Below, one piece after another: positions 1 through 43,518 of a stretch of 43,518 bases of DNA. The notes below the pieces were generated by a model that did not search any database, was not told the DNA's origin, and was given only the letters and a program-made list of their open reading frames with translations. A program made the translations under genes and the position numbers. Each line of letters starts with the position of its first letter. The first letter of the stretch is position 1. The DNA comes from Thermodesulfovibrionales bacterium (lineage in GTDB: Bacteria > Nitrospirota > Thermodesulfovibrionia > Thermodesulfovibrionales > SM23-35). Location: positions 1 to 43,518 of the forward strand of contig JASEEX010000014.1 of the NCBI GenBank assembly GCA_030019415.1, in the 5' to 3' direction.

Positions 1-2
1 GT

Positions 3-158
3 TTATGTGGGAATTGTACCCCTAAAATCGGTATCGGATTGCTGGGACGTAACACGTTTTCCTACTACCGCGACGATGACCTCTCCGTTCATCTGATAGA
101 TTGGGAAGAAATCACCGGCTACGAACAGCTTCTTTTTGAGTCTTCCAAGGTGGTGTGA
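3..158 (+). CDS. 3' end of an unrecognised gene (partial)
   Basis: An open frame enters from the left edge and stops at a TGA at 156-158. The 51 visible residues include a CGNC cysteine pair near the start, then a mixed acidic/aromatic tail (YYRDDD, DWEEITGYEQ). The other two frames on this strand stop early, which supports this frame. The family cannot be recognised from the tail alone. It is followed by about 70 bases before the toxin-antitoxin pair and is probably not part of that operon. Confidence 0.5.
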   Translation, partial: LCGNCTPKIGIGLLGRNTFSYYRDDDLSVHLIDWEEITGYEQLLFESSKVV

Positions 159-170
159 GGCTGTTGTAAT

Positions 171-214
171 TATGGTATTCCCTATGGTATTCTAATTTTA
201 AAAATATAGTATTA
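171..214 (+). promoter_or_regulatory. Candidate promoter/operator of the toxin-antitoxin pair
   Basis: TATGGTATTC occurs at 171-180 and again at 183-192, and a third weaker copy, TATAGTATTA, occurs at 205-214 where it could double as the -10 region. The 12-base spacing of the first two puts them about one helical turn apart, as expected for half-sites bound by a ribbon-helix-helix antitoxin. A strong AGGAGG ribosome site follows just before the ATG at 230. Autoregulation is inferred from the family. Confidence 0.4.
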
Positions 215-229
215 TCAGGAGGCTATAAA

Positions 230-505
230 ATGCCAGTTACAAAGCTTGGGATTAGCTTCCCAGTTGAGCTTGTTGAGGAAATAGACAAACTTTCAAAAGG
301 CTTAAAGAAGAGCAGGAGCGAGGTTGTCAGGGATGCTATTACAAAAATGATTAATGATTACAAAAGACAGCAGGCTATTGAAAAGGCAGAGAAGATTTAC
401 AAAGAAATTGCTGAGGATGACAAACGCCTATCAGAAGATTTTTTGAGTATCTGTGCAGAATCAGTTGCGAAATATAAAGCCATTAGAAAGGCAAAGAAAA
501 AATGA
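230..505 (+). CDS. CopG-type ribbon-helix-helix antitoxin
   Basis: A 91-residue protein with an N-terminal ribbon-helix-helix DNA-binding fold: a beta strand (KLGISFPVELVEEIDKL), then helices around SRSEVVRDAI, residues about 5-45. The C-terminal half is highly charged and helical, as in antitoxins that wrap the toxin. Its TGA overlaps the ATG of the MazF-like gene by four bases, so the two are translationally coupled. In this family the antitoxin neutralises the toxin and represses the shared promoter, and repeated TATGGTATTC motifs upstream are plausible operators. An AGGAGG site lies just before the start. Confidence 0.85.
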   Translation: MPVTKLGISFPVELVEEIDKLSKGLKKSRSEVVRDAITKMINDYKRQQAIEKAEKIYKEIAEDDKRLSEDFLSICAESVAKYKAIRKAKKK

Positions 506-861
506 ACTATCCAAGAAGAGGTGAAATATATTTTCTTGATTTTAGTCCTTCAAAAAGAAGAGAAATAAAAGGACCTCATCCAGCCCTTGTTATTCAAAAT
601 GATATAGGTAATAAAGTAAGCAGTCTTACTATAGTCGCTGCAATAACAAGTAATCTAAAGGTTGCTGATCTTCCAGTTGGCGTATTGATAAATCCAGAAG
701 AAAGCGGTCTCCATCATGCATCTGTTGTCCACCTCGGACAGATATATTCTATCGATAAAGAAAGACTTGAAACTTTTGTTGGAATGCTTTCAGACCATAA
801 GATGAAGGAAGTAAATCGGGCAATAGAAATAAGTTTTGGATTGAGGGAGTTTTGGGAATAG
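502..861 (+). CDS. MazF/PemK-family mRNA interferase toxin
   Basis: A 119-residue protein of typical MazF length. The N-terminal motif RRGEIYFLDFSPS matches the family's RGEI(Y/W)(L/W)VDF signature. PALVIQND around residues 28-35 and a TIVAAITS strand follow, with HLGQI around residues 76-80. Family members are ribosome-independent endoribonucleases that cut mRNA at short motifs and are held inactive by the upstream antitoxin. The gene overlaps the antitoxin by four bases. Nothing visible is damaged, so the pair looks functional. Cleavage specificity cannot be read from sequence. Confidence 0.88.
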   Translation: MNYPRRGEIYFLDFSPSKRREIKGPHPALVIQNDIGNKVSSLTIVAAITSNLKVADLPVGVLINPEESGLHHASVVHLGQIYSIDKERLETFVGMLSDHKMKEVNRAIEISFGLREFWE

Positions 862-1318
862 AGAAAGCGAAATAAGACCGAATGATTTTAAAGAAGAAAA
901 GAAAATCAATACTTAACCTTGGTGGAATTGCGAAAGGAAGGAAAGTCGGAGTCGGGAGTGAAAGGGAATATACAAAAAGGGTAATTTCTATAAGAATTGT
1001 TAAAGAAGGGTTAAAGAATGGATGATGCCCACACTTTTTTTAAGTGCCCTTTATAAAAGGATGACTCTAAAAATCCCCCTCTTTTTTAAAGAGGGGTCAG
1101 GGGAGATTACTAAAATTTAAGTTCAGCAACTTTTCCTTTTTCCCCTTTCAAAATGGCTTCTCTGAGTGTTTCTTCAAGGCTGAGATCGAATAAGCCCCAA
1201 AAGGCACCTTTTCTAAAACCTTCATTTTTCCCTTGACAAATCCCTAAATTTGAGTTTCAATTGAATCCGTTGAAGATAAAAATATTCGTTTAAACAATGA
1301 AATAGTGAGGTAAGGCAT
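862..1318. other. Gene-poor worn interval with hairpin and antisense ORF remnant
   Basis: There is no convincing intact gene here. A perfect hairpin (CCCCTCTTT, 3-base loop, AAAGAGGGG) lies at 1076-1096. On the minus strand it is followed by a T-rich run, so it could terminate minus-strand transcripts. A minus-strand open frame from about 1234 to a TAG at 1110-1112 reads as a protein C-terminus (KGAFWGLFDLSLEETLREA), but no start codon is visible, so it is probably a remnant. TTGACA at 1233-1238 and TTCAAT at 1256-1261, 17 bases apart, form a weak promoter candidate for the next ORF. Confidence 0.45.
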
Positions 1319-1652
1319 ATGTCAAAAAAATCAGACAAACGCAAAATTCATTCACAACATATATTTGAGCTAAGGTATAAGCCATTTATCGAGATGCTCG
1401 ACCTTAGAGGACATATAGCAAGTTTATTGTCTGAGAAATTAGAAATGCCTCATTGGACTGTTGGAACAAACCGCGTCGATATTGCATCGGATGATAAAAG
1501 GGAAAAATGTTTTGTTAGCTTTAAGAATTTAGGTTACGTGCTAATAAAACCAGATTCTCCAAATCGAACATGTCCCAGATTTAGTTGAAGTAAGAGCGCA
1601 TGAACGTAAATATAAAAATTTGTTATTGCAGGTGGTTAAAAGGCTAATATGA
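1319..1652 (+). pseudogene. Small unknown ORF, apparently frameshifted near 1550
   Basis: The frame opening at ATG 1319, with a good GAGGTAAGG site upstream, encodes 89 residues and stops at 1588 with an unlikely tail. From about 1551 the +1 frame instead reads QIEHVPDLVEVRAHERKYK and LLLQVVKRLI, ending at a TGA (1650-1652) that overlaps the helicase ATG at 1649. That overlap is typical of an operon, so the ancestral gene probably ran from 1319 to 1652 and has lost or gained one base between 1547 and 1560. The family is not recognised. A sequencing error or programmed frameshift is also possible. Confidence 0.5.
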
Positions 1653-4600
1653 CTACAAGAAGGGCTTTTGGCAGGACATGGTGGGGGAATGCATGGGTTG
1701 AGGCGATGGAGAGGATTGACTTTAACACCAATCGCCTGCCGAGAGGAAGGAGATATGCCAATTATGGCAGAGTAAGGGAGATAAAGGTTGAAGATGCAAG
1801 TGTTTTTGCCAGGGTGCAGGGATCGAGACCAACGCCTTATAAAATTAAAATAAACCTCAGTCAATTCAGCAGTAAACAGACTAAAAAGATAAAGAATATC
1901 ATCTCCTCAAATCCCTCTCTCGCATCTGAATTGACCCTGGGGAAACTGCCAGAGTCAATCCTCGATATTCTTGATAGACAGGGCGTTCATCTTCTGCCAG
2001 GGAAATGGGGTGACATACATGCAGACTGTTCCTGCCCTGACTGGGCAAATCCCTGTAAACATCTTGCAGCGGTCTACTACCTTTTAGCAAATGAAATTGA
2101 TAAAAACCCCTTCCTCCTGTTTAACTTAAGAGGTCTTTCAACAGAAGCACTTGTTGCAGCAGCAGGACTAACAACTGCAATCCCTTCTGAAAAGCAGACA
2201 CAGCAGAATAATATCTTTACCCCTCTTTATCAATTGAATCTCGATGAAATGACATCCAACATAGAGGAGCCTGACCTCTCCTTCCCTGCACTTGACATTA
2301 TCTCTCTTTTTGCCCTTCTTCCTGATAGACCACTTTTTTATCCTGATGGTGATTTCAAAAAAATACTGCTTCATTCATATAAAAACGTTATCAGTGCAGC
2401 AGAAACGCTCAGTATTGAGCAGGAATTTCCATCTCTGAAGAATATCGACTTTTATTTGCTCTACATAAGTGAACCCCGCACCAAGGCTTTAAACCCGTGC
2501 CCCGACACCAAAAGTTTTTGGTGCGGGGCGTGGCTTTCTGTGGTGCGGGGTGAAAGGACTAAGGTTTTTATCCCATCAAATGAACAAAATTTAGAGATCC
2601 TCCATTCTCTCTTTCCTGAAATAATGTCATCCCGAAACCGGAAAGCCATTAGAAGGAATATATCAATCAGGGTTCCGGAAATACATAAAGACCGCATCCA
2701 GCTTGTTGAAAGGAATGGTATTACCGTTCCTACAGGTTTTGTTTTTGATCTTCTTTTGGGCCTGCCACTTGATACAACATTAGAGAATAATTCTCCTTCG
2801 TCACTATTTTTAAATGCCTCCACTTCTGTTGCCCTTGCGTTGATTCGTTCGGCATCTTTCATACCCGAAGTGGTCATGAAAAACAGACACGATTTTTCAA
2901 TCCGATATGTACCGCTCATTCATCATGAAAAAATTCAAAAGGCAATCGAATATCTCACCCAGATCAAACCCCTCATCCTGGGCTTCAGAGAAGAAGACGG
3001 AAGTGTACTGAACGGCAAAGGAGTATATGATGTTCTGTCAATGATACTGACCCATATTTTCTTTCGTTACGCAGAGGGGGTCAGACAACTTGAGGGTGAT
3101 AAACTCGGCAGGGCTTTTTTTGCCGATGATACCTATACATCAGAAAAGTTTGAAGAGATACATACAGGAAAGACGGTTGCAGACTGGCTCGAAAGGCTCT
3201 CTATCAGAAAAAAGGATATCTCGCCAGTAATCAGAATCGAGACATCAGCAAATGACACCTTCAGCCTCCATATTGATATTGAAAACAAGAAAGACCCTCT
3301 GTCATCTATGTTACCCCTTTCTACCATCTTTGGAAGTAGAAAGACTCTGTTTTCCTGCCCCTCAGATGCAGTCAGGACAGATGTCTTAAGGCAGATTACC
3401 ATCGCATCCGACTACATACCAGAGCTGAAGACAATAGTAAATGAAAAAGGGGGAAGTTATCTCATCCTCGACCTCGAAAATACCGCGCGGTTTCTCACAG
3501 GGTCTTCGAACATACTCAGCCTGCTCGGCATCCGGCTTGTTATCCCTAAGGAACTAAAAAATCTTGCAGTTCTACGCCTTGCCATCAAAGCAAAAAGTAG
3601 CGGAAGGGAAAAGGCTGTCTCTTATCTCTCTCTCGATAATCTTCTCGACTTCTCGTGGGAGATTGCAATCGGAGACAGTGTAATTTCTGAAGAAGAATTC
3701 ATCAGGCTCGTGAAATCAGCGAAAGGTCTTATTAAATTCAGGGACCAATACCTGCTACTGGAACCTGAAGAGGTTAGCAATATACTGGATAAACTCAGGA
3801 AACCCCCGCCACAGCTTTCTCCAATAGAGGTTATCAGGTCAGCACTTACAGGTGAGGTCGATGGGACACTTTTTAACCCGGATGAAGCACTGAAGAGTAT
3901 TCTGGATGATCTGTTAAAGATTGAGGATATTACCATCCCATCAACACTTAATGGACAATTAAGACATTATCAGGAGAGGGGATTTAGATGGCTGTACTCC
4001 AATGCAAAAAAGGGTCTCGGTTCATGTATTGCTGACGACATGGGGCTGGGCAAGACCATACAGGTTATCACACTTCTGTTAAAGCTCAAAGAGGATAAAA
4101 GGTTGAGGCATCCCGCTCTTGTTGTCTGTCCGACAACCCTCGTTGGCAACTGGTATAAGGAATGTCAGAGATTTGCACCATCTCTGTCCTTACTAATTTA
4201 TCATGGTAATGAAAGAAAGCTGGCATTAAAAAATAAAGATGTGGTAATCACCACATACGGAATCCTGAGACGTGATATCGAAAAATTCACTCAAAGAGAA
4301 TGGGGGCTTGCTGTTATTGATGAGGCACAGAATATAAAAAACCCAGATGTAGATCAGACAAAAGCTGTAAAATCCGTTAAGGCAAATGCCTGTATTGCTA
4401 TGAGCGGAACACCTGTTGAAAACAGACTTGCCGAGCTCTGGAGCATCTTCGATTTCATTAACAGGGGGTACCTCGGGAACCTCCCGGTCTTCCAGAGAAG
4501 ATATTCTGTTCCAATAGAAAAATATCGAGATAAAGAAAGGATTGATATGCTCAGACGTGTAACAGGGCCGTTTATCTTAAGGAGGGTCAAGACAGATAGA

Positions 4601-5356
4601 TCCATTATCAGTGACCTACCCGAAAAAGCAATCTTCAACGAATACTGCTATCTCACTAAAGAGCAGGCTTCTCTCTATCAGCAGGTCATTGAGACTACAA
4701 TGCATGAAATTCAAAACAGCGAAGGAATAGAAAGGCGCGGGCTCATATTCAAGCTTATCACTTCACTCAAGCAGATCTGCAATCATCCTGTCCACTATTC
4801 AAAGAAAGGGAAACCCCTCAAAGAGCTATCCGGCAAATCAGAAAAGACCATGGACCTGATTCAAAAGATTATCTCCATGAAAGAGAAGGCCTTGCTTTTC
4901 ACGCAATATAGAGAAATGGGTGAGATTCTCGTTGATATGATCAGGCAGGAACTGAAAGAACAGGCTTTTTTCTTTCACGGAGGCATACCAAGGTTGAAAA
5001 GAGACAGCATGGTCGAGGATTTCCAGCAAAAAGATTTACACAAGGTCATGGTGATCTCCCTGAAGGCCGGAGGCACAGGGCTGAATCTTACCAGGGCAAC
5101 AAATGTAATACACTATGACCTCTGGTGGAACCCTGCTGTAGAGGCACAGGCAACAGACAGGACTTACAGAATCGGCCAGGAAAAGAATGTCATGGTTTAC
5201 CGCCTCATTACAATAGGGACATTCGAGGAAAGGATAGACGAGATGATAAAGGCAAAGAAAGAGCTTGCCGATTTAACTGTTGCCACAGGTGAGAAGTGGA
5301 TTACAGAGCTTTCTGATAGGGAGCTTAAGGAGATATTCAGTCTGAGGGCATGTTGA
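1649..5356 (+). CDS. SWIM zinc-finger SNF2-family helicase/translocase
   Basis: A 1235-residue protein. The N-terminus (FGRTWWGNAW) is typical of SWIM-domain proteins, and the SWIM finger CSCPDWANPCKH lies at residues about 127-138 (CxC...CxH). A long middle region follows, then a complete SNF2 ATPase: DDMGLGKT (about 794), VIDEAQN (about 890), SGTPVENRLAELWS, and the C-terminal lobe with GGTGLNL (about 1140) and DRTYRIGQ (about 1170). SNF2 enzymes translocate on double-stranded DNA and remodel bound protein. The gene starts at an ATG with AAAAGG upstream and overlaps the next gene by seven bases. Residues about 275-301 are encoded by two nested palindromes and look like a late in-frame insertion. 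The role is probably DNA repair or defence; the exact substrate is unknown. Confidence 0.9.
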   Translation: MTTRRAFGRTWWGNAWVEAMERIDFNTNRLPRGRRYANYGRVREIKVEDASVFARVQGSRPTPYKIKINLSQFSSKQTKKIKNIISSNPSLASELTLGKLPESILDILDRQGVHLLPGKWGDIHADCSCPDWANPCKHLAAVYYLLANEIDKNPFLLFNLRGLSTEALVAAAGLTTAIPSEKQTQQNNIFTPLYQLNLDEMTSNIEEPDLSFPALDIISLFALLPDRPLFYPDGDFKKILLHSYKNVISAAETLSIEQEFPSLKNIDFYLLYISEPRTKALNPCPDTKSFWCGAWLSVVRGERTKVFIPSNEQNLEILHSLFPEIMSSRNRKAIRRNISIRVPEIHKDRIQLVERNGITVPTGFVFDLLLGLPLDTTLENNSPSSLFLNASTSVALALIRSASFIPEVVMKNRHDFSIRYVPLIHHEKIQKAIEYLTQIKPLILGFREEDGSVLNGKGVYDVLSMILTHIFFRYAEGVRQLEGDKLGRAFFADDTYTSEKFEEIHTGKTVADWLERLSIRKKDISPVIRIETSANDTFSLHIDIENKKDPLSSMLPLSTIFGSRKTLFSCPSDAVRTDVLRQITIASDYIPELKTIVNEKGGSYLILDLENTARFLTGSSNILSLLGIRLVIPKELKNLAVLRLAIKAKSSGREKAVSYLSLDNLLDFSWEIAIGDSVISEEEFIRLVKSAKGLIKFRDQYLLLEPEEVSNILDKLRKPPPQLSPIEVIRSALTGEVDGTLFNPDEALKSILDDLLKIEDITIPSTLNGQLRHYQERGFRWLYSNAKKGLGSCIADDMGLGKTIQVITLLLKLKEDKRLRHPALVVCPTTLVGNWYKECQRFAPSLSLLIYHGNERKLALKNKDVVITTYGILRRDIEKFTQREWGLAVIDEAQNIKNPDVDQTKAVKSVKANACIAMSGTPVENRLAELWSIFDFINRGYLGNLPVFQRRYSVPIEKYRDKERIDMLRRVTGPFILRRVKTDRSIISDLPEKAIFNEYCYLTKEQASLYQQVIETTMHEIQNSEGIERRGLIFKLITSLKQICNHPVHYSKKGKPLKELSGKSEKTMDLIQKIISMKEKALLFTQYREMGEILVDMIRQELKEQAFFFHGGIPRLKRDSMVEDFQQKDLHKVMVISLKAGGTGLNLTRATNVIHYDLWWNPAVEAQATDRTYRIGQEKNVMVYRLITIGTFEERIDEMIKAKKELADLTVATGEKWITELSDRELKEIFSLRAC
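2473..2551. repeat. Nested palindromic element inside the SNF2 gene (site A)
   Basis: The outer inverted repeat is ACCCCGCACCA (2473-2483) with TGGTGCGGGGT (2541-2551). Between them is a second palindrome in which GCCCCG(A)CACCAAAA pairs with TTTTGGTGCGGGGC, with one bulged base. The reading frame stays open through all 79 bases and encodes about 26 residues that look foreign to the helicase. The ends share CCCCGCAC with the copies at 10506, 12966 and 32434. Confidence 0.85.
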
Positions 5357-5913
5357 TAATCTATAACCTCCATAAACTCATCAAAGAAGAACTCAAAAAT
5401 GGCTCGTCTGACCTTGTTACTCGTCCATCGGGTCAGGTGGTACGGGAGAGGATCGAGCGTGATATTGTGAAAGAAAAGGATGGGGAGGTTATTGCCCTTG
5501 ATTTCTCAAAGATTGGGATTATTGATTATTCATGTGCTGATGAAGTAATTGCAAAACTTATTTCTCGCCTGCTCAGTGGAGAATACGGTGATAAATATAT
5601 TATTCTCACAGGTCTCAACGAAAACCAGAAGGAAAACATAGAGGTTGCCCTTGAGAGGAAGGACCTTGCAGTTATAGCCCAGATGAAGAATGGTAAGAAA
5701 ATCCTTCTTGGAGAACTTCATAATTATCTTAAAGAGACTTTGAACTTTATTCTTAAAAAAGGTAGAATCACAGCCGGTGATCTTTCCGAATCTTTAAAAC
5801 TTCCTGCAAATACAAGCGGTACAAGACTACTTAATCTTCACAAAAAAAGGCTTGTAAAAAGGATAGAGGAGATAAGGGATGGTGGAAGGGTATGGGTTTA
5901 TGAGAAGATTTAA
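5350..5913 (+). CDS. STAS-like (DUF4325-type) and winged-helix protein
   Basis: A 187-residue protein in two parts. Residues about 1-115 resemble a STAS-like fold: IALDFSKIGIIDYSCADEVI fits the alternating strand/helix pattern with a small-residue loop seen in DUF4325-type domains. Residues about 120-187 look like a winged helix: ETLNFILKKG, then DLSESLKLPANTSGTRLLNL as the recognition region, then a basic wing ending WVYEKI. The start overlaps the helicase stop by seven bases, so the two are co-translated. The role is probably a DNA-binding or switch component of the helicase operon. Family assignment is by pattern only. Confidence 0.6.
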   Translation: MLIIYNLHKLIKEELKNGSSDLVTRPSGQVVRERIERDIVKEKDGEVIALDFSKIGIIDYSCADEVIAKLISRLLSGEYGDKYIILTGLNENQKENIEVALERKDLAVIAQMKNGKKILLGELHNYLKETLNFILKKGRITAGDLSESLKLPANTSGTRLLNLHKKRLVKRIEEIRDGGRVWVYEKI

Positions 5914-5931
5914 TTTTTTATGGAGATTGAT

Positions 5932-7332
5932 ATGACAACAACAGTATATATAATTCTGGGCTTAATAATTGGCGGGCTTGCTGCCTGGTTTTTAGCAAGG
6001 GCTCATTTTCAGGGGATTTATACAAAACAGATTGCTGACCTTCAGATGGGTTATTCAAAACAATTAGCAGATACCGAAGGTAAGGCTAAATATGCTGAGG
6101 CTCAGGTCAATGAACTGAGGCAGCAAACTCAACAGAAAGAATTGGAGATAAATCAGATTAGAGGCGAACTTGATGCTGAAAGGGAATTAAAGGCAAGGCT
6201 CGAGGAATCTCAGAAATATCTTCAAGAGGAGAGGCAGCGTCTTGAAGACATGAGAGGCGAACTCAGCGAAACATTTAAATCTCTTTCTTTAGAGGCCCTT
6301 TCTAAGAATACAGATGAATTTATAAAACGTGCGGATGATTTTATGAAACTTGCTGAAGAAAAACTTAAAACTCAAACTATAGAAGGTAAAAAAGAGCTTG
6401 ATGGGAAAAAGGAGCTTATAGACCAGAATATTGAGGTAATAGGAAAGACAATAGCTGAGGTTCAAAGAAAAATTGAGGAGGTAGGAAAAACGAGTGGTGA
6501 AAAATTTACAGAGGTGGCGACTCTTATTAAAAAACATGAAGAGGTTACATTTAAATTAAAAGACACAACCGATCATCTGAGACATGCTCTTGCAAGCTCT
6601 AAAAAACGAGGTGAATGGGGTGAGCGCATGGCAGAAGACATTATCAGGCTGATAGGAATGGTGGAGGGAATTAACTATATCAAGCAAAAGACTTTAGAAC
6701 ATTCGACGGGCAGACCTGATTATACATTTTTATTACCAAATAAACTGAAGATTAACATGGATGTAAAGTTTCCGATGGAAAACTACCAGCACTACCTTGA
6801 AGCGCAGTCCGAACATGATAGAAAACGTTATAAGGACGATCTGCTGAAAAATACAAAAATTATGATTCGGCAGGTCACAACCCGTGATTATATCAACCCT
6901 GCTGAAAATACCGTTGATTATGTAATTGTTTTTATCCCCAATGAACAGGTCTATAGTTTTATAAATGAGGCTGATGCAACAATAATGGATGAGGCATTAA
7001 AGCAAAAAGTTATTCTATGTTCTCCTTTCACACTTTATGCGGTTCTCGCTGTAATAAGACAGGCAGTTGAAAACTTTAACCTTGAACAAACTGCTTCAGA
7101 GATTCTCAAATTGCTTGCAGATTTCTCGAAACAATGGACAGCCTATAAGGATAAATTCAGGCTAATGGGTGAAAGGCTGGATGCTGCCAAGAAAGAATAT
7201 GACAATCTTATCACAACAAGAAGCAATATGCTTGAAAGACCACTGAAAAAGATAGAGGATATTAGGAAACAAAAAGCTATTGAATTAGATGAGAAGATAA
7301 AGTTTGATGAAACTACCTCACTTTTAATGTGA
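5932..7332 (+). CDS. rmuC: RmuC-family DNA recombination protein
   Basis: A 466-residue protein from ATG 5932, preferred over ATG 5920 because GGAG lies six bases before it. One N-terminal membrane segment (residues about 4-24) is followed by a long coiled coil (about 30-200). The RmuC domain has KRGEWGE, then GRPDYTFLLPN and MDVKFPMENY. The domain has a restriction-nuclease-like core in this family, and E. coli RmuC suppresses inversions at short inverted repeats. That known role is notable in a genome loaded with palindromes. It sits between the STAS-like and DUF488 genes on the same strand. Confidence 0.9.
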   Translation: MTTTVYIILGLIIGGLAAWFLARAHFQGIYTKQIADLQMGYSKQLADTEGKAKYAEAQVNELRQQTQQKELEINQIRGELDAERELKARLEESQKYLQEERQRLEDMRGELSETFKSLSLEALSKNTDEFIKRADDFMKLAEEKLKTQTIEGKKELDGKKELIDQNIEVIGKTIAEVQRKIEEVGKTSGEKFTEVATLIKKHEEVTFKLKDTTDHLRHALASSKKRGEWGERMAEDIIRLIGMVEGINYIKQKTLEHSTGRPDYTFLLPNKLKINMDVKFPMENYQHYLEAQSEHDRKRYKDDLLKNTKIMIRQVTTRDYINPAENTVDYVIVFIPNEQVYSFINEADATIMDEALKQKVILCSPFTLYAVLAVIRQAVENFNLEQTASEILKLLADFSKQWTAYKDKFRLMGERLDAAKKEYDNLITTRSNMLERPLKKIEDIRKQKAIELDEKIKFDETTSLLM

Positions 7333-7439
7333 TGTTAGGATTGGTCTTGAACGAACTGTAATCTATCTTCAATATATTAAGTAAGAAGTTTCCTGATTAT
7401 GAAAACAGGTTTAACCCATGTGAAGATGAGGAATTTTAG

Positions 7440-7949
7440 ATGGACGGAACGCTCTATACCATAGGCCATTCAAATATCCAATTAGACGATTTCCTCAAGA
7501 TACTTATGGCTGCAGGGATTGAGGTTGCCGTTGATATCAGAAGCATCCCATACAGTGAGTATGCACCATGGTTTAACAGGGATAAATTGGAGAGCGCTAT
7601 CAGTTCAAAAAATATCATATATATCTATCTTGGTGACCTCCTCGGTGGTAAGCCAAAAGATAAGGGCTGTTACACAGATGGCAAACCTGATTATAGCCTG
7701 ATCAGGAAAATGGATTTTTATCAGAAGGGGATTGAGAGGCTGACGAATGGGGTAACGAAATATCGTGTTGCTATAATATGCTCTGAAGAGGAACCATTTG
7801 AGTGCCACAGGCGGAACCTGATAGGATTCGATATGTATAAAAAGGGCATAAAGATTATCCACATAAGACATAATGGAGTATTGCAGGAGGATGATTTCGA
7901 GAAAGAGATGCTATCCGAACTTCAGGGGTCATTGTTTGGAGACATATGA
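7440..7949 (+). CDS. DUF488 family protein, first copy
   Basis: A 169-residue protein with the family's opening motif YTIGHSN (residues about 6-12), the VDIRSIPYSEYAPWFN segment, and the C-terminal CSEEEPFECHRR motif with two conserved cysteines and a His-Arg pair. The fold is Rossmann-like; the paired-cysteine site suggests nucleotide or nucleic-acid chemistry, but no activity is established here. GATGAGG precedes the ATG. Its TGA overlaps the ATG of the second DUF488 gene, so the two are coupled. The two copies are clearly divergent, so this is not a recent duplication. Confidence 0.85.
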   Translation: MDGTLYTIGHSNIQLDDFLKILMAAGIEVAVDIRSIPYSEYAPWFNRDKLESAISSKNIIYIYLGDLLGGKPKDKGCYTDGKPDYSLIRKMDFYQKGIERLTNGVTKYRVAIICSEEEPFECHRRNLIGFDMYKKGIKIIHIRHNGVLQEDDFEKEMLSELQGSLFGDI

Positions 7950-8389
7950 AGATCTACACTATTGGTTATACAAAGAGGCCAGCAAGAGAGTTTTTCGGTA
8001 TTCTAAGGGAGCATGGAATAAAGCAAGTAGTTGACATAAGGGAAAACAATACTTCACAGCTTGCAGGTTTCACGAAGAGGGAAGACCTGAGATTCTTTGT
8101 TAAAGAGATACTCGATGCCTCTTATATCCATCTGCCAGAACTTGCACCGGACAAAATGATAAGAGAGTACTATAAAAGGTCGAAGAATTGGCAGGAGTAT
8201 GAATCAAATTTTTTAAGGCTGATGGAAAAGAGAGATGCCATCAGCTGGCTAAAGCAGAACAGAGACATCTTTATCGAACCCTTTGTCCTTCTATGTTCTG
8301 AGCCGCTCCCTGACAGATGCCATCGGAGGCTGGTGGCCGAACTATTAAAAGAAAATATCTTTCATGATGTTGAAATCATCCATCTTTAG
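7946..8389 (+). CDS. DUF488 family protein, second copy
   Basis: A 147-residue protein, shorter than its neighbour. It carries YTIGYTKRPAREFF at the start, VVDIRENNTSQLAGF in place of the usual DIR-x-P segment, and CSEPLPDRCHRRLVAELL at the C-terminus, so both cysteines and the HRR are kept. It overlaps the upstream copy by four bases and ends 11 bases before the dual-OB/HRDC gene, with the AGGAGG of that gene in the gap. Two dissimilar DUF488 proteins in tandem suggest a heterodimer or two specialised subunits; that is inference. Confidence 0.83.
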   Translation: MKIYTIGYTKRPAREFFGILREHGIKQVVDIRENNTSQLAGFTKREDLRFFVKEILDASYIHLPELAPDKMIREYYKRSKNWQEYESNFLRLMEKRDAISWLKQNRDIFIEPFVLLCSEPLPDRCHRRLVAELLKENIFHDVEIIHL

Positions 8390-8400
8390 GAGGGATTTTT

Positions 8401-9624
8401 ATGGAGGTACTAATAACAGACTTGACCTATATGAGGGGTGGGGTATGTATTGCGGGAATTAATTACGAGACCCTCGAAAATATCCGTCCGGTTCTACAAT
8501 ATAGACAGATACAGGGGGAGTTTATAGAAGAAAACAATATTTATCCATATGCAATTGTGAGATTTGCCTTCAAGCATAGAAAAGGCTCTCTGCCACCACA
8601 CAAAGAAGACCACATCTTTGAACTAGGAGATGTAGAGTTTGTTAGATTTGTCAATCAATCAGAATGGCGTGGAAAATTGGATGCCTGTGCTAGCGAGTCA
8701 CTATCCTCTGCATTCAAAGACTGTATCACCGAAAATAAAGGTATCATCCCCGGCACTGATACTTGTTCCCTTGCCACTATAAAATTGAATAGTGGTGTGA
8801 AGATTAACTTCTTCGATAGTGATATTGATGCGGTATTGCCCTTTAAAACGAGGGTCTCATTCCAGTCGGCTGGCATCCGGTATCACCTGCCTGTAACAGA
8901 CCTCCAGTTCATCGATTACTGTATTGAGCGGTTTGAATCGGGTATTTCGAGGGATAAACTGAAGGCTAACCTTGAAGATGTTATCAATGGCAGTAACTAT
9001 CTATGTTTGAGGATCGGGCTTACAAGGCCATTTAAAAAATCAGTAGATGCCCAGGAGCTCTGTTATCTTCAGGTAAATGGCATATATTCTGAAAAACTTG
9101 ATCTAATTATAAGACACTTTATGACTCAGCGTGAAACCCTATCTAACACTAAGAGCAGATTGGAATTTGAAGACACTACGGGTATTTTACAGTTCAGGAT
9201 ATTCAACATCCCTCTGATAAACAATGAAAAAGAGCTTGGAGAGATGAATTCATTTATTGCCAGTGTTAATGTCAAGAGGTTCGGTGCCGATATTGTGGAT
9301 GGGAGATTCTGGAGTATACTCGTTGGTTATGTAAGGCGTAAAGTGGCAAACAAGGCGGTAAAACAAGAGAAATTGTCCTGTGAATCGTTAGCTGAACTTA
9401 CTGAGGATGAGGTTGCACTATACGAGATACTTAGGAAATGGCGTAATAAAAAGGCTGAAATGCTGGATGTGCCTGAATATTTTGTATTTTCCAATAAGAC
9501 CCTTATGACAATAGCAAAGGTAAGACCATGTACGCCCGAGATGCTTTTGAATATAACAGGCGTTGGTGAAAAGAAGGTTGCTGAATATGGTGAGGAGATT
9601 ATAGGATTGATTAATTCAGGGTAA
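8401..9624 (+). CDS. Probable dual-OB-domain protein with C-terminal HRDC domain
   Basis: A 407-residue protein. Residues about 1-215 are beta-rich (MEVLITDLTYMRGGVCIAGI, then IRPVLQYRQIQGEF, and LCLRIGLTRPF) and match my recollection of the paired OB-fold domain found beside DUF488 genes. Residues about 330-405 are a convincing HRDC domain: LYEILRKWRNKKAEMLDVP, VFSNKTLMTIAKVRP, LLNITGVGEKKVAEYGEEI, the module that binds nucleic acid at the end of RecQ and RNase D. An AGGAGG site precedes the ATG. It is the last intact gene of the helicase run and probably its nucleic-acid reader. Confidence 0.7.
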   Translation: MEVLITDLTYMRGGVCIAGINYETLENIRPVLQYRQIQGEFIEENNIYPYAIVRFAFKHRKGSLPPHKEDHIFELGDVEFVRFVNQSEWRGKLDACASESLSSAFKDCITENKGIIPGTDTCSLATIKLNSGVKINFFDSDIDAVLPFKTRVSFQSAGIRYHLPVTDLQFIDYCIERFESGISRDKLKANLEDVINGSNYLCLRIGLTRPFKKSVDAQELCYLQVNGIYSEKLDLIIRHFMTQRETLSNTKSRLEFEDTTGILQFRIFNIPLINNEKELGEMNSFIASVNVKRFGADIVDGRFWSILVGYVRRKVANKAVKQEKLSCESLAELTEDEVALYEILRKWRNKKAEMLDVPEYFVFSNKTLMTIAKVRPCTPEMLLNITGVGEKKVAEYGEEIIGLINSG

Positions 9625-9650
9625 TATAGACAAGGCTTTTACCAAAGACC

Positions 9651-9817
9651 ATGAGGATAGCACAATACAGGATTACTAAAGATATCGCTAAACGATATGG
9701 TATAGACTGCTCTATCTGTAGCTGTAAAAACCCCGCCTTCCATGGGAGTTTTGCAACCCATGGGTAAATGAAAAGGAACTCTATCAGAAGTCTGGACAGG
9801 TTAGCCTCTTTGTTTAG
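9651..9817 (+). pseudogene. Small Cys-containing ORF broken by a ~26-base insertion
   Basis: ATG 9651 opens a frame reading MRIAQYRITKDIAKRYGID then CSICSCKN, which ends at TAA 9765-9767. If about 26 bases around 9732-9757 (rich in CCATGGG/CCCATGG palindromes) are skipped, the frame continues as PWVNEKELYQKSGQVSLFV to a TAG at 9815-9817. The frame change (+2) matches a 26-base insertion exactly. The reconstructed peptide looks like a genuine protein C-terminus with three cysteines. It follows the HRDC gene closely and may be a lost member of that operon. Confidence 0.5.
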
Positions 9818-9819
9818 GG

Positions 9820-10461
9820 CTATTTAAATATCTCTCCTGTTTCCTTATACCAGAGGAGAAGGTCAAGATGGGAAAAAGGTATATCTATCTGTCTTGAAAA
9901 GGCTATTATCCTTTTTTCTATGTCTAAGTATTTTGACCTGCTTAGAGATTCTGGGACATCCTCTATTATCCCGAGCTCCTTTAAGTTTCTGAGTATATGT
10001 CTGTCAAGGATGGCGATTTTTTCTCCGAAACCTATGTTTCTAAGGAAATGGCTCGCCTCTTTGTAACCGAGACCTGTTATGTTTTTGACTAACCACTCTC
10101 TACATTTATGGATATCCTTGAATTTGCTGAGGATAGATTTCATACAAACCCTGCCATTCTTGGAGAAGAAATTTCTTGCCTTTAAAAAGTACTCGGTTTT
10201 TTTGTTTTTAAATCTCACATACCTTATCTCTTCCTTGATTTCTTCAGCAGACCCCCTTAGCAATAAGCTTTTTCCCCTGAGCCTTTCTATGGCTTCCCAG
10301 CAGACCTTTGCTTTAGATTGGGGGGTAAGAATACAGAAAGCCAACTCGGCGAAGATTTCTTCATCACCCCTGAACCATAGATTTTTGAATTCCTTTAATC
10401 TTCGCAGTATTTCTCCCTTTTTAAGGGCATATATCCTCTTTATAGGATTGTATATATTCAC
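9820..10461 (-). CDS. ogg: Ogg2-type 8-oxoguanine DNA glycosylase/AP lyase
   Basis: The start chosen is GTG at 10461, with AGTAAGG five bases upstream, giving 213 residues, the usual length for this thermostable-type Ogg family (COG1059). The open frame extends to ATG 10551, but that stretch is largely palindromic repeat. Helix-hairpin-helix region ITGLGYKEASHFLRN carries the catalytic lysine; AILDRHILRN carries the catalytic aspartate. ELAFCILTPQ and LDLLLWYKETG match the family ends. It excises 8-oxoguanine and cuts the abasic site. It stops next to the ORF remnant ending at 9817, transcribed convergently. Confidence 0.85.
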   Translation of the reverse strand: MNIYNPIKRIYALKKGEILRRLKEFKNLWFRGDEEIFAELAFCILTPQSKAKVCWEAIERLRGKSLLLRGSAEEIKEEIRYVRFKNKKTEYFLKARNFFSKNGRVCMKSILSKFKDIHKCREWLVKNITGLGYKEASHFLRNIGFGEKIAILDRHILRNLKELGIIEDVPESLSRSKYLDIEKRIIAFSRQIDIPFSHLDLLLWYKETGEIFK

Positions 10462-10484
10462 TGAAGCCTTACTCTGATCTTTCT

Positions 10485-10634
10485 TTATCTTTGAGCCTTC
10501 TGTAAACCCCGCACCTTGCAAGGTGCGGGGTAAATTTCCTCTCCAATACATTTCTCAGCATACTTACACCACTGTATGCATGACTCCAGGTCTTCATATA
10601 TGGTAAATCCGCATATGCAGACGTTGTGAAAAAT
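10485..10634 (-). CDS. Small Cys-rich ORF between fumarase beta and ogg, start unclear
   Basis: A minus-strand open frame of 49 codons encodes CICGFTIYEDLESCIQWC, then KYAEKC, a C-x-C...C-x3-WC-x5-C pattern that suggests a metal or Fe-S site. No ATG, GTG or TTG start is present after the upstream stop; ATT at 10632-10634 is the only near option. Its C-terminal codons run straight into the 26-base palindrome at 10506-10531, so the original end has been replaced. It lies just downstream of the fumarase genes on the same strand. It is either a very small protein or a remnant of a larger one. Confidence 0.45.
   Translation of the reverse strand: MFHNVCICGFTIYEDLESCIQWCKYAEKCIGEEIYPAPCKVRGLQKAQR
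10506..10531. repeat. Perfect 26-base palindrome (site B)
   Basis: ACCCCGCACCTTG at 10506-10518 is followed immediately by its exact reverse complement at 10519-10531. It has the same CCCCGCAC ends as the copies at 2473, 12966 and 32434, but with inner arm CTTG/CAAG. It lies in the C-terminal codons of the Cys-rich ORF and in the upstream extension of the ogg frame. Confidence 0.9.
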
Positions 10635-10638
10635 TTAT

Positions 10639-11280
10639 TTAAGGAAATCCAATAAGCCTTTTTAATTCTCCGTAAGATATCTTCTCTATCTCTTCATGGA
10701 GGCTTCTGCCATAGGCATCCATCGTCACTATCGCAGGGAATTCCTCGACATCAAATATCCACATCGCCTCAGCCATACCAAAATCCTCGAGCCTCCAGAC
10801 ATCAACTACCCTCTTTACCCTGTCTGCAAGATAAACAGCAGCCCCACTTATGGTGTGAAGGTATACACAACCATTTTCTTTAAGGGCGTTCAGGGTCTTT
10901 CTGCCCATGCCGCCTTTTCCCATAATAGCTTTTATCCCATACTGTGGTATTATTCGGTGCTCATACATCTCGACCCGGATGCTTGTTGTTGGACCTCCTG
11001 CTATTAGCTTGAAACCCTCCTCAGTCTTTCTTACTATAGGTCCGCAGTGGTAAAGGACAGCTCCTTTGAGATTAAAAGGTATATCCTCTATCTTCGGCCT
11101 TTCGTTAAAGAGGAACTTATGAATCTTGTCTCTTCCCGTTACGATCTGTCCATTTATAAGTACCCTATCTCCGACGTTCAGGGAAAGTACTTCCTCTTTT
11201 GTTAGCGGTGGTTTAATTGTCTTTGTTTTCTCAACTTTTGACTTTTGACTTTTGACTTTTGACTTTTTTTCTACCATATC
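10639..11280 (-). CDS. Class I fumarate hydratase, beta (C-terminal) subunit
   Basis: The start chosen is ATG at 11280, with AGAAGG upstream; a longer frame would begin at TTG 11304. The GPTTSIRVEMYEHRIIPQYG and MGKGGMGRKTL motifs are diagnostic of the beta subunit that completes the two-subunit Fe-S fumarase. The first 20 or so residues (SKVKSQKSKVEK) have a seven-residue period and come from a heptanucleotide array. Family members normally begin near PPLTKEEVLSLNVGD. It overlaps the alpha-subunit stop. It catalyses reversible hydration of fumarate to malate with the alpha subunit; L-tartrate dehydratase is a close alternative. Confidence 0.88.
   Translation of the reverse strand, partial: DMVEKKSKVKSQKSKVEKTKTIKPPLTKEEVLSLNVGDRVLINGQIVTGRDKIHKFLFNERPKIEDIPFNLKGAVLYHCGPIVRKTEEGFKLIAGGPTTSIRVEMYEHRIIPQYGIKAIMGKGGMGRKTLNALKENGCVYLHTISGAAVYLADRVKRVVDVWRLEDFGMAEAMWIFDVEEFPAIVTMDAYGRSLHEEIEKISYGELKRLIGFP
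11234..11268. repeat. Heptamer array ACTTTTG in fumarase beta
   Basis: Four exact units of ACTTTTG (11234-11261) are followed by one variant (11262-11268). Read on the minus strand they give the seven-residue peptide period KSKVKSQ. A gain or loss of one unit would shift the frame between the start codon and the enzyme body. Confidence 0.9.
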
Positions 11281-12116
11281 AAACTTGCCCTTCTGTTTGC
11301 CCAACAGCAGATAGAGACATCTACAAAGTACGATGCAGGATGTCTGTGATTTACCCCTATCTTTACCCCGATGGCTGTTGTTTTACCGCCTAAGCCGAGG
11401 GGACCTATCCCGAGCCGGTTTATTTCATTAAGGAGCCTCTTTTCGAGTTCTGATAAGACCTCGATATTGTTCGTATCTTCAAGCCTTCTCAGGAGCTGTT
11501 CCTTTGATAGCCTCGTTACCTGATCCCTGGAAGCACCTATCCCTATCCCGATAATATAGGGTGGGCATGCCCTACTCTGGGCCTTGTGAACTGCATCGAG
11601 TCCACACCTTCTCACACCATCAAGATCCCTCTCTGCCTTTAGCTCCTCAAAGGGTAGCTTATAAAGCTGACTTACATTTTCGCAACCTGAACCCTTTAAC
11701 ATAAGTTTTATAGAGAGGGCGCTGTCTGGAGACTCCTCAAAGTAGATAATTGGAAATCCTACCCCCGTGTTATCCCCCGAATTTTTATCGCTGATTATAT
11801 CAACGGCGTTAGGCCTTAGAGGTACTTCTTCTGTTGCAAATTTTGTAGCCTCTATGATTGTGTCCTTTAATTCGGGCTGGCTCAGGCCATTGGGAGCCTT
11901 CACAAAAAAGACGGGTACCCCCGTATCTTGGCATATGGGTCTTTCCGTCTCTCGTGCAACCCTTATGTTCTCAAGTATAGCCGATAATGCAGTCTTTGCG
12001 TTTGACCCATCCTCTTCAGCTTCATGGGCATGCCTTAGGGCTTTCTCAACATCAGGGGGCAACGATGTAGCAGCCTTTCTGTAAAGCTCAAAAATTCCAT
12101 CTCGAAGTTCTATCAT
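11271..12116 (-). CDS. Class I fumarate hydratase, alpha (N-terminal) subunit
   Basis: A 281-residue protein with the three cysteine motifs that hold the [4Fe-4S] cluster: ICQDTGVP (Cys62), GSGCENVSQLY and RACPPYIIGIGIG. The C-terminal GGKTTAIGVKIG and VDVSICCWANRR match the family end. The active site forms with the beta subunit encoded immediately downstream, whose start overlaps this stop. It acts in the cytoplasm in the citric acid cycle or its reductive form. A divergent regulator with clustered cysteines lies 99 bases upstream, suggesting joint control by Fe-S or redox status. Confidence 0.9.
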   Translation of the reverse strand: MIELRDGIFELYRKAATSLPPDVEKALRHAHEAEEDGSNAKTALSAILENIRVARETERPICQDTGVPVFFVKAPNGLSQPELKDTIIEATKFATEEVPLRPNAVDIISDKNSGDNTGVGFPIIYFEESPDSALSIKLMLKGSGCENVSQLYKLPFEELKAERDLDGVRRCGLDAVHKAQSRACPPYIIGIGIGASRDQVTRLSKEQLLRRLEDTNNIEVLSELEKRLLNEINRLGIGPLGLGGKTTAIGVKIGVNHRHPASYFVDVSICCWANRRASLIW

Positions 12117-12215
12117 TGTATTATTATTTCACATTTTTTATTAAAGGAAAAGGATCAAAATAATAGTTTTTATCAAAAATATTTACAAAAACTTCTTTTT
12201 TATGCTATTTTTCCT

Positions 12216-12857
12216 ATGGCGATGTTCATTAATGGAAATCCTACGAGGGAGAGGATACTACTACTGCTTAAAAAGAGTGGCTCCCTCTCTATTGATGACC
12301 TGAGCATACAACTGGGTATTACTCCTATGGGGATTAGGCAACACCTCCTATCTCTCGAGAGAAAGGGTGTTGTGGATTATTTTGCAAAAAGGCATGGTGT
12401 TGGCAGGCCAGCATTTCTTTACAGGCTCACGGATAAGGCAGATGATCTCTTCCCAAAGGCATATCACGAGTTTATTGTAAATGCCCTTAAAGATCTCGAA
12501 GAGAATGAAGGCCGGGATAAGATAGATGATATATTCAGGTGGCGCAAAGAGAGAATCCTCAGGGAGAAAAGGGAAGTCTTTTCGGATAAGAAAGACCTTC
12601 ACGATAAAGTTCATGCCTTGAAGGATATCCTTGGATCAGATGGATATCTTGTGGACCTCGGTGAGGATGAGAGCAACTACATTTTAAGACAGTTTAACTG
12701 CCCTATCTTGAAGGTTGCGTCGCAGTTCAGAGAGGCCTGCAGGTACGAGCTGCAGATTTATAGAGACCTTCTCAGAAAAGATGTAATGCGCCAGCAGTGT
12801 ATATCTGAGGGGAGCCCTTCCTGCACATATGTCATACCAAAAACTCCTGTGAGATAA
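12216..12857 (+). CDS. SufR-like winged-helix regulator with Cys cluster
   Basis: A 213-residue protein. The N-terminal winged helix (residues about 10-75) has the ArsR/DeoR-like pattern LSIQLGITPMGIRQHLLSL, then a wing at GVGRPAFLYRLT. The C-terminal domain carries four cysteines (162, 175, 195, 203) in the pattern NCPI...REAC...QQC...PSCTY seen in the SufR/COG2345 family, where a cluster modulates DNA binding. It is divergent from the fumarase genes, separated by an AT-rich 99-base interval that should hold both promoters. Which genes it controls is inferred, not shown. Confidence 0.75.
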   Translation: MAMFINGNPTRERILLLLKKSGSLSIDDLSIQLGITPMGIRQHLLSLERKGVVDYFAKRHGVGRPAFLYRLTDKADDLFPKAYHEFIVNALKDLEENEGRDKIDDIFRWRKERILREKREVFSDKKDLHDKVHALKDILGSDGYLVDLGEDESNYILRQFNCPILKVASQFREACRYELQIYRDLLRKDVMRQQCISEGSPSCTYVIPKTPVR

Positions 12858-12965
12858 TAACTGATTCCTTTATTCACCCTAATATCTTGACTTAAGGAGC
12901 ACCCAATTTTTATTATTTTTTATTTGGGGCGTAGCGCAGCCTGGTAGCGCATACGGTTCGGCTTG

Positions 12966-13074
12966 CCCCGCACCAAACTTGTCTCGGGGATTGGCTCAGA
13001 GGTAGAGCACTCGGTTCGGGACCGAGAAGTCACCGGTTCGAATCCGGTATCCCCGATGGAGGTTTGGTGCGGGG
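12966..13074. repeat. Palindrome element carrying a tRNA (site C)
   Basis: A 13-base perfect inverted repeat, CCCCGCACCAAAC (12966-12978) and GTTTGGTGCGGGG (13062-13074), encloses a whole tRNA-Pro gene. Its ends match the other CCCCGCAC copies in the window; the inner arm here is CAAAC/GTTTG. Confidence 0.85.
12985..13056 (+). tRNA. tRNA-Pro (anticodon CGG)
   Basis: A full cloverleaf: acceptor CGGGGAT/ATCCCCG, D arm GCTC-AGAGGTA-GAGC, anticodon arm CTCGG-TTCGGGA-CCGAG, variable AAGTC, T arm ACCGG-TTCGAAT-CCGGT, discriminator A. The 72-base gene has no encoded CCA. The anticodon CGG reads CCG proline codons. Every stem pairs without mismatch, so it looks functional although it lies within a palindromic element inside another tRNA-like gene. 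Confidence 0.93.
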
Positions 13075-13112
13075 GAACTGGTGTCGAAGGTTCAAATCCT
13101 TTCGCCCCGACT

Positions 13113-14126
13113 TCACCCACCGATCCTCGACATCTGCCTTCTGCGGTCATCTTTATTCTTAATCAGCGACCTGAGTTCAGTGTTCTGGATTCTAATATTA
13201 TGACCCTCAGGTTTTACCTCGATAGAAAGCTTAATGAGACGTCTAATTTCATCATCGGGCGCACCCCCCCGAAGGGCGGGTTTTAAATCTATCTCTGTCT
13301 CTGAGAAGAGGCAGGGTCTTAGTTTTCCGTCTGCAGTTAGCCGGAGGCGGTTACATTCTCCACAGAAATGGTTGCTGAGAGGGCTGATGAAACCAACCAC
13401 CCCGGAGGCACCATCAAATCTAAAATACCTTGCAGGCCCTGATTTTCCCAACTTTGCAGGAGTAAGTGGACCTATACGTTCAGCAATAGATTTTATTTCG
13501 TCTGCAGAGATAAATTTTTCAGGTCTCCACATATCTTCTGTGCCAAAGGGCATGAATTCTATAAACCTGACCTGGTAGGGAACCTTTAATGTCATTTTTG
13601 CAAATTCCCCTATCTCATCACTATTGAGCCCGCGGATTGGGACCATATTTATCTTGATTGGTCTCAGCCCTGCCTTTTCAGCGGCTTCAATGCCCCTGAG
13701 GACAGAATTTATATCTCCGCCTCTCGTTATCTCTCTATATCTGTCTGGCCTTAAAGAATCAAGACTTATATTGACCCTCTCCAGGCCTGCCTCTGCCAAT
13801 TCCTTTGCATATTGCTCAAGAAGGATACCATTTGTTGTCAAGCTAAGGTCTTCTATTCCACCTATGTTTCTTATCGATGCAATGAGATAGGTAGCATTCT
13901 TTCTCACGAGGGGCTCCCCACCCGTTATGCGTACTTTTCTCACTCCAATTCCTGCAGCAATCCTTACAATCCTCACTATCTCTTCATAACGGAGAATCTC
14001 TTTGTGCTCTATCGGTGTCAGACCCTCAGAGGGCATACAGTAAATGCAACGCAGGTTGCACCTGTCAGTAATGGATACTCTCAGGTAGTTGATAATGCGT
14101 TGATAATTATCCTTGGGCCCGCTCAT
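13113..14126 (-). CDS. moaA: GTP 3',8-cyclase MoaA
   Basis: A 337-residue radical SAM enzyme for the first step of molybdenum cofactor synthesis. The N-terminal cluster CNLRCIYC holds Cys23, 27 and 30; the C-terminal cluster is CGECNRLRLTADGKLRPC. The protein ends MSRIGG, the conserved C-terminal Gly-Gly tail needed for catalysis, so the end is intact although it nearly touches the split tRNA. The start overlaps the cpoB stop by four bases, making it the last gene of the Tol-Pal transcription unit. Confidence 0.95.
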   Translation of the reverse strand: MSGPKDNYQRIINYLRVSITDRCNLRCIYCMPSEGLTPIEHKEILRYEEIVRIVRIAAGIGVRKVRITGGEPLVRKNATYLIASIRNIGGIEDLSLTTNGILLEQYAKELAEAGLERVNISLDSLRPDRYREITRGGDINSVLRGIEAAEKAGLRPIKINMVPIRGLNSDEIGEFAKMTLKVPYQVRFIEFMPFGTEDMWRPEKFISADEIKSIAERIGPLTPAKLGKSGPARYFRFDGASGVVGFISPLSNHFCGECNRLRLTADGKLRPCLFSETEIDLKPALRGGAPDDEIRRLIKLSIEVKPEGHNIRIQNTELRSLIKNKDDRRRQMSRIGG

Positions 14127-15196
14127 TTTTTCTTTTTTCTTGCCTCTTTCTCAATCTCCTCTATCTTTTTCTTCGCAAGCCCTGCCTCTCTTGAATCAGG
14201 ATAGCGCTCTCCAAGCTTCTCGAGGATTGTCTTCCCCGTCTTTCTGTCTCCTATCTCGATGAATGAAAATCCCTGCTTTAAAAGGGCACCCGGGGCCTTT
14301 TCACTGTGCGGATATTTCTTTAATAGTGTCTCATAAGCAAGGATTGCGCCCTCAAAGTCTTTCTCACCATAATATGTCTCTGCAATCCAGAACTGTGCAT
14401 TGTCGGCAAGCTCATCCTGGGGAAACTCTTTTATGAATGCCTCGAACTTTTCTCTTGCCTCTTTATATCTCTTACCCTTAAAGGCATCATATGCTGTCCC
14501 ATATATTGCTACCTTATCTTTTGGCTCTGCTGGTTTTGGAGGTTGGGAAACCTCCTGTTGTGGTTGGAAAGAGGGTTGTTCTTTTGGAGGTTCCTTCGGT
14601 TGCCTTACCAGGTTCTCTATGGCACCCAGCCTGTCCCTGACATCTTTTATCTGGCCTTCGATACTTATTATCTGTGTCTTTATGAGGTTCCTCTCGGTTG
14701 CTAAATCTTTCAATGTCTTTTCCATGGAATATCTGTTTTCATCAAATCTCCCAGTAAGCACCTGGAGGTCTTTCGATATTTCTATAACCCTGGAATAAAT
14801 CTCTGCCTGGCTTTCCCTGAAGGCATGAAAGGCATCTTCTTTTATGACATTAGCTGTTTTCTCTCTAAGGTCATTCAGTTCTCTTCTTAGTTCTGAGGAT
14901 TCCTTCCTTTGTTCAAGAGTCTCTCTCTTCAGTTGATTCACATGGTTTTTGAGCGTCTCAAACTCAGTCACCGTTATACTTTCTGTTTTTTCTTTGATGT
15001 CATTCAGATCTCTTCTGAGCTCAGAGTATCCCTTCTTTTGTTCAAAGGTCTCCCTCCTCAATTGGTTAACGTCGCCTCTGAGAGCCTCGAATTCGGTAGC
15101 CGTCACACAGCCAGATATTAAAAAGTAAAAAGTAAACAGTAAGCAGTAAACAGCAAATTTGAAATTTGAAATTTGAAATTTGAAATTTTTCTGCAC
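14123..15196 (-). CDS. cpoB: CpoB/YbgF-like Tol-Pal coordinator lipoprotein
   Basis: A 357-residue protein with GTG start sharing a base with the pal stop. LISGC places the lipobox cysteine at residue 30. A coiled coil (residues about 30-190) is followed by a proline-rich linker and TPR-type repeats (about 230-345: YDAFKGKRYKEAREKFEAF and LADNAQFWIAETYY), as in CpoB, which couples Tol action to peptidoglycan synthesis. The N-terminus and signal region (FKFQISNFKF, then the hydrophobic stretch) are encoded by heptanucleotide repeats at 15123-15189. The coiled coil also contains near-duplicate segments (LRRELNDLREKT and LRRDLNDIKEKT). Confidence 0.82.
   Translation of the reverse strand: MQKNFKFQISNFKFAVYCLLFTFYFLISGCVTATEFEALRGDVNQLRRETFEQKKGYSELRRDLNDIKEKTESITVTEFETLKNHVNQLKRETLEQRKESSELRRELNDLREKTANVIKEDAFHAFRESQAEIYSRVIEISKDLQVLTGRFDENRYSMEKTLKDLATERNLIKTQIISIEGQIKDVRDRLGAIENLVRQPKEPPKEQPSFQPQQEVSQPPKPAEPKDKVAIYGTAYDAFKGKRYKEAREKFEAFIKEFPQDELADNAQFWIAETYYGEKDFEGAILAYETLLKKYPHSEKAPGALLKQGFSFIEIGDRKTGKTILEKLGERYPDSREAGLAKKKIEEIEKEARKKKK
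15123..15189. repeat. Heptamer arrays forming the cpoB signal region
   Basis: Two adjoining families are present: variants of AGTAAAC (five units from 15123) and AAATTTG (four exact units at 15155-15182 plus a variant). They encode the start and much of the lipoprotein signal sequence of the minus-strand cpoB gene. Confidence 0.88.
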
Positions 15197-15813
15197 TATT
15201 TATTAGTTATTTCCTTTAGAATAACAAAGTGTGCCCTTCTGTTCTTCTTTAGACATTCCTCTGCCTTACTCTCTGTGCAGAAAGGTCTCTCTTCACCATA
15301 GCTTACCATCTCGATCCTGCCTGATGTTACACCGAGGGCTATAAGGTAATCCTTCGCTGCCTTTGCCCTCCTGTCTCCAAGTGCGAGGTTGTATTCATTT
15401 GTGCCTATCTCACAGCAATGGCCCTCGATTAGAATCTTTGCAGCAGGATTCTTAAGCATCCAGTCCGCAGCAGTCTTAAGCGTTGGTTTTGCATCTGGTC
15501 GTATATCATACTTGTCAAAATCAAAATGGATGTCTTCAAATTTAAAGACAACCTTTTCTTCAATATACTTTGGTGCTTCTACTTCCTTTGGCTCTGCCTT
15601 TACAAGAGGCTGTTCTGTTATTTTTACCTCAGGTTTTACCTCAGGCCTTACCTGAGGTTTTACCTCAGGTTTTACCTCAACAGCCTTCTCTTTAATCTCC
15701 TCCGGGGTAACAACTGGTTTTGGCGGCTCTGGCAGTACTACTTTTCTCGGTGGGCAACCAGTAAGGATAAACCCGAATGCTAATATTAATACTAATACAA
15801 AAATCTTCTTCAT
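15196..15813 (-). CDS. pal: Peptidoglycan-associated lipoprotein Pal
   Basis: The start chosen is ATG 15813, with AGGAGG five bases upstream, giving 205 residues; a longer frame reaches 15840. The signal MKKIFVLVLILAFGFILTGC has its lipobox cysteine at residue 20. A linker of repeated KPEVKPQ-type units (12-base repeats in DNA) spans residues about 38-65. The OmpA-like peptidoglycan-binding domain has IHFDFDKYDIRPDA, ILIEGHCCEIGTNEYN, LGDRRAKAAKDYL and SYGEERP. It anchors the outer membrane to the cell wall and interacts with TolB. Confidence 0.93.
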   Translation of the reverse strand: MKKIFVLVLILAFGFILTGCPPRKVVLPEPPKPVVTPEEIKEKAVEVKPEVKPQVRPEVKPEVKITEQPLVKAEPKEVEAPKYIEEKVVFKFEDIHFDFDKYDIRPDAKPTLKTAADWMLKNPAAKILIEGHCCEIGTNEYNLALGDRRAKAAKDYLIALGVTSGRIEMVSYGEERPFCTESKAEECLKKNRRAHFVILKEITNK

Positions 15814-15831
15814 CTTAACCTCCTCCTGTTT

Positions 15832-15887
15832 AAATTCCAAATCTCAAATCTCAAATTCCAAATTTGGAATTTGGTTTTTGGAATTTA
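15832..15887. repeat. Heptamer array between pal and tolB
   Basis: Units AAATTCC, AAATCTC (twice), AAATTCC, AAATTTG, GAATTTG, GTTTTTG and GAATTTA run in register. The centre forms an inverted repeat (CAAATTCC ... GGAATTTG). It occupies most of the spacer between the tolB stop and pal. Confidence 0.85.
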
Positions 15888-15892
15888 TGATT

Positions 15893-17185
15893 TTACATTG
15901 GTGACCACCTGGGGCCAAATGCCCTCAGATTCTTAGGGGTAATCCTTTTCTGGGATTCTCCATTTGCCCTCATGATGTATATACCCTTGAACCCATCTCT
16001 GTCTGAAGTAAAGGTAATATATCTTCCATCAGGAGAAAATGACGGGTCTTCGTTATTTCCCTGTGTTGTAAGCTGGGTAAGCCCCGTGCCGTCAGGGTTA
16101 ATTATGAATGTCTGATTTGTTGCACCCCATCTTCCTGAGAAAACGATTCTGTCACCCTTTGGGGACCAGGCGGGAGATGTATTATAAGAGCCTTCAAAGG
16201 TTATTCTCCTCACATCTGAGCCATCTCTGCGCATCACATAAATCTGAGCACTTCCGCCCCTGTCAGAGACGAAAGCAATACATTGACCATCGGGTGAGAC
16301 AGTAGGTGATACCTCGATACTGTGTGACGAGGTCAATCTTATTGAATTATCGCCTTTCAAACTCATAATATAAAGGTCCGGATTCCCATCTTTTGTAGAA
16401 GAGAAGATAAAATCATTTCCCTCAGGTAAAAAATCTCCTACTATATTTGTGCCCTTTGAGGAAAAAACCTTCCTCTCTGTCATACTCATGAAGTCTAACA
16501 AATATATACTCCATTGTCTATTTCTTTCGGCCGAATATATGAGTTTTGAGCCATCCCTTGACCAGCGGGGAGTAAGAATTATATTCCCTTTCAATCCTAT
16601 ACTTGTGATCCTGTTTCCGTCCCAGTCCATAATATAAATACCCTTTCCATCTTCATCCTCTGCAACAAATGCTATCCTTGATCTGAAGATTCCTGTTTCG
16701 CCTGTGAGTGTTTTGTATATATCGTTTGCGATGGTATGGGAGAGCGGCCTGATAAGTTCTCTCCCAGCTTTATATTCTTTCTTCAGTATCTCTTTTCCCT
16801 CAAAAACATCATAAAGAGAAACTATCACAATCAAATCTCTCTCTTCCTTGACAGAACCCTTCACAACTGCCTCTGCCCCGATAGGGCTCCAGTTCCTCGG
16901 GTTAAAGGACTGGGACGGATTTTCTATATATGCAGATCTGTCTATATTTAGAAAAAGCCCTGTAAATTCGAGGTCATCCCTGATGATGTTTGATATCTCC
17001 TTGCCCGAGGGACCAGAAAATTCCGGTATCGCAATCGGGAGTTTTTTGAAGGCAGGTGAGGAGATATCGATGTAGACCTTTGCCTCGCAAGTGAGAAGTG
17101 AGAAGTGAGAAGTGAGAAGTGAAAAACAGAAAGAAATTATAAAGACTTTAAACTTTAAACTTTTAACTTTTAACTTTTCTTTCAT
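15893..17185 (-). CDS. tolB: Tol-Pal periplasmic protein TolB
   Basis: A 430-residue protein with an N-terminal domain and six-bladed propeller built from repeated SPDG/WS motifs (LTPRWSRDGSKLIY, VSPTVSPDGQCIAFVSDR, PSFSPDGRYITFTSDRDG). It links Pal to the inner-membrane TolQRA complex. The signal peptide is unusual: FSLLTSHFSLLTCEA repeats every seven residues because it is encoded by the heptamer array at 17090-17124, and the preceding basic segment comes from a second array at 17145-17179. The ATG overlaps the upstream gene's TGA by four bases. Confidence 0.92.
   Translation of the reverse strand: MKEKLKVKSLKFKVFIISFCFSLLTSHFSLLTCEAKVYIDISSPAFKKLPIAIPEFSGPSGKEISNIIRDDLEFTGLFLNIDRSAYIENPSQSFNPRNWSPIGAEAVVKGSVKEERDLIVIVSLYDVFEGKEILKKEYKAGRELIRPLSHTIANDIYKTLTGETGIFRSRIAFVAEDEDGKGIYIMDWDGNRITSIGLKGNIILTPRWSRDGSKLIYSAERNRQWSIYLLDFMSMTERKVFSSKGTNIVGDFLPEGNDFIFSSTKDGNPDLYIMSLKGDNSIRLTSSHSIEVSPTVSPDGQCIAFVSDRGGSAQIYVMRRDGSDVRRITFEGSYNTSPAWSPKGDRIVFSGRWGATNQTFIINPDGTGLTQLTTQGNNEDPSFSPDGRYITFTSDRDGFKGIYIMRANGESQKRITPKNLRAFGPRWSPM
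17090..17124. repeat. Heptamer array AGTGAGA in the tolB signal sequence
   Basis: Four exact units at 17090-17117 are followed by one variant (AGTGAAA). On the minus strand they read TCTCACT and encode the FSLLTSH peptide period of the signal sequence. Confidence 0.92.
17145..17179. repeat. Second heptamer array at the tolB N-terminus
   Basis: Five in-register units are present: ACTTTAA twice, ACTTTTA twice and ACTTTTC. They encode the lysine-rich n-region (LKVKSLKFKV) of the TolB signal. Confidence 0.88.
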
Positions 17186-17859
17186 AGAGAGAATCTTACA
17201 CCTATCTCCATTTCATAAGGAGGAGGCGGTAGCGGGCTAGCCTTACTGAGTGCCTTAATGGCTGACCTGTCAAAAAAGGGATTGCCTGAGCTCTTCTCTA
17301 TCTTCTGCACAGAGATTGTACCATCCTTCATTATCTTCATAGAGATGATCGTCTCGAGATCATTCTGCCCGATGTCAGGGAAGACCCACTGTTGCCGTAT
17401 CTCCCTTCTTATCTTTGTATAATAATCGTCAAAAAGGCCCCCCCCTCCTGTATGAACAGGGGTTGTTTCAGACCTATCCCTGCGGTCACCTCCGCTGGCC
17501 TTGAGAGAGATCATAGAGCGTAGTCTGACTATCTGTTCTACCCTCTTCTTGGCTTCAATGGCGGATATCCTCTCTTTAACTATTTCCTCCTCTTTCTTAC
17601 TCCATTTTTTCTTATCCTGTTCAAGAACATCTTCCATGACAGAAGTATCTCTCAAAGATTCTGATACGCCTAAGGCGGTCTTCAGGCCTTCTCCTGTCAT
17701 ATCACCTCTCAATACCTCAGGGCTGACAAGGCTTACTGTATAAGGAGATGGGAGAATAAGATGATTCGATTGTTTTAGAACGATAAAGGCTGTCAATAAC
17801 GCTGTAAGATGAAGGGCCAAAGAAAGGGCGGTTGTTTTCTGAAGGCTCGGCTCCCTCAT
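17182..17859 (-). CDS. TolA/TonB-like energy-coupling protein
   Basis: A 225-residue protein with one N-terminal membrane helix (residues about 10-28), a charged, partly coiled middle (about 75-115) and a C-terminal TonB/TolA domain. That domain has YYTKIRREIRQQWVFPDIG, MKIMKDGTISVQKIEKSSGN and FDRSAIKALSKASPLPPPP. It spans the periplasm and transmits TolQR energy to TolB and Pal. It is shorter than E. coli TolA, as usual outside gammaproteobacteria. Start and stop overlap tolR and tolB respectively by four bases. Confidence 0.85.
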   Translation of the reverse strand: MREPSLQKTTALSLALHLTALLTAFIVLKQSNHLILPSPYTVSLVSPEVLRGDMTGEGLKTALGVSESLRDTSVMEDVLEQDKKKWSKKEEEIVKERISAIEAKKRVEQIVRLRSMISLKASGGDRRDRSETTPVHTGGGGLFDDYYTKIRREIRQQWVFPDIGQNDLETIISMKIMKDGTISVQKIEKSSGNPFFDRSAIKALSKASPLPPPPYEMEIGVRFSL

Positions 17860-18257
17860 CTCAGGCTTATCTTGGGCTCTGTTACTATTCCGAGTCTGTC
17901 TATTCCAGCGTCCTTTATCTCTCCTATGACTTCGACAACAAAACCGTACGGCACGCCTCTATCTGCCTTTAGAAAGACATTAGGGTTCAGCTTACTTATC
18001 GCCTCGAGTTTATACCTCATCTCTGTAATAGAAACAAGATTTTCATTCATGTAAATGGTCCCCTCTTTCTTTATAACTAAGGTTATCCTTTCCTCTGAAG
18101 GTAGATCTCTGCCCTTTGCCTTTGGGAGATTCACATCTATGCCCTGTTGAAGGAGGGGTGCCGTTACCATGAAGATGACAAGGAGGACAAGCATCACGTC
18201 TACAAAGGGTATAACATTTATTTCTGAAAGGACGCCCCTGTTTCTATTTGATTTCAT
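17856..18257 (-). CDS. tolR: TolR/ExbD biopolymer transport protein
   Basis: A 133-residue protein of standard length. The N-terminus INVIPFVDVMLVLLVIFMVTA contains the conserved membrane aspartate (FVDVML) that forms part of the proton path with TolQ. A small periplasmic domain follows (GVPYGFVVEVIGEIKDAG). It overlaps tolQ and the tolA-like gene by four bases on each side, so the unit is tightly coupled. TolR rather than ExbD is chosen from the pal-tolB context. Confidence 0.92.
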   Translation of the reverse strand: MKSNRNRGVLSEINVIPFVDVMLVLLVIFMVTAPLLQQGIDVNLPKAKGRDLPSEERITLVIKKEGTIYMNENLVSITEMRYKLEAISKLNPNVFLKADRGVPYGFVVEVIGEIKDAGIDRLGIVTEPKISLR

Positions 18258-18883
18258 GTATCCTCTTTTGTAAAAAAGTCGAGGAGCTCTTCTGAAAAAT
18301 CCTCCATTTCGATAATCATCCTACGGGCCACGCTCAGGTAGTAGTTGTATGCTATTACCGCAGGGATAGCAGCAGCAAGACCGGCAGCAGTTGCAATCAG
18401 TGCCTCAGCTATGCCCGGTGCTACAACAACAAGTGATGCAGCTCCAGTTACCCCAATGCCTCTGAAAGAATTCATTATCCCCCAGACAGTTCCAAACAAT
18501 CCTATAAAAGGAGTCGTTGAACCTGTTGTTGCAAGAAAATTAAGATACTTCTCGAGTTTTGCTGACTCCAGCGCTTCGTATCTCCTGAGAAGCCTTTTTG
18601 TCTCGCCTCTGTCCTTATTTCCCTCATCTGTATAAACAGCCCTGAAGACGTTTGCGATAGGACTGATGGTAAAATTCCTTGTTGCCTGGTAAAGCCCTTT
18701 AGAGTTTCTGCCCGAACTGTACGCCCGGAGGAACTGGTCAGTCTCTTTATTTGCCCTTGAAAAATACCGATGTTTGAAGAATATTATTGCCCAGGAGACT
18801 ATCGAAAAAAACAAAAGTATTATTAAAACACCCTTGACGACATATCCTGCTTGAAGAACTAACTGAAAGGCTGAATCTCTCAT
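18254..18883 (-). CDS. tolQ: TolQ/ExbB proton channel protein
   Basis: A 209-residue protein with three membrane segments: residues about 13-33, about 118-140 and about 155-180. The latter two hold the family signature ATTGSTTPFIGLFGTVWGIM and GIAEALIATAAGLAAAIPAV. With TolR it forms the proton-driven motor of the Tol-Pal system that constricts the outer membrane at division. It is the first gene of the operon, which continues through moaA. GAGG lies shortly before the ATG. The 133 bases between it and the divergent tRNA-Ser should contain the promoter. Confidence 0.93.
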   Translation of the reverse strand: MRDSAFQLVLQAGYVVKGVLIILLFFSIVSWAIIFFKHRYFSRANKETDQFLRAYSSGRNSKGLYQATRNFTISPIANVFRAVYTDEGNKDRGETKRLLRRYEALESAKLEKYLNFLATTGSTTPFIGLFGTVWGIMNSFRGIGVTGAASLVVVAPGIAEALIATAAGLAAAIPAVIAYNYYLSVARRMIIEMEDFSEELLDFFTKEDT

Positions 18884-19016
18884 AATTACCTCATAATATC
18901 TATTCTATATTTTTTACAAACTTTAAAAGAAGTCAGAGCAAAAAGTCAAATTCCACTTCTGATATAATAAATTTGTATTCTTTACCATGGTGAACGACAC
19001 TATTCACTGCCTTGTC

Positions 19017-19104
19017 GGAGGGGTGGCCGAGTGGTTTAAGGCGACGGTCTTGAAAATCGTTGTAGGGTAACCTACCGTGAGTTCGAATCTCACCCCCTCC
19101 GCCA
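19017..19104 (+). tRNA. tRNA-Ser (anticodon TGA)
   Basis: An 88-base class II tRNA: acceptor GGAGGGG/CCCCTCC, anticodon arm ACGGT-CTTGAAA-ATCGT, long variable arm TGTAGGGTAACCTACCG, T arm TGAGTTCGAATCTCA, discriminator G and encoded CCA. The anticodon TGA reads UCA and related serine codons. A palindromic element starts eight bases after the CCA. Confidence 0.96.
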
Positions 19105-19111
19105 GAGTTTG

Positions 19112-19212
19112 CCCCGTTAGAAGGCCCCGTCCGTGAGGGTGGGATGGTATAAATGAATTTTAAAATCCTCTTAGAAAAGGGGGAGTTTAAAGCTCCGTCC
19201 TTTCTAACGGGG
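19112..19212. repeat. 101-base inverted-repeat element between tRNA-Ser and lpxK
   Basis: The terminal inverted repeat is CCCCGTTAGAA (19112-19122) with TTCTAACGGGG (19202-19212). Inside is a further hairpin-prone stretch, CCCCGTCCGTGAGGGTGGG. The right end finishes 11 bases before the lpxK frame opens, so the element supplies the lpxK leader. The GTCCGTGAGGGTGGG segment resembles structured ends of IS200/IS605-type elements; that link is from memory and untested. Confidence 0.75.
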
Positions 19213-19223
19213 TTTGCTTAACT

Positions 19224-20276
19224 TTGAAGCTAAAAAGTATGACTCCCTTTGAAGCTCTCTACTATATCGGTTATTCACTAAAGAAATACCATGCTCTTAA
19301 GAATCAGAAAAGGCTTCCCTGCAGGGTGATAAGCATCGGGAATATAACTGTTGGTGGGACAGGTAAAACCCCTGCCACAATTGTAATTGCAGAGGAAGCG
19401 AAGAAGCGGGGATTTATACCAACTATCCTGACAAGGGGATATAAGGGAAAGACAAAGGGCCCATATCTTGTAAGCAAAGGTGATGGGCCTCTTTTGAGCG
19501 AGAAAGAGGCAGGCGATGAACCCATGCTAATGGCTGAAAGATTGAAAGGAGTACCTGTGGTAAAAGGAAAAAACAGATATGAAGCAGGCATCTTTGCGAT
19601 TGAAAATCTCAAATCTCAAATCTCAAATCTCAAATTTCAAGTTCTTTTCATCCTCGATGATGGTTTCCAGCATTGGGACCTTTTCAGAGACAAAGATATT
19701 CTGCTCATAGACAGTACGAATCCTTTCGGGAATAGAAGGCTTATTCCTCTCGGTCCGTTGAGAGAGCCCCTCAGTGCGATAAGCAGGGCTGACATTATTG
19801 TAATAACAAGGACAGATAATTCAGTCAGGAGTCATCCGCCTCAGGCGGAGTCAGGAGTCAAAGGTCTTATTGAAGAAATAAGACAACATAATACAAGGGC
19901 ACCTATATTTTCTGCTGAACACAGGCCTTCAAAATTTATAACGGCAACTGGCGGTGCACTTCCTCTCGAATGGGCAAAGGGGAAGGGATTTTTTGGTTTT
20001 TCTGGTATAGGTAATCCAGAATCGTTCAAAAAGTCTCTTTTATCAGCAGGTGTGGATTTAAGGGGGTTTAAATCTTACAGAGACCATTACAGATACAATT
20101 CAGAGGATATAGAGAAGATTATAAAGAGTGCTGAAAAGAGTGATGCCAACTGGATTGTTACAACAGAAAAAGATATAATGAGACTCAAAGGGCTGAATAT
20201 ACCCGTGAACCTTATTGCACTTTCGATTGAATTCACGGTTGGTGAAGGGTTTTATAACGAGGTTTTTGACTTTTAA
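19224..20276 (+). CDS. lpxK: Tetraacyldisaccharide 4'-kinase LpxK
   Basis: A 350-residue frame; the start may be TTG 19224 or ATG 19239. The P-loop region VISIGNITVGGTGKTP and the LDDGFQHW motif identify the lipid A 4'-kinase, an inner-membrane-associated enzyme. Two stretches look like late in-frame additions: NLKSQISNLKFQV (residues about 128-139, from a heptamer array) directly before VLFILDDGFQH, and SVRSHPPQAESGVKG (about 199-212, from a palindrome flanked by repeats). Neither touches the motifs, so activity may survive. Its leader is a repeat element. Confidence 0.9.
   Translation: MKLKSMTPFEALYYIGYSLKKYHALKNQKRLPCRVISIGNITVGGTGKTPATIVIAEEAKKRGFIPTILTRGYKGKTKGPYLVSKGDGPLLSEKEAGDEPMLMAERLKGVPVVKGKNRYEAGIFAIENLKSQISNLKFQVLFILDDGFQHWDLFRDKDILLIDSTNPFGNRRLIPLGPLREPLSAISRADIIVITRTDNSVRSHPPQAESGVKGLIEEIRQHNTRAPIFSAEHRPSKFITATGGALPLEWAKGKGFFGFSGIGNPESFKKSLLSAGVDLRGFKSYRDHYRYNSEDIEKIIKSAEKSDANWIVTTEKDIMRLKGLNIPVNLIALSIEFTVGEGFYNEVFDF
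19604..19638. repeat. Heptamer array AAATCTC inside lpxK
   Basis: Four exact units (19604-19631) and one variant AAATTTC (19632-19638) lie in frame inside the kinase gene, immediately before the codons for its LDDGFQH motif. Confidence 0.92.
19822..19860. repeat. Palindrome flanked by short direct repeats inside lpxK
   Basis: TCCGCCTCAGGCGGA (19835-19849) is a 7-bp palindrome around one central base, flanked on both sides by GTCAGGAGTC. The frame stays open across it. Confidence 0.8.
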
Positions 20277-20280
20277 ACTT

Positions 20281-20325
20281 TGCCCTGAATCAAGCCTGCC
20301 CTGGCGTCAGGCCAGGGTTCAGGGT
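20281..20325. repeat. Nested hairpin between lpxK and yjbQ
   Basis: The outer pair is CCCTG ... CAGGG and the inner pair is CCCTGG ... CCAGGG, in a 45-base stretch with no ORF. There is no clear T-run straight after it, so it may be a repeat rather than a terminator. Short seven-base periodicity (GAACTTG, GAACTTT) follows to the right. Confidence 0.5.
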
Positions 20326-20353
20326 TGAACTTGGAACTTTTTTGGGGGTTTGG

Positions 20354-20746
20354 ATGGTCAGGTATATCAATGTTAGAAGCAAGTCAAGAATTGAATTTAT
20401 TGATGTTACCGGAATGCTCCAGGAGACTGTGAAAGAGGCCGGGATTAAAGATAGTGTCTGCTATCTTTATGTTCCTCATACAACTGCAGGGATCATAATA
20501 AACGAGGGTGCTGACCCGAGCGTACAACGTGACATTCAGAATACCCTCAGCAGGCTTGTACCACAGGATATGAATTATTTCCACAGGGAAGGTAATGCCG
20601 ATGCCCATATAAAATCAGCTCTTGTAGGCACTTCTTTAAATGTGATTATTGATGGGGGTAAGTTGCTCTTAGGAACGTGGCAATCTATCTTTTTCTGCGA
20701 GTTTGATGGCCCGAGACACAGAAGGATAGCGGTCAAGTTTATATAA
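20354..20746 (+). CDS. YjbQ/UPF0047 family protein
   Basis: A 130-residue protein from ATG 20354, chosen because GGGGG precedes it; the frame extends to a TTG at 20342. Family motifs are present: CYLYVPHTTAGIIINEG, the REGNADAHIKSALVGTSL segment with its conserved His, and LLLGTWQSIFFCEFDGPR-type end. Some members have secondary thiamine-phosphate synthase activity, but the true role is unclear. It ends three bases before the next gene, implying co-transcription. Confidence 0.88.
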   Translation: MVRYINVRSKSRIEFIDVTGMLQETVKEAGIKDSVCYLYVPHTTAGIIINEGADPSVQRDIQNTLSRLVPQDMNYFHREGNADAHIKSALVGTSLNVIIDGGKLLLGTWQSIFFCEFDGPRHRRIAVKFI

Positions 20747-20749
20747 GCG

Positions 20750-21586
20750 ATGTCCAGGAATAAATTCCTTGACGGAGCCCATTACCTCCGTGATGAAATA
20801 AAAAGGCTCAGGAAGTCACTCTCGGAACTCACTCCTCCGCTAGATGTACTCTTAAGGCGCCGGGGCTTCAGGATTTATAAAAAAGAACCCTCGGAAGACT
20901 TACTCCTGCCAAAGAAGGAATTCCTGAGCGGCTATTATGAGATGATGAAGAAATATTCCTTCCGCCTATTTCTGAGGGATGTTATCAAGCACCAGAGTTT
21001 TTTCAGACTCGAAAATGTTACACGTTATGCAACATCAGAAGTTACGAAAGACTATCTTGAGTATATGAGAAAGATAGGCCTTGTCGAAAAATTACCTGAC
21101 GGTTTCAGGCTATCCCTTGGACCTGTAAAGAGTTTTGGTGAAACCCTCGAATGGTTTGTATCAGAGACATTTAAAGTAGAATTTGCTGCAGAGGCAATAT
21201 GGGGCATTAAATTTAAGCGGCCGAAGGTGGGTGGCGACTATGACCTAATTGCAAAGGTAGACGGGGCAATATTATATATGGAGATAAAATCCTCTCCCCC
21301 GAAGCAGATATATCAGAAAGAAATAACCGCTTTTTTCGACAGGCTCTCTGATCTTTTACCCGAGATAGGCATTTTTTTTGTGGATACAGAGTTGAGGATG
21401 AAGGACAAGGTTGTTCCAATGTTCGATGAAGAGTTAAAGGTAAGGTATGTTAGTCCCCCAAAGATTATAAGGATGGAAAAGGAGCTCTTCCAGATAGAGG
21501 ACAGGATATTTATAGTAAATGCCAAGGACAGCATAGCCGCTAACATAGAGAAGGTATTAAGTTGGTATTTCAGGAGGAGCCATTGA
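20750..21586 (+). CDS. Unknown protein with PD-(D/E)XK nuclease-like core
   Basis: A 278-residue protein. The only familiar feature is GGDYDLIAKVDGAILYMEIK (residues about 162-180), in which an Asp, then Glu-x-Lys, fit the PD-(D/E)XK nuclease active site spaced as usual. The N-terminal half is basic and helical. The gene begins three bases after yjbQ and is followed at close range by the aldolase gene. An active nuclease in a housekeeping operon would be unusual; loss of activity with retained fold is also possible. No family name can be assigned. Confidence 0.6.
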   Translation: MSRNKFLDGAHYLRDEIKRLRKSLSELTPPLDVLLRRRGFRIYKKEPSEDLLLPKKEFLSGYYEMMKKYSFRLFLRDVIKHQSFFRLENVTRYATSEVTKDYLEYMRKIGLVEKLPDGFRLSLGPVKSFGETLEWFVSETFKVEFAAEAIWGIKFKRPKVGGDYDLIAKVDGAILYMEIKSSPPKQIYQKEITAFFDRLSDLLPEIGIFFVDTELRMKDKVVPMFDEELKVRYVSPPKIIRMEKELFQIEDRIFIVNAKDSIAANIEKVLSWYFRRSH

Positions 21587-21605
21587 GTTCAAAAGGAGGC
21601 GAGGG

Positions 21606-22949
21606 ATGTTAAATGAGATCATTGCGATCAGGGATGCCGAGGTAGTGGTAAAGGATATCGAGGATCTCAGAGGTGTAATGGACAACCTCGTTTATGAGGC
21701 TGTGTTCTCTGAGGAAGGACAGAAGAACACCTTATTCCTTCTCATAAAGGAGGCTGCAAAGGCAGCAGGTGCAGTTCCTTCATCTATACAGGGTTTGTAT
21801 GAGGAGATGGCAAGAGACTACCCTAACTTTACAGTCCCTGCAATAAATATTAGAGGTCTTACCTATGATGCTGCAAGGGCCGTCTTCAGAAAGGCTATAG
21901 AAAAAGATGTAGGCCCATTTATCTTCGAGATTGCTCGATCAGAGATTGGATATACAAGACAGAGACCTCTCGAATATGCTGCGGTAGTGCTTGCAGCAGC
22001 AGTAAGGGAAGGCTACATCGGACCGGTCTTCATACAAGGTGACCATTTCCAGGTTGTAAGAAGGAGTTATCTGAGTGACCCTGAAGCAGAAACAGGATAT
22101 CTTAGAAGGTTAATTAAAGAGGCTATTGAGGCCGAGTTTTATAACATTGACATCGACTCATCCACCCTTGTAGACCTTGAAGAACCAACGGTCAGGGGGC
22201 AGCAGAGACCTAACTTTCAGAAGACGGCAGAACTCGCTACCTATATAAGAGAGGCCCAGCCTGTTGGAATAGACATCTCTATTGGTGGAGAGATAGGTGA
22301 GATTGGAGGTAAAAATAGCACACCTGATGAGCTCAGGGCTTACCTCGATGGATTTAATGAGACCTTTAAGGCAGGGAAAGGGCTGAGCAAGATCAGCGTC
22401 CAGAGTGGGACAAGTCATGGAGGAGTTGTCCTTCCTGATGGGACATTGGCAGAGGTGAGGATAGATTTTGATACCCTGAGGACACTTTCAGACATTGCAA
22501 GAAAGGAATACGGCCTTTCAGGTGTTGTGCAGCATGGTGCATCAACCCTCCCTGAAGAGGCCTTCGGGCTCTTTCCCGAGGCAGGGACATCAGAGATACA
22601 TCTTGCCACAGGGTTTCAGAATATTATCTATGAAAGCAGACACCTTTCCTCAGAATTCAGGGATGGGGTTTATAGATTTTTAAAACAGGAGTATGCAGAG
22701 GAGTGGAAGGAGGGACAGACAGAGGAGCAATTTATTTATGCCACGAGGAAAAAGGGCTTTGGCCCTCTAAAAAAGGAGTGGTGGGATCTTCCAGCAGATG
22801 TTAAGGAGCCTATAAAGGAGGAGCTTGAGGAAAGATTTGGTCTGCTCTTCGATAAATTGCGTGTTTCTAATACTATCGAAATTGTGAAGCGGACGATTAA
22901 GCCAGTGGTTGTAAGGAAAAAGATTTCCTATTTTCCATCAATGCCTTAA
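21606..22949 (+). CDS. Class II fructose-bisphosphate aldolase (long form)
   Basis: A 447-residue protein with AAAAGGAGGC before ATG 21606. IQGDHFQV carries the metal-binding His region, YNIDIDSSTLVDLEEP the catalytic Asp, ISIGGEIGEIGGKNSTPDEL the Gly-rich metal/phosphate site, and VQSGTSHGGVVLPDGT the second His. It is longer than the E. coli enzyme and belongs to the large variant seen in several anaerobes. The function is cleavage or formation of fructose 1,6-bisphosphate. The neighbouring convergent gene is a decayed phosphoglycerate kinase, so the two once probably served the same pathway. Confidence 0.82.
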   Translation: MLNEIIAIRDAEVVVKDIEDLRGVMDNLVYEAVFSEEGQKNTLFLLIKEAAKAAGAVPSSIQGLYEEMARDYPNFTVPAINIRGLTYDAARAVFRKAIEKDVGPFIFEIARSEIGYTRQRPLEYAAVVLAAAVREGYIGPVFIQGDHFQVVRRSYLSDPEAETGYLRRLIKEAIEAEFYNIDIDSSTLVDLEEPTVRGQQRPNFQKTAELATYIREAQPVGIDISIGGEIGEIGGKNSTPDELRAYLDGFNETFKAGKGLSKISVQSGTSHGGVVLPDGTLAEVRIDFDTLRTLSDIARKEYGLSGVVQHGASTLPEEAFGLFPEAGTSEIHLATGFQNIIYESRHLSSEFRDGVYRFLKQEYAEEWKEGQTEEQFIYATRKKGFGPLKKEWWDLPADVKEPIKEELEERFGLLFDKLRVSNTIEIVKRTIKPVVVRKKISYFPSMP

Positions 22950-23555
22950 TGGGCTTGAGCCCATAAGGGCTTCCCTGTTCTATGGCAGTCAGGACAGCCC
23001 CGCCACCGGTAAAGAAGTAGTACTGAGTGTTGTCCAGAACAGAGAGGTAAAGGCCCGGGCAGAGATTCTTGAACTCATGGAGGGTGTCACCTCCACCGTA
23101 CATCTTAAGGGCAATTCTATTCTGGTCTATCGTCCTGTCCAGTGCCTCTGACCCTGCTGTGAAATGAGGTGTGTATCCCATAACAGCATTGACGAATATG
23201 GTTCTGGCACCTAAGAGGGTTTCTACCAGAATAGGGTCCTTAAATGATTCCGGGTCTATATCAACTTAAGTATAAATCACGCCTCCTAAGATCAGATGAT
23301 CAACCTTCTCGTAGATTGCATAAAGAGGCTTTATCTTCGTGTCGTACTTAGCACCAGCGACTACAGCCAGAAAAGGCCTCTGCGGATTGATAACAGAACT
23401 CAGATTAGTTATCTCCTGCTGCATCAAAAAGCCTGCATAAGAGGGAAGATATTTTGTGATGTCATATGTCGAGGCAATCTGACGAGAACTATCTTATCAT
23501 TCAGGTCAGCATTCTGAATCAAGGGAAGCCTTTGGTCTAATCCCTTATATTCCAT
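22897..23555 (-). pseudogene. pgk: Decayed phosphoglycerate kinase
   Basis: From ATG 23555 the frame reads MEYKGLDQRLPLIQNADLN then DKIVLVR, a normal kinase start, and then breaks. After a large internal deletion (about 100 residues by family length) and a frame change it resumes as DITKYLPSYAGFLMQQE, RPFLAVVAGAKYDTKI and DHLILGGVIYT, meets an in-frame TAA, and continues as DPESFKDPILVETLLGA and YYFFTGGGAVLTAIEQGS. Deletion, frameshift and nonsense codon together argue against sequencing error. The 3' end overlaps the aldolase gene convergently. A functional copy is expected elsewhere in the genome. Confidence 0.9.
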
Positions 23556-23584
23556 CTTCACTTCTCACCTAATACTATTACTTC

Positions 23585-23618
23585 AGCCCGTGAGATAGTC
23601 TACGTCACCTCACGGGCT
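23585..23618. repeat. Hairpin over the Trm112 stop codon
   Basis: AGCCCGTGAG (23585-23594) pairs perfectly with CTCACGGGCT (23609-23618) across a 14-base loop containing the stop codon of the Trm112 gene. No T-run follows on either strand, so it is not a typical terminator. Confidence 0.55.
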
Positions 23619-23770
23619 TCATCTATCAGCATAACGGGTATGCCATCTCTTATCGGATAGAGGAGCCTGCATTTTTCGCATATCAGTCCGTCCTCTTTTT
23701 CTGTCAGTTTGATATCTCCTTTGCATTTCGGGCATGCTAATATCTCAAGAAGCTCTTTACTTATAGCCAT
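23600..23770 (-). CDS. Trm112-family small zinc protein
   Basis: The start is placed at the internal ATG, 23770, giving 56 residues beginning AISKELLEILACPKCKGDI, as family members do; the frame extends to 23803. Two CxxC pairs (CPKC and CEKC) bind zinc. Related eukaryotic Trm112 activates several methyltransferases; the bacterial YcaR-like forms are poorly understood. The N-terminal CPxC and the end IRDGIPVMLIDEA are typical. It stands between the kinase pseudogene and the divergent DUF72 gene. Confidence 0.88.
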   Translation of the reverse strand: MAISKELLEILACPKCKGDIKLTEKEDGLICEKCRLLYPIRDGIPVMLIDEAREVT

Positions 23771-23834
23771 ATCTGCTCCTCTATTACGGCATAAAATTAA
23801 CATGGATGTAAAAATAGGTCAAGGGTCATGAAAT

Positions 23835-23846
23835 TTAGCATGCTAA
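23835..23846. promoter_or_regulatory. Perfect 12-bp palindrome upstream of the DUF72 gene
   Basis: TTAGCATGCTAA lies 28 bases before the TTG start and overlaps the likely promoter (TATGATAAAAT follows at about 23855). It shares TAGCAT half-sites with the palindrome at 26741-26759 upstream of rfaE1, so the two could be sites of one regulator. No regulator can be named. Confidence 0.35.
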
Positions 23847-23873
23847 GTCCTTGTTATGATAAAATAACTTATA

Positions 23874-24611
23874 TTGGCAAATTTAAAGATAGGCTGTAGC
23901 GGTTTTCTCTATGATCACTGGAGAGAGAATTTTTATCCAGAAGATCTCTCAAAAAGCTACTGGCTTGAATACTACAGTAGGCATTTTTCAACAGTAGAGC
24001 TTAATGTCACTTTTTACAGGCTCCCTGAGAGGGAAACCTTCTCAAAATGGTATTCATCCACTCCTGGAGATTTCGTCTTTTCTCTTAAGGGTAGCAGGTT
24101 TATAACACATGTCAAAAAACTTAAGGATTGTGGAGAGCCTGTCGAGGCGTTTTTTTCGAGGGCATCGCTACTTAAAGAAAAATTAGGCGTTGTCTTATGG
24201 CAGTTCCCTCCCACATTTACCATGGATTTAGAACGTCTCAAAGACTTCCTCGATGCACTGAAACCTTATTGTATGAGAAATACCTTTGAGTTCAGGAACA
24301 GGACATGGATAGACAAGAAGGTTATTGAACTACTTGAAAAGGAAAAGGCAGCACTCTGCATGGCAGACTGGCCCGATTTTCTTAATAGACTGCCTCTGAC
24401 TGCTGACTTTGTATACATAAGGAGGCATGGAGAAGGGGGTAGTTATGCAACATCATACAGTACAGAATTATTGAAAGATGATGCAAAAAGGATCAAGGCT
24501 TATTTGAGACAAAAGAGGGATGTCTTCATTTATTTCAACAATGATGCCTTTGGCTATGCACCTAAAAATGCAAAAGAGTTAGCATCTCTCATAAATAAAA
24601 AATATAGATAA
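23874..24611 (+). CDS. DUF72 (YecE-like) TIM-barrel protein
   Basis: A 245-residue protein starting at TTG 23874. It has the family's opening IGCSGFLYDHWRENFYPED, YYSRHFSTVELNVTFYRLP, FVFSLKGSRFITH, and GVVLWQFPPTF, with the DVFIYFNNDAFGYAPKNA end. DUF72 proteins have a TIM-barrel fold and no agreed function. There is no clear ribosome site, so the message may be leaderless. It converges with trxB. Confidence 0.88.
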   Translation: MANLKIGCSGFLYDHWRENFYPEDLSKSYWLEYYSRHFSTVELNVTFYRLPERETFSKWYSSTPGDFVFSLKGSRFITHVKKLKDCGEPVEAFFSRASLLKEKLGVVLWQFPPTFTMDLERLKDFLDALKPYCMRNTFEFRNRTWIDKKVIELLEKEKAALCMADWPDFLNRLPLTADFVYIRRHGEGGSYATSYSTELLKDDAKRIKAYLRQKRDVFIYFNNDAFGYAPKNAKELASLINKKYR

Positions 24612-24636
24612 CCTTACTTTTTTCCCAGTCCATCCC

Positions 24637-25575
24637 TTATCTCTTCATTTGAGAAATATATTTCTCTGCTGATACAGCTGCCATAGCGCCGTCTCCTACA
24701 GCAGTAGTTATTTGTTTCAGAGATTTTGCCCTTACATCGCCTGCCGCAAAAATCCCTGGCACAGAGGTAGACATCTCCTCATCAGTAATTATGTAATTGT
24801 CTTCATCTAGTGTTACGAGGCCCTTGAGAAATCCTGTATTGGGGTTATAACCAATATAGACGAAAACACCCTCGACATCCAATTGAGAGCGCTCGCCTGT
24901 CTCTACATTCTTCAGAAACAAGGCATTTACCGTATCTTTCCCATCTATTTTTTCCACCAAGGAATTCCATATAAATTTTATCTTTGGATTTGCAAATGCC
25001 CGCTCCTGTATAATTCCTGTTGCCCTGAGTTGATCTCTCCTGTGCACTATATACACGACCTCTGCAAACTTAGTCAGAAATATCGCCTCCTGGACTGCAG
25101 AATTTCCACCACCAATGACTGCAATCTTCTTATCTTTAAAAAAAGCCCCATCACAGGTAGCGCAATATGAGACCCCTCTGCCTCTGTATTGCTCTTCACC
25201 TTCTACTTTCAGGGGCCTTGGATTTGCCCCTGTGGCAAGGATAACAGCTTTTGCTTCATGTACTTCACCTTCTTCAAGGACTATTCTTTTTATTTCATCA
25301 TGCAGGTAGATCTCTGTAACAGAGCCTTGAATTATCTCAAGTCCAAACTTTTTTGCCTGTCTTTCCATTCTTTGGGAAAACTCTATTCCTGAGATTCCTT
25401 CGTCAAATCCAGGGTAGTTTTCTATCCATTCAATGGTTGTGACCTGACCCCCTGCAAACCCCTTTCCAATAAGGAGGCTTTTGAGTCGGGCCCTTGAGGT
25501 ATAAATTCCTGCAGTAAGCCCGGCAGGCCCTCCACCGATTATGATTACATCATAGATATCCGGTAAATCCTGCAT
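24637..25575 (-). CDS. trxB: Thioredoxin-disulfide reductase
   Basis: A 312-residue flavoprotein. The FAD-binding IIIGGGPAGLTAGIYTSRA is at the N-terminus, the redox-active pair CATC at residues 138-141, the NADPH-binding IAVIGGGNSAVQEA follows, and GIFAAGDVR lies near the C-terminus. It transfers electrons from NADPH to thioredoxin. The ATG overlaps the final base of the upstream bioB stop, so the two are co-transcribed. Confidence 0.94.
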   Translation of the reverse strand: MQDLPDIYDVIIIGGGPAGLTAGIYTSRARLKSLLIGKGFAGGQVTTIEWIENYPGFDEGISGIEFSQRMERQAKKFGLEIIQGSVTEIYLHDEIKRIVLEEGEVHEAKAVILATGANPRPLKVEGEEQYRGRGVSYCATCDGAFFKDKKIAVIGGGNSAVQEAIFLTKFAEVVYIVHRRDQLRATGIIQERAFANPKIKFIWNSLVEKIDGKDTVNALFLKNVETGERSQLDVEGVFVYIGYNPNTGFLKGLVTLDEDNYIITDEEMSTSVPGIFAAGDVRAKSLKQITTAVGDGAMAAVSAEKYISQMKR

Positions 25576-26564
25576 TAGACCCTACCTGAAAACAGGTCTT
25601 TATGCTGCGAAATAAGTCCATATGCCTCGATGAGTCTGAAATCATCTTCATAATTCCTCCCTGAAGTGGTCAGATAATTTCCGATGAGCAGGCCATCAGC
25701 CCCGGCGAGAAAGACCATAGAGTTAAACTCACCGAGTATCTGCATCCTGCCACCGCAGATCCTTATCTCTTTTTGGGAAAGGATGTATCTAAATAGACTT
25801 ATAATCTTTAATGCCTCAAAGGGGTGAAGTAAGTCTTTATGACCTAAAGCCGTCCCTTTAATAGGAATAAGGAAGTTTATTGGGACAGAGTCAACATCGA
25901 GTTCCTTCAGCAGAAAGGCCATATCAATTCTGTCATACCACGTCTCTCCCATTCCAAAGATGCCACCGGAACACAGGGAAAGCCCGATAGATTTTGCTGC
26001 ATCTATAGTCTTGAGTTTATCAGCATAACTATGGGTGCTGCATACCTGAGGGAAGAAGCCTTCAGAGGTTTCAAGGTTATGATGGTAACGTTCAAGCCCG
26101 GCTGATTTGAGTATCGAAAGCTCCCTTTCTCTTAGCAGGCCAAGACTTGCACAGGGAAGAAGCCCGATCTCCTTGATCTCAGAAATCATATCTGCTATCT
26201 CCAATAAATTTATTTCTGAAACCCTTCTACCGCTTGTTACAATGGAAAACCTTTTTGTACCTGATTCTTTTGCCTCCCTTGCTTTCTGAATAACTGTTCC
26301 TTTACCAAGAAGGGGATATATCTCTATCTCGGCCTTGCTTTTGGATGACTGGGCGCAGAAAGAGCAGTCCTCAGGGCATGCGCCTGATTTTGCATTGACT
26401 ATGGAGCAGAGACCTACGGTGTTTTTCCTGAAGTGGTTTCTTATTTTGTTTGCAGATGCAAAGAGTTCAAAGATTTCGGTCCCTGAGACTTCAGCAATAT
26501 AGAGGGCATCTTCCCTTGATATGGGATTTCCCTTTAATACTTTCTCCTCAATGTATTTAATCAT
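25575..26564 (-). CDS. bioB: Biotin synthase
   Basis: A 329-residue radical SAM enzyme. The cluster motif CPEDCSFC holds Cys63, 67 and 70. HNLETSEGFFPQVCSTH, ICSGGIFGMGE-type glycine region (LCSGGIFGMGETWYDRID) and RICGGRMQILGEFNSMVF are family hallmarks. It inserts sulfur into dethiobiotin. No other bio genes lie nearby. The 236-base gap to rfaE1 holds the divergent promoters; no convincing BirA-type operator is seen in it. Confidence 0.94.
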   Translation of the reverse strand: MIKYIEEKVLKGNPISREDALYIAEVSGTEIFELFASANKIRNHFRKNTVGLCSIVNAKSGACPEDCSFCAQSSKSKAEIEIYPLLGKGTVIQKAREAKESGTKRFSIVTSGRRVSEINLLEIADMISEIKEIGLLPCASLGLLRERELSILKSAGLERYHHNLETSEGFFPQVCSTHSYADKLKTIDAAKSIGLSLCSGGIFGMGETWYDRIDMAFLLKELDVDSVPINFLIPIKGTALGHKDLLHPFEALKIISLFRYILSQKEIRICGGRMQILGEFNSMVFLAGADGLLIGNYLTTSGRNYEDDFRLIEAYGLISQHKDLFSGRV

Positions 26565-26740
26565 AGATAGTAGATATTTTTGCAGAAGGTTCTGCCATTG
26601 TCAAATCAATATTCTCACCCCCTTCTTGACCTTTTCCCCTCTTAAATAGCCTTTGTGTCATTTCTTTATACTCTTAAAACCAATCTTTCCAAAAAAGATT
26701 TAATTACCTATAGGTGGTCAGGATCCATTTCCGTTTTTTG

Positions 26741-26759
26741 TTATGCTAAAATAGCATAA
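26741..26759. promoter_or_regulatory. 8-bp inverted repeat in the rfaE1 leader
   Basis: TTATGCTA, three bases, TAGCATAA. It lies 42 bases before the rfaE1 start and includes a possible -10 (TATGCTAAAAT-like), so it could be an operator over a promoter. TAGCAT half-sites recur upstream of the DUF72 gene. Confidence 0.4.
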
Positions 26760-26801
26760 AGCGATGGCAGAGTGAGCGCTTCCTAAGAATATAAACACTA
26801 T

Positions 26802-27800
26802 ATGTCCTACAGCAAGATTCTGAGAGAATTCAGAAAGAAAAGGATACTCGTCATAGGGGATTTGATACTTGACCGCTATGTATGGGGAAGGGTGAACAGG
26901 ATATCTCCAGAAGCCCCTGTCCCTATTGTTGAGGTCACAAAGGAGGACTTTCTTTTAGGAGGGGCTTCAAATGTGGCGAGCAACATAGTGGCGCTCGGAG
27001 GTCATGCAACGATTGCAGGGGTAACAGGCAATGATAGAGCTGGAGAGGTTCTGATGAATCTACTTGAGGAAAGAAGGATACAATGTCAGGGCATCCTTCG
27101 GTGCTCAAGAACCACGACGGTAAAGACGAGGGTGATTGCCCATAATCAACAGGTGGTGAGGTTTGATAGGGAAGATAAAGATAGGATTGATGGAAAGGTC
27201 TTCAGTGGGCTCTTAGAGTATATACGCGAGCTAATACCTGACCATGATGCAGTGATTATATCAGACTATAAGAAAGGTGTTGTTTCTTCTGAACTCGTAA
27301 GAGGAGTGCTTAAAAATTCGATGCCTGCTAATATCTTCGTCTCCGTTGACCCGAAGATAGGCCATTTTCACTGTTATAAAAATGTCTCCCTTATCACCCC
27401 TAATCTCGCAGAGGCCTCCGTTGCTTCGGGTATAGAAATTAAGGATGAGAAATCTCTTATAAATGTAGGGAGGGCACTTTTAAGAAAGGTTTCATGCAAT
27501 GCTGTGCTTATTACGCGGGGTGAACAGGGCATGAGTCTTTTTGAGAAAGACAAGGTAGCCCACATCCCTACTGTGGCGAGAAATGTATATGATGTCACAG
27601 GTGCAGGAGATACGGTAATAGCTGTTTTTACTCTTGCCTATGCAGCAAGTGCAAGCATGATAGATGCCGCTGTTATTGCAAATCACGCAGCAGGCATAGT
27701 TGTTGGAAAGGTCGGCACAGCAGTGGCAACACCTGATGAACTACGTAAGTCGTTAAGCGTAAATCGTGAACAGAAAATAAGAGAATCCTCTTACGCCTGA
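26802..27800 (+). CDS. rfaE1: D-glycero-beta-D-manno-heptose 7-phosphate kinase
   Basis: A 332-residue PfkB-family sugar kinase. RILVIGDLILDRYVWGRVNR with SPEAPVPIVEV and LGGASNVASNIVALGG are the RfaE/HldE first-domain signatures; DVTGAGDTVIAVFTLA carries the catalytic Asp. It phosphorylates heptose 7-phosphate for lipopolysaccharide core. There is no nucleotidyltransferase domain, so this is the split form. The last residues (LRKSLSVNREQKIRE) are encoded by a heptamer array, so the native C-terminus may have been replaced. Confidence 0.92.
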   Translation: MSYSKILREFRKKRILVIGDLILDRYVWGRVNRISPEAPVPIVEVTKEDFLLGGASNVASNIVALGGHATIAGVTGNDRAGEVLMNLLEERRIQCQGILRCSRTTTVKTRVIAHNQQVVRFDREDKDRIDGKVFSGLLEYIRELIPDHDAVIISDYKKGVVSSELVRGVLKNSMPANIFVSVDPKIGHFHCYKNVSLITPNLAEASVASGIEIKDEKSLINVGRALLRKVSCNAVLITRGEQGMSLFEKDKVAHIPTVARNVYDVTGAGDTVIAVFTLAYAASASMIDAAVIANHAAGIVVGKVGTAVATPDELRKSLSVNREQKIRESSYA

Positions 27801-27818
27801 CGTCTCACGCTTCACGAT
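27744..27818. repeat. Inverted pair of heptamer arrays at the rfaE1 stop
   Basis: The left half has CGTAAGT, CGTTAAG, CGTAAAT and CGTGAAC (27744-27771). The right half has TTACGCC, TGACGTC, TCACGCT and TCACGAT (27791-27818). The halves are reverse-complementary in style. The rfaE1 stop lies inside the right half, and the next gene starts five bases beyond it. Confidence 0.85.
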
Positions 27819-27822
27819 TACC

Positions 27823-28860
27823 ATGGCAAAGGCAGTAGCATTATTCTCAGGTGGTCTTGACAGTACACTTGCAATCTTGACGGTACTCAGGCAAGGTATT
27901 GAGGTTAAGGCATTGAAATTCCTTACGCAATTTGGTTGCGAAGCACCTGCTTGCTCTAAGAACATCTTTTCCGTTGCAGAGATGTTTGGGTTCGAGGTCA
28001 GGATTGTCAATCTCTCAGATAAATTTTTAGGGATAGTGAAGAATCCCAGGTTCGGTTATGGAAGGAACGTGAACCCGTGCATCGACTGCAGAATCCTGAT
28101 GCTCAAAGAGGCAAAGATTTTTATGAAGGAGATCGGGACAGATTTCATCATAACAGGTGAGGTGCTTGGACAGAGGCCAATGAGTCAAAGAAAAGATACG
28201 TTCTATTTTATTGATAAGGAGGCAGGAGTTACAGATTATGTGTTAAGGCCACTCAGTGCAAAACTCTTGAAGGTTACAGCCCCTGAGGCCAGAGGGATTA
28301 TAAGTAGGGACACGCTCTATGACCTTAGAGGTCGCTCGAGGAAGCCACAGATAGCCCTTGCGAGAGAATTCGGTCTTGCAGATTATCCCGCACCTGCAGG
28401 CGGATGTCTTCTCACAGAACCTAATTATGCACACAGGCTCAAAGACCTGCTCACTTATAATCCCGATTCAGATTTTAAAGACCTAAACCTGCTGAAGATA
28501 GGAAGGCACTTCAGGCTCTCCCCTTCATGTAAGATTATTGTTGGGAGAAACAGGGCCGAGAATGAAAAAATATGGTCCTTATCAGTTAAGGGCTGCCTTT
28601 TAAAGGTTGAGGGGTACGGAAGCCCAACTACATTGGTAGTAGGTGAGATTACTGATGAGGCCTTAAGGGTTGCCGCCTCTATATGTGCGAGGTATTCCGA
28701 TGCTAAGAATCTTTCCGATGTGGAGGTAGCAGTCATCTATGGAGATAATAAATTCAAACTCAGGGTTTCACCTGCAGGCAATGAAATAATCGAAGCTCTA
28801 AGGATTGAGCTAAAATCACCAATAACCCAAATCCAGCGAAAGCCACCCTGCTTGTTATAA
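27823..28860 (+). CDS. PP-loop ATPase, probable tRNA thiolation enzyme (MnmA/ThiI-like)
   Basis: A 345-residue protein. LFSGGLDSTLA (residues about 7-17) is the PP-loop that adenylates the substrate. NPCIDCRILML and DFIITGEVLGQRPMSQRKD follow MnmA-type motifs, and ADYPAPAGGCLLTEP holds a conserved Cys region. The C-terminal part differs from classical MnmA, so the exact target uridine is uncertain. It begins 22 bases after the rfaE1 stop, and its leader is a heptamer array. Confidence 0.75.
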   Translation: MAKAVALFSGGLDSTLAILTVLRQGIEVKALKFLTQFGCEAPACSKNIFSVAEMFGFEVRIVNLSDKFLGIVKNPRFGYGRNVNPCIDCRILMLKEAKIFMKEIGTDFIITGEVLGQRPMSQRKDTFYFIDKEAGVTDYVLRPLSAKLLKVTAPEARGIISRDTLYDLRGRSRKPQIALAREFGLADYPAPAGGCLLTEPNYAHRLKDLLTYNPDSDFKDLNLLKIGRHFRLSPSCKIIVGRNRAENEKIWSLSVKGCLLKVEGYGSPTTLVVGEITDEALRVAASICARYSDAKNLSDVEVAVIYGDNKFKLRVSPAGNEIIEALRIELKSPITQIQRKPPCLL

Positions 28861-28863
28861 CCT

Positions 28864-29589
28864 TTAACTTTTCCCAGAAACAACCTTGATTGCCTCTTCA
28901 AGGTCAAGTGTCCCTGAGTAAATCGCCTTTCCAGTTATTACTCCCCATAGGTTCTTTATATTCATGAGATTTTTAATGTCGTCAATACACGAAACCCCGC
29001 CAGATGCGATTACAGGGATTTTGACGCTTTCAACTATTTCTCGTGTGGCATCGATGTTAGGTCCCGAAAGCGTGCCGTCTCTCGCTATGTCCGTATATAC
29101 AACACCTGTTGCACCTGCAATCTCTAAGCGTCTCGCGAATTCTCTTGCATCAAGTGATGTAACTTCCTCCCAGCCCCTGATAGCTACCATTCCCTCCTTT
29201 GCGTCGATGCCGATTAAGACCCTCCCGGGATATTTACTGCAGGAAGATTTTATAAACCCCGGATCCTCTATAGCTGCCGTCCCTATAACAACTCTGTCTA
29301 TACCCACAGAAAAGAGTTTCACGGCATCCTTTATTTTTCTTATGCCCCCTCCCACCTGGAGGGCAATCTTTACTGACCGCCTGATTTTTATTATTGCATC
29401 CAGGTTTTTCTGATTGCCTGTGAACGCTCCGTCGAGGTCAACGATGTGAAGCAGTTCTGCCCCACAGGATTCCCACCGCTTCGCAGTAGCTACAGGGTCA
29501 TTTGAATACGTTGTTACAGCGTCTCTCCTGCCCTGGAGAAGCCTGACGCACTGCCCATCTTTCAAATCTATTGCAGGAATAATAATCAT
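28864..29589 (-). CDS. hisA: Phosphoribosylformimino-5-aminoimidazole carboxamide ribotide isomerase
   Basis: A 241-residue TIM-barrel enzyme of histidine synthesis. IIPAIDLKDGQCVRL carries the first catalytic Asp (residue 8) and GVVYTDIARDGTLSGPN the second. QVGGGIRKI and IASGGVS form the phosphate-binding loops. It is isolated from other his genes here and converges with the PP-loop gene four bases away. The divergent glycosyltransferase starts 48 bases upstream. Confidence 0.95.
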   Translation of the reverse strand: MIIIPAIDLKDGQCVRLLQGRRDAVTTYSNDPVATAKRWESCGAELLHIVDLDGAFTGNQKNLDAIIKIRRSVKIALQVGGGIRKIKDAVKLFSVGIDRVVIGTAAIEDPGFIKSSCSKYPGRVLIGIDAKEGMVAIRGWEEVTSLDAREFARRLEIAGATGVVYTDIARDGTLSGPNIDATREIVESVKIPVIASGGVSCIDDIKNLMNIKNLWGVITGKAIYSGTLDLEEAIKVVSGKS

Positions 29590-29636
29590 AAATTAATATA
29601 ACATACAAGAGCAGCCATCATTGTGGGAGGGAATTA

Positions 29637-30398
29637 TTGATACCTGTATCAGTGGTGATCGTGACAAAGGATGAAGAGAAAAATATTAAAGAGGCCATCG
29701 AGAGTGTAAAGGATTTTTCTGAAATAATAGTAATTGATTCCTTCAGTTCTGACCGCACCGTTGATATCTGTAAAAAATACACAGAGAAGGTATTTCAAGA
29801 AGAATGGCAGGGATATGCAAGGCAGAAACAGAGAGGCATTGACAGGGCATCTATGCCCTGGGTCTTGATACTGGATGCCGATGAGAGGCTAACACCCGAA
29901 CTTAAATCGGAGATTTCTAATGTTTTGAATGATAAACACAGCGGTTTCTATATACCGAGAAAGAATTTTTTCCTCGGCAGGTGGATAAGACACGGTGGAT
30001 GGTGGCCTGATTATACCCTCAGGCTTTTCAGGAAGGACAGGGCATTTATCGAAGAGCGCGAGGTGCATGAAAAGGTAGTGGTCAAAGGCAGTACAGGATA
30101 TCTAAAAAATCCCATGGAGCACTATACATCAAAAACCTTCTCTGATTTCTTAAAGAAGTTAGAAGACTACTCGACCCTATCAGCAAAAGAGATGGACAGA
30201 AGGGGTCTCAGGTCTGGTATACTTTCCCTTACACTGCGTCCTTTATTCACATTCTTAAAAATGTTTTTCCTCAGAAGGGGTTTCCTCGATGGGAGATATG
30301 GATTGATACTGTCACTTCTTTACAGTTATTATACTTTTTTAAAATATGCGAAGACATGGGAGGATAAGAATATGAAAGGGAGATCGCCATGCATATAG
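29637..30398 (+). CDS. WaaE/KdtX-like family 2 glycosyltransferase
   Basis: A 253-residue protein beginning at TTG 29637 after GGGAGGG. The GT2 nucleotide-sugar site VVIVTKDEEKNIKEAI, the IIVIDSFSSDRTVDI segment and ILDADERL are typical, and FQEEWQGYARQKQ with GGWWPDYTLRLFRK matches the WaaE group that adds glucose to lipopolysaccharide core. There may be a C-terminal membrane-associated helix. It overlaps ugd by ten bases. The acceptor cannot be decided from sequence. Confidence 0.82.
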   Translation: MIPVSVVIVTKDEEKNIKEAIESVKDFSEIIVIDSFSSDRTVDICKKYTEKVFQEEWQGYARQKQRGIDRASMPWVLILDADERLTPELKSEISNVLNDKHSGFYIPRKNFFLGRWIRHGGWWPDYTLRLFRKDRAFIEEREVHEKVVVKGSTGYLKNPMEHYTSKTFSDFLKKLEDYSTLSAKEMDRRGLRSGILSLTLRPLFTFLKMFFLRRGFLDGRYGLILSLLYSYYTFLKYAKTWEDKNMKGRSPCI

Positions 30399-31738
30399 GG
30401 GTAATTGGAATGGGCTATGTCGGCCTTGTAACAGGGGCTTGTTTTGCGGAATTCGGGGTCTTCGTCACATGCATTGACAAGAATGAGAAGAAGATAAAAT
30501 CTTTAAAAGAAGGTCATGCCCCTTTCTATGAGCCTGGTCTTGAAGAGCTCGTACAGAGAAACATTAAAGAGGGCAGGCTCACTTTCAGTACGGATATTGC
30601 AGACGCTGTTAGGTCTTCTCTTGTGATATTTATAGCCGTTGGCACCCCTCCGAGGGGGGATGGCTCAGCAGATTTGAAGTATGTCGAGGAGGTGGCCAGA
30701 GAGATAGCTGCAAATATGGATGGGTATAAGGTAATCGTCACAAAAAGTACCGTTCCTGTTGGAACAGGCGAGAGAATAAGGAAGATAGTCTCGAGGAATC
30801 TTAAGGAGCAGGTTGATTTCGACATTGCCTCAAACCCTGAATTTCTCAGGGAGGGCTCTGCAATAGAGGATTTTATGAGGCCAAACAGGGTCGTGATTGG
30901 TGTAAATAGCCAACAGGCCATCGCTATAATGAAGGACCTCTACAAACCCCTCTACCTTATAGAGACACCTTTTGTAATTACAAATATTGAGACTGCAGAG
31001 CTTATTAAGTATGCCTCTAACTCTTTTCTTGCAACAAAGATATCTTTTATTAATGAGATTGCAAACCTCTGTGAGAAGGTGGGCGCTGATGTCCATATGG
31101 TTGCAAAAGGCATGGGCCTCGACCAGAGGATAAGCTCAAAATTTCTTCACCCCGGACCTGGCTATGGTGGCTCCTGCCTTCCAAAGGATACAAGGGCCCT
31201 TTTAAAGATGGCTGAGGAGCATGATATTAAGCTCAGTATTGTTGATGCGGTGATTAGGGCTAACGAAAGGCAGAGAGAATTTATGGTCAAAAAGATCAGG
31301 GATGCGATGGGCGTGCTTAAAGGCAAAACGATTGCAATCTTAGGACTTTCTTTCAAGCCGAATACAGACGATATCCGGGACGCCCCATCTCTCTACATAA
31401 TAAGAAAACTCCTTAAAGAGGAGGCGAGGATTAGGGCATACGACCCGGTTGTTAGGAGTGGAGAGCTTATAGCTAAGAGCGAAGAGTTAATAGCCAACGA
31501 CTCTACGCTCCGTGCTCTAAGCTCTAAGCTAATAACATATTGCAAAGACCCTTATGACGCTGCAAAGGGTGCCGATGCAATCGTGATCGTGACTGAATGG
31601 AACCAGTTCAGGAATCTTGACCTTGACAGACTCAAGAAACTCCTTAAAGATCCATATTTCTTTGATTTTAGAAACATATACGAACCGCAGAGACTCAGGG
31701 AAAAAGGGTTTAAATATTTTTGTGTAGGCAGGGTGTAG
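30389..31738 (+). CDS. ugd: UDP-glucose 6-dehydrogenase
   Basis: A 449-residue protein. The NAD-binding [19 protein letters not shown] is at the N-terminus, [16 protein letters not shown] in the middle, and the catalytic cysteine in [10 protein letters not shown] (about residue 264). [18 protein letters not shown] begins the third domain. It oxidises UDP-glucose to UDP-glucuronate for surface polysaccharide. About 24 residues ([14 protein letters not shown], then LRALSSKLI) interrupt the C-terminal domain before [10 protein letters not shown]; they are encoded by a heptamer array at 31463-31532. Confidence 0.94.
31463..31532. repeat. Heptamer array inside ugd
   Basis: Ten consecutive seven-base units are present. 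The first five are of GAGTTAA type (GAGCTTA, TAGCTAA, GAGCGAA and so on) and the last five of the reverse-complement style (GTGCTCT, AAGCTCT). The total of 70 bases stays open in the ugd frame. Confidence 0.85.
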
Positions 31739-31746
31739 GCAAGAGG

Positions 31747-32193
31747 ATGAAAATAGTCTGCCAGAATAGAAAGGCATATCACGATTACCATATTGAGGAG
31801 ACCTTAGAGGCAGGTATTGTCCTGTTGGGGACAGAAGTAAAATCTTTACGAGAAGGTAAGGCCAATCTGAAGGATAGTTACGTGATTGTTAAAGATGATG
31901 AGGTATTTCTTCTTAATTGTCATATAAGCCCGTACTCTCATGGAAACATTACGAATCATGATCCGCTTAGGACAAGAAAACTTCTCCTCTATAAAAGAGA
32001 GATAGAGAGATTGAGGGGGAGATCCCTCCAGAAAGGTTATACACTGATACCACTGAAGATGTATTTTAAGGATTCATATGCAAAGGTGGAGATAGGCATT
32101 GCAAAGGGTAAAAGACTCTATGAAAGGAGGGAAAAAATAAAAGAACGGGAGGCAAAGAGGACGATAGAACGGGTGATGAAGAGTAGAAAATAA
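31747..32193 (+). CDS. smpB: SsrA-binding protein SmpB
   Basis: A 148-residue protein from ATG 31747 (AAGAGG precedes it; the frame extends to 31720). It has [44 protein letters not shown] and [20 protein letters not shown], with the basic tail [18 protein letters not shown]. It carries tmRNA to stalled ribosomes in trans-translation. The tmRNA gene lies 32 bases downstream, so protein and RNA partners are side by side. The start region overlaps the ugd 3' end closely. Confidence 0.96.
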
Positions 32194-32199
32194 ATATGT

Positions 32200-32205
32200 T
32201 ATAAT
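32200..32205 (+). promoter_or_regulatory. Candidate -10 element of the tmRNA gene
   Basis: TATAAT lies 20 bases before the mature 5' end. The -35 match, inside the smpB 3' end, is weak, so read-through from smpB is an alternative. Confidence 0.35.
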
Positions 32206-32225
32206 TTAGTATAAATCTTTCAGTC

Positions 32226-32596
32226 GGGGGCGAAAGGGCTCGACGGGGGTTATGAGGCTCAGGCAGCATGTCGGGGTTCCGTCACCACGAACCCTGCACC
32301 AGAAACGGTACAGGGTAAAAGGACGGAAACAAACACAAACGCCAACAACGAACTGGCACTCGCTGCTTAATTGAAGCAGCACGCTACCCTGAAATTGTCT
32401 GTGTTTCTGGGATAGCGTCGGTAAGCAGGCTGGCCCCGCACTTTTCCCAAAAGTGCGGGGTGAGATTAATGGGGATGGGATAATGAAAAGCCCGCCTGCT
32501 GGCGTTTCATTATCCGAGAATAAAAAGCAGAATAAGCATGTAGAAACCTGAGAGTAGTACTTTCGGACGCGGGTTCAATTCCCGCCGCCTCCACCA
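32226..32596 (+). ncRNA. ssrA: tmRNA (ssrA) with a palindromic insertion
   Basis: The 5' end GGGGGCG pairs with CGCCTCC before the 3' A and encoded CCA (32594-32596). The T arm GACGCGGGTTCAATTCCCGCC is tRNA-like. The tag frame reads ETNTNANNELALAA and stops at TAA, followed by the usual hairpin GCTGCTTAATTGAAGCAGC. The ALAA end is the normal protease signal. Length is 371 bases. In the pseudoknot region after the tag is a 27-base hairpin, at 32434-32460, of the same family as repeats inside a tRNA and a helicase gene. The molecule otherwise looks functional. Confidence 0.95.
32434..32460. repeat. Palindrome inserted in tmRNA (site D)
   Basis: CCCCGCACTTTT (32434-32445), loop CCC, AAAAGTGCGGGG (32449-32460): a perfect 12-bp stem with the family ends CCCCGCAC and inner arm TTTT/AAAA. 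Confidence 0.92.
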
Positions 32597-32776
32597 AAAA
32601 TATATTTGTAACAGTTTAGCCAATCAAAGTTAAGGAGTTTAGGGCTTGCTCTAATGTCACCCCCACTTGTCGGGAATCCTTCTGTGACGTTTGATGTATT
32701 ATTCCGTGCTTGACCCGGAATCTGGCTAAACTTTTACTATATCTTTAAGTTAACGGTAGAGAAAGGCTGTCTTCAA

Positions 32777-33706
32777 GTGAAAAAGGGATTCTTTTTATTT
32801 TTAGTCCTGTCGGTTATGACGGTTCCCCTGTTTGCCCAGAAAAAGACAGAGGTATTACTAAGGTTCAGCAAACAGGAAGGACTAATGCGGATTGTGTTTG
32901 AGTCCGAGGAATCATTCATAAATAAAACAAAAGCTACTGCTTCGTCCTCACAGATAAAGATAGAATTCCCGGAACCATTCAATCTGACAGCCCAGAAGGA
33001 CCTCCCCTTTGAGGTAGTGCCAACGGATAAATTATTGGTAATAAATCTGAAAGAAGGGGGCGAGATAAAACTCTTGAGGCTCTCTTCTCCAGTAAGGCTT
33101 GTATTCGACATCCAGAAAGGGGAAAAGCAATCCGCACCAATCCTTTCTAAGGTCTTCGTCCTTGATGCAGGACATGGAGGCTATGATTTTGGTATCACCT
33201 CTGGAGATATAAAGGAGAAAGATATAAGCCTGGGTCTGACTAAAGATTTATATGCAATCCTTTTAAAGAAGGCCAAGAAGGTTTTTCTTACGCGCAGAGT
33301 AGACCAGTATATGTCGCTTATTGATAGAATAAAGTTTGCCAATCAGAAAACTCCTGATATATTTATAAGCCTCCATTCCTCTATGTCTGATAATTTTGTT
33401 CTCTATGTTGCTAAGTTTGAAGACGAGGGCTCTGATGAGATAGTTGACCTTTACAGCCTTTCATCAAGGCAGAAAAAATATACCGGAAAAAGCAAGGCCC
33501 TTTCTGAGAGCATCGGAAAGGCTATAAAAGATGAGTTCAAGAAGAATGTTATTTACAGGGAAATGCCCCTCCCCATACTTAATTCTACAGGCGCTCCTTC
33601 TGTTGTAATCGAATTCCCTTCACCGAGGTTTGTTGTTTATGACCAGCCTACGAAGGCGAGATTGACAAATGCAATTATAAACGGGCTTGCTGCATACGGA
33701 CAATAG
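32777..33706 (+). CDS. N-acetylmuramoyl-L-alanine amidase
   Basis: A 309-residue protein with GTG start at 32777. The signal peptide (residues 1-20, ending VPLFAQ) is followed by an AMIN-like beta domain (about 25-110) and a zinc amidase_3 domain. VLDAGHGGYDFG (about 131) provides the first zinc His, IFISLHSS the second, and APSVVIEFPSP the catalytic Glu. It cleaves peptide stems from peptidoglycan in the periplasm. SLHSS replaces the usual SLHAN. A 170-base AT-rich inverted-repeat spacer separates it from the GerMN gene. Confidence 0.88.
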   Translation: MKKGFFLFLVLSVMTVPLFAQKKTEVLLRFSKQEGLMRIVFESEESFINKTKATASSSQIKIEFPEPFNLTAQKDLPFEVVPTDKLLVINLKEGGEIKLLRLSSPVRLVFDIQKGEKQSAPILSKVFVLDAGHGGYDFGITSGDIKEKDISLGLTKDLYAILLKKAKKVFLTRRVDQYMSLIDRIKFANQKTPDIFISLHSSMSDNFVLYVAKFEDEGSDEIVDLYSLSSRQKKYTGKSKALSESIGKAIKDEFKKNVIYREMPLPILNSTGAPSVVIEFPSPRFVVYDQPTKARLTNAIINGLAAYGQ

Positions 33707-33734
33707 CATTGCAAAGTGAGTCCGTGATGGGGAA

Positions 33735-33870
33735 TCCAAAATTTAAAGAGCAAAATGCAAAATTACAATTCAAAATTAAAGATTTAGAAAAGGTTAAGGT
33801 CGGGGCAATTTTAATTTTAAATTTTGGTTTGAATCTTTAAATTTTTCTTTTTGCATTTTAAACTTTCTTG
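33735..33870. repeat. AT-rich imperfect inverted repeat before the GerMN gene
   Basis: The left part (AGCAAAATGCAAAATT, AAATTAAAGATTTAG) and right part (GAATCTTTAAATTTTT, TTTTTGCATTTTAAACTTT) are largely reverse complements and keep a loose seven-base rhythm like the heptamer arrays. There is no ORF. The stretch occupies nearly the whole spacer. Confidence 0.6.
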
Positions 33871-33876
33871 TATTGA

Positions 33877-34473
33877 TTGCAGATTGCGGTACACATTGGA
33901 AAGGAGTGTAATACGAAAAGGCTATCGATCATAATACTGCTGGGATTGCTTTTCATAGGCGGTTTAGCGGGAGGGTATTTTTATTTTTCGAAGGTCTCTT
34001 CTAAAGAAAGACAAGTTTCAGAAGAGGGAGTTGAGACCTTACCTGAGGCAGAAGACCTTTTTCCCCTGAAGATTTACTATCCTGTAGGTAATCGGCTTCA
34101 GATCGAAGAGAAAAGGCTTCAGAGGAAGACTACTCAAATAGCAATTGCACAGGCTATAGTAAAAGAATTTCTTAAAGGGCCTGCTGATATGAGGATATCA
34201 GATATGCCGAAGGATGCAAAACTCCTCGGTCTTTACAGAGGTGAAGACAGAGTACTCTATGTTGATCTATCAGAGGAGTTCAGGGGGAATTTCCAGGGCG
34301 ATGCCCTTACGGAATTCCTCCTTCTTAAGGGTCTGTATGTGAGCCTTATCTCGAACTTTGATGACATCGAGGATGTAAAAGTTCTCATAGAGGGCAAGGA
34401 GATAGAGACGCTCGGAGGCCATCTTTATCTCTCCTATCCTTTAAAAGATATGGTTTCCCATGAATATGAATAA
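33877..34473 (+). CDS. GerMN-domain envelope protein
   Basis: A frame open from TTG 33877. A membrane anchor or signal (RLSIIILLGLLFIGGLAGGYF) is followed by a GerMN domain: LKIYYPVGNRL, AIAQAIVKEFLKGP and GEDRVLYVDLSEEF, ending DIEDVKVLIEGKEIETLGGH. GerMN proteins are secreted or anchored and often co-occur with amidases. The start is doubtful: the best ribosome site, AAGGAG, is followed at normal distance by ACG (ACG-AAA-AGG), where ATG would be expected. It overlaps murI by 14 bases, so the four genes from amidase to rph look like one unit. Confidence 0.78.
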   Translation: MQIAVHIGKECNTKRLSIIILLGLLFIGGLAGGYFYFSKVSSKERQVSEEGVETLPEAEDLFPLKIYYPVGNRLQIEEKRLQRKTTQIAIAQAIVKEFLKGPADMRISDMPKDAKLLGLYRGEDRVLYVDLSEEFRGNFQGDALTEFLLLKGLYVSLISNFDDIEDVKVLIEGKEIETLGGHLYLSYPLKDMVSHEYE

Positions 34474-35284
34474 GAAAGACAGACCGATTGGTGTCTTCGA
34501 CTCCGGAATAGGCGGACTCACTGTTCTAAAGGAGATAATGAAGGAAATGCCTGATGAAGGTACTATTTATCTCGGCGATACTGCGAGAGTTCCCTACGGG
34601 ATAAGGTCGCCAGAAACGGTCATTAGATATTCCTTCGAAAACACGAGATTCCTCTTTTTAAGGGATATTAAACTCCTCGTAGTTGCCTGTAATACCGCAT
34701 CTTCTGTCAGTCTCGGTAACATTAAAAACAGTATCCCCATCCCTGTTGTTGGAGTTATTGAACCGGGTGCAAAGGCTGCTGTCATGGCAACAAGGAACAA
34801 AAGGATCGGGGTTATAGGTACAGAGGCAACAATAAGGAGCGATTCTTATACAATGTCGATTAAGGCTATTGACAGAGATGTAGAGGTATCTGGTCTTCCC
34901 TGCCCTTTATTTGTGCCGCTGGTAGAGGAGGGGTGGACAGAGGGAGATGTTGTTACCCTGATCGCCGAAAGATATCTTAAGGAAATAAAGGATAAGGGAA
35001 TAGACACCCTTGTACTTGGATGCACTCATTATCCTTTACTGAAAGAGGTCATATCAAGGGTAATGGGTGAAGGTGTTAGACTTATAGACTCTGCGGTCGA
35101 GGTAGCAAAGGAGATAAAGGAAATCCTTGAGATTGGAGGTTTAAAGAAAGAACATAAAGAACATAAGGATAAGCCTTTAAGAGAGTTTTATGTAACTGAT
35201 TTGCCTGAAAGGTTTTTAGAAATTGGTGAGAAATTTCTCGGACAGAAGATAGAGCATATAGAAAAGATATCGGTTAGCAGCTAA
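34460..35284 (+). CDS. murI: Glutamate racemase
   Basis: A 274-residue protein. RPIGVFDSGIGGLTVLKEI, YLGDTARVPYG, VVACNTASS (first catalytic Cys) and LVLGCTHYPLL (second Cys) are all present. It makes D-glutamate for peptidoglycan in the cytoplasm. It overlaps the GerMN gene and sits downstream of an amidase, a cell-wall grouping. The C-terminal extra segment (KKEHKEHKDKPLREFYVTD) is charged and slightly repetitive. Confidence 0.95.
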   Translation: MNMNKKDRPIGVFDSGIGGLTVLKEIMKEMPDEGTIYLGDTARVPYGIRSPETVIRYSFENTRFLFLRDIKLLVVACNTASSVSLGNIKNSIPIPVVGVIEPGAKAAVMATRNKRIGVIGTEATIRSDSYTMSIKAIDRDVEVSGLPCPLFVPLVEEGWTEGDVVTLIAERYLKEIKDKGIDTLVLGCTHYPLLKEVISRVMGEGVRLIDSAVEVAKEIKEILEIGGLKKEHKEHKDKPLREFYVTDLPERFLEIGEKFLGQKIEHIEKISVSS

Positions 35285-35317
35285 AATAACCAATTGACCA
35301 AACATTGTTTGGTTATT
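35285..35317. promoter_or_regulatory. Overlapping inverted repeats between murI and rph
   Basis: ACCAAAC, three bases, GTTTGGT (35297-35313) is enclosed by AATAACC (35285-35291) and GGTTATT (35311-35317). The two alternative pairings share bases. It may be a weak terminator or an operator; there is no strong T-run, and rph follows 28 bases later. Confidence 0.45.
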
Positions 35318-35344
35318 ACCGGTGATTTGAAATATGGAGGATAA

Positions 35345-36103
35345 ATGAGACCCGATGGAAGAAAAAACAACGAGATACGTGAGGTAAAGGTTCGTAGGAA
35401 TTTCATAGGGACTGCTGAAGGCTCGGTACTGATTGAAATGGGAAACACAAAGGTGATATGTACGGCCACGATCGAGGACAAGGTTCCGCCTTTTATGAAG
35501 GACCAGAAAAGGGGATGGATAACGGCTGAGTATTCGATGCTTCCGAGAGCAACCCAGATGAGGTTAGTAAGGGAATCCACTACAGGAAGGATTGGTGGAA
35601 GGACCCATGAGATACAGAGGCTTATAGGCAGGGCACTCAGGTCTGTTGTTGACCTATCGTCCATCGGTGAAAGGACGATATGGATAGACTGCGATGTAAT
35701 ACAGGCAGACGGAGGCACAAGGACAGCAGCAATAACAGGTTCCTTCATATGCCTCTCCGATGCATTGAGATACGCACTGAGAAATGGGCTTATAGAAAAA
35801 ATTCCAATCAAGGACTATCTTGCTGCTATAAGCGTGGGGGTTGTAAGCGGGGAGCCTAGACTCGACCTCTGTTATTTAGAAGATTCTGTAGCAGAGGTAG
35901 ATATGAATATTGTGATGACAGGAAGCGGAAGATTTGCCGAGATACAGGGGACTGCAGAAGGAATGACCTTTTCAAAGGCCACATTAGATAGCCTTATAAC
36001 ACTTGCAGAAGAGGGTATAAATAGCCTGATAGAGATACAGAAGAGGTTAATAGAGGGTGAAGGGAAGCAGTCACCAAAAAGCCCTTTTGATATGGTAAAA
36101 TAA
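35345..36103 (+). CDS. rph: Ribonuclease PH
   Basis: A 252-residue phosphorolytic 3'-5' exoribonuclease that trims tRNA 3' ends. [52 protein letters not shown] and [20 protein letters not shown] are canonical, with the phosphate-binding segment in [20 protein letters not shown] lies before the ATG. The following ftsH gene begins 17 bases later. Confidence 0.95.
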
Positions 36104-36120
36104 TTATTGGAAGTAGAGGA

Positions 36121-37941
36121 TTGAAATTGAATATTTATAGAAGTCTATTCGCCTGGTTATTTATCGGAATGATGATTATACTCCTTTTCAATCTTTTTAG
36201 CACCCCTAAGAAGGTAGGGGAGGAGGTAATATTTTCTGAGTTTATGACCAGACTCGAGGCAGGTGAAGTTGAAGAGGTTGTAATAAAGGATAGCCATATA
36301 ACGGGTCAATTAAAAGATGGCAAAAGGTTCAAGACCTATGCCCCGGCCTACCCTGACCTTGTGAAGGTTTTAAGGTCTCAGAACGTAAAGATTACTGTGA
36401 AGCCGACAGAACAGAACCCTTGGTACTGGAACCTCTTTTTCTCATGGGGTCCTATAATCTTTCTTGTTGTTATCTGGATATTCTTTATGCGACAGATGCA
36501 GGCAGGCGGTAACAGGGCGTTATCCTTTGGTAAAACAAAGGCAAAATTGGTCTCTGAAAAGTCAGTCAAGGTAACCTTTGCTGATGTTGCAGGAATAGAA
36601 GAGGCAAAAGGAGAGGTTCGGGAGATTATAGACTTTCTTAAGGCCCCCCAGAAATTCCAGAAGCTCGGAGGTAAGATTCCCAAGGGAGTACTCTTGGTTG
36701 GTGCACCAGGTACGGGTAAAACCCTTCTTGCGAGAGCTATTGCAGGGGAGGCTGGAGTGCCGTTCTTCTCGATATCAGGCTCTGATTTTGTGGAGATGTT
36801 TGTAGGAGTAGGCGCATCAAGGGTAAGGGACCTTTTTGACCAGGCAAAGAAGAATGCACCATGTATTGTTTTTATTGATGAGCTAGATGCCGTTGGCCGT
36901 CACAGGGGGGCTGGCCTGGGCGGAGGTCATGATGAGCGTGAGCAGACCCTGAATCAGCTACTTGTAGAAATGGATGGCTTTGAAACCAATCAGGGGATTA
37001 TTATCCTTGCAGCTACAAACAGGCCTGATGTCCTCGACCCCGCGCTTCTCAGGCCAGGCAGGTTTGACAGGCAGGTGGTCGTCCCACAACCCGATGTAAA
37101 AGGAAGGCATGAAATACTAAAGGTTCATACAAGGAACATCCCGGTTGATGAGGGGGTCAATCTTGAGCAGATAGCCCGCGGAACACCTGGTTTTTCGGGT
37201 GCTGACCTTGCAAATCTTGTTAATGAGGCAGCCTTGCTTGCAGCAAGGAAATCAAAGAGCAGGGTCGAGGTATCTGATTTTGAGGCAGCAAAGGACAAGG
37301 TGCTGATGGGTGTTGAGAGAAAGAGTATGATAATAAGCGAGACAGAGAAGAGGAATACTGCCTACCATGAGGCAGGTCATACGCTTGTCGCAAAGCTAAC
37401 ACCAGGTACTGACCCAATACATAAAGTTAGCATCATTCCGAGGGGAAGGGCCCTCGGTGTAACTCAGCAGTTGCCTATAGATGACAGATACACCTATTCC
37501 AAGGACTATCTTATGAAGGCCCTGTCGGTACTGCTTGGAGGCAGGGCTGCAGAGGAGATCGCCTTGAATCACATGACAACAGGGGCTGGCAACGACCTTG
37601 AGCGGGCAACAGAGCTTGCAAGAAAGATGGTTACAGAGTGGGGCATGTCAGAAAAGCTCGGTCCCCTTACATTTGGGAAAAAGGACGAACAGATCTTCCT
37701 CGGGAGAGAGATAGCAAGGCACAAGGATTACAGTGAAAAGACTGCAATTGATATAGATGAAGAGGTTAAGAGAATAGTGATTGAGGCATACGATACATCT
37801 AAAAAACTCCTCTCAGAAAACCAGGAGCTTCTTGACGCATTAGCAAAAGGACTCCTCGAAAAGGAAACTATGGATGGGGCCGAGATAGATGCACTCATCC
37901 AGGAAGTAGAGTCAAAAAGGGCAGTTCAATCCATAATTTAA
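36121..37941 (+). CDS. ftsH: ATP-dependent zinc metalloprotease FtsH
   Basis: A 606-residue protein starting at TTG 36121. Two membrane segments (residues about 7-26 and 101-121) flank the periplasmic domain. The AAA+ module has [19 protein letters not shown] (about 193), [15 protein letters not shown] and [19 protein letters not shown]. The protease motif HEAGH is at about 416. It degrades membrane and regulatory proteins. The last codons (AVQSII) overlap, on the opposite strand, a HicB-like remnant from the neighbouring cassette region, so its native C-terminus may have been altered there. Confidence 0.95.
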
Positions 37942-38071
37942 TCGCCTCTTGAGCACTTTTTAAAGCTTCTTCAGGACTACTACCATGTGCCATACATCCT
38001 GGAAGTTCCGGCACCACAGCCTTTCTCGGAGCCTGAATGTTCTGTCTCTTTCGCTTCGTATCCCATCTCAT
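37895..38071 (-). pseudogene. HicB-like antitoxin remnant overlapping the ftsH 3' end
   Basis: A 58-codon minus-strand frame from ATG 38071. VVPELPGCMAHGSSPEEALK then [11 protein letters not shown] is the classic HicB core (PELPGCxxxG...EEALxxAQEAI). After that it reads into antisense ftsH sequence and stops at a TGA at 37895-37897, so the C-terminal DNA-binding part is missing. The N-terminus (MRWDTKRKRQNIQAPRK) is also atypical. No hicA partner follows. It marks the left edge of the cassette region, with a degenerate attC-like site just upstream. Confidence 0.75.
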
Positions 38072-38085
38072 TTCTTTTTGCTTAT

Positions 38086-38146
38086 GCCTAATATATAAAA
38101 TCAGCGGTGCGGTCTCACTGTGTCTGTTCCAACCGCTGATTAAGAC
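38086..38146 (-). other. Degenerate attC-like site 1
   Basis: On the minus strand R' reads ATTAGGC, where GTTRRRY is expected, so the cleavage triplet GTT is changed to ATT. The stem AATCAGCGGT (38099-38108) pairs with ACCGCTGATT (38132-38141). The stop of the 102-residue ORF falls inside the R'' side, as is usual for cassettes. It is probably inactive. Confidence 0.5.
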
Positions 38147-38448
38147 CTCTGCCAGTGGATTCTCATAAATATGCCCAACAATTTGCCCGATGGGATGTCC
38201 GATACATCCAGATCGTATACATCCTGAATCTTCTTGTGGATGTCAGGTATTTCCATCTCATCCAGACCGGTGAAATCGAAGAGACTCGATTCATCTGTGA
38301 TGAGGTATTCTCCTGGTTCAAAATCAAAGATTCGCCTCATAAAATCATCGGCAATCTCCAAAAACATATCGACCCCTGTGGTAGGTGCAAACTCGATCTT
38401 TTTCCCTTTGAATGGACTACTTTGGATAATCTTGTCGTCTTCGCTCAT
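38140..38448 (-). CDS. Unknown acidic cassette protein
   Basis: A 102-residue acidic protein (MSEDDKIIQSSPFKGKKIEF, then EIADDFMRRIFDFEPGEYLI and GLDEMEIPDIHKKIQDVYDL). No family is recognised. It has no signal peptide or membrane segment. It fills the interval between two attC-like sites, reads toward site 1 and ends within it, which is the standard geometry of an integron cassette ORF. The segment about FxxxEYLITDESSLFDFTG looks well conserved in composition, so the ORF is probably real. Confidence 0.65.
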   Translation of the reverse strand: MSEDDKIIQSSPFKGKKIEFAPTTGVDMFLEIADDFMRRIFDFEPGEYLITDESSLFDFTGLDEMEIPDIHKKIQDVYDLDVSDIPSGKLLGIFMRIHWQRS

Positions 38449-38463
38449 ATTTCTTCCTCTATT

Positions 38464-38522
38464 ATTTAACGCTCAAAGTCAGCGGGGTGGTTATACCGCA
38501 TCCGCTGGATTTTTTGTTATGT
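38464..38522 (-). other. attC-like recombination site 2
   Basis: Read on the minus strand: R'' ACATAAC, L'' TCCAGCGGA, a variable loop, L' CCGCTGA, R' GTTAAAT (an exact GTTRRRY). L'' has one extra base relative to L', giving the extrahelical base used by integron integrases. It is 59 bp long and starts at the hicA stop. The layout is nearly the same as site 3. Confidence 0.78.
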
Positions 38523-38689
38523 CAATTCTTTTATTATATGCTTCGCAAGGTTTTCGTCTATTTCATTATGCCTTGGAACTGGCTGCTTTTTCCTGTGGTA
38601 GGATTTTTGTATAAGTCGTGGTGGCTTCCATGTCTAACAAGAATACATCCTGAATCAGTCAGCCTTTTGATTAGGTCTTTTCTTTTCAT
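38517..38689 (-). pseudogene. hicA: hicA toxin gene with a one-base frameshift
   Basis: From ATG 38689 the frame reads MKRKDLIKRLTDSGCILVRH then GSHHDLYKNPTTGK, a typical HicA start with the catalytic His, but then goes out of frame and stops early. Adding one A to the run of five A in GGAAAAAGCAGCC restores QPVPRHNEIDENLAKHIIKE, the conserved HicA end, to a TAA at 38517-38519 inside the attC site. So one base is missing, by mutation, slippage or sequencing error. The start overlaps the hicB stop by four bases. Confidence 0.85.
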
Positions 38690-38883
38690 ACAGTGAGGGT
38701 GAGTTCTTTAACTTTGTGCTTCTCAGGAACATCCTCCATCGTCATAAGCATATATGCATCTTTCATGTTTTTCTCAAGTTCTTCTAATGTCTCTCCCTGT
38801 GTCATTATTTCAGGATGTTCAATTAGTTTACCAACCCAGAATTTTTCACCTTTCCAGTAAATCATTTTTAATTTAGTTCTCAT
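38686..38883 (-). CDS. hicB: HicB-family antitoxin, short form
   Basis: A 65-residue protein (YWKGEKFWVGKLIEHPEIM, then TQGETLEELEKNMKDAYMLM), the partial RNase H-like fold of HicB. The usual LPGC is replaced by EHPEI, as in the short HicB/DUF1902 type. It lies upstream of hicA in B-A order, with a four-base ATGA overlap. It would neutralise HicA, an mRNA interferase. With hicA frameshifted, the antitoxin may now act alone. The pair forms one cassette between attC-like sites 2 and 3. Confidence 0.82.
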   Translation of the reverse strand: MRTKLKMIYWKGEKFWVGKLIEHPEIMTQGETLEELEKNMKDAYMLMTMEDVPEKHKVKELTLTV

Positions 38884-38955
38884 TATCTCACCTCACAGTG
38901 CATATTCTATAAAACTTATGATAGCACAAATAGAAGTGGTTACAGTATATTTTTG

Positions 38956-39013
38956 ACACAACGACCAAAATCAGCGGTGGCTATCAGCCATCCGCTGGAG
39001 TGCTTTGTTACAC
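38956..39013 (-). other. attC-like recombination site 3
   Basis: Read on the minus strand: R'' GTGTAAC, L'' TCCAGCGGA, loop, L' CCGCTGA, R' GTTGTGT. It is 58 bp with the same extra base in L'' as site 2 and identical L boxes. It lies downstream of the restriction-modification pair and upstream of hicBA. Confidence 0.78.
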
Positions 39014-39056
39014 ATGTTTTTATTTATTTTTATTATTGCAACCCCGTTCCTTAAAT

Positions 39057-40031
39057 TTATTTTAAGCCTATTTTTTTCAGAAAATTAAGCCAATCCTCAT
39101 TGGTATATTTAATCTCCCTGATTTGTAGAAGATATCTTTTCTCTCTTACTTCTCCTAAATAAGCCAGTTTTTCACCCAATTCGAGGGGCTTATAATCAGA
39201 GGTTTTGAAATATCCACAGATAAAGCCTTTTAGCTTTGATAACAATTCTCCACATTTGTAGTCTTTTATTCTTTCACGCATTCCGTCAATATAGCCTTTG
39301 AATGTGTCATCAGAGGATGGAATCTTACTTTCTGCAAAATTAAGAAGTCTTGAAAAACCACAAACCTCTACAAAGAATTGCAGGATGGTTGGCTCTGGAA
39401 CTGAACACTTAACCGTTATACCATAATCATATCCTATATCTGCTTCTGCCCAAATACCAGCCAGAGAAGGGGAAGTTTTTATGCAGACCCATTTCCTCGC
39501 ATTTATAATATCATTTCTGTATTTCTCAATCTGTCTTGATATTTCCCAATCTAACTCTATCTTCGCAGAGAATTTATTTTCAAGGAATCTTTTAAGCATA
39601 ATTTCCCCTAATTTGCCTGTGAATTGGTCAACCACTATAGACTCAAAGGTTCTTCTTCTTTCTCTAAAGCCTTTTGCGCTGACGGTTGCTTTTGTCCCAC
39701 CCTCAAACATCTGATAGGTAATCTCAAAACAAAATATCAATAATCTGATTACATCTTCATCGCTGAAATCCATAACAACCGTATTAGGCAGCAATCTTTC
39801 AATAATCCATCTTTCTGCTACATCTTCATTTAAAAATTTTTTATTCCCAAGGCGAGAAAGGATATTGAGATCATTCATTCTGCAAGCTGACAGCAATATC
39901 TCCGACAGTTCATCAAAATTAAATACGATGGTATCTCTGTTATCTGCTATTAACCTGTTGATATACTCGCCTATTTTTTCTTTGAACTTGGTAGAGCTTT
40001 TTAACTCTCCTTCTAAAATGCGATACCTCAT
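39057..40031 (-). CDS. Probable restriction endonuclease partner of the methyltransferase
   Basis: A 324-residue protein overlapping the methyltransferase stop by four bases. The central region VDQFTGKLGEIMLKRFLEN, then AKIELDWEIS and ARKWVCIKTS, resembles the Glu-Asp/Glu-x-Lys layout of PD-(D/E)XK restriction enzymes (G-x-x-GE helix, then an acidic residue and xKx strand), though the last motif is not canonical. No named family is recognised. Its place directly behind a lone DNA methyltransferase is the strongest argument. It could instead be an accessory or specificity protein. Confidence 0.5.
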   Translation of the reverse strand: MRYRILEGELKSSTKFKEKIGEYINRLIADNRDTIVFNFDELSEILLSACRMNDLNILSRLGNKKFLNEDVAERWIIERLLPNTVVMDFSDEDVIRLLIFCFEITYQMFEGGTKATVSAKGFRERRRTFESIVVDQFTGKLGEIMLKRFLENKFSAKIELDWEISRQIEKYRNDIINARKWVCIKTSPSLAGIWAEADIGYDYGITVKCSVPEPTILQFFVEVCGFSRLLNFAESKIPSSDDTFKGYIDGMRERIKDYKCGELLSKLKGFICGYFKTSDYKPLELGEKLAYLGEVREKRYLLQIREIKYTNEDWLNFLKKIGLK

Positions 40032-41353
40032 CTCTTCCTCTTTAAAACTACCAAGTGTTCAGTTTTAATTCTGCTGTCTTCCAGCCCAGACGCAGGGTTA
40101 ATCCTTGACTTAGATTCAAACATCACTCGTGAAACTATCTGGTCAACATATGTCAGCTCATGTTCCCATCCAAATTCTCTCAAATGCTCTACAATAATGT
40201 CATCAATGGGAATTGAAGTTGTCCTTATTTTTGCAGGTCCCACAAAGATAAACATATAGTCCGTTACTTTCTCTCCCAATTTCGAGAAGGCATTTAAAAT
40301 CGCATGAAAGTATCTATCATAAAGCTGGATAAGATGGCTTTCTTTTATTTCTTTTCTAAAATGAAAATACTTTTCTGAATAAATCTTAATCTCATCCACA
40401 GGATTATATGGAATTTCTTTTTTGCTTAATTCCTTTATATAGTTTTCATCATACCCCAACCAGAATAGTTCAAGTTTTGTTGACCGTATATATTCTTGTG
40501 CTTGCAAGTAAGGTGGTGACGTGATAAGAATATTTACCTCATCATCTAACTCTGTGTTTAATACATCAATTCCTGTCTTAATTTTATATTTGACCGATTT
40601 TGGTTTAAGGTGGTTATATTCATATACTTTTTTAATAAGTGTGCATATCTCCTTTTTCAGCATATCGTAAAACACTGTCTTCCAATCTCTTTTTAATAGA
40701 GACTTCACTTTTTCTTTTGAGAATTTAGAACTGTATAATTTATGAACCTTTTCATCGCTGAAAGAAAAATATCTTGTTGTCTTCAACAAAGGAATCAATA
40801 GTACCTGTTTTATTTCATCAGGTGAAGAATAAATAAAACCCCATGCTTGTGAAAGAACTGAAAGAAAATCATCGGGGAACCAATAATTTAAATTTGACCA
40901 ATTTGGTAAAAATTTCGCTTCTGATTTTTTAATTTCATCTATCAAATCAAGCGGATTTACTTTAGGGTTTTTTATAATTGCAGAATCATGGATTACTTTA
41001 AGAATTGGGTTTAAATCCCACAACTCATAGTCATAGCCATAAACTCTTGAAACTAAACCAACCGAGCTATAACCTCCGAAGGGGTCAAATATCTTCATGC
41101 CTGACTTGGCATATTCTTTTAATGCGTAGGCTATAACCTGTGGGATAAATTTGGCAGGATATTTAAAAATGGCAAATGTCCCGTATGTAGTTGATGGAAT
41201 TTCTGGGATTGTATCTCTGAAAAGCATATTGACCTTGCGGTCTAATCTGCTGATTGTCAAATCAACGGGTGTTCTTTCACTTTCAACATCTATAAATCCA
41301 AAGGTCAATTGAGGTTTTTTCTTTAATAATTCTTGCATATAGGTAGTATACAA
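40028..41353 (-). CDS. DNA methyltransferase, TSPPY type
   Basis: A 441-residue protein. The SAM-binding motif I KIFDPFGGYSSVGLVSRV is at residues about 87-104 and the catalytic motif IV ILITSPPYLQAQEY at about 280. SPPY suggests N4-cytosine modification, though N6-adenine cannot be excluded. Motif I comes before motif IV. The segment between them is long (about 180 residues) and helical and may hold target recognition. It is unlike the E. coli core enzymes. It overlaps the putative endonuclease and fills one cassette between attC-like sites 3 and 4, flanked by inverted repeats. Confidence 0.82.
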   Translation of the reverse strand: MYTTYMQELLKKKPQLTFGFIDVESERTPVDLTISRLDRKVNMLFRDTIPEIPSTTYGTFAIFKYPAKFIPQVIAYALKEYAKSGMKIFDPFGGYSSVGLVSRVYGYDYELWDLNPILKVIHDSAIIKNPKVNPLDLIDEIKKSEAKFLPNWSNLNYWFPDDFLSVLSQAWGFIYSSPDEIKQVLLIPLLKTTRYFSFSDEKVHKLYSSKFSKEKVKSLLKRDWKTVFYDMLKKEICTLIKKVYEYNHLKPKSVKYKIKTGIDVLNTELDDEVNILITSPPYLQAQEYIRSTKLELFWLGYDENYIKELSKKEIPYNPVDEIKIYSEKYFHFRKEIKESHLIQLYDRYFHAILNAFSKLGEKVTDYMFIFVGPAKIRTTSIPIDDIIVEHLREFGWEHELTYVDQIVSRVMFESKSRINPASGLEDSRIKTEHLVVLKRKR

Positions 41354-41447
41354 TAAAAAGGAACGGGGGGTTCTATTTTTTACTTTATTTTCGATGCCTG
41401 CAATGAAGAACTAACATTGCCTTTCTCCTCTCCTTTATATTATTTAT

Positions 41448-41536
41448 GTGTAACGCAGTAAATGAGGCGCAGGGCAACCAGCCTTTGAAAAAAACCACAG
41501 AGGCTATTCCCTGTCGCCTCGATTTTGTTGTTAGCA
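41448..41536 (-). other. attC-like recombination site 4
   Basis: An 89-bp site. The plus strand has GTGTAAC (41448-41454), GAGGCGCAGGG (41464-41474), CCCTGTCGCCTC (41509-41520) and GTTAGCA (41530-41536). The arms pair perfectly except for one unpaired T at 41514. A second hairpin (AGCCTTTG ... CAGAGGCT) lies in the loop. Read on the minus strand, R' is GTTACAC and the extra base falls in L'', consistent with sites 2 and 3. Confidence 0.82.
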
Positions 41537-41549
41537 GTCCCTTGTTCTT

Positions 41550-41954
41550 CTATTCATGCTCAACCGCCTCTTGATAATTTATGAATGCCCAGATCAAAGA
41601 ATCAATTACCTTTATGTCCGTAAAGTGTTGGGGGCCAAGGTGCTGGCGGAATGCCTGAATTGACGGAGCCACTAATCCTTCATTTAGTACCCGATTATAT
41701 TCGTTGATGAGAAATTGATGAAACTGAACATAGCCATTAATACGCTGTAGAACCGGCAACGTTCGGATAGGTTCAACAAAATTATAAAAAAGTCGAATCC
41801 TTGAGTCATAGATCGGGATTTGGCGATTCAGCATATGACATAGTTTTGTGCAGAATGAGAATTGCAGTGCTTGTCTTTTTGTGTTAACTGGTATTTGATA
41901 AAGTTCATGAGCGAGAATATTGAGATTGAGCGAGAAAAATAAAGAGGGACACAT
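41550..41954 (-). pseudogene. Unknown cassette ORF, 5' end replaced by a RAYT element
   Basis: A 134-codon frame whose first codons (MCPSLFF) are the inverted-repeat end of the neighbouring transposon, so the native start has been cut off. The remainder (LAHELYQIPVNTKRQALQFS, then VLQRINGYVQFHQFLINEYN and DIKVIDSLIWAFINYQEA) is helical and soluble with no recognised family. It ends 14 bases before attC-like site 4 on the correct strand, so it is a former cassette gene. It may still be expressed from the transposon side. Confidence 0.6.
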
Positions 41955-41962
41955 CCCATATT

Positions 41963-42637
41963 TTACTTTCCTTTTTTCTTCCTCGGTCTTCCCGGTGACT
42001 TCAAGATGAATCTCCTATCAAGTTTCTTTTCCATACTCCTTACAAATTTTTCACTGCCAAAAGGTCTACCTGTCCTTGTGGAATATCTTATCCTATTTCT
42101 CTCTTCCTCCGGAATGCCTCCCCTAATAAATCCTCCGTAACCTTTTCTCTGCCCTTCTTCAAAAAGGTCTTCACCTAATACTTCATCTTTTACACCATCT
42201 ATATGAACCCTTGCACTTGAATATGGAAAGTCCTCCACCTTCTTTACTATTTTTGCTCGTGTGGGGTTTTGTTCAATATACTTCGCTACCGCCCACAAAT
42301 ACTGCTCTTTATCAACTATGCAGGAATGATACCTACTCTCCCATAACCTGCCTGTTCTTTTGTACTTCCGGTTAATATACTGTGTATAACACAGAGTTAC
42401 ACCCTGCATCATCTTATATAGCGACTCTTCTTCTTTCGGCCTCGTTAGCAGGTGAACATGGTTATTCATAAGACAGTATGCAAGGATTGGCGAGTCCCAT
42501 TTATCGGAATATTTCTTGAGTAATGATAAATACTGCTCTCTATCTTTCTTGTCAAAAAAGACCTTCTCTCTATTATTGCCCCTCTGTAGAACATGATGTG
42601 GAAACCCTGTGGCAACTGCTCTCGCTATCCTCGGCAT
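41963..42637 (-). CDS. REP-associated tyrosine transposase (RAYT)
   Basis: A 224-residue Y1/HUH protein of the IS200-like superfamily. The opening MPRIARAVATGFPHHVLQRG is typical. NNHVHLL supplies the HxH metal site. The catalytic Tyr lies in the helix around CYTQYINRKYKRTGRLWESR, followed by AVAKYIEQNPTRAKIV. A C-terminal basic tail (SPGRPRKKKGK) is present. Family members process palindromic REP hairpins. It has its own promoter and sits between terminal inverted repeats. It is intact. Confidence 0.92.
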   Translation of the reverse strand: MPRIARAVATGFPHHVLQRGNNREKVFFDKKDREQYLSLLKKYSDKWDSPILAYCLMNNHVHLLTRPKEEESLYKMMQGVTLCYTQYINRKYKRTGRLWESRYHSCIVDKEQYLWAVAKYIEQNPTRAKIVKKVEDFPYSSARVHIDGVKDEVLGEDLFEEGQRKGYGGFIRGGIPEEERNRIRYSTRTGRPFGSEKFVRSMEKKLDRRFILKSPGRPRKKKGK

Positions 42638-42642
42638 ACGAA

Positions 42643-42671
42643 ATTCTACAAAATAGCTCTCCCTATGTCAA
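42643..42671 (-). promoter_or_regulatory. Strong promoter of the RAYT gene
   Basis: On the minus strand TTGACA (42671-42666), a 17-base spacer, then TAGAAT (42648-42643). The ATG follows five bases after the -10, so the message would be leaderless or nearly so. Confidence 0.65.
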
Positions 42672-42740
42672 GAAATATAGGATGTGTCCCTAATTTTCAC
42701 TGAGAGAATTTACAGAAAAAACTTGACAATACCAAAGCTG

Positions 42741-42824
42741 ATACAACGGATATCAATTCCACTTTCATTACCGAACTTTAATCGAAGCACGGCGGTTTTG
42801 GTCAGCTCCAGCCAATTGTTAGAC
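42741..42824 (-). other. Degenerate attC-like site 5
   Basis: On the minus strand it begins GTCTAACAATTGGCTGGAGC, a textbook R''-L'' half like those of well-known cassette sites. The other half has only a loose R' (GTTGTAT) and arms that pair poorly. It is therefore a half-preserved site. It lies downstream of the MjaI-type gene, where a cassette end is expected. Confidence 0.5.
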
Positions 42825-42888
42825 AAATAGTTCTCTCGCGCCATCGTCAATATGTGTTACACGATGCGGCGACGAAAGAAGATTTAAT

Positions 42889-43491
42889 TTATAACTCTGA
42901 AAAGTCGACTTCAACCCCATCATCAAACTTCTCATAATAAATGATTGTAGCAGGAATTTTCTCCTTTAACTCCTTTTCTTCTTTATATGTAGAAGGCTTT
43001 ATAGAAACGGGAATTGAACCAATAAAGCCATCAATACCCTTTGATTCTTCCTGTTCATCAGAAAGACAGTAAGTTGTACCCTTAATCTCGGCGACTTTCT
43101 TAAGAATTGCCTCTTGAAAATGTAATCCGACGAAGGTTTTTACTATCACCAAATCTTTTACCCACTTCTCAATCATCTCGTGAGTGACTTTATCTAATGC
43201 CTCTCTAAAATTCTGAACCATATTCGCAATTTTATCTGTAGCATTTTTAATGGCCTTGGGATATCGTTCGCAATACCAAGATTCCCACTCTGAAACTGTC
43301 CTTCCAGGAAACTCTTTAATTAATTCACTGAGTTGTCCAACATTTTCAGGTCTTGTGGCTTGGGAAAAACGATTAGCTCGATTTATGAATGTTGTTACAT
43401 ATTTTGGAAACTCAGGAGATTCAAGCCCAATATACTCTTGAATCTCTTCATTCTTTAATTTGACTGTCACGTCCCAGGTAACCGATACCAC
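42889..43491 (-). CDS. MjaI-family type II restriction endonuclease
   Basis: A 200-residue frame. LESPEFPKYVTTFINRANRF, ATRPENVGQLSELIKEFPG, VKDLVIVKTFVGLHFQEAIL and KGIDGFIGSIPVSIKP match my memory of the MjaI group, which cuts at CTAG. The last motif supplies the Asp and xIK of a PD-(D/E)XK site. The start may be GTG 43491 or GTG 43470; the first lies inside a 25-bp tandem repeat. No methyltransferase is adjacent within the window; the partner may lie to the right, beyond the edge. It reads toward attC-like site 5, as a cassette gene should. Confidence 0.8.
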   Translation of the reverse strand: MVSVTWDVTVKLKNEEIQEYIGLESPEFPKYVTTFINRANRFSQATRPENVGQLSELIKEFPGRTVSEWESWYCERYPKAIKNATDKIANMVQNFREALDKVTHEMIEKWVKDLVIVKTFVGLHFQEAILKKVAEIKGTTYCLSDEQEESKGIDGFIGSIPVSIKPSTYKEEKELKEKIPATIIYYEKFDDGVEVDFSEL

Positions 43492-43516
43492 TTCATTCCC
43501 AGGTAACGGAGACCAC
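43472..43516. repeat. 25-bp tandem repeat at the right edge
   Basis: TCCCAGGTAACCGATACCAC (43472-43491) and TCCCAGGTAACGGAGACCAC (43497-43516) match at 18 of 20 positions with a 25-base period. The array may continue beyond the window and overlaps the putative start of the restriction gene. Confidence 0.65.
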
Positions 43517-43518
43517 CA

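Follow-up and report, generated by a model that had tools for sequence, protein, structure and literature searches.

A tRNA-Pro gene nested within a broken gene for the same tRNA, and a probable palindromic mobile element with tRNA cargo

At positions 12925-13110 of the window, a 43,518-nucleotide stretch of the forward strand of a Thermodesulfovibrionales bacterium contig (JASEEX010000014.1), one tRNA-Pro gene lies within another. The outer gene is a tRNA-Pro(CGG). The original prediction placed its break in the anticodon arm, and the cut can be positioned after anticodon base 36. The 5′ part (12925-12961, plus strand) comprises the acceptor strand, the D arm, the 5′ anticodon strand TACGG and the loop as far as C34-G35-G36; it is preceded by a putative promoter recognized from its sequence (TTGACT, 18 bp, TATTAT; 12887-12916, plus strand). 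The 3′ part (13075-13110, plus strand) begins with a damaged anticodon strand, GAACTG, and continues with an intact variable loop, T arm, acceptor strand and discriminator base; CCA is not encoded. Base pairing bears out the proposal that the outer halves match in the acceptor, D and T arms: 12925-12931 (TGGGGCG) pairs with 13103-13109 (CGCCCCG), and no damage is seen in the D arm (GCGC/GCGC) or the T arm (GAAGG/CCTTT).

The insert is ∼117 bp in length and contains no protein gene. It starts with a left junction, CTTG (12962-12965), which by sequence is the reverse complement of the CAAG right junction in other members of the element group. This is followed by the left palindrome arm CCCCGCACCAAAC (12966-12978), an intact inner tRNA-Pro(CGG) (12984-13057, anticodon 13017-13019) and the right palindrome arm GTTTGGTGCGGGG (13062-13074), all on the plus strand. 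The arms match exactly over 13 bp, and the inner tRNA is called both by ARAGORN (12984-13057) and by Rfam (12985-13056, 68.8 bits against a gathering score of 29), in agreement with the perfect 13-bp inverted repeat around an intact tRNA-Pro(CGG) that had been described. Inner and outer genes share anticodon and orientation. No direct repeats are present at the junctions of this insert.

The arm pattern, with up to two mismatches allowed, occurs five times in the window, where 0.49 occurrences are expected. The cassette is predicted to fold into a closed stem with the inner cloverleaf on top (−64.2 kcal/mol, z = −6.5), and the minimum-energy fold of the whole locus (z = −5.05) retains the outer acceptor, the D arm and most of the T arm. 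Because of the arm-pattern excess and the fold z scores, a chance origin of the arrangement is excluded. Among the ∼45 distinct tRNA genes examined in this genome, GC-rich flanking inverted repeats are found only around the inner tRNA-Pro(CGG) and a copy of tRNA-Ser(CGA); the remaining genes have arms of 4-7 bp, except for one AT-rich pair of 12 bp.

An uninterrupted homologue of the outer gene, proposed earlier as a check, is present in relatives at the same moaA-adjacent locus, and in genome G019 the same moaA-side flank follows the uninterrupted gene. The outer 5′ part differs from these homologues by two bases. Within same-family genomes, identity is 89-95% for the 56 bases around the 5′ part and 94-100% for the 3′ part (33 bases). 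The TTGACT...TATTAT promoter is common to four of the five relatives compared, with TTGACTT and TATTAT kept upstream of the uninterrupted tRNA-Pro(CGG) in L006, L007, L008 and L009. Damage to the outer gene is confined to the 3′ strand of the anticodon arm, where GACCGTG has become GAACTG. After simple joining of the outer halves, TACGG faces GAACTG and the anticodon arm is not canonical, as had been predicted; joining gives no normal tRNA call either here or at the tRNA-Ser locus. The outer gene had been regarded as dead or chimeric. Judged by sequence comparison, it is one native tRNA-Pro(CGG), since both halves match a single native gene, and the chimera is therefore set aside; with an anticodon arm that cannot be restored, the best reading is that the gene is dead. 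Neither a relative with two ordinary adjacent tRNAs nor a false assembly join was found.

The genome has one tRNA-Pro gene with anticodon TGG and one with GGG, and CGG was found only as the inner gene. The inner tRNA is thus intact and the sole tRNA-Pro(CGG) found, as is expected of the rescue copy in a home-and-rescue element. Over 56 nt it is 77-79% identical to the tRNA of most of the same-family genomes listed. Its best match within its own class is 79%, and that among the sampled Patescibacteria (333 genomes) is 85%, to a tRNA-Pro(TGG). These identities make a foreign source likely.

A second nest is found in the same genome, next to tadA, where a tRNA-Ser(CGA) lies within a tRNA-Ser(CGA) remnant. 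Arms TCCCGCACCAAAA and TTTTGGTGCGGGA enclose the inner tRNA-Ser(CGA) (contig C133, 39988-40110). The relative G006 has an intact tRNA-Ser(CGA) beside tadA. Outside the arms, GAATGGGGCGGTCTCGAA corresponds to the sequence of the G006 gene from the D loop to the anticodon, with 18 of 18 bases equal in this 5′ remnant, and CAAATCCCTGCCTCTCCGCCA corresponds to that from the T loop to the end. Missing from the outer tRNA-Ser are the acceptor strand, the D stem and much of the 3′ half; without acceptor strand and D stem, the gene is therefore dead. A foreign origin of the inner tRNA-Ser was considered and is not demonstrable, as Patescibacteria and its own class give similar best scores.

The palindrome is also a dispersed repeat. 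Element termini (CCCCGCACC...GGTGCGGGG) are conserved, and the 13-bp exact arms constitute terminal inverted repeats. Besides the tRNA-bearing pair, the genome has 12 palindrome-only copies, and of 32 genomes searched, 15 contain the palindrome without a tRNA. Among the 23 palindrome-only copies that have enough flanking sequence, nine are bordered by perfect 4-bp target duplications (TTTA, TTCA, TAAA or TGAA in every case), and because of these duplications the palindrome is considered a transposable element. The centres of palindrome-only copies vary freely, and the interior bases of the arms are variable yet still palindromic. Two palindromic elements without a tRNA in the window lie in open reading frames. 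A related element at 2474-2550 has TGAA on both sides and is in frame (77 + 4 = 81 bases) within the open reading frame at 1649-5356, which looks like an SNF2-type helicase. The copy CCCCGCACCTTGCAAGGTGCGGGG (10507-10530), with the target duplication TAAA, is inside the 5′ end of the open reading frame at 9820-10551 as called. Related genomes also have ∼104-bp elements (L097-L110) with the same ends and several internal hairpins in place of a tRNA.

Public genomes were scanned with the pattern GCACCAA...T-loop...TTGGTGC (palindrome-tRNA-palindrome), and 59 stretches matched. Records came from many groups of Patescibacteria, and from Elusimicrobia, Endomicrobia, Omnitrophota and TA06. Including the two of the genome itself, 42 are credible elements, in which long palindromic arms enclose a called tRNA (selected for arms ≥10 bp or a C-rich extension, plus L176 and L177 added by eye); they come mostly from Patescibacteria and Elusimicrobia, with a few from other lineages. 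Among viral genomes, a strict scan gave two matches, both to the same non-tRNA stretch, and a loose scan gave no long CCCGC arms among the matches listed. As judged from the flanks shown, about nine of 43 called tRNA genes are nested in one Elusimicrobia genome and about eight of 41 in one Moranbacteria genome; these include tRNA-Trp, and two of the nests use a different palindrome. A tRNA-Asp is nested in another palindrome, CCCGAAAAAA/TTTTTTCGGG. The original prediction had described its single nested locus correctly and had missed the shared anticodon, the second tRNA in the genome, the ∼40 other loci and the status of the inner tRNA as sole gene.

Cargo and target match. In nearly all credible elements, the sequences outside the arms are parts of a tRNA whose isotype is that of the inner one. 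Scores between an outer tRNA and its own inner tRNA have a mean of 61.3, as opposed to 34.5 (SD 1.5) when partners are permuted, and the best of 10,000 permutations reached 42.8. The top-scoring inner tRNA for an outer one has the same amino acid in 40 of 42 cases and the same anticodon in 34; with the element itself excluded, the figures are 32 of 38 and 23 of 32 respectively. Outer pieces were joined automatically with many trim and filler variants. Calls for outers cut in the anticodon loop were scattered and uninformative; the outer anticodon was used only where calls were consistent and the cut lay outside the anticodon or left it readable. In all five such loci (L147, L160, L161, L184 and L187) it is that of the inner tRNA. 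Wherever inner and outer tRNAs were aligned, they point in the same direction; insertion sites vary between anticodon, T and D loops, and several loci have lost parts of the outer tRNA.

A 4-bp target duplication accompanies only two of the 42 tRNA cassettes: TTCA in the T loop at L160, and CAAG at both levels of L147. Many anticodon-loop members have TTCA before the arms and CAAG after them. Several T-loop members have CCTG or CCCG before the arms and TGAA after, which are approximately the same ends inverted. A constant CA target was considered for the cassettes and dropped, as other members lose CGCA, CTCA or CATA. Two loci are triple nests, with three tRNA-Glu(CTC) one inside another at L202 and three tRNA-Gly(CCC) at L147; at both, re-insertion took place at the same position of the same tRNA on two levels. 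The middle and inner tRNAs of L202 are ∼95% identical and their cassettes have spacer and arm sequence in common, and the outermost tRNA is more diverged.

These properties are probably best explained by a hairpin transposable element, a palindromic MITE with one complete tRNA gene as cargo, that broke and replaced a resident gene for the same tRNA. The element would enter the native gene and break it, and the cargo tRNA would take over its job. The outer promoter would drive the inner tRNA, and the usual tRNA end-processing enzymes would excise it from the transcript, the palindrome stem perhaps serving as an insulating or RNase III-type processing stalk, and the outer RNA would be discarded. 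If expression from the outer promoter is under selection, the shared orientation is accounted for. The match between cargo and target would arise mainly through survival of same-anticodon, same-orientation insertions only, because other insertions in an essential single-copy gene would presumably be lost; more broadly, selection, homology and capture at the palindrome centre are all candidate causes of the match. Divergent and often foreign cargo would be kept because identical direct repeats would probably recombine away. The reading favoured originally, in which a mobile palindrome that had captured a tRNA killed a tRNA gene, is the best fit to the uninterrupted outer gene in relatives, the dispersed repeat with duplications and the lack of a restorable anticodon arm. 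Counted against transposition are the scarcity of duplications (two of 42 cassettes, with none at the window copy), the uniform orientation and an arm variation that also fits capture. In addition, no free-standing palindrome-tRNA cassette was seen outside a tRNA, and unguided transposition should yield such cassettes. More tentatively, the element could be a natural break-and-replace mobile hairpin. On this view it would home to a tRNA gene and destroy it, leaving in its place a foreign or recoded tRNA with an identical anticodon; it would thereby be hard to lose, and it would cross bacterial phyla and stack into nests.

The tRNA might instead have been acquired in place, although this is considered rather unlikely. 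A cargo-free palindrome would have entered a tRNA loop, and a later break at its centre would have been repaired by copying a tRNA gene of the same kind, with selection for restoration of the lost tRNA. Such a history would account for the position of the tRNA, always at the dyad centre, for the common occurrence of palindrome-only copies with variable centres in the same genomes, for arms that vary yet remain palindromic, and for nests in other palindromes such as that of tRNA-Asp. At L203 the inner 3′ flank (CCATTAGCAAAT) is the same as the outer 3′ flank, as if an intact allele had been copied. However, in the window and at several other loci the outer tRNA is closer to a tRNA of another organism than to its own inner tRNA, and therefore the donor was not the allele of the cell itself; the spacer and arm sequence common to the inner and middle cassettes of L202 also suit movement of a whole cassette. 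It is improbable that the nests are homing cassettes, in which intact tRNA genes are cut by a trans-acting nuclease or recombinase and homology of the outer halves lets the nested allele be copied in, with a recoded inner tRNA as rescue. Cargo that matches its target, inner tRNAs that differ from the outer as recoded rescue copies would, and two-level re-insertion at L202 and L147 are as such a process predicts, but no candidate nuclease was found, insertion loops differ and parts of the outer tRNA are gone at several loci.

Processing at the RNA level has very little probability; it would set the inner tRNA free, and the 13-bp stem would keep the outer halves together for rejoining or for use in split form. 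Archaeal split tRNAs have similar GC-rich pairing at the junction, and the window locus shares this feature, along with intact outer acceptor, D and T arms and a nested fold that is the predicted minimum. Nevertheless, no pairing is possible between the two strands of the outer anticodon arm, the tRNA-Ser outer gene lacks the parts listed above, and triple nests would demand repeated rejoining. Hardly credible is an artefact of draft assemblies (the window genome consists of 166 contigs) or a pair of ordinary neighbouring tRNAs, as the same architecture is found in many independent assemblies and at a second locus of this genome, and the inner tRNA sits within the outer one and not beside it.

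The hairpin element with tRNA cargo has partial likenesses among known systems. Palindromic MITEs and REP-type repeats, including Rickettsia palindromic elements, are generally known as short dispersed palindromes, some in frame in genes, with target duplications; by description, the nested element is set apart by a cargo that is a whole tRNA and a target that is the gene for the same tRNA. Integrative elements likewise target tRNA genes with function preserved, but they restore the 3′ end of the host tRNA itself, whereas in the nests a different complete tRNA replaces a target that stays broken. An integrative element was rejected for the window, as the insert has no integrase or other protein gene and no direct-repeat attachment sites. 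Group I and archaeal tRNA introns occupy the same anticodon-loop position as many nest members; the nests differ in having no intron family match or splicing product, and in also using T-loop and D-loop sites. A group I or II intron was rejected, since the inner tRNA is the sole Rfam match to the locus at gathering thresholds, with no catalytic core, and an archaeal-type intron or split tRNA likewise, with no family match and no canonical anticodon arm after removal. Synthetic home-and-rescue and cleave-and-rescue drives likewise disrupt an essential gene and supply a recoded copy as rescue (e.g. PMC7968924); they are engineered in animals with a CRISPR nuclease, and the nested tRNA elements have no known nuclease. 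As far as the published account of a Caldiarchaeum tRNA-Thr locus describes it, the tRNA gene is disrupted by a mobile element, so that a fragment lies close to a complete tRNA of that kind; the locus is archaeal, with a 1.8-kb recombinase-encoding element, and is not nested and without a palindrome in the account (PMC3293823).

None of the compared systems carries a same-anticodon replacement inside the gene it has broken. No prior description was found in the open-access papers searched, and subscription papers or preprints may hold one. Genes for tRNAs are among the most conserved. In the nests, such genes have been broken time and again, and a same-anticodon, often foreign-looking gene has taken over at the same site; in two genomes about one-fifth of the tRNA genes are affected. 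Turnover of tRNAs by this route, if real, is invisible to standard annotation, because only the inner gene is reported, and the element would be a natural example of one that becomes indispensable through bringing a substitute for the gene it destroys. The way in which cargo is matched to target becomes testable. Automated tRNA calls should be read with caution, as they hide broken genes around intact ones.

Some individual loci display further properties of cargo and palindromes. The inner tRNA-Met genes of L161 and L180 are near-identical (70 of 72 bases), one located in a T loop in one organism and the other in an anticodon loop in another. L175 and L183, of the Moranbacteria group, look reciprocal by eye, the outer tRNA-Ala of one resembling the inner tRNA of the other. 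In addition, the outer remnants of L146, L159 and L203 have other, unrelated palindromes in their D or T loops.
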